Virus record (IMG/VR): IMGVR_UViG_3300031857_001433
Span: 1 to 23,471 of that record
From: a virus
Reading direction: 5' to 3' (one strand)
Length of the DNA stretch: 23,471 nt
Shown here: one piece after another, positions 1 through 23,471 of the stretch
Layout of the letters: every line of letters begins with the position of its first letter
Numbering within the stretch: position 1 is the stretch's first letter
Program-made: the position numbers and the translations under genes
Notes under the pieces: generated by a model
Database searches by the model: none
Seen by the model: the letters and a program-made list of their open reading frames with translations, nothing else
Told to the model about the DNA's origin: nothing

Positions 1-422
1 AATGTAATTTTAGTATTGCTATCAGGAATATCTACACCATTTTTTCTAAACCAAATATTAGCTGTCCCAGAGTTAGCGTTTGTTTTAGTAAGCATAGAAG
101 AAAACTGAACAAAATAATCTCCAGTTTCTTCCACATATATTTTATCCCCATCTAAATACGTTTTATTTGCGTCTCCCTCAACCCAACTAGTGTTGATTAA
201 GGTAGGGGTATTAACCCCAATAGCCTGATCTCCTGTTGTGTAAAAAGTTCCATAAGGGTAGTTAATTTGGTTGATTGCACCACCTACAGGCCAGGCCCAT
301 TCGGTCACGGCTTCGCCAAGCACTTGAGGTATGTAAAGTTTTGCTCTACCTAGGTCTAACGGATCGTCTGCGTCCGCTATTACCCCACGATAGATACCAT
401 AAAAACGATTATCAGAGGACAC
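1..422 (-). CDS. gp5-like baseplate spike/OB-fold protein, 3' part cut off by window edge
   Basis: The first 140 codons are visible; the gene runs off the left edge. It starts at GTG (422-420), five bases after an AAGGAG site (433-428), and overlaps the end of the hub gene by 11 bases. Residues about 8-45 (YGIYRGVIADADDPLDLGRA, then KLYIPQVLG and WAWPV) match the opening of the gp5/VgrG-type OB-fold: the 'GRxxVxxP' strand followed by a 'WA-P' turn. This family forms the central spike that crosses the outer membrane or cell wall. After about residue 75 the sequence changes to a fibre-like jelly-roll pattern (GDYFVQFSSML, then IWFRKNGVDIPDSNT), which suggests a domain inserted into or after the OB-fold. 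Its position directly after a gp27-like hub supports the call. Whether a lysozyme or beta-helix follows cannot be seen. Confidence 0.75.
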   Translation of the reverse strand, partial: MSSDNRFYGIYRGVIADADDPLDLGRAKLYIPQVLGEAVTEWAWPVGGAINQINYPYGTFYTTGDQAIGVNTPTLINTSWVEGDANKTYLDGDKIYVEETGDYFVQFSSMLTKTNANSGTANIWFRKNGVDIPDSNTKIT

Positions 423-1755
423 CGGTTCTCCTTAACTTATTAACAACCGTTTTAGGTCTAGACGATACAGACTGTGCTTTTGTTAAATTGCCGGCTGTAT
501 TTATCCATCTTTGTGCAATTATTGTTTTATTAGCAACCTTAGGTTTAGACCTATTTGTTATGTTACCAAAACCTGTTTGAGACTTAACACCAGGATTTTT
601 TGTACCCTTTTTTAATTTACTCTTTGGTTTTTTATTAGTTTGACGAACTCCCTTTTTAATATTTCTTTTTGCTTTGGCTGAAGGTACTTCTACAAGTCTG
701 TTGTCTTTACCCTGAGTTGCAGTGCCAAGTGAGTCCGTTCCCACAGTTAGGGTTGTTGTGTAAATATAGGAGTTATAAGAATTAGAAACAATTTTATGTT
801 TTGCTTTTAGTACTACCCAAAAACCAGAATAAGTATTACCTAATCCGTCAAAGAAAGCCGGCATACCTGGGTATACAGTGGAGTCCCCAAGAACTTCTGC
901 TTTTGCTCTATAAGGAAATCTAGTTCTTTGGTCTACTGCCTTAGATTCATTGTCAGCCACAGAGTAATCGTTAGCGACTACTCCTGAAGCAAACCGATCG
1001 AAGAACTCAGGCTCAGCCTTTTTTCTTGTTGCCTTTGGTCGTTTTTGATTTGTAAGTTTAATTATTTTTCCAGTAAAAGCATCAACGCCAGATACGGCAG
1101 TTGCTGATTTGTATTCTCCGTCCTCAAACTCAAGGCTTTCTCCAACTAAAGGCTCAAAAGAATAAAGGGTTGATCCCTCAGGTCTAGCTGCGTCTCGCAA
1201 AGTAAAGGTAGGAGCGTTGTCTCTAAACTCTTCATACAATTTAGTCATTGAGTGAAAATAGATTTGAGTATTTGTTACTCTTAAAAAATAACCAGATTGT
1301 TTTGCTAACTTAACCATGGTCTCCATATCGGTAAGACCGGCTTGAGAAAATTGAGGGTAAACGCGAGGGTGTGCGTCTACGTCGTAAGCAAAGTTATTTC
1401 TTTTAGCAATTGCAGTAACTATGTCTGACGCTGTTTGCTCTACGTACACTTGTTGAGAAGTTTTTTTAAGGAAGTAAGACGCGCCAATAACGTGTACTTC
1501 AACAAAACGTTTACCGGGCGTAACGTGAGGTTCAATGTGGTGCACGTAACAACTAAGCTCTTGTGTTCCATTTTGTCCGGCAAGGGTTATTAAAACAGGT
1601 GTGCCGGGGCGAATATCATCGTAATCAACGTCCCAGTCTCTAAATTGAATTGTCCCAAAGTCATGCTTGTATCTTTCCTGCCAAAAGGTCATAGAATGAA
1701 CTCGAGCAGGCGGTACCTTTGCATTAGGAAAATCAACACCAACAAAGTTATACAT
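412..1755 (-). CDS. Baseplate hub protein, gp27/gpD-like
   Basis: This 447-residue protein has the look of the contractile-tail hub family (T4 gp27, P2 gpD, VgrG N-terminal half), the ring that joins tail tube to central spike. Seen features: an N-terminal barrel-like part, with residues 30-60 giving 'HDFGTIQFRDWDVDYDD' and 'PGTPVLITLAGQNG'; then an ASYFLKKTSQQVY stretch and 'TASDIVTAIAKRNNFAYDV', typical of the 'xxSDIVxxIAxxxG' helix of hub proteins; then 'DMETMVKLAKQSGYFLRVTNTQIYF', matching the hub 'E-xx-LARRxGY-xxxxxxxxxF' signature. About 90 C-terminal residues form a Lys/Asn/Thr-rich basic tail that is probably flexible. It overlaps the upstream LysM gene by 8 bases and the spike gene by 11, so translation of all three is probably coupled. 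Family assignment rests on motif pattern and gene order. Confidence 0.8.
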   Translation of the reverse strand: MYNFVGVDFPNAKVPPARVHSMTFWQERYKHDFGTIQFRDWDVDYDDIRPGTPVLITLAGQNGTQELSCYVHHIEPHVTPGKRFVEVHVIGASYFLKKTSQQVYVEQTASDIVTAIAKRNNFAYDVDAHPRVYPQFSQAGLTDMETMVKLAKQSGYFLRVTNTQIYFHSMTKLYEEFRDNAPTFTLRDAARPEGSTLYSFEPLVGESLEFEDGEYKSATAVSGVDAFTGKIIKLTNQKRPKATRKKAEPEFFDRFASGVVANDYSVADNESKAVDQRTRFPYRAKAEVLGDSTVYPGMPAFFDGLGNTYSGFWVVLKAKHKIVSNSYNSYIYTTTLTVGTDSLGTATQGKDNRLVEVPSAKAKRNIKKGVRQTNKKPKSKLKKGTKNPGVKSQTGFGNITNRSKPKVANKTIIAQRWINTAGNLTKAQSVSSRPKTVVNKLRRTGVL

Positions 1756-2029
1756 TAGGAATCCTAATAACAGTTCCCGGCTTTATATTTGTAGGGTCAA
1801 CAATTTCTGGGTTTACATCAAGAATAATCCACCAAAGGGCTGGGTCTTGGTAGAAATCAAACGCTATGTTATCTAGGCGCTCGCCTTGTTTGTAGGTATG
1901 TTCTCTGTAAGAAATTGTTCCAATATCCTCAAACTCGTAAAACACAACAGCGTTAGCATCAGAGTCTTCTGCAATAGATATAAAATCAACTACCGAAAAC
2001 TCGTATCTAGATCCTTGGTATATAGACAT
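1748..2029 (-). CDS. LysM-domain baseplate protein (gpX/gp53-like)
   Basis: A 93-residue protein whose C-terminal half is a LysM fold. Residues 46-91 show 'TYKQGERLDNIAFDFYQDP', a 'WWIILDVNPEI' segment and 'IKPGTVIRIPN', the standard LysM start, middle and end motifs. In myoviruses a small LysM protein of this type (P2 gpX, T4 gp53-like) sits between hub and tube-end proteins and helps to clamp the wedge or hub. The start ATG (2029) follows the adaptor stop by eight bases, with a GTAGGAG site just before it. The last eight bases overlap the hub gene. The N-terminal 40 residues are acidic and not recognised. Confidence 0.8.
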   Translation of the reverse strand: MSIYQGSRYEFSVVDFISIAEDSDANAVVFYEFEDIGTISYREHTYKQGERLDNIAFDFYQDPALWWIILDVNPEIVDPTNIKPGTVIRIPNV

Positions 2030-2037
2030 ATCTACTC

Positions 2038-3114
2038 CTACTTCGTTGGCGCAATGGCCGCTGCAGTTTTTTCAACAGATGCAATACCAGCAGAAGCCAT
2101 AAGGTTCATAGCGATGCTTACGTCTGTTCTAATTGGGGTCATATCTTGAGCAAAAGCAATATGAGTTACGTTTAGGTTGTTTATATACCCTACGTAAGAC
2201 AAAGGACCAATATCAACACGCAAAAGCGTTGCAGCTAGGTAACCAATATCTCCAGTAGAACGACCGGTAATACTCTTCCAATCAGGTCCGTTAACCGCTT
2301 TATACAGATACTCTAAATCAGCAACTGTTCCATAGTTAACAAGGTCTAATATTTTGTCAGAAATTTTTCCAGCGTCTGCTTCTGCAAAAAAGCCAGTTTT
2401 GTAAAACTCAGCCATTCTTTCAAACGTTGCTGCAGACCCAGACCTTTGATCTAACTGTAGGTCAAACTCTTTTTGTAGCAAATGTTTCATACAAGCAAAA
2501 TCGTTAGTTCTATCTAAACGCAGCTGTAAAGAAAGAGTTTCCCCGCTTGGGAAGGCTCCGGCTACTGAAGCAAAGATGTCTGCAGGGTGCGGAGTAACTT
2601 CGGTGTTAAGCGCAACAGAAGTGCTAAAGGTGTCTGGGTTCCACATAAATTGAAAACCAATTCTTCTATCTTTACCAGTACTCTGAGTTTTTTCTTCACC
2701 AGTAGCCGTAACGTATGTGTTGTTAGCGTTGTAGTACCACCAGATACGACCGCGTCTGTACTTTTCAGGAACTTCTCCGGGAGGAGTTGTGTAACCCCAT
2801 TTGCCCGGCTCTATGTATAGATCTGGTTCAACTATCTTTGGTTTTACAGGCAGGCTCCATTGATGTGGAGGTAAATTCCAGTCATAATCAATTGGAAGTT
2901 TTAACGGCTTTACTTCTTTGTTCTTCTTGTTTTTGTTCTTTGATTTTTTATCTTTCTTTTTCTTTTGTTCTTCAGCCGCACGTACTTTTTGACCTTCTGT
3001 TAGCCTTCTAAAACGTGCTCTTTCAGCCTCATCTTCGGCAGTTGCGTTAGGGTACTGAGTACCATAATTTTGAGGTGCAGTAGTTGTGCTAAACGTGATA
3101 CCTTCAATTGGCAT
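2038..3114 (-). CDS. Tube-baseplate adaptor, CIS tube-protein-like
   Basis: A 358-residue tail protein. Residues 152-170 (IGFQFMWNPDTFSTSVALN) resemble the 'F-F-NP' signature of the contractile injection system tube-adaptor family (Afp7/Pvc7 N-terminal domain), and 'LSLQLRLDRTNDF' fits a tube-like beta strand. In those systems the protein links the last tube ring to the hub and is encoded next to a LysM protein, as here. Residues 50-67 form an unusual run of Lys and Asn, probably a disordered linker; aromatic and proline-rich sequence follows (residues 70-135). ATG at 3114 overlaps the tape-measure stop as TAATG. The role is inferred from the NP motif and gene order; T4 gp48/gp54-type function is the nearest parallel. 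Confidence 0.6.
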   Translation of the reverse strand: MPIEGITFSTTTAPQNYGTQYPNATAEDEAERARFRRLTEGQKVRAAEEQKKKKDKKSKNKNKKNKEVKPLKLPIDYDWNLPPHQWSLPVKPKIVEPDLYIEPGKWGYTTPPGEVPEKYRRGRIWWYYNANNTYVTATGEEKTQSTGKDRRIGFQFMWNPDTFSTSVALNTEVTPHPADIFASVAGAFPSGETLSLQLRLDRTNDFACMKHLLQKEFDLQLDQRSGSAATFERMAEFYKTGFFAEADAGKISDKILDLVNYGTVADLEYLYKAVNGPDWKSITGRSTGDIGYLAATLLRVDIGPLSYVGYINNLNVTHIAFAQDMTPIRTDVSIAMNLMASAGIASVEKTAAAIAPTK

Positions 3115-5441
3115 TACTTAGACACCGCCTTTTCTCTTATATTGTCCACACTAAGAATCTTTTTAACTTCCCTAGCAATTTCTTTTGCATCTGCCGCTGT
3201 TTTTTCAGGCATATGGAAGTTTACCGTTACTCCGCCATAATTAACTGTTGCTCCATGGGATTGAGCATTTGTCATTGATCCCATGTCAGTTGAAGACACA
3301 ATAGAAGGACCACCAGAACCAATAATTAGACCCGATGGATTTCGGCTCATTACTAGATCTGAACTAGGTGCAGGCTGTGCTCCCTCAACAATAGACGGAG
3401 TTCCTGCGCCCGCAAGCCATGCGCTTGGATCCATCTTTTGACCATTTTTGCGTACCTCAAAGTGAAGGTGGGCTCCGGTAGATTGTCCAGAGTTTCCGCT
3501 ATAACCAACAAGGTCTCCAGCTTTAACACGAGTTCCACCAGTAGCTATCTTGCTACTTAAGTGGCCATAAAATAGTTGTGCCCCATCTTCTGTAACAAGC
3601 TTTATGTAATTTCCAAAACCAGGAGCGTCATAAGGTGTTGCTTCTATAACACCATTAGCGGATGCAAAAACTGGAGTGCCTTCTGGCAAACCGTAGTCAA
3701 TTCCGCCGTGACCTTCTCCGTAGGATGGGCTCTTCTTTCCATTAAACATTAAGTGACGAACTACACCAAACGGACTTGTAATTGAGTAATTTCCTTGGAA
3801 CGGCATTACATAGCCGGAAGCTCCTGCGCCCTCTCCGCCACCTTTACCGCCAGGATTGCTGTTTCTAGCAATTCCAACTCCACCTTGAACAGCGCCTACA
3901 GCAGTTCCAGCAATTGCTCCAGGAAGACCTCCAGCAACTAATCCAGTAGCTGCGCCTTGTCCAGTATCAAAAGCAAAATTTCCAATATCTCTAATAAATT
4001 CAGGTCCAGCATAATTTTCGTTTAACCAATCCTGGACTTTATCTAGTCCAGCGTAAGCTCCAGCAGCAAGACCAGCTCTTCCTAAACCTCCCAAGAAACT
4101 TTTTGGCATGAACTTGCCAAATTTTCCAAACAAACCGCCCTTGGCTCCACCGGCTGCTGTTGCACCACCGCCACCACCAAATAAATTTTTAATTCCGCCA
4201 AAAGCTTTTCCAGCCATCATTGCGGCGCCACCACCAAGTACTCCAAGGATTCCTGCGCCAGCACCATTACCTGATGCTCCAATTGTGTCAATAAAACCTT
4301 TACCTTCAAGAATTTTACGGAACGCATCTCCCATTAAACCCGCATCTCTTGCTATGTCGGCAACTTTATTGCTTGCCGCTGCAAGAAGATCATTAGCAGC
4401 TTCAAATCCTTTTAGAACAGATGGGGCAACTGCTTGAGTAGCATTTAACGATGCTGCGTTTTTATCGCTTGTACTTAAAACGGCACTAGTGGTTGCGCCT
4501 TCTTGAGCCAAAGTCGCTTTATTTAGAGAGGATCCTTTACCACCAGTTCCAGCAAGAAGCATAAGTTCTGAAATAACTGATTGACGAAGGATTGGGTCAT
4601 TGCCAAAATATTGGTTAAGCATTGAGTCAAGAGCATTACCAGGTTGCAATGAGAACGAAATTTGTTCTTTAGTGATTGCACCTTCGCCAGTCTTACCTTT
4701 GTTAAGTACTTTCCAAAGGTCTTTAGCAATGTCTTGGAATCCACGCATCATTCCATCTGCGCCACGAACGTTAACGCCAATCATGCGAAGCATGTTTACG
4801 TTACGTCCTTGGTTTAACGCAGCTGTAGCCTGCATACCTCCAGATAGACCAACACCTGGCATTAAGTTAGATATTGCTGCTGCGCTTTGACCAACTTGAT
4901 TAAAGTTCTTTAAGCCAGGCATTATGCCCATGCTTGCGCCAAGCATTGTGGCGCGGGCTGCGTCTAAAGTATCAGTAGTAGTTCCTTGACGAGCCATTCG
5001 CATTTGAGTTGCGTTGGCATTGGCTCCACCATAGAAACCAAAACGGGATCTTAATAAATCTTGTTCAAAAGATTGTTCAACTGTAGGAATGCCCTGCAAT
5101 CCAGCAAGAGCAATTTTGCCAGTTCCTTTTAGTAACGCTGCGCCAGCGCTCTTTAGGAATCCTCCAAAGCCACCGCCTTGGCTTCCATCATTTTCTGTAG
5201 CAGTTTTTGTTCCCGTGGAAGTTCCCATACTTCCATTGAGAAGATTGCCTGAACCGCCACCAGGGAAAGAGCCTTTTAAGTTTCTAGATATCTCCGCCGA
5301 TAAATCGCGGGTGCGCTCAAGCTCTTTATTTAACTGTTTAAAGGCAGACGTAAGATCGGCAACAAGTTCGGTTTTGCGACCGAAAATGCCACCACCGCCA
5401 CTGGTTCCCATGGCTGTGCCGGTATTTTTTTTAGCCAACAC
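3114..5441 (-). CDS. Tape measure protein with C-terminal M23 peptidase
   Basis: The 775-residue product sets tail length and probably degrades peptidoglycan at entry. Residues 20-60 are coiled-coil-like. A long Gly/Ala-rich body (roughly 60-540) holds hydrophobic helical stretches around 410-530, as in tape measures that insert into membranes. Residues about 545-690 form an M23 (LytM-type) zinc metallopeptidase: HGGID with His578 and Asp582 as zinc ligands, then HLHFEV with His658 and His660. All expected catalytic residues are present. The start is taken as GTG (5441-5439), sharing one base with the stop of the frameshifted chaperone ORF (TAGTG), with a TAGGAG site just upstream. An A8 run lies at codons 3-5. 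At about 1.5 angstrom per residue for the non-enzymatic part, a tail near 80-115 nm would follow; this is a rule of thumb. Confidence 0.9.
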   Translation of the reverse strand: MLAKKNTGTAMGTSGGGGIFGRKTELVADLTSAFKQLNKELERTRDLSAEISRNLKGSFPGGGSGNLLNGSMGTSTGTKTATENDGSQGGGFGGFLKSAGAALLKGTGKIALAGLQGIPTVEQSFEQDLLRSRFGFYGGANANATQMRMARQGTTTDTLDAARATMLGASMGIMPGLKNFNQVGQSAAAISNLMPGVGLSGGMQATAALNQGRNVNMLRMIGVNVRGADGMMRGFQDIAKDLWKVLNKGKTGEGAITKEQISFSLQPGNALDSMLNQYFGNDPILRQSVISELMLLAGTGGKGSSLNKATLAQEGATTSAVLSTSDKNAASLNATQAVAPSVLKGFEAANDLLAAASNKVADIARDAGLMGDAFRKILEGKGFIDTIGASGNGAGAGILGVLGGGAAMMAGKAFGGIKNLFGGGGGATAAGGAKGGLFGKFGKFMPKSFLGGLGRAGLAAGAYAGLDKVQDWLNENYAGPEFIRDIGNFAFDTGQGAATGLVAGGLPGAIAGTAVGAVQGGVGIARNSNPGGKGGGEGAGASGYVMPFQGNYSITSPFGVVRHLMFNGKKSPSYGEGHGGIDYGLPEGTPVFASANGVIEATPYDAPGFGNYIKLVTEDGAQLFYGHLSSKIATGGTRVKAGDLVGYSGNSGQSTGAHLHFEVRKNGQKMDPSAWLAGAGTPSIVEGAQPAPSSDLVMSRNPSGLIIGSGGPSIVSSTDMGSMTNAQSHGATVNYGGVTVNFHMPEKTAADAKEIAREVKKILSVDNIREKAVSK

Positions 5442-5596
5442 TAACTCCTACGTCTGTTAATGGCTCGTTCGAGCCAGTTCTTTCTTTCTCTGAAAGACAG
5501 TGACAGTACATCTGTCAAAGTCCAGCCGGGGTATGCTCGAGTTAGTGCTTCAAATTGGTCCAGTAAGTTTTCGTAATCTTCGTGCTTATATGCGAA
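5441..5596 (-). CDS. Frameshifted C-terminal extension of tail assembly chaperone
   Basis: This is an open frame of 50 codons after the shift point, in the +1 frame relative to the chaperone gene, ending at TAG 5443-5441. It has no ATG or GTG start and no ribosome binding site of its own; the frame opens only after a TAG at 5608-5606. The peptide is strongly protein-like: acidic HEDYENLLDQFEALTRAYPG, then a TLTDVLSLSF stretch and a basic RERKNWLERAINRRRS end. Tail assembly chaperones of most long-tailed phages come as a short form and a frameshifted long form, encoded between tube and tape measure, exactly this position. The fused product would be about 312 residues. Use of this frame by frameshifting is inference. 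Confidence 0.65.
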   Translation of the reverse strand, partial: FAYKHEDYENLLDQFEALTRAYPGWTLTDVLSLSFRERKNWLERAINRRRS

Positions 5597-6380
5597 ACAA
5601 AGCAGCTAAGGTCAACGGCATAGGAATATCCTCACCGCATGCCTCGCATGCCTTCTTCACCTCCCCAAGGCGTGGGCCTGGGTTACGTTCAAGAATCTCT
5701 TGGACAATTGCTTCACGGTCTTTCCAACTTAGTTTCAAGACCGTAGATGCTCCGATAGATGGGCTTCCATTTATTGAAGCAACGCAACCTGCCAAAAGGA
5801 TTGTGTTTAGTTCAGCTGAGTTCTTGTCGTTGTTTTCAAGCAAACGACGTTGTGTAACTCCCGTAGGAAGTCCAACAACTACTGTTCCCAACTTAGACTC
5901 ATATGTCCAGAGTCGATCTTCTTTTGGATCTTTTAGTTCGACAATTGGAATGTCCTTGGTTAGATCCAGAGTTAAAGTTTGCTCTGTTCTACAGGACGGA
6001 CAAGTGCCTGTGAAATCAATTGTGTTTCCAAAGGTTGCTCTACGGATTCCAATTAATATCGCATCTCTGTCGCCTGAAAGAAGAGTTTCTAAGTCTTCCT
6101 TAGACGCTTGCTCCATACCTAAACTGACCAGACCTCTTTGAAGCATTGTGTTTAAAGCACGACCAGTAGTTCCTGCTCTAGCAACAGCTTCTTCGTCTGC
6201 GCCGTTTAACTCTCTAACCTCAACATATTTGACCAAGGCGCCTTCCCGATTGATATATCCACCGGGAAGTGCGACCTCGGTATCAGACGGAGCCTGTGTT
6301 TCTACTTTTACAACAGGCTCCGCTGCTAAAGCTTTGACCGCTTGGTTAACGACTTTTGGATCTGAAATTAATTCTGCCAC
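5586..6380 (-). CDS. Tail assembly chaperone (gp26/T4_baseplate-like), zinc-ribbon
   Basis: A 264-residue protein between tail tube and tape measure. In contractile phages this slot holds a tail assembly or baseplate-hub assembly chaperone. The layout matches what I recall of the T4 gp26-like family: an N-terminal 'LPGGYINREGALVKYVEVRELNGADEE' region, then a Cys-X2-Cys pair (Cys127, Cys130) inside 'TGTCPSCRTEQ', and a second pair near the end (Cys245, Cys248 in 'ACEACGED'). The paired CxxC motifs suggest a bound zinc. Start is GTG at 6380-6378 with an AGGAG site about nine bases upstream. The last codons (UUG UUU CGC AUA UAA) hold a likely slippage site leading to a longer product. Exact family name is from memory; the chaperone role rests mainly on position and the two-frame arrangement. 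Confidence 0.65.
   Translation of the reverse strand: MAELISDPKVVNQAVKALAAEPVVKVETQAPSDTEVALPGGYINREGALVKYVEVRELNGADEEAVARAGTTGRALNTMLQRGLVSLGMEQASKEDLETLLSGDRDAILIGIRRATFGNTIDFTGTCPSCRTEQTLTLDLTKDIPIVELKDPKEDRLWTYESKLGTVVVGLPTGVTQRRLLENNDKNSAELNTILLAGCVASINGSPSIGASTVLKLSWKDREAIVQEILERNPGPRLGEVKKACEACGEDIPMPLTLAALFRI
5592..5597 (-). promoter_or_regulatory. Candidate +1 ribosomal frameshift site UUU_CGC
   Basis: The codons TTT (5597-5595) and CGC (5594-5592) lie two codons before the chaperone stop TAA (5588-5586). A P-site tRNA-Phe that moves forward one base would re-pair on UUC, its cognate codon, and enter the open frame that runs to 5441. UUU_CG is the same core as the +1 shift site of influenza PA-X (UCC UUU CGU). 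A -2 shift would give the same frame. No -1 heptamer would lead to this frame. Confidence 0.5.
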
Positions 6381-6400
6381 GTCTTGTGTCTCCTAATTGT

Positions 6401-7021
6401 TTAGAGTGCTGCCGGCCTTACTGGGTCGTATCCACCGGTTCCATTGGTAAAGAATACCGAAAGTCCTTCGTGGACAAGTCCAAGGGTTTCGACCATAAGG
6501 TTGTTTCCGCCAGCATCTAGGTCAGAGTAGTTCAAAGTTGAAATCCATGCGTTGTGCACATGGAAGCCCATCTTTGGAGTATTTGATCCACCTTCACCGC
6601 TTGCGGTTGCTGTTGCGTTACTTGCTGCTGGATGATCAAGAACATAAATCTTGATATCGCAACGGAAGTCTTTACCACTGGTCAAAGCAATTCCGTCTCC
6701 GGCTGCTGCTGCAAACAGTGTACGCATCCAATCAATAGCCTGGTTGTTACCAAAGATAACTCCACGGTCCATAGTGATTGGGTTGAATGTTGTCATACCA
6801 GGTACCTGGTGAATGGTGGTGTTGTATCCACCTTCGCGGTACGCGATACTTTGTGTGTTAATGCCGAGACCGCTGATTGAACGGAAACCGCCAGTGAAGC
6901 CGGTAATCCGCTTGTCCACCGAAGAACCTTGTTGTGGTGGAAGGAACTCAGCGATAAATCGGAACGAGCGTAACGGATCGGTCGCCACACTCGAGAACCG
7001 ATTAATTGTTGTATCTGCCAT
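6401..7021 (-). CDS. Tail tube protein (gp19-like)
   Basis: A 206-residue protein of the T4 gp19-like tube family that stacks in hexamers to form the inner tail tube. The N-terminal 'DPLRSFRFIAEF' is the usual opening strand. 'GFRSISGLG' followed by 'IAYREGGYNTTIHQVPGM' and 'ITMDRGVIFGN' is the typical order of this family: a 'v-GL' loop, an 'yrEGG' strand, then 'p-tl-rG'. The middle segment 'GFHVHNAWISTLNYSDLDAGGNNLMVETLGLVHEGL' fits the conserved 'naw-..y-..ld...n-v..e.iel-heG' end. Start ATG at 7021 has AAAGGAG nine bases upstream. It lies 15 bases after the sheath gene, the normal sheath-tube pair. Confidence 0.93.
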   Translation of the reverse strand: MADTTINRFSSVATDPLRSFRFIAEFLPPQQGSSVDKRITGFTGGFRSISGLGINTQSIAYREGGYNTTIHQVPGMTTFNPITMDRGVIFGNNQAIDWMRTLFAAAAGDGIALTSGKDFRCDIKIYVLDHPAASNATATASGEGGSNTPKMGFHVHNAWISTLNYSDLDAGGNNLMVETLGLVHEGLSVFFTNGTGGYDPVRPAAL

Positions 7022-7036
7022 GTTTGGTTATCTCCT

Positions 7037-8533
7037 TTACGCCGTAGTAACGGTGGTGCCACCGTCAAACTGACCGATTTTAATAACTACGAACTCGGCT
7101 GGGCGTTGTAGAGCCACACCAACTTCGATGTTAACTAATCCAGCGTCAATGGACTGTTGTGGGTTCAATTCAGCGTCACATTTTACATAAAATGCTTGTG
7201 CTGGGATTGAGCCACGTAGACCGCCTGAGCGCCAGAAGTTATTTAAGAAGCCTTCCAAAGTTGCAACAATTCGACGCCAAGTCTTTTCATCGTTTGGCTC
7301 AAAGATTGCGAACTGGGTTAGCTCTGATAAGGACTTGCGTAGATAGATGAGAGTACGACGAACTGGAACATACTTGTCTACGTATGAACCAAGAAGCGTG
7401 CGTGAACCCATAACTACAATTCCTGAACCAGGAACAAACTTGATTGCGTTAACTGCAGCCGCGTTGCTGTTCATTCCATCCAACTGAGCGTTGGTTAGTG
7501 GACGAACTGAAACTGCGCCTCCAACTCGAGTGCTGAGACCAGCAGGTGCCTTAAAGACTCCTCGAGCTGCATCGGTTCCTAGGTATAGACCAACAATTGC
7601 TCCACCTGGTGCTACTTCACGAGTAACTCCTGGGGTTGTAACTGCTGGGTCTTTAATTGTGATTGGTGGGTAGTACACAGCACCGTAAGAGGTAGCTGTA
7701 TAAGAATCTGCTCTTGTAATTTGATTATCTACAGATCCAAAAACTGGGTCAATAACAACAAATACGTCTCCGCGGTTTGATGCGTAGGTAGTCATTGCGT
7801 TGACAGCAGCTGCTTCTGTAACTCCAGGAGCGTTTAGAACTAGCGAGTTCAAGACAGTATCAAAACGAACAACTTCGTTAGATATTTCTACCTCACTAAC
7901 AGAACCAGTTCCGTTAGTTCCACCAGCTAATGATTGGTTTGTAGAAACTACTGGTAGTCGGGCTGAGCCGGTAGCAGTAGATCCTTCATCAACAGCTGAG
8001 ATGAACTTAGATTGAGAATTGATGATATCAATCACATAGCGATCGTTACCAGGTGTCATAGAAAGATCTGTGTATCTTTCTACAACATTGCTATTTGCGG
8101 TTCCACCAAACTTTACAGTGATGTCTACATTGTTTGCTGTAGCAGAGTTCGCAATGCTGATATTAATGTCATTTCCCCAAGCACCAGCATTCTTTGAATT
8201 GATGGTGAGGGTAGCGTCTGCCGTTGGGGTGACGCGGTCATTAAATGTACGGGTAGCAACGTCTGCATCAGCATTTGCTGCACGCAAGAAGTATGCTTGA
8301 TTACCACCGTTTGAGAAGAACAACAGCGCTGCAACGTGCAACGGTGAGTCGTTCTCCCAGCCACCATACAGACTGACGTATTGACTCCAAGATGTGACCA
8401 GAGTTGGAACAAGCGGACCACGATCTACGACGCCAACAAATGCAGCGATGGACTGTGAAGTGGCACTTTGAACTGGGGTTACTAAGTTAAGGGATTCCTC
8501 AACATAGACACCAGGCCGAAGGTATACAGCCAT
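7037..8533 (-). CDS. Contractile tail sheath protein
   Basis: A 498-residue sheath subunit, which surrounds the tube and shortens at infection. It opens with the family signature 'YLRPGVYVEE', and an early 'FVGVVDRGP' plus 'YVSLYGG' follow as in other sheath proteins. The C-terminal domain has 'LRKSLSELTQFAIFEPND', a 'LWRRIV'-like helix (TWRRIVATLEGFLNNFWRSG), the 'YVKCD' strand and 'VALQRPAEFVVIKI', the conserved sheath C-terminal handshake region. The central part (about residues 100-260) is variable and Thr/Asn-rich, probably the surface-exposed domain. Start ATG at 8533 follows AAAGGAG at good spacing. The gap to the upstream gene is 38 bases with nothing convincing in it. Confidence 0.95.
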   Translation of the reverse strand: MAVYLRPGVYVEESLNLVTPVQSATSQSIAAFVGVVDRGPLVPTLVTSWSQYVSLYGGWENDSPLHVAALLFFSNGGNQAYFLRAANADADVATRTFNDRVTPTADATLTINSKNAGAWGNDINISIANSATANNVDITVKFGGTANSNVVERYTDLSMTPGNDRYVIDIINSQSKFISAVDEGSTATGSARLPVVSTNQSLAGGTNGTGSVSEVEISNEVVRFDTVLNSLVLNAPGVTEAAAVNAMTTYASNRGDVFVVIDPVFGSVDNQITRADSYTATSYGAVYYPPITIKDPAVTTPGVTREVAPGGAIVGLYLGTDAARGVFKAPAGLSTRVGGAVSVRPLTNAQLDGMNSNAAAVNAIKFVPGSGIVVMGSRTLLGSYVDKYVPVRRTLIYLRKSLSELTQFAIFEPNDEKTWRRIVATLEGFLNNFWRSGGLRGSIPAQAFYVKCDAELNPQQSIDAGLVNIEVGVALQRPAEFVVIKIGQFDGGTTVTTA

Positions 8534-8571
8534 TATTTATCTCCTTTGATTTTATCTAGTTTGCACATATG

Positions 8572-9192
8572 TTAAACCAACTCGAATCCCGAAGGGGGGT
8601 TCCCTGTTGTCATGATGTTTGCCGATTGAATCTGTGGTGTTGGAACAGACGGCGTGTAAGGCGTCATTTCACTTACCACTCTGATACTAAAGACGTTTCT
8701 TAGTAAACGTCTTCCATCCTCAATGGAGTCGCGTTTTACGAATCCCTCGAGAAACATATGCCTAGCAACATAGCCATTGCCATTCGCTTGCGGAATGATG
8801 AGGTGACCATATTTGCCAGGAATTTTTCTATTTAGCATTTCAAAAATTATTGTTCTATCGTGGCGTGGGTGACGAGCAAAAGAACTAACTTGATAATAAA
8901 GATCGTAGACCACTGGGGCGTAGTAACTGTGTCTAGCGTTGCTTGACGCTTGTTGAGTTCCACGATTGGTGTTATCAATCCAAAAACCAGAACTTTGACG
9001 ATCGTTAGCCGGTTGAATGTCAAACAAGTCAATAACCATGTATGGGTATTCTTGAGCTTTTAACTCTACGTCCGGATAACCAAACCATACTTTTACAGGT
9101 CTTGTGCTGTCTTTTGCATCTTGCACTTGAATGCCTTGAAGATGTGTTTTAAGAGCCTTGTCTTCTGCATACAAAAATGATGTGTCGCTCAT
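8572..9192 (-). CDS. Putative tail terminator/completion protein
   Basis: A 206-residue protein just upstream of the sheath. Residues about 45-60 (EYPYMVIDLFDIQPAND) resemble the 'P-v-ly-fdI' strand of tail terminator or cap proteins, and the central 'SYYAPVVYDLYYQVSSFARH' with 'DRTIIFEMLNRKIP' recalls the beta strand-helix order of that fold (strand, then helix of 'd-.il..l...l'). Such proteins cap the tube and sheath at the head end and are commonly encoded before the sheath gene. The start overlaps the preceding gene by four bases (ATGA). The family is not certain; a neck protein is the other possibility. Confidence 0.5.
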   Translation of the reverse strand: MSDTSFLYAEDKALKTHLQGIQVQDAKDSTRPVKVWFGYPDVELKAQEYPYMVIDLFDIQPANDRQSSGFWIDNTNRGTQQASSNARHSYYAPVVYDLYYQVSSFARHPRHDRTIIFEMLNRKIPGKYGHLIIPQANGNGYVARHMFLEGFVKRDSIEDGRRLLRNVFSIRVVSEMTPYTPSVPTPQIQSANIMTTGNPPSGFELV

Positions 9193-9506
9193 GGCAGAAT
9201 CCCCTTATCAAATAAGTAATCAAGTGCATCGCCTTCAATCGCTTCTCTAATTGCTACATCTGCTTTAGTCATAAAGGGGCGGATTACTACAGTAGGAGGT
9301 CTATCCTCAGTTCCGTATTCAAGATTAAATATTTCATCTTCACGGAACTCAAAATACTCAAGTGAAATTACACCCTTATTTTGGGTTAGTTCAATTGGAT
9401 TACCCCAGCCAGCATCGGCCGTCGCTTCTTGAAGAAGAGGATCTAACTCCTCAACCAGACTTTCGGCTAAACGCGGGGCACGTGCTTCGAAGCTATTAGT
9501 GTTCAC
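9189..9506 (-). CDS. Small acidic head-tail region protein, function unknown
   Basis: A 105-residue acidic protein that I do not recognise. It starts at GTG (9506-9504), overlapping the previous stop as GTGA, and its end overlaps the next gene by four bases, so it belongs to the tail operon. The N-terminal part (residues 8-35) is predicted helical; the middle holds 'ISLEYFEFREDEIFNLEYG' and 'PPTVVIRPFMTKAD', which look like beta strands. Position before a tail terminator and sheath suggests a neck or tail-completion role, by context only. Confidence 0.6.
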   Translation of the reverse strand: MNTNSFEARAPRLAESLVEELDPLLQEATADAGWGNPIELTQNKGVISLEYFEFREDEIFNLEYGTEDRPPTVVIRPFMTKADVAIREAIEGDALDYLFDKGILP

Positions 9507-9667
9507 TTCTTTTTCTTTTTCTTTACCTTCTTGACGCCGTATAGAGCACCAAGTCCGATGGCTGCGTAGGTCATGGCAGATTCTTTTGCGCCTGGGGCAT
9601 TTTCAATAATGCCTTTATAGAAATCAACCTCAGTGGGTCTATCTATCCAGTCTTTGTAGCCAGACAT
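9503..9667 (-). CDS. 54-residue protein with weak membrane-like segment and poly-Lys end
   Basis: The ATG at 9667 is preferred over upstream starts because GGAG (9677-9674) stands six bases before it. The product is 54 residues. Residues 28-43 (KESAMTYAAIGLGALYG) are mildly hydrophobic and Gly/Ala-rich, and the protein ends in VKKVKKKKKK. It is the first gene after the terminator at 9753-9774 and overlaps the next gene by four bases. It is not recognised; a membrane-touching or nucleic-acid-binding role is possible but not shown. Confidence 0.6.
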   Translation of the reverse strand: MSGYKDWIDRPTEVDFYKGIIENAPGAKESAMTYAAIGLGALYGVKKVKKKKKK

Positions 9668-9752
9668 AGCATGCTCCAATCGGAGTTCGCAGGTACTCGT
9701 ACGCAAAAGGGTAAAGCCACTCCCCGCATGGGAGTTACCACTATAGTAAATG
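9668..9752 (-). promoter_or_regulatory. Leader of the tail operon with two hairpins
   Basis: This is the longest non-coding stretch of the window (113 bases with the terminator). Read on the minus strand after the terminator it holds a TATAGT box (9745-9740) without a good -35 partner, a hairpin ACTCCC-loop-GGGAGT (stems 9735-9730 and 9724-9719), and a short CTCC/GGAG hairpin (9685-9682 with 9677-9674) that pairs the ribosome binding site of the 54-residue gene. A promoter is expected here because a terminator stands just before it, but the box is weak. Confidence 0.35.
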
Positions 9753-9774
9753 AAAAAGCCCCCTTGCGGGGGCT
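9753..9774 (-). terminator. Rho-independent terminator
   Basis: On the minus strand AGCCCCC (9774-9768), loop GCAA (a GNRA tetraloop), GGGGGCT (9763-9757), followed by TTTTT ending at 9753. It lies seven bases after the stop of the 64-residue basic protein, so it closes the operon of small basic genes and fibre genes and separates it from the sheath-tube-baseplate operon. Confidence 0.9.
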
Positions 9775-9780
9775 AATTCG

Positions 9781-9975
9781 CTATTTCTTCCGTTTTGCTT
9801 TTATGCCTTTAATAATCTTGGCATCAATTTTTCGGTCTTCTTCTAGGGTCTTTGGCTTCTTCTTTTTACCGTGGGCTGTGTCTTTTTTTTCAAACTCAGC
9901 CTTTTCTTTTTTAGACAGCCCTTTTGTCATTTTGGCGTCTTTTTTTTCGTCAGCCTCTTTTGTGTATTTAGCCAT
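9781..9975 (-). CDS. 64-residue Lys-rich protein
   Basis: A highly charged small protein, with mixed Lys/Glu/Asp sequence (MAKYTKEADEKKDAKM at the start, KGIKAKRKK at the end), predicted helical and without Cys. It is the last gene of the small-gene run: its ATG overlaps the stop of the gene before as TAATG, and an intrinsic terminator follows seven bases after its stop. Function is not known. Charge suggests nucleic acid binding or packing inside the particle, but this is inference. Confidence 0.65.
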   Translation of the reverse strand: MAKYTKEADEKKDAKMTKGLSKKEKAEFEKKDTAHGKKKKPKTLEEDRKIDAKIIKGIKAKRKK

Positions 9976-10103
9976 TATTTTTTCTTAGCTTTCTTGTCTT
10001 TTGCATTTGCACCCTTCTTTGCAGCAAACTTCTTGTTCGCCGCCTTGAGGGTCTTCATCCCGTGTTTGTCCTTGGGACGGCCACAGCCGCAGGTCGCGCA
10101 CAC
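9975..10103 (-). CDS. 42-residue Cys-cluster, Lys-rich mini-protein (copy B)
   Basis: It starts at GTG (10103-10101), overlapping the TAG of the preceding gene by one base (TAGTG), and ends with TAA at 9975 overlapping the next ATG. The product begins MCATCGCGRPKDKHG, a tight C-x2-C-x-C cluster (Cys2, Cys5, Cys7), and continues as an Ala/Lys-rich tail ending in KKAKKK. The first eight residues equal those of the gene immediately before it. The cysteines could bind a metal ion or form a disulphide; the tail could bind nucleic acid. No function is known to me. Confidence 0.7.
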   Translation of the reverse strand: MCATCGCGRPKDKHGMKTLKAANKKFAAKKGANAKDKKAKKK

Positions 10104-10243
10104 TACTTTTTCTTCTTCTTACGTAGAGCTGCAAAATCAGCCCCATCAAGCTTCTTCTTATCGCCAGCTTTGCCAGCAATTTTCTTTTGCTTTGGGGAAA
10201 GCTTCTTGCTTCCCTTTCCACCGCAACCACATGTAGCACACAT
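10103..10243 (-). CDS. 46-residue Cys-cluster, Lys-rich mini-protein (copy A)
   Basis: ATG at 10243 overlaps the previous stop as TAATG, and the TAG stop (10105-10103) overlaps the GTG of copy B. The product starts MCATCGCGGKGSKK with the same C-x2-C-x-C cluster as copy B, followed by a basic region and a short 'LDGADFAALR' segment, ending in five Lys. The shared N-terminus with different codons at every position points to an old duplication kept by selection on protein. Function is unknown. Confidence 0.7.
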   Translation of the reverse strand: MCATCGCGGKGSKKLSPKQKKIAGKAGDKKKLDGADFAALRKKKKK

Positions 10244-10389
10244 TACTTTTTACCTGCTTTCTGTTTTTTGGGTTTTGCGACCTTGCTCTTACCGGATCCT
10301 TCTGGTACACAGTTAGGAACCTTCTTACCGTTCTTTGTTTTAAAACCTACTTGGACATAGCCGTCCCAGCATGGACCTTGCTTTGCCAT
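10243..10389 (-). CDS. 48-residue basic protein with CW-GY...VPNCVP motif
   Basis: The ATG at 10389 overlaps the stop of the 68-residue gene (ATGATG context) and the stop TAA overlaps the next ATG. Residues 7-31 form the core: Cys7-Trp8, 'GYVQVGFKTKNGKK', then 'VPNCVPEG' with Cys28. I have seen this 'C..GY...G.K.KNGK.VPNCVP' peptide in many phage and metagenome proteins, often at the end of longer structural proteins; here it is a free-standing mini-protein. The C-terminal 18 residues are Lys-rich. The role is unknown. Confidence 0.75.
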   Translation of the reverse strand: MAKQGPCWDGYVQVGFKTKNGKKVPNCVPEGSGKSKVAKPKKQKAGKK

Positions 10390-10595
10390 CATTTACCTTT
10401 CTTGTGCGGGTTCTTCTTGTGCCAGTCCTTCACGGCTTTTACGCCTTGCTTGACTGTCTTAGACCCACCATTCTTTGTCAAATTAATCTTATCCCACTTA
10501 CCGGCTGACTTGCCTTCGTGGTCAACAATGACATCGCCCTTTTTATTCTTTTTAACGGTGTGCTTCATGCCGCCAACTTTAAGAGTTTTACCCAT
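10389..10595 (-). CDS. 68-residue basic protein, function unknown
   Basis: The start is ATG at 10595. The protein has 'MGKTLKVGGMKHTVKKNKKG', then a 'DVIVDHEGKSAGKWDKINL' stretch that looks like a small beta unit, then a basic helix 'KTVKQGVKAVKDWHKKNPHKK'. It is shorter than most named families and is not recognised. It lies two bases after the 53-residue gene and overlaps the 48-residue gene by one base, so it belongs to the same translationally coupled run. Confidence 0.65.
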   Translation of the reverse strand: MGKTLKVGGMKHTVKKNKKGDVIVDHEGKSAGKWDKINLTKNGGSKTVKQGVKAVKDWHKKNPHKKGK

Positions 10596-10597
10596 AA

Positions 10598-10759
10598 TTA
10601 TTTACTCTTATAACGAATAGTTGCTTTAGGGCGTCTAGCAATCCCGCCTTTTTTACGACGAGACTTTGCTCCACCAGAACGATATTTGCTTTGATCTAAC
10701 TCAATAGAAATATTCTTAGTTGGGTTTTTACCAACTGTGTCTCCGATACGACGTGGCAT
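10598..10759 (-). CDS. 53-residue Arg/Lys-rich protein
   Basis: The ATG at 10759 is chosen because AGGAG lies four bases upstream; a longer in-frame start at 10807 would overlap the preceding gene and lacks such a site. The product, MPRRIGDTVGKNPTKN to the end RYKSK, is strongly basic, with 'GAKSRRKKGG' in the middle. It is the first of six small basic genes. No family was recognised. Confidence 0.6.
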   Translation of the reverse strand: MPRRIGDTVGKNPTKNISIELDQSKYRSGGAKSRRKKGGIARRPKATIRYKSK

Positions 10760-10766
10760 ATGTCTC

Positions 10767-11306
10767 CTAAGAAGCAGGTTGTGCGTAGGCCTGGAACTGT
10801 TCATCATTAACCAGTTCGTCTGGCATCAGCTGAATCATGTTCAGGGTAATAAGTGTACCGCGGTCATCAATGTATCCGTCAGGCTGTGTGTGGTATGGCC
10901 TAAAAACTTGACCTTTCCATACGCAACGGTAACGGTTTGCTTCCTGTAGGCGAGCGCGAAACTCACCGCGCTTGTCAAACAACTGAGGGCTTACCCTGTA
11001 CAGGTCATCAATGTTTATAGTTAGGTTTAACGTATCGGCTGCGTAGAAACCTCGTTGATCCATAGGTGACTTACCCATTTGTAAATCAGCGCTAACAATA
11101 TGAAGCACTTTTGGACCAACCCAGACACGGCCGCCAGAGATAGACTCAACATCGTAAATAGGGTCGGTAGTAGTAGAAGAAGTGTCGTACTCCCACCATT
11201 CTGCGTGAGTACCAAATGGGTTAGTTGAATCCCACGTAATGCCGTCTCCGACCTCGTTTAGTTCAAAATCAATGGTGAACCTTCCACCCGGCTCAAAGGA
11301 TCTCAT
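10767..11306 (-). CDS. Hypothetical virion protein, 179 residues
   Basis: Not recognised with certainty. The sequence looks like a beta-rich structural protein: 'GGRFTIDFELNEVGDGITWDS', 'VWVGPKVLHIVSADLQMG', 'DTLNLTINIDDLYRVSPQLFD', and 'RYRCVWKGQVFRPYHTQPDG'. It is not membrane-bound and has no signal peptide. The start ATG (11306) is eight bases from the glycosyltransferase stop, with a GGGG-rich site close by. Its location between a fibre/glycosyltransferase group and the small basic genes, ahead of the tail terminator region, suggests a neck or head-tail connection role, but that is context only. Confidence 0.6.
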   Translation of the reverse strand: MRSFEPGGRFTIDFELNEVGDGITWDSTNPFGTHAEWWEYDTSSTTTDPIYDVESISGGRVWVGPKVLHIVSADLQMGKSPMDQRGFYAADTLNLTINIDDLYRVSPQLFDKRGEFRARLQEANRYRCVWKGQVFRPYHTQPDGYIDDRGTLITLNMIQLMPDELVNDEQFQAYAQPAS

Positions 11307-11314
11307 GCCACCCC

Positions 11315-12364
11315 TTATTCACTGTAGAAGACTAGGTTACGCTTTAGGCGCTCGTCTGTAGGGTTTAACTCAACCGCCTTTTCGCCGTACTCCTTTGCTT
11401 TGTCTGTAAGTCCTAAATGATGTGAGGCAATTGCCGCATAATCGTATGGTGCCGAACCCCATGCAAACTCTTCGCATAAGTACTCAAGTGGTTTTTCTGT
11501 AATACGAAGCGCCTCTTCCGCTACGTCAAGGCAGTCAAACCAACGGTTGTTTTCATAATAAAGTTTGGCTAACTCTACGTAAGCCTCCCGTCTATCTGGT
11601 GCTTCTTCAACGGCTTTTTTAAACCAATCTTCAGCTCCCATAAAATCATCAGACATCTTTGCAATGTAACGCATAGATGCTGCTCTTTCAGGTTTCCACA
11701 CTGCCCGTGGTAGAGATAAGTGACGCTTAAACTCTTCTGTTGCTTCTGCAAACTTTCCATAAAAGAATAATTCTCTGGCGTAGTAAAACGCGTTCCTATC
11801 ATCGTGTGGGTCTTCAATTACAGATTGAGCCAATAACGGGAAATACTGAGAGCGTGGTTTAGTGTCGTCTGGGTGATGATGGATCTCAAGTCCTACCCAA
11901 TTTTCAATTTGTTGTATTCGATCAGTTACCAATACTTCGTGGACAGGATGCTTCCAACGATAGCCGTGGCGTTTGTGGATCTTGTCTCCACCATACTGAA
12001 GACCAGGAGACCCGTCGGGGTTCCAGTTCCAGGTGTATTTGTAGCGTGGTCTGGTTGTTTGTGTTGGGACAGCCTCTAGGTGTTTACGCCATCCTTCAAC
12101 TAATACCTCATCCATATCCAAAGCAATACAGTAGTCAATATCATTTGGAAGCGCTGCAAGGGATGCATTGCGTGCATCGTCAAACCGCCAAGGTTTTACA
12201 GAAATAGATATAACATTGATACCAAGTTCTTTGGCTAGTTCAACCGTATTGTCTGTAGACCCGGTGTCCGCAATTAATAAGTAGTCAGCTTCTTTAGCGG
12301 ACTCATACCACTTATGAACAAATTGTTGTTCATTAAGGGCGATTGTGTAAACCGCTATTTTCAT
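11315..12364 (-). CDS. Family-2 glycosyltransferase with TPR-like C-terminus
   Basis: A 349-residue enzyme of the GT-A fold. The N-terminus 'IAVYTIALNEQQFV' and 'LLIADTGSTDNTVELAKEL' are the hallmark nucleotide-sugar-binding segments of GT2, and 'ALDMDEVL' supplies the metal-binding DxD (Asp83, Asp85). 'KHPVHEVLV' is the usual later 'HE' segment of the SunS/TPR-type subgroup. Residues about 190-345 form helical repeats resembling TPRs, with 'AYVELAKLYYENNRWFDCLDVAEEAL' and 'ASHHLGLTDKAKEYGEKAVELNPTDERLK'. This GT-TPR arrangement is known in bacteria and phages and often modifies protein or glycan surfaces. Its ATG overlaps the small gene before it as TAATG. Substrate is unknown; the adjacent collagen-like fibres are possible acceptors. 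Confidence 0.85.
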   Translation of the reverse strand: MKIAVYTIALNEQQFVHKWYESAKEADYLLIADTGSTDNTVELAKELGINVISISVKPWRFDDARNASLAALPNDIDYCIALDMDEVLVEGWRKHLEAVPTQTTRPRYKYTWNWNPDGSPGLQYGGDKIHKRHGYRWKHPVHEVLVTDRIQQIENWVGLEIHHHPDDTKPRSQYFPLLAQSVIEDPHDDRNAFYYARELFFYGKFAEATEEFKRHLSLPRAVWKPERAASMRYIAKMSDDFMGAEDWFKKAVEEAPDRREAYVELAKLYYENNRWFDCLDVAEEALRITEKPLEYLCEEFAWGSAPYDYAAIASHHLGLTDKAKEYGEKAVELNPTDERLKRNLVFYSE

Positions 12365-12582
12365 TAGCTAAGGGCTGCTAGTTTTTCCTTATGAAAAGCC
12401 AAAGCGTTTTTTACGCCTTCAACAGCAACTCGGTACTTTTCTGCCGTTTCTTCTTGGTTTTGAGAAACAGAAAATAAGTAGTTAAGCTCTAAAGAATATC
12501 CGTCTTTAGAAAGTTTATTTATTCTTTCAATAAGAACGTCTTTCTTTGTTTCTACGTCTAAACCCCAGTCAATGTCTTCCAT
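12364..12582 (-). CDS. 72-residue helical protein, function unknown
   Basis: ATG at 12582 follows AAGGAG at five to six bases. The acidic protein has 'ETKKDVLIERINKLSKDGYSLELNYLFSVSQNQEETAEKYRVAVEGV' and appears to be two or three amphipathic helices. Its TAA overlaps the glycosyltransferase ATG by one base, so translation is probably coupled. It resembles no family I can name. Confidence 0.65.
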   Translation of the reverse strand: MEDIDWGLDVETKKDVLIERINKLSKDGYSLELNYLFSVSQNQEETAEKYRVAVEGVKNALAFHKEKLAALS

Positions 12583-12590
12583 GATTCTCC

Positions 12591-12719
12591 TTATTCTTCG
12601 TTTGGTGCCACCATATCATATCCGATTACTTCTCCTGTATCGGCATTCTTGACTTCAAATTTCTCAAAGCCTGAAGCATCTTTTCCAAGGCTTGTTTTAA
12701 TTACATTAATAGATGTCAT
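12591..12719 (-). CDS. 42-residue small protein, function unknown
   Basis: This small gene starts at ATG 12719, overlapping the collagen-like fibre stop by four bases in an ATGA arrangement, and ends with TAA at 12591. The product is MTSINVIKTSLGKDASGF, then EKFEVKNADTGEVIGYDM and a VAPNEE end. The pattern 'F-V-NADTGEVIG' looks like a short beta hairpin. The coupled position between fibre and glycosyltransferase genes and the absence of frame defects support it as real. Function is not known. Confidence 0.6.
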   Translation of the reverse strand: MTSINVIKTSLGKDASGFEKFEVKNADTGEVIGYDMVAPNEE

Positions 12720-14440
12720 ATGAACCTCGCCCAATATCCGTTAGATGTGTTGTTAAGTGGTGTGGCTGAAGAGGGTAGATCTGACTGACTGTCTAAGTAG
12801 CCACGCATGACTGGTGATAGTGCGTTTAAAACCGCTGGTGGGTAACCAAAGGCAAGGTAGCCGGTACCAGGGGTTGTAGCAATAACAAGGATTGCAAAGC
12901 CGTAGCGTTGTCCAGCCTGGAACGTTACAGAAGAACTTAGATTTCTTGTGTAAACAGTGTTACGTGTTCCAAAAATAGTAATGTCGTTTGCTGTGCTTGC
13001 CAACAGTGTGGCTGTAGTCTCATCAAAAGAGTAAACACCCATCTTAATAAGGGTAGCGCCAGTAGTTGCTGTACCAGCAGATGCCACCGCTACAGTTGAT
13101 GCGGTATGGGTGTGAAGCGGGCTAAAGAAGCTCCAGTAAACAGTTCCGCTAGTAAACGAGGCAGAACGGTTGTCATAACGAGGGGCTACATCGATGTATG
13201 TATCAGACAACTCCATACGAGCCTGCACTCGATTAATAAGAGCTATCTCTCCAGAAGCATTTGGCAACGTAAGTGTACGGTCTGCAGTTGGGTCTGTTAC
13301 TTGAAGGGTAGTCTCAAACGCATCTGCGGTTGCTCCTTCAAAAACAATTGAAGATCCAACAGTAAGACCACTAAAGGTTGGGGTTGTAATAGTTCCACCT
13401 AAAGAAACCGTGTCAGTTCCAATAGTTATAGAGGAGTTCGCTAACTTAACGTTAGTCACATTTCCATCAACTATTTTTGCTGTAGTAACAGTGTTGTCGG
13501 TTGGGGTACGGGTGTCGGAGAGTCGAGTATCTGTTCCATAAACAACTTCTGTTGCTGAAGCGTTTCCAGTAGCGGGAATGTCTTTTGTAGATGACGTTCC
13601 AAGACCAGTAACTTGAGTGTTTGCAATTGACAATAATGTTTGATCAATACCAATAACTGCAGCAATATTTGTTCCAGTATTTGTTATAGGACCTGTTACA
13701 GATACAACTCCTGTAGCCCCAGTAGGGCCAGTAGGACCGGTTACTGTTGAGTCAGCTCCCGTAGGACCGGTTGGACCAGTAGGTCCTGTGGGACCAGTAG
13801 GACCAGTTACATTAGAGTCTGCGCCTGTTGGACCGGTTGGTCCTGTGGGCCCTGTTGCTCCAACAATTTGACCAGCGCTGTACCAAGTTGTTCCATCCCA
13901 AACGTACACATCTCCATCTGCATCAACAATATACGCATCGTTAATGTCATTTCCTGTTGACGGAAGATCAACAACGTTAGCAACACTACCTATTAAAGTA
14001 ATAGGAACACCTTGAGGACCTTGTGGTCCAGTAGGTCCAGTAGGTCCGGTTGGTCCAGTTACTGTTGAATCTGCGCCGGTTGGTCCAGTTGAACCCGTAG
14101 GACCCGTTGGTCCAGTTGGACCAGTTGGTCCAGTTGGACCCGTTACACCTTGAGGAATTCCAAAATTATAAATTGCCGATGAAGCTGTTCCAGTATTAGT
14201 TACTGTTGCTGATGCTCCAGGACCTAATGTTGTTACTGCACCAATAGTGGCTGTAGAACTTGGACCAGTAGGACCAGTTACACCTGAAGAGTATTGAAGA
14301 CCAGACCACGGAGTTGTACCTGTGCCAACTTTAAATCTACCAGTATCAAATTCATAACCAACTTCACCTTGTGAAAGTGTTGGGTTATTAGTTGTCCAGT
14401 TAGCTGCGGTGTCACGTCTGAATTGAATCTTTACAGCCAT
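12716..14440 (-). CDS. Collagen-like tail fibre with Mtd-type N-terminal domain
   Basis: A 574-residue fibre. Residues 1-50 ('VKIQFRRDTAANWTTNNPTL', 'GEVGYEFDTGRFKVGTG', 'PWSGLQYSSG') match the N-terminal domain of phage tropism determinants (Mtd_N type), which attaches fibres to the tail. Gly-X-Y repeats, mostly Gly-Pro-Thr, then fill three blocks (about 55-60, 95-155 and 195-250) separated by globular inserts, one with 'YIVDADGDVYVWDGTTWY'. Residues 260-390 hold the 'ALINR'-type shaft ('TLTLPNASGEIALINR'), and the last 170 residues form a beta-rich head ('SASFTSGTVYWSFFSPLHTH', 'AGQRYGFAILVIAT'). It starts directly after the stop of the short collagen-like gene (TAA then ATG), with AGGAG just upstream. 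A host-recognition fibre is the natural reading. Confidence 0.85.
   Translation of the reverse strand: MAVKIQFRRDTAANWTTNNPTLSQGEVGYEFDTGRFKVGTGTTPWSGLQYSSGVTGPTGPSSTATIGAVTTLGPGASATVTNTGTASSAIYNFGIPQGVTGPTGPTGPTGPTGPTGSTGPTGADSTVTGPTGPTGPTGPQGPQGVPITLIGSVANVVDLPSTGNDINDAYIVDADGDVYVWDGTTWYSAGQIVGATGPTGPTGPTGADSNVTGPTGPTGPTGPTGPTGADSTVTGPTGPTGATGVVSVTGPITNTGTNIAAVIGIDQTLLSIANTQVTGLGTSSTKDIPATGNASATEVVYGTDTRLSDTRTPTDNTVTTAKIVDGNVTNVKLANSSITIGTDTVSLGGTITTPTFSGLTVGSSIVFEGATADAFETTLQVTDPTADRTLTLPNASGEIALINRVQARMELSDTYIDVAPRYDNRSASFTSGTVYWSFFSPLHTHTASTVAVASAGTATTGATLIKMGVYSFDETTATLLASTANDITIFGTRNTVYTRNLSSSVTFQAGQRYGFAILVIATTPGTGYLAFGYPPAVLNALSPVMRGYLDSQSDLPSSATPLNNTSNGYWARFI
13690..13860 (-). repeat. 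Gly-Pro-Thr collagen-like repeat block 1
   Basis: Nine-base units coding mainly Gly-Pro-Thr, interrupted by 'GADSNVT' and 'GADSTVT' spacers. Codons vary (GGT, GGA, GGC, GGG for Gly), so the amino-acid repeat is kept while the DNA repeat is imperfect. Confidence 0.9.
14008..14152 (-). repeat. Gly-Pro-Thr collagen-like repeat block 2
   Basis: A second block in the same fibre, coding '[13 protein letters not shown]' units with one GSTG and a GADSTVT spacer, ending in 'GPQGPQGVP'. Confidence 0.9.
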
Positions 14441-14797
14441 TTACACTCCTAATGCATTTCCGCAGTCGATTGTGGGAGTACCACCATATATTGTAGAGGC
14501 TTGACCGCCATCTATATTCTGAAAAATAGGACCAGTTGGTCCTGTTGGTCCGGTGGGACCTGTAGGACCAGTAACAGCGGGACCTGTAGGTCCCAAAGGT
14601 CCTGTTGGTCCGGTAGATCCAGTTGGTCCAGTTAAACCTAAAGGTCCAGTCGGACCAGTGGGACCTAAAGGTCCAGTTGGTCCAGTTGCTCCTTGAGAGT
14701 TACTGATACGCCAAACTGATCCATCCCAGTACCAAGTAACATCGCCAACCGTAAACAGTTCGTTTAGCGCAGGGCTATTAGGGAAGTCAATTGGCAT
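14441..14797 (-). CDS. Short collagen-like fibre protein, 118 residues
   Basis: Residues 1-34 ('[19 protein letters not shown]', '[12 protein letters not shown]') form a small 'yp-d.W..n' domain often seen before collagen-like parts in phage fibres; residues 36-93 are Gly-Pro-Thr/Leu triplets; the last 25 residues are '[16 protein letters not shown]' and '[12 protein letters not shown]', an end commonly seen in aquatic phage fibres. It sits directly before the long collagen-like fibre, which starts at the next base after its stop. The ribosome binding site is weak. It may be a partner that trimerises with the larger fibre. Confidence 0.8.
14527..14695 (-). repeat. Gly-Pro-Thr/Leu repeat block 3
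   Basis: Collagen-type triplets in the short fibre gene, with '[11 protein letters not shown]' units. The Leu-containing triplets set it apart from the blocks in the longer fibre. Confidence 0.9.
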
Positions 14798-14819
14798 AGG
14801 AAAAAGTGTATCTCTTTAC

Positions 14820-15506
14820 TTATTCAAAAGTCTTCTTAACCCACCAGTGCTTTCTATATCCACCAGTTATGTACTTAGATATAGACCAAATCTGTTTATC
14901 AGCCCAGTCAGGATCGTACTCTGCTACTTCCGATTTCCATCCTTCTCTTTTTATAGGTACCACCTGAATGATTGGAGTGCCTTCAGGGATAACTCCTTCA
15001 AAACCTTCTTTTAAAAAGAAGGGGATACCCCCACCGGCTGAAAATCCATCAGATTCTACAAAACCATTGGTTGTAGTAAAGGGCAGATCAAATCTATTAA
15101 ATGGGTGAGTAAATAAGCAGCTATACCCTTCCGGAACTTCTATTCCCCAAGTTGTGTTCCAAGCATATAGATCGTGATCGTGACCTGCTGGTCTAGGTAA
15201 TTCAGTAGCCATGTCTTTTGGACGAACTTCTAACGGAGAAGATATTTGGTTTCTTGCACCATTCCAAGCAAATCCAACCCTACCGTTTTTTCGTTCTATA
15301 AGAACATCCCCGGGCAAGGTAATGCAGTAGCCGGCAGTCATTGCTTCTAAAAATGGAATACAAAGTTTTATGTCTTTGTTTACTCCTCCACCTTCAAGAA
15401 TTTCAGGCTTACCACTACGCCAACGTTTTGATTTTTTGTACCAATCTGGAACAAATGCTCGTGCAGGCTTAGGGGGAGAGTGCAGCTTAGCCACACTCTC
15501 TTCCAT
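14820..15506 (-). CDS. Conserved aquatic-phage-type protein, 228 residues
   Basis: The sequence agrees with a protein family I recall from cyanophages and other marine phages (possibly DUF6065; name from memory). Shared pattern: 'FVPDWYKKSKRW' near the start, 'CIPFLEAMTAGYCITLPGDV', 'WGIEVPEGYSCLFTHPFN' and near the end 'IPEGTPIIQVVPIKREGW'. No catalytic motif is obvious; the fold is probably beta-rich. The start ATG (15506) lacks a strong ribosome binding site, lying 20 bases after the membrane-protein stop. In other phages such genes sit among structural or host-interaction genes, but no function is established to my knowledge. Confidence 0.65.
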   Translation of the reverse strand: MEESVAKLHSPPKPARAFVPDWYKKSKRWRSGKPEILEGGGVNKDIKLCIPFLEAMTAGYCITLPGDVLIERKNGRVGFAWNGARNQISSPLEVRPKDMATELPRPAGHDHDLYAWNTTWGIEVPEGYSCLFTHPFNRFDLPFTTTNGFVESDGFSAGGGIPFFLKEGFEGVIPEGTPIIQVVPIKREGWKSEVAEYDPDWADKQIWSISKYITGGYRKHWWVKKTFE

Positions 15507-15526
15507 AGCTCTAAAAGTTATCTTTT

Positions 15527-16477
15527 TCAGAGGATTCCTCCGTAATATAAAGTAATTCCCATTAAAATTATCGGAATTACTAAAGCAAAGATGGCTTTGT
15601 AGTAGTCCTTAAGAGGAGTTCTAAAGTAACTTTTACCAACTACTAAACATTTATGGGCTGGGGACAGCATGTAGCCAGCGTAGTCAAAAGCAAAGAATAG
15701 TGGCAAAGTTTCAACGCCAAATACCCCTACAGAAAGTACAACAAAACCAGCAAACTTACTACTGCTTCCTAGAGCAAAACTGGCTAGAAAACCGGTAGCA
15801 GCAACTAAAAATAGTAGATTGTGTTGATGAGCGTCTTCTAACCACGCATTAATAGTTTCTATATTTGCTTTAATAATGTTGCTAAGAACAATAACAATTG
15901 CCGTAAATACCAAAACTCTAGCGTAATCTATTAGCTGTTTACGATCTCGTTTCCAGTCGGCTTCAATTTGCCAAGGCTCTTTGTCTTTCTTTTTTAAAGG
16001 TTTTTCTGGAATTGATATCTCAATATCGTCTTCTTTTAAAACCTTAAATATGTAGAACAAAATAACAATTCCCGCAGTAGCTAATAGCGGCCATGTTTTA
16101 CCTAGAAGCTCCCAATAACTAAGGCTGAGAGCTGCCATAGGTAGTAAAACAGTTGCCTCTAGCGGAGACCAAAAATAAAAGTGATGCGTAGATAGATAAT
16201 CAATAATTCCGTAGTTCTTACGTTTTTTATAATCATCTGGGGCAATAGTGTCTAGAGCACCTGCCGATACAGCGACGCGACCTGAAATCGGTAGTACGCC
16301 CGAGAACAGAGAGATAAGAGCAACAACTGCTCTTTTTGATTTTATAGTTGTGGCAATCCAAGCATAGAAGGGCATAAATATTTGGCTCTTCTTTGCCGCA
16401 AAGGACAAAGCCATAACTGAAGCAAGAAGTAGAAGGTATTGCTGATTATCCAGCAACAACGAGGATGTAAACTCCAT
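15527..16477 (-). CDS. Multi-pass membrane protein, DUF401-like permease
   Basis: A 316-residue integral membrane protein with about eight or nine hydrophobic segments (around residues 12-30, 48-66, 100-120, 128-148, 186-206, 222-240, 244-270, 292-312) and a hydrophilic Lys/Glu loop at 150-185. Two motifs recall the DUF401 family of bacterial and archaeal permease-like proteins: 'GVLPISGRVAVSAGALD' after an early helix, and 'GYMLSPAHKCLVVGKSYF' near the end; 'HFYFWSPL' also fits. It would place a transporter in the host membrane; the substrate is unknown. Its ATG (16477) lies 32 bases inside the end of the U32-methyltransferase gene, so the two are probably expressed together. Such a permease is not an expected tail gene. 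Confidence 0.65.
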   Translation of the reverse strand: MEFTSSLLLDNQQYLLLLASVMALSFAAKKSQIFMPFYAWIATTIKSKRAVVALISLFSGVLPISGRVAVSAGALDTIAPDDYKKRKNYGIIDYLSTHHFYFWSPLEATVLLPMAALSLSYWELLGKTWPLLATAGIVILFYIFKVLKEDDIEISIPEKPLKKKDKEPWQIEADWKRDRKQLIDYARVLVFTAIVIVLSNIIKANIETINAWLEDAHQHNLLFLVAATGFLASFALGSSSKFAGFVVLSVGVFGVETLPLFFAFDYAGYMLSPAHKCLVVGKSYFRTPLKDYYKAIFALVIPIILMGITLYYGGIL

Positions 16478-18089
16478 TCCACCATAACCTTTCGTTCTCG
16501 ATACTGTTAAGTATCTTTTTAGAGTATACGGGTGTAAGACCCGCGGCTTTTACCGCGTCGTCTGCAGCCCGTACCGTATCTGTCCAATTCGCGTCATCGA
16601 ACACCAGGATGGCCTGCTTGGCGAAGCAGTCCCTATAACGGGTCACGGTCTTATATATATGCTCGTACTCGTGAGGTCCATCATAGAAAAATAAATCTAC
16701 ATCTTTGATAGTAGACACATCAACTTCGTGCACATCTTCATTAATAATGTGCACCTTGTTGTTGCCGATATAAGGGGCTATATTCTTTTCAAATTCATTT
16801 TGATCATTTGGAGGCAGCTCGCCGTGTCGCTCTTCTACAGGCTGAAGGTCCTCTTCCCACATATCAATGAAATAGGCTTCGAGGTTATTGCCCGCTAAAG
16901 CAGCCGCACCGGTTGCGCCTAGATACGCTCCAACCTCAAGGTAAACCTTAGATTGTGAGGCTAAACCGTTTAAGAGCTGCTGAACTCTACGGCTAGTCAA
17001 ACCAGGAATGTCGATGTCCAGTTTTCTATTGACAGAGTCAACCAGCTCTCGGGTTACCACTAGGGTCCTGGGTTGGCGCTTATCTCCGTACTTAGCTGCA
17101 ACAATCTTGTCGCAGTATCCGCAGTCCCAGCAGTCAAATTTGCAAGTGCGAATTTTTTTACGCCAGATGTCTATAGGTTTATCTACCAAGTTAGTCTCTT
17201 CAATAAAATCTTTAAAATGGTCAAAAAGTATTTCTTTACCGGCTGCATAGTTTTTGATAATTTGCATAGTCTCTCTGAGACGAGACTTGGACTCTCTTCC
17301 ATGCATCTTTATAACGTCTATGCCTAGATCGGTAAAAAAGTACTCCCAATCTTCACGCCATGGTGGGAAATTAGCTGTTTTTAAAGGCACTGCTTGATCT
17401 TCGTATGTCCACTTCATACATGAAACGTGGCTAACAGGGTCGTGAAAATATTGTGGACCGTCTGTACGAGTGTTGTTAAATTGATAGTGCTCATCCATCA
17501 TAGGGCATCCACCAAGACACCCCTCGTTGGCTAAAAGAGATAATTTAACTCCGTACTGTTCTTTAGCCTTTTTAAATCTCAGTAACTTTTCGTGATCTCT
17601 CATTAGATCTCGATCTAAGTTTATATAGTTAAACCCAGCCTTGGCTAAATGAGATATTTCTCTGGGTTCATTTACGTTTCTTAAAATAGTATTTTTAATA
17701 AAAATGCCGGGGAAAGCGTCTTGAATTTGACCCGTAGCTACCCAATGGGTGTGCGGAATAGTTACCGATTGTATGCCGGCATCATACAAAGGTTTAAAGT
17801 TTTGAATAAATAGATCTAAATTTTCTTGAGATGGGCGAACGTAAATATTGTTAAACACAGCAGATGCTGTAACCCCAGTAACTTCTTGTATATATAGGGC
17901 AAGTTGATTTAGGTAATCCCAGTCTTCTTCACGACCGTTAAATACGTCCCCCATAGCGTCTTGAGTAAAAGGAGGAATGCGACAGGTAAAATAAAAATCA
18001 TAAATATAAGGCTTATAGTCAATTAAAAAATTTATAAATTGTTCTGTCTCTGCTTCAGCCAATTTAGGGTTTAACGGAACGGTAAACAA
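16446..18089 (-). CDS. U32-like cysteine-rich domain fused to SAM-dependent methyltransferase
   Basis: A 547-residue protein in two parts. Residues 1-330 look like a TIM-barrel of the U32 type (PrtC/RlhA/UbiU-UbiV group): 'AKAGFNYINLDRDLMRDH', 'LSLLANEGCLGGCPM' and 'DVIKMHGRESKSRLRETM'. Cysteines at about 191, 195, 224, 316, 320, 323 and 326 could hold an iron-sulphur cluster, as in UbiU/UbiV. Residues 380-547 form a class I methyltransferase (Methyltransf_24-like): 'VYLEVGAYLGATGAAAL' (motif I), 'FIDMWEED', 'FYDGPHEYEHI', 'ILVFDDANW'. The likely start is TTG (18089-18087), six bases after AAGGA. The U32 assignment is moderate; radical-SAM-like or DUF barrel relatives are alternatives. U32 relatives of this group act as oxygen-independent hydroxylases on RNA or quinones. 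Substrate here is unknown. Confidence 0.65.
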   Translation of the reverse strand: MFTVPLNPKLAEAETEQFINFLIDYKPYIYDFYFTCRIPPFTQDAMGDVFNGREEDWDYLNQLALYIQEVTGVTASAVFNNIYVRPSQENLDLFIQNFKPLYDAGIQSVTIPHTHWVATGQIQDAFPGIFIKNTILRNVNEPREISHLAKAGFNYINLDRDLMRDHEKLLRFKKAKEQYGVKLSLLANEGCLGGCPMMDEHYQFNNTRTDGPQYFHDPVSHVSCMKWTYEDQAVPLKTANFPPWREDWEYFFTDLGIDVIKMHGRESKSRLRETMQIIKNYAAGKEILFDHFKDFIEETNLVDKPIDIWRKKIRTCKFDCWDCGYCDKIVAAKYGDKRQPRTLVVTRELVDSVNRKLDIDIPGLTSRRVQQLLNGLASQSKVYLEVGAYLGATGAAALAGNNLEAYFIDMWEEDLQPVEERHGELPPNDQNEFEKNIAPYIGNNKVHIINEDVHEVDVSTIKDVDLFFYDGPHEYEHIYKTVTRYRDCFAKQAILVFDDANWTDTVRAADDAVKAAGLTPVYSKKILNSIENERLWWNGVYILVVAG

Positions 18090-18091
18090 GT

Positions 18092-18499
18092 TTAATCCTT
18101 ATAGTAGTCGTTATACGGGACATAGCAGTCTATCTTATTTCTTAAAGAAAGAGCTTTTTCTCTATCTTCAGAAGTAAGGGTGTACTTGTACTTTATCACC
18201 TCCGGATCAACTTCCCCTGTAGATTTGTTTACTACTTGTGGCACTTTTTCTAAATAGCGGTCTTTTAATTGCTCGTAAACTTCGGTATTTGGGCGCACAG
18301 TTATTTGAGAAACGTTTTCTGGGACCTCTACAAATCTCCAAGCAAATGCTTCTTCTTTAGTCAGTTCAACCCTAGAGCATCTAGCAGGATCCACATCAGA
18401 CTCTACTATGACCGCTAAATATGACCTACCAATTTCTTTAAATTTAAACAGATCTTTATATTTTAAATAATCGTCTAGAAATATAGCAAAGTACTTCAT
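18092..18499 (-). CDS. Hypothetical protein, 135 residues
   Basis: Not recognised. It starts at ATG 18499, four bases before the end of the coiled-coil gene (ATGA), and ends two bases before the TTG start of the U32-methyltransferase gene. The first 50 residues ('YFAIFLDDYLKYKDLFKFKE', 'YLAVIVESDVDP') look alpha-beta; a central 'SQITVRPNTEVYEQLKDRYLEK' is strand-helix; Tyr and acidic residues are frequent. Its position suggests a partner of neighbouring proteins, nothing more. Confidence 0.65.
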   Translation of the reverse strand: MKYFAIFLDDYLKYKDLFKFKEIGRSYLAVIVESDVDPARCSRVELTKEEAFAWRFVEVPENVSQITVRPNTEVYEQLKDRYLEKVPQVVNKSTGEVDPEVIKYKYTLTSEDREKALSLRNKIDCYVPYNDYYKD

Positions 18500-19266
18500 T
18501 CAATTTCCTTTACCGCTTCCTTACGTATTTTGTAAAGGTCTAAAACAGGTAAATCATTTTTAAGAGAAGGTAAAATTGCCTGTTCAATTCTTCCCATTTC
18601 AATTTTCATTTGATTACCGTAACTAATTGCAAGTTGTAAAGTTTCCTTAGCCGCGTTGTTATCCATCTGCAGTATGGCGTCCATATTACCTATTCCAATT
18701 TGACCATAAGCCATCAAATCTAAAGAGGCCTGTCTTGCTAGTCTTACTATCCAATGATCCCTCTCTAGTTGAGAGTTTAAATACGGGTCTCTAATTGCGT
18801 CTAGTAAATCGGTACCATCTTCTAGATACGCAGATCCATCATCATACATTTCTTGAATCATTCTGAGGTATTGATCACGTTCGTATATTGTTTGACTCAT
18901 ACGACGCATGATTATAAGTCGTTCACGATCTAAATCTTTTATACGAGTTTTACATAATTTTTTAAACGCTACGGAGTCTGACTCATTTGCTCGTTCTTGC
19001 TCATAGTCTATTTCAGCTAATTTTTCTTCTAACTTTAGGACATGAACTTCTAAAGCCTCTTCACGAGAACGGAGTTCTAAAAGAAATTGTTTAAACTTTT
19101 GATATGGCGTAATCTGAGCATCGCCAACAAAATGCCTAGTTTTAAAATCAGATTGACTGTGCTCATAATTTGTCGCAACTTCAAGCCACTTCTGTTGCGT
19201 GTCTGTTAAATGTTCTTTATTAGTCCCAATAGGACCAGGCAAAAGTTCTTGTTTTCTTTGCTCCAT
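18496..19266 (-). CDS. Coiled-coil protein, 256 residues
   Basis: The ATG at 19266 is preferred over the in-frame TTG at 19278 because GGAG stands six bases before it. The central part (residues 60-150) is a long coiled-coil rich in Glu, Arg and Lys: 'YQKFKQFLLELRSREEALE', 'KLEEKLAEIDYEQER', 'RERLIIMRRMSQTIYERDQYL'. The C-terminal part contains 'LDLMAYGQIGIGNMDAIL' and 'MDNNAAKETLQLAISYGNQM'. I recall similar proteins next to fibre genes in marine phages, but no function is known. It overlaps the downstream 135-residue gene by four bases. A consensus-like TATAAT (19283-19278) lies just before the start, without a -35 box. Confidence 0.7.
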   Translation of the reverse strand: MEQRKQELLPGPIGTNKEHLTDTQQKWLEVATNYEHSQSDFKTRHFVGDAQITPYQKFKQFLLELRSREEALEVHVLKLEEKLAEIDYEQERANESDSVAFKKLCKTRIKDLDRERLIIMRRMSQTIYERDQYLRMIQEMYDDGSAYLEDGTDLLDAIRDPYLNSQLERDHWIVRLARQASLDLMAYGQIGIGNMDAILQMDNNAAKETLQLAISYGNQMKIEMGRIEQAILPSLKNDLPVLDLYKIRKEAVKEIE

Positions 19267-19290
19267 AGTAATCTCCAATTATAGTATAAG

Positions 19291-20241
19291 TTAGTCACGC
19301 CAAGCACATGCGCCGGAAGAGCGCCCGCTAATACCCGATCCTCTCGGTTGCATTGTAGAACTGCCTTCAAATCCTGAATCTGTGGAATAGTTCCATCTCC
19401 AAGCACGGTTATTTTGAGCTCCGTCAAACATACCTAGCATGTAGGCATGTGCCTGACCCATGTCTAGATTTTCTTCCCCAGAGTTAGCAATAGGTTTGCT
19501 GTGGTTAGAAACAACACTATCCGTAGCATAGTTCCATTTACGAAACGCGTTTCCTCCGTTATACGATCCCTCGTTGCCGGCCCAACCAAAACCAATTTTA
19601 GAACTATGTCCTTTTTGTTGGTGATGGTTTGCCGCAGAAGCCACGCCAGATTGAGCTTCGGTAGCATAAGTAAACTTTGTTGTTGTCCCTGAACCATTCC
19701 AAACATAGCCGTAGTTTTCACCATAGTGGTGTCCAGCGTTAGAATCGTTTAGCGCAGAGGACCCAATAGTTCCTGCAAAACCCTCAGTAGCAAGGTTAAA
19801 CTTTGAAATTGTAGTGCTATTGCCAAATACATACGCCATCATTCCAAAACCGGTAACTGGATCTGAGGACTGCATACCTTCAGAGTCGTCATAGGTTTGG
19901 GGCATAGAGAAATCTCCAGTGTTTACGTTAGTTCTCATGTTGTATGAGGAAGCGGTTGAATAGCCTCCCATACCGCCAGTGTTCCAAACAAAGTGACGGT
20001 TTGCGTTGTGACTTGACCCAATATACCCTCCAGCAGATGAAATCAAGTTACCCTGATCTACTGCAGAGTCTGTGGAGTGTTGAATATAGTTAACGTTAGT
20101 CCAAGGCTGGCTATTAATATAGCCACCTACAAGATACCCGCGGGTAATCACCTGTCGTAAAAGAAAACTCTTAACGCCTCTTGAACGACCGCCAATTACT
20201 CCGGTACCACCACCGCGACTAGTAAGGTTAAAAAAGGGCAT
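19291..20241 (-). CDS. Fibre/adhesin protein with propeller-like repeats
   Basis: A 316-residue protein rich in Gly, Ser, Asn and aromatic residues. It holds about five imperfect repeats of some 45-60 residues, each closing with a motif such as 'KFNLATEGF', 'KFTYATEAQSG', 'KWNYATDSVV' and 'RWNYSTDSGF', with 'YGYVWNG' or 'FGWAGNEG' strands before. Similar 'KFSFASD'-type repeats occur in aquatic phage adhesins and are expected to form a beta-propeller. The N-terminal 35 residues ('NLTSRGGGTGVIGGRSRGV', 'FLLRQVITRGYLVGG') may attach the protein to the tail. AGGAG lies five bases before the ATG, and the giant fibre stop (20250) is eight bases upstream. A receptor-binding role is inferred from repeats and context. 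Confidence 0.65.
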   Translation of the reverse strand: MPFFNLTSRGGGTGVIGGRSRGVKSFLLRQVITRGYLVGGYINSQPWTNVNYIQHSTDSAVDQGNLISSAGGYIGSSHNANRHFVWNTGGMGGYSTASSYNMRTNVNTGDFSMPQTYDDSEGMQSSDPVTGFGMMAYVFGNSTTISKFNLATEGFAGTIGSSALNDSNAGHHYGENYGYVWNGSGTTTKFTYATEAQSGVASAANHHQQKGHSSKIGFGWAGNEGSYNGGNAFRKWNYATDSVVSNHSKPIANSGEENLDMGQAHAYMLGMFDGAQNNRAWRWNYSTDSGFEGSSTMQPRGSGISGRSSGACAWRD

Positions 20242-20249
20242 TACTACTC

Positions 20250-23200
20250 CTAGTAGTTGAGGTTAGCTGAACCGAGAACCTGCCACGCTGATCCTAAACG
20301 GAGAAGCGTAAAGTTAAAGATATCAAGTTTGTTTGCGGTAGGTGATGGAGCAGTTCCGCCACCCCATTTAATAGTAACAGCGGATCCACCAATCTGGAAG
20401 GCGCTTGGGTACCCAGCAGTTCCACCTTGGTTTTGGATAATAGATATTGACATTGTCTTATCATTATCGGTTGGTACGTCTGTCAAGTTTACTGTGTAGT
20501 TTCCAGAAACAGCTGTTCCGTTGTAGAACACGTTTGCTGTGTTATAGCTGATGGTCATAACTCCACCAGATACAGATGCGCTAGATGAAATATCTTCACG
20601 CATTTCTTGAACGTCAAAGCGACCAGTGATGCGTGAGGTGCTGTTTAGGTTAACCGCTCCGTTAAATGTTGTAGTTCCAGTTACTGTTAAATCTGCGTTG
20701 GCAGTAACGTTTCCTGTAACTCCAAGAGTTCCAGCAATTGTTGTATTACCAGTGGTCTTATCTACGTTAAATTTGTTTGTGTTGACAGCAAGTGCGCCTG
20801 TTACAGCAAGATCGTTGCGTACTGTGGTTGTACCAGAAGTAGCACCCATAGTAATGGTAGTAGCTGCTTGACCTAGATTTAGGGTTGTAACAGTTCCGTT
20901 TACTAGGTTAAAGGTTACCGCGGAGGTTGTAATATCTCCGCCGTTTACCGCTAGATCTCCCGTAAGAGTTGTGTTTCCAGTAACTCCAAGAGTTCCAGCT
21001 ACAAGAGTGTCGCCACTTGATGCGGCTACCGTAAACTTATCGGTATTAACCGCAAAGTTTCCAGTAGAAGCAAGAGTGCCAGCAGCAGAAATGTTAGCCA
21101 CTGCCTCAAGGCTTCCAAGCTTCAAGGTGTCGTATGCAATATCTACGCCGTTACCATAAGTATTCTGAGCATAATCAATAGAAGTTGTTGGCTCAGTGCT
21201 GATGTTAGATACTAGCTTCCATATGTTATCTGTGGCGTCTTTAGAGAAGGCACCGAAGCGTGTACGGGTTGCTGAAACTACTTGTGCTGTAGCCAAAGAA
21301 CGGTTTACTGTAGCAGTTCCTGTTGGGGATACTGCAGCAGATGTTACGTTTGAGGCTGTCTTAGCGTAGCTAAATGTGTTAGTTGTTACGCCAGTGATTG
21401 TATATGTTCCGTTAAATGTTGAGTCAACTCCAGTAATTTCTACAATCTCACCAGTTATAAAGTCGTGAGTTGCCGTAGTTGTAAGAGTTGCCACGTTAGC
21501 GGAGAGAATCTTGTTGCTAATGCTGTAGCTTACGTCACCAATTCTTGCGCTTGTAACTTGAGGAGCAGTCAATGCATAGCTAAATGTGGTCGCTGTGACC
21601 GCAGTAATTCCATATGTTCCGTTGAATGTAGCGTCTACTCCAGCAACTACTACTGAATCTCCTACCGCAAAGTTGTGGTTTGCAAAGGTTGTGAGAGTTG
21701 CTACGTTAGATGTTAAAGCTTTGTTTACAACAGACGCAGTTGGAATATTAGTTATTGCATACTTACCCTCTACAACAAGACCTAGGTCGTTTGTAGAAAC
21801 TGTTGAATTATCACCAGTAAAGATAAACGGAGCAGTAACAGATAGGTTAGCGGTCGAAACCTGAGTTCCAGAACCACCAAAAGTAATGCTACCCGCAATA
21901 TTTACGTCACCGACAATACCTACACCACCAACAACGGTGAGAGCACCAGTAGTTGGGGAAGTAGATGGGGTTGCAATTTCAATGTGTACGCTTTGATCTG
22001 GCGTAATAATCATTTGAGCATTACCGCTATCAAATCCGCCAGCACCAAAAATAATCTTATTTTCAGAACCGTTTGCGCCAGTAGCAAATACTAGGTTTCC
22101 TTGACCGCCAGTGTTAAAGGTTGCGGTTCCAGTTGGAGTTACAGCAGTATTGCTTACGTTTGCGTTAGTCTTTGCATAACTAAAAGTATTAGTTCCAGTT
22201 GCTGTTACGCGGTATTCTCCATTAAATGTGGCATCTACTCCAGTAACTACAACTTTTGCTCCAGGCTTAATAGAAGCTGGAAGGCTTGATACTGTCAAGG
22301 TAGCTACGTTAGAAGTGATTGCCTTGCTTGTAATTGTTGCTGTTTCTGGCTTTGGAGCGTCATGGAATATATAAGCATCATTTGCGCCAGTAAGAGGGAA
22401 TAGTGGGTCACCAAAATCAGAGCCGGTGATACCAAAGGATGCCCAACCATATTCATCCCAACCGTTGTCAGAGTAAACAATAAGGTCAGTTGAAGAAGTC
22501 TTATCTGCGTTTCTAAACGCAATTTGAGCAAATAGTTCTTGCTCTGTTCCATCATCAAAGTTAAATACTGCTGCAGCGTTTGAATATCCTAAATCAGTGA
22601 GGGCATCTTTTGCATTTTGACCAGCAACTACTTGACCTCCGATAACGGCGCTTTGCGCTACGTTAACGTGTTCTCCAATACCAACACCACCATCTACTAC
22701 AAGCGCACCAGTTGTTGTGCTTGAAGATGGAGTAGCAATATTAATTGAGACAACTTCATTTGGAGTGATTGTCATCTGTGAAGTTCCAGACTCAAAACCA
22801 CCAGCAGCAAATACAATTGCGTTTTGTAGACCAGTCTTATCAGTAGCAAAAACTAAATTGCCGTCACCAGCTGGCTTGTACACAACACCAAATTGAGATA
22901 AATCTTCTTCGCTAAATGGGGTAATTCCAGTTACCGCAAATGATGCAGTTGTAGAACTGACTGCGGTTAGTGTGTAAAGTCCACTAGGAATATGGAAGAA
23001 ATCAGTTTCTTCTCCAATATCCTCCAGCTTAATAACGTTTCCTACAGAGTATCCATGAGCTACTGTGGTAGTAATGGTGCAAGTTGATCCAATAACTCGA
23101 ACTTTGCTTACATCTTTAGTATTGATTCGTGGAGCAGACATGAAAATGTATCCGTCATGTGGCCCTGTAATTCCAAAAGTTTCAGCAGAGAAGTTGTTGC

Positions 23201-23471
23201 TTGTAATTCCAAGGTCAATCCAACCAGAGTCGTTTGTTCCATCAGCCGTGTAAACAATTACGTCTGCTGACGCGTTTGCTCCATTGCTTGGATTTACCAT
23301 TACTAATTGACCAAAATCAGAGGTACTTCTTGCAAACACAGACACAACATCTGTAAGTTGTGCGGAAGTTTCAAAGTCTGCTGCAGCTTGACCTTGAGTA
23401 GTTCCCCAGTAACCTTTTGTTAAACGAGTTGTTGCGGTCCATGAGGGACTAGATCCGTTGGTAGTAAGGAG
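20250..23471 (-). CDS. Giant modular tail fibre, 5' end beyond window
   Basis: The reading frame is open to the right edge, so at least 1073 residues are visible and the true start lies outside; the GTG at 23345 is internal ('LLTTNGSSPSWTATTRLTKG' precedes it in frame). The protein is Thr/Val/Ala/Gly-rich. It has two copies of a large module ('GYIFMSAP' or 'AYIFHDAP', 'GNLVFAT', 'ITPNEVVSINIATPS', 'GGVGI'), several Ig-like units ('SNVATLTT...GVDATFNGTY...FSYA'), then shaft repeats 'GTLGVTGNTTLTGDLAVNG'. The last about 90 residues ('MSISIIQNQGGTAGYPSAFQ', 'ITWKGGG'-type end 'LRLGSAWQVLGS') form the tip. This architecture is common in cyanophage-type fibres and L-shaped fibres. It ends at TAG, eight bases before the next gene. 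Confidence 0.85.
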   Translation of the reverse strand, partial: LLTTNGSSPSWTATTRLTKGYWGTTQGQAAADFETSAQLTDVVSVFARSTSDFGQLVMVNPSNGANASADVIVYTADGTNDSGWIDLGITSNNFSAETFGITGPHDGYIFMSAPRINTKDVSKVRVIGSTCTITTTVAHGYSVGNVIKLEDIGEETDFFHIPSGLYTLTAVSSTTASFAVTGITPFSEEDLSQFGVVYKPAGDGNLVFATDKTGLQNAIVFAAGGFESGTSQMTITPNEVVSINIATPSSSTTTGALVVDGGVGIGEHVNVAQSAVIGGQVVAGQNAKDALTDLGYSNAAAVFNFDDGTEQELFAQIAFRNADKTSSTDLIVYSDNGWDEYGWASFGITGSDFGDPLFPLTGANDAYIFHDAPKPETATITSKAITSNVATLTVSSLPASIKPGAKVVVTGVDATFNGEYRVTATGTNTFSYAKTNANVSNTAVTPTGTATFNTGGQGNLVFATGANGSENKIIFGAGGFDSGNAQMIITPDQSVHIEIATPSTSPTTGALTVVGGVGIVGDVNIAGSITFGGSGTQVSTANLSVTAPFIFTGDNSTVSTNDLGLVVEGKYAITNIPTASVVNKALTSNVATLTTFANHNFAVGDSVVVAGVDATFNGTYGITAVTATTFSYALTAPQVTSARIGDVSYSISNKILSANVATLTTTATHDFITGEIVEITGVDSTFNGTYTITGVTTNTFSYAKTASNVTSAAVSPTGTATVNRSLATAQVVSATRTRFGAFSKDATDNIWKLVSNISTEPTTSIDYAQNTYGNGVDIAYDTLKLGSLEAVANISAAGTLASTGNFAVNTDKFTVAASSGDTLVAGTLGVTGNTTLTGDLAVNGGDITTSAVTFNLVNGTVTTLNLGQAATTITMGATSGTTTVRNDLAVTGALAVNTNKFNVDKTTGNTTIAGTLGVTGNVTANADLTVTGTTTFNGAVNLNSTSRITGRFDVQEMREDISSSASVSGGVMTISYNTANVFYNGTAVSGNYTVNLTDVPTDNDKTMSISIIQNQGGTAGYPSAFQIGGSAVTIKWGGGTAPSPTANKLDIFNFTLLRLGSAWQVLGSANLNY
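21302..21520 (-). repeat. Ig-like fibre repeat, copy 3
   Basis: Encodes the unit starting 'ISNKILSANVATLTT', through 'GVDSTFNGTYTITGV' to 'NVTSAAVSPTGTATV'. It follows copy 2 almost directly in the protein. Confidence 0.8.
21536..21735 (-). repeat. Ig-like fibre repeat, copy 2
   Basis: Encodes the unit starting 'VVNKALTSNVATLTT', with 'VVVAGVDATFNGTYGIT' and 'TFSYALTAPQVTSA'. It shares the VATLTT and GVDATFNGTY core with the other copies. Confidence 0.8.
21880..22550 (-). repeat. Large fibre module, second copy
   Basis: About 220 residues: 'TDLIVYSDNGWDEYGWASFG', 'GANDAYIFHDAP', an Ig-like insert, 'GQGNLVFATGANGSENKIIF', 'QMIITPDQSVHIEIATPS', 'GGVGIVGDVNIAG'. Same order as the copy at 22650-23340. 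Confidence 0.75.
22113..22335 (-). repeat. Ig-like fibre repeat, copy 1
   Basis: Encodes 'ITSKAITSNVATLTV' to 'NTAVTPTGTATFNTG' with 'VVVTGVDATFNGEYRVT' in the middle. It sits inside the second large module. Confidence 0.8.
22650..23340 (-). repeat. Large fibre module, first copy
   Basis: About 230 residues: 'FGQLVMVNPSNGANASADVI', 'DGYIFMSAP', a divergent Ig-like insert with 'TITTTVAHGYSVGNVIKLED' (22885-23130), 'GDGNLVFATDKTGLQNAIVF', 'QMTITPNEVVSINIATPS', 'GGVGIGEHVNVAQ'. It pairs with the module at 21880-22550. Confidence 0.75.

Follow-up and report, generated by a model that had tools for sequence, protein, structure and literature searches.

The tail assembly chaperone gene of the viral DNA analyzed here (23,471 nucleotides, hereafter the window) appears to specify two proteins, a short form and a form extended by +1 slippage of tRNA-Phe at the sequence UUU_CGC. 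We regard this as the best-supported explanation of the sequence data, with a probability of about 0.92. Most ribosomes would terminate after ...LFRI and release the short form of 264 amino acids. In a fraction of them, with the P site occupied by tRNA-Phe paired to UUU and the arginine codon CGC next in the A site, the tRNA would slip one base forward and re-pair with UUC. Continued reading in the +1 frame would add a 50-residue three-helix domain, giving a long form of 312 amino acids with the junction ...LAALF-AYKHEDYENLL.... Both the slip on the ribosome and its efficiency are predictions from sequence. By analogy with lambda G and GT, the two forms may serve to load the tape measure protein with tail tube protein.

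The chaperone locus and its proposed shift site

The chaperone gene occupies positions 5586..6380 on the minus strand, and its frame 0 product belongs to the T4_baseplate family PF12322, which includes T4 gp26 and gp51 (E 1.8e-10; 41.3 bits against a curated cut-off of 24.5). A match to the baseplate hub family phrog_150 was also found (E 1.5e-10). The original prediction had missed this kinship with T4 gp26/gp51, and likewise the −1 continuation of relatives at the corresponding position. As in the lambda G/GT type, the gene is placed between those for the tail tube and the presumed tape measure. The upstream neighbor (6401..7021, minus strand) encodes a tail tube protein of the T4 gp19 family (PF06841, E 4.7e-23). 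It is preceded by a tail sheath gene (7037..8533, minus strand; PF17482, E 1.2e-10; phrog_23, E 2.6e-45), the presence of which indicates a contractile tail. The downstream gene (3114..5441, minus strand) has a GTG start and encodes a 775-residue protein with an M23 peptidase domain. It is presumed to be the tape measure gene from its position and length, and matches of its product to tape-measure PHROGs were restricted to the M23 part.

The 3′ end of the chaperone gene reads TTG TTT CGC ATA TAA. The proposed shift site TTT_CGC (5592..5597, minus strand) consists of the P-site codon TTT at 5597-5595, which would re-pair as TTC on a +1 shift, and the A-site codon CGC at 5594-5592. CGC is not especially rare here (7.0 per 1000 codons), a point against the shift. 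The site lies in phase within the overlap of the two frames, with the +1 frame open. From stop to stop the second frame spans 5605-5441 (54 amino acids), in +1 phase relative to the chaperone. Upstream it is closed by a TAG at 5606..5608 (minus strand), 20 nt before the chaperone stop, so any shift is confined to the last few codons. Counted from the TTC at 5596, the extension (5441..5596, minus strand) comprises 51 residues and ends with a TAG at 5443-5441 whose last base is also the first of the downstream GTG start. The original prediction had described this TAGTG overlap correctly. It had also proposed 50 codons devoid of a start; the length proved to be 51 residues, and the lack of a usual start codon holds for the first half.

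A −1 shift does not fit the window, where the −1 frame is closed 44 nt past the chaperone stop and no −1 slippery heptamer was found. The original prediction left the choice between +1 and −2 open, since both arrive in the same frame. A Mu-type −2 shift would be cognate in those relatives that carry TTT TTT CGN, where it could act on the Phe pair. In the window sequence TTG TTT CGC, however, it would place tRNA-Phe on UGU and tRNA-Arg on UUC, neither of them cognate and unlike a Mu-type site, and the conserved letters UUU_C are those that a +1 shift requires. Because only TTT_C allows cognate re-pairing in the window, the +1 part of that prediction stands and the −2 part, now very improbable, does not. 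Slippage of the RNA polymerase instead of the ribosome would likewise give mixed products, but usually needs runs much longer than the three T that form the longest run at this site; we consider it still less probable. Ribosomal +1 slippage at UUU_CGC also agrees with PMC5009743, according to which bacteria are particularly liable to shift +1 at UUU_Ynn.

Conservation of the site and of the second frame

TTT_CGN was found in all 92 distinct loci of the window clade, the window included. The Streptomyces-phage clade has TTT_CGN in 10 of 14 distinct loci and TTT_CAG in the other four, and UUU_C is therefore present in 106/106 loci of the two clades pooled. The second frame is open in every one of these, with a median length past the stop of 142 nt in the window clade and 229 nt in the Streptomyces clade. 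Its dN/dS was 0.19 in the window clade (890 usable of 4186 pairs), where the remaining two frames gave 1.03 and 2.11, and 0.18 in the Streptomyces clade (22 usable of 91 pairs), where they gave 0.99 and 1.64. As judged from these ratios, purifying selection acts on the second frame. Since site and frame are kept in 92/92 clade loci with a dN/dS of 0.19, they are not due to chance, and the original prediction of a chaperone extended by frameshifting at UUU_CGC is supported by its relatives.

The same data bear on the idea that the open second frame reflects an assembly error or a genuine inactivating frameshift mutation. Defects do exist in some contigs: an in-frame stop interrupts the chaperone in one distinct relative (L053) and also in a survey duplicate (L070). 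The phase of the second frame is nevertheless identical in all 106 distinct loci, including the isolates BRock, LuckySocke, GiJojo, and pSt2308, and the frame is under purifying selection. This explanation is already refuted by the sequence comparison.

The choice of codon at the site was also considered. In 102 of the 106 loci the overlap offers no homotriplet P-site codon other than that of TTT_C. In the Streptomyces clade Phe codons elsewhere are TTC (73) more often than TTT (35), and the site itself is TTT in 14/14. In the window clade 275 of 339 Phe codons elsewhere are TTT; because this is the usual Phe codon there, 92/92 TTT taken alone is weak evidence in that clade.

An alternative for which more can be said is that the second frame forms a small gene of its own, whose translation is coupled to, or reinitiates after, termination at the chaperone stop, perhaps from a non-standard start codon. 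Overlapping genes are common among phages, and a separate open reading frame is annotated at this place in the Streptomyces phages BRock, LuckySocke, and GiJojo. A usual start codon occurs upstream of the stop or at most 15 nt after it in 24/92 window-clade and 7/14 Streptomyces-clade loci. At alignment column −14 of the +1 frame the near-cognate ATT is present in 41/92 loci, and column −17 holds a start or near-cognate codon in 35 of the 76 loci open there (15 usual starts and 20 CTG). Nevertheless, no alignment column holds a start codon in most loci. The second frame has no ATG, GTG, or TTG at all in 20/92 loci and none before +45 in 27 further loci, and in the window the only such codon, a TTG, comes 70 nt after the chaperone stop, midway through the conserved domain. 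A Shine-Dalgarno-like 4-mer is absent from the 20 nt before TTT in 92/92 loci. The starts annotated in the three Streptomyces phages are internal, and conserved residues are lost from the resulting truncated frames. When 80 close loci and four Streptomyces phages were compared, start codons did not line up at any fixed place, which speaks against the independent gene that the original prediction had named as a refuting outcome. We therefore consider a separate gene unlikely. The argument from missing starts is strong for the window and weak for the wider family, because many loci there have a start before the stop or no more than 15 nt behind it (17/29 other +1-group loci and 102/153 −1-group loci).

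As to stimulation of +1 slippage, the Shine-Dalgarno-like 4-mer was found before TTT in 2/14 Streptomyces loci, besides 0/92 in the window clade, and folding of the 75 nt downstream gave no structure signal (mean z +0.40 in 45 loci folded). With no stimulator found in these searches, the efficiency of the shift may be low.

The wider family and the extension domain

For the wider survey, loci were taken from scans as the best 80 of 210 and then the best 80 of 572, of 594, and of 555 among the matches listed; all loci were kept from three smaller scans (16, 2, and 36). Ten loci (L086, L087, L186, L187, L189, and L194-L198) were left out by design. Among them, L186 goes on in the +1 frame (TTT CTA), L189 carries a −1 frame whose ATG follows the chaperone stop by 2 nt and which may be a separate gene, and T4 and the Rhizobium fusion show no extension in another frame. 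Of 392 loci entered, six (L063, L080, L181, L292, L298, and L317) lacked a match to the end of the chaperone or ran off the contig, and 98 of the remaining 386 were duplicates over 420 nt, leaving 288 distinct loci. Six of the 288 leave the contig within the extension, the length of which is a lower bound in these cases.

An out-of-frame continuation was present in 288/288 distinct relatives, in a survey that was partly preselected: FF closes one of the two search patterns in the 80-of-594 scan, and the 85 cyanophage-like loci were for this reason chosen in part for a Phe pair. The direction was +1 in 134 loci (121 with TTT_CGN) and −1 in 154 (147 with U_UUU_UUC), with the putative shift point nearly always on corresponding Phe codons. 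The −1 site U_UUU_UUC occurs in cyanophage, T4-like, and jumbo-phage lineages (Kyanoviridae, phiAS5, and PA5oct among others). The +1 lineages, mostly with UUU_CGN, are those of the window, the Streptomyces phages, the SP-15-like phages, and Streptococcus phages; the isolates Bacillus SP-15 (UUU_CAC) and Listeria LIS04 (UUU_UUU) depart from the main motif. T4 itself has two paralogues, gp26 without and gp51 with the extension, and no out-of-frame extension. Plasmid homologues (Rhizobium fusion) have both parts joined in frame, the second frame appearing as a C-terminal domain, and likewise no out-of-frame extension. Joining of the two frames without a shift, another outcome said beforehand to count against frameshifting, was seen only in these distant relatives. 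Two scans of genome contigs, with the chaperone alignment and with the Rhizobium plasmid protein, yielded no cellular relatives.

A quick tree, with SH-aLRT support only, was built from 285 of the 288 loci clustered to 75, and two changes of direction are needed on it. The seed group decided the direction label of each locus, except that L302 was assigned to −1 by hand; 22 of 74 inner branches are starred, and T4 and L302 are on long branches. Taken together, it is fairly likely that recoding in this homologous chaperone family has stayed at the same Phe codon or codons while the direction of slippage switched between −1 and +1, with two genes in T4 and an in-frame fusion in the plasmids.

An AlphaFold model of the extension is a three-helix domain (pLDDT 87.3). 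In a fold search the 51-residue model matched 127 structures up to E 10, but no match fell under 0.001. Among the 50 fold matches listed, the annotated entries include a hub assembly catalyst of Acinetobacter phage ZZ1, a Klebsiella phage baseplate protein, and the truncated BRock frame; such matches of a modeled three-helix piece prove nothing. Assignments to DUF6760 (PF20546; 14.7 bits against 27, E 0.032) and to P2 GpE (E 0.083) were below cut-off and serve as leads only. In profile comparisons, for which shuffled controls gave at most 9.1%, the Streptomyces extension scored 98.2% with the window, 63.5% with Kyano, and 62.4% with SP-15-like phages. Kyano and SP-15-like extensions scored 86.4%, jumbo and SP-15-like 93.2%, Kyano and jumbo 30.5%, and Kyano and the T4 gp51 C-terminus 85.9%. 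Direct comparisons of the window extension were weak (Kyano 23.5%, SP-15-like 18.2%, jumbo 5.5%, T4 gp51 1.1%, Rhizobium fusion 24.6%), so that kinship of the extension domains across all clades is transitive, not direct. The remaining pairs were weak as well (Streptomyces with jumbo 12.2%; T4 and Rhizobium with the rest 0.1-5.4%).

Relation to known systems and significance

The tail assembly chaperones gp26 and gp51 of T4-like phages were reportedly described by Vladimirov, Gautam and Davidson in 2022. The window shares PF12322 and the short/long principle with them, but T4-like relatives carry a −1 site U_UUU_UUC on the corresponding Phe codons where the window has the proposed +1 site UUU_CGN, and T4 has two genes in place of the frameshift. 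Chaperone pairs of T4-like phages have been published before; what appears new within the literature searched is the +1 branch at UUU_CGN, together with the switch of direction.

The P2 counterparts of lambda G and GT are the genes E and E′. PMC5009743 describes lambda gpG/gpGT and the P2 pair as a short protein with an extension made by frameshifting, both connected with the tape measure protein. The window similarly has a conserved extension in another frame without a start of its own, a likeness that is weaker outside the window clade; lambda and P2 shift −1 whereas the window would shift +1, and there is no significant sequence kinship. The same paper names the chaperone of the archaeal myovirus HSTV-2 and structural genes of Listeria phage PSA as further +1 shifts in tailed viruses, with PSA sites given there as CCC_U (CCC_UGA in the tail gene and CCC_UCC in the capsid gene), in contrast to UUU_C in the window. 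The UUU_CGN core is identical to that of influenza PA-X and of plant amalgaviruses. All four CGN codons are used by amalgaviruses according to PMC5052127, and all four also occur in the surveyed phages. Those are eukaryotic RNA viruses with eukaryotic ribosomes and unrelated genes, and the likeness is one of convergence.

The window offers a simple candidate +1 site in bacteria: four bases that equal the influenza PA-X core, with no stimulator found, kept over diverged phages. If the proposal is true, UUU_CGN, a motif known from RNA viruses of eukaryotes, would be in natural use on a large scale in bacteria through the +1 branch. Annotation is corrected as well, because the records of isolated Streptomyces phages either omit the long form or break it up, leaving a truncated open reading frame. 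The comparison suggests that one family obtains the same short/long pair by +1 shifting, by −1 shifting, and by gene duplication; plasmid homologues carry the two parts fused in frame. That several mechanisms lead to the same protein pair suggests that selection in phages preserves the pair of products and not the mechanism.

The chaperone locus and its relatives

The chaperone gene (6380-5586, minus strand) is a member of PF12322 (T4_baseplate) according to a profile search (41.3 bits against a cut-off of 24.5). Its neighbors are the tail tube and sheath genes and, on the opposite side, a 775-aa gene (3114-5441) presumed from its size and place to encode the tape measure protein; database matches of this gene are confined to an M23 peptidase domain at residues 577-672. 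The last chaperone codons are TTG TTT CGC ATA TAA and, as the original prediction had described, the +1 frame stays open past this stop as far as a TAG (5443-5441, minus strand) overlapping the GTG start of the putative tape measure gene. That this second frame lacks a start codon near its beginning also held, its sole ATG, GTG or TTG being a TTG 70 nt past the chaperone stop. The +1 frame is closed by a TAG lying 20 nt before the chaperone stop, which confines the shift to the last few chaperone codons. The second-frame domain was modeled as three helices with a mean pLDDT of 87.3 (folded with 43 sequences).

Close relatives were collected from IMG/VR as the best 80 of 210 loci in one scan, of which 78 extend to the chaperone end and two (L063, L080) run off the contig. 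All 78 end with TTT CGN, one codon and then TAA or TAG, and their +1 frame adds 44-50 codons past the chaperone stop. Apparent breaks in loci L053 and L070 are in-frame stops inside the chaperone, away from the shift site, which L053 nevertheless keeps. With three more scans and isolate phages, 182 loci were examined (179 with a chaperone end, 110 distinct). In the larger survey described below, TTT_CGN occurred in 92/92 distinct loci of the window clade, the window included (53 CGT, 28 CGC, 11 CGA). The Streptomyces-phage clade, with chaperones ca. 36% identical to that of the window, contributed 14 distinct loci, 10 with TTT_CGN and 4 with TTT_CAG.

Evidence for a +1 shift at UUU_C

In 102 of the 106 loci of these two clades TTT_C is the only codon of three equal bases in the overlap; the remaining 4 have TTT_C plus other such codons. 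The tRNA-Phe would slip from UUU to UUC, where re-pairing is cognate. The original prediction had allowed for +1 or -2; slipping two bases back reaches the same frame but in the window would put tRNA-Phe on UGU, so that only the +1 part stood. In the available text of PMC5009743 UUU_Ynn is described as especially liable to +1 shifting in bacteria, and that of PMC5052127 reports UUU_CGN with all four CGN codons in plant amalgaviruses. None of the 92 window-clade loci, but 2/14 Streptomyces loci, had a Shine-Dalgarno-like 4-mer within the 20 nt ahead of TTT, and folding of 45 loci gave no excess of downstream structure (mean z +0.40, 4 below -2). Window genes contain 3 in-frame TTT CGN (5.8 expected), 2 of them besides the shift site; the motif by itself thus also occurs elsewhere.

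The comparison of relatives that the original prediction had proposed indicates purifying selection on the second frame: past the chaperone stop the median dN/dS was 0.19 in the window clade, where 890 of 4186 pairs were usable, and 0.18 in the Streptomyces clade (22 of 91), against 1.03 and 2.11, and 0.99 and 1.64, respectively, for the same letters in the other frames. The site Arg codon is CGN in 92/92 window-clade loci, whereas both CGN and AGR occur in six of the seven other columns where Arg is conserved; the seventh is CGC in 90/92. In this clade TTT at the site (92/92) says little, as TTT also makes up 275/339 Phe codons elsewhere; it counts for more in the Streptomyces clade, where TTC is favored elsewhere (73 to 35) yet the site is TTT in 14/14.

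An independent start of the second frame is unlikely in the window clade. Twenty-four of the 92 loci do have a start codon upstream of the stop or within 15 nt after it, but 20 lack ATG, GTG and TTG throughout the second frame and a further 27 lack them before +45. Near-cognate starts reach at best 41/92 (ATT, column -14) and 35/76 (column -17, including 15 usual starts). Start codons near the stop are frequent outside this clade (7/14 Streptomyces, 17/29 other +1 groups, 102/153 -1 groups), and the argument there therefore rests on site conservation. Three of four Streptomyces-phage records examined (L081-L084) annotate the second frame as a separate gene, but with internal starts that truncate it; the pSt2308 record leaves it unannotated, and none of the four has a joined CDS.

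Shift direction across the family

Three further scans and named phages enlarged the survey to 392 loci, of which 386 include the chaperone end and 288 are distinct. The set is partly preselected and consists of the best loci of longer lists. An out-of-frame continuation was found in 288/288 (median length 185 nt, compared with 26 nt for the other alternative frame; 6 run into a contig end) and was the longer alternative in 287, the exception being L038 with both frames open. It is +1 in 134 (121 TTT_CGN, 7 TTT_C with another codon, 2 TTT_T, 4 without TTT_Y) and -1 in 154 (147 U_UUU_UUC, 4 U_UUU_UUU, 1 A_AAU_UUU, 2 without a clean heptamer). The last two, phages Marshall (L204) and D506 (L205), have just ATT TTC or CTT TTC. 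In the four +1 loci without TTT_Y (L306, L309, L311, L315) AAU_CCC_A is a candidate site; if CCC_A is used, the shifting tRNA would have changed from Phe to Pro. Outside the 288, L186 continues in +1 at TTT CTA, and in uncultured phage LR756511 (L189, 3001-3930) frame 0 extends past the Phe run. A comparable small domain lies there in the -1 frame, where an ATG stands 2 nt beyond the stop, and it may be encoded by a gene of its own.

Shift direction needed 2 changes (shuffled mean ca. 22; 0/500 shuffles as low) when mapped on a quick maximum-likelihood tree of 75 representatives that was built with the site codons left out; the starred branches force at least one. The window and Streptomyces clades are united at SH-aLRT 100. 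A long-branched -1 member with U_UUU_UUU (L302, 1501-2151 plus 182 nt past the chaperone stop) sits beside the +1 SP-15-like clade and is a possible switch. As read from the sequences, a U usually precedes the Phe pair in -1 members (GAU UUU UUC), whereas +1 members of SP-15-like groups usually lack it and carry an Arg codon after the pair (GAG UUU UUU CGU).

T4, in-frame fusions and earlier work

Two PF12322 genes, paralogues with and without the extension, replace the frameshift in phage T4 (L194): gp26 (7803-8429, 208 aa) has none, and gp51 (8480-9229, 249 aa) matches the profile through residue 201, with the extension thereafter. Of the other 24 records searched, 23 had one gene, which in LuckySocke is in two pieces of one frame. 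The remaining one, Flavobacterium phage immuto, had no PF12322 gene by profile; its kinship comes from a protein match that is weak (26% identity, E 9e-3). In profile comparisons the gp51 extension scored 85.9% against the cyanophage -1 extension (shuffles at most 1.1%) and just 1.1% against the window extension. The former match fits the cyanophage gp51 described in the accessible part of PMC3037559, at ca. 20% of the usual length and resembling the C-terminus. Chaperone and extension are fused in one frame in a Rhizobium plasmid gene (L187, 2926-3654), and all 13 plasmid records matched by its protein (L187 and 12 others) align in one piece to at least residue 233. Translations of genes ahead of this fusion look like sheath and tube, so such loci may be contractile injection systems.

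Vladimirov, Gautam and Davidson (2022) reportedly identified the T4-like chaperone genes, naming genes 26 and 51, and are said to have treated frameshifting in other T4-like groups. That -1 shifting yields short and long chaperones has long been established; the available part of PMC5009743 names T4 as the exception, and excerpts of PMC12846349 describe -1 shifting at a conserved site in a different group of myoviruses. The portion of the PRFect paper (PMC10274946) seen states that a general motif for forward shifts has yet to be identified; the positive training set of PRFect included 350 forward shifts in SEA-PHAGES genomes, annotated rather than experimentally confirmed. +1 chaperone shifts as such are therefore not new. 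Among the matches listed, mostly titles and abstract openings with subscription papers outside the search, no paper gave a +1 or UUU_CGN site in the gp26/gp51 family.

The original finding is real and was correctly read: a +1, UUU_CGN-type tail chaperone frameshift is predicted from sequence in the gp26/gp51 family. The wider reading, that shift direction switched at the same site inside one family, we consider probable (about 0.7, lowered from 0.75 because of the partly preselected cyanophage-like scan, the frequent starts in -1 groups and the ambiguous L189). Such a switch within one family would be an added and better point than the +1 site alone.
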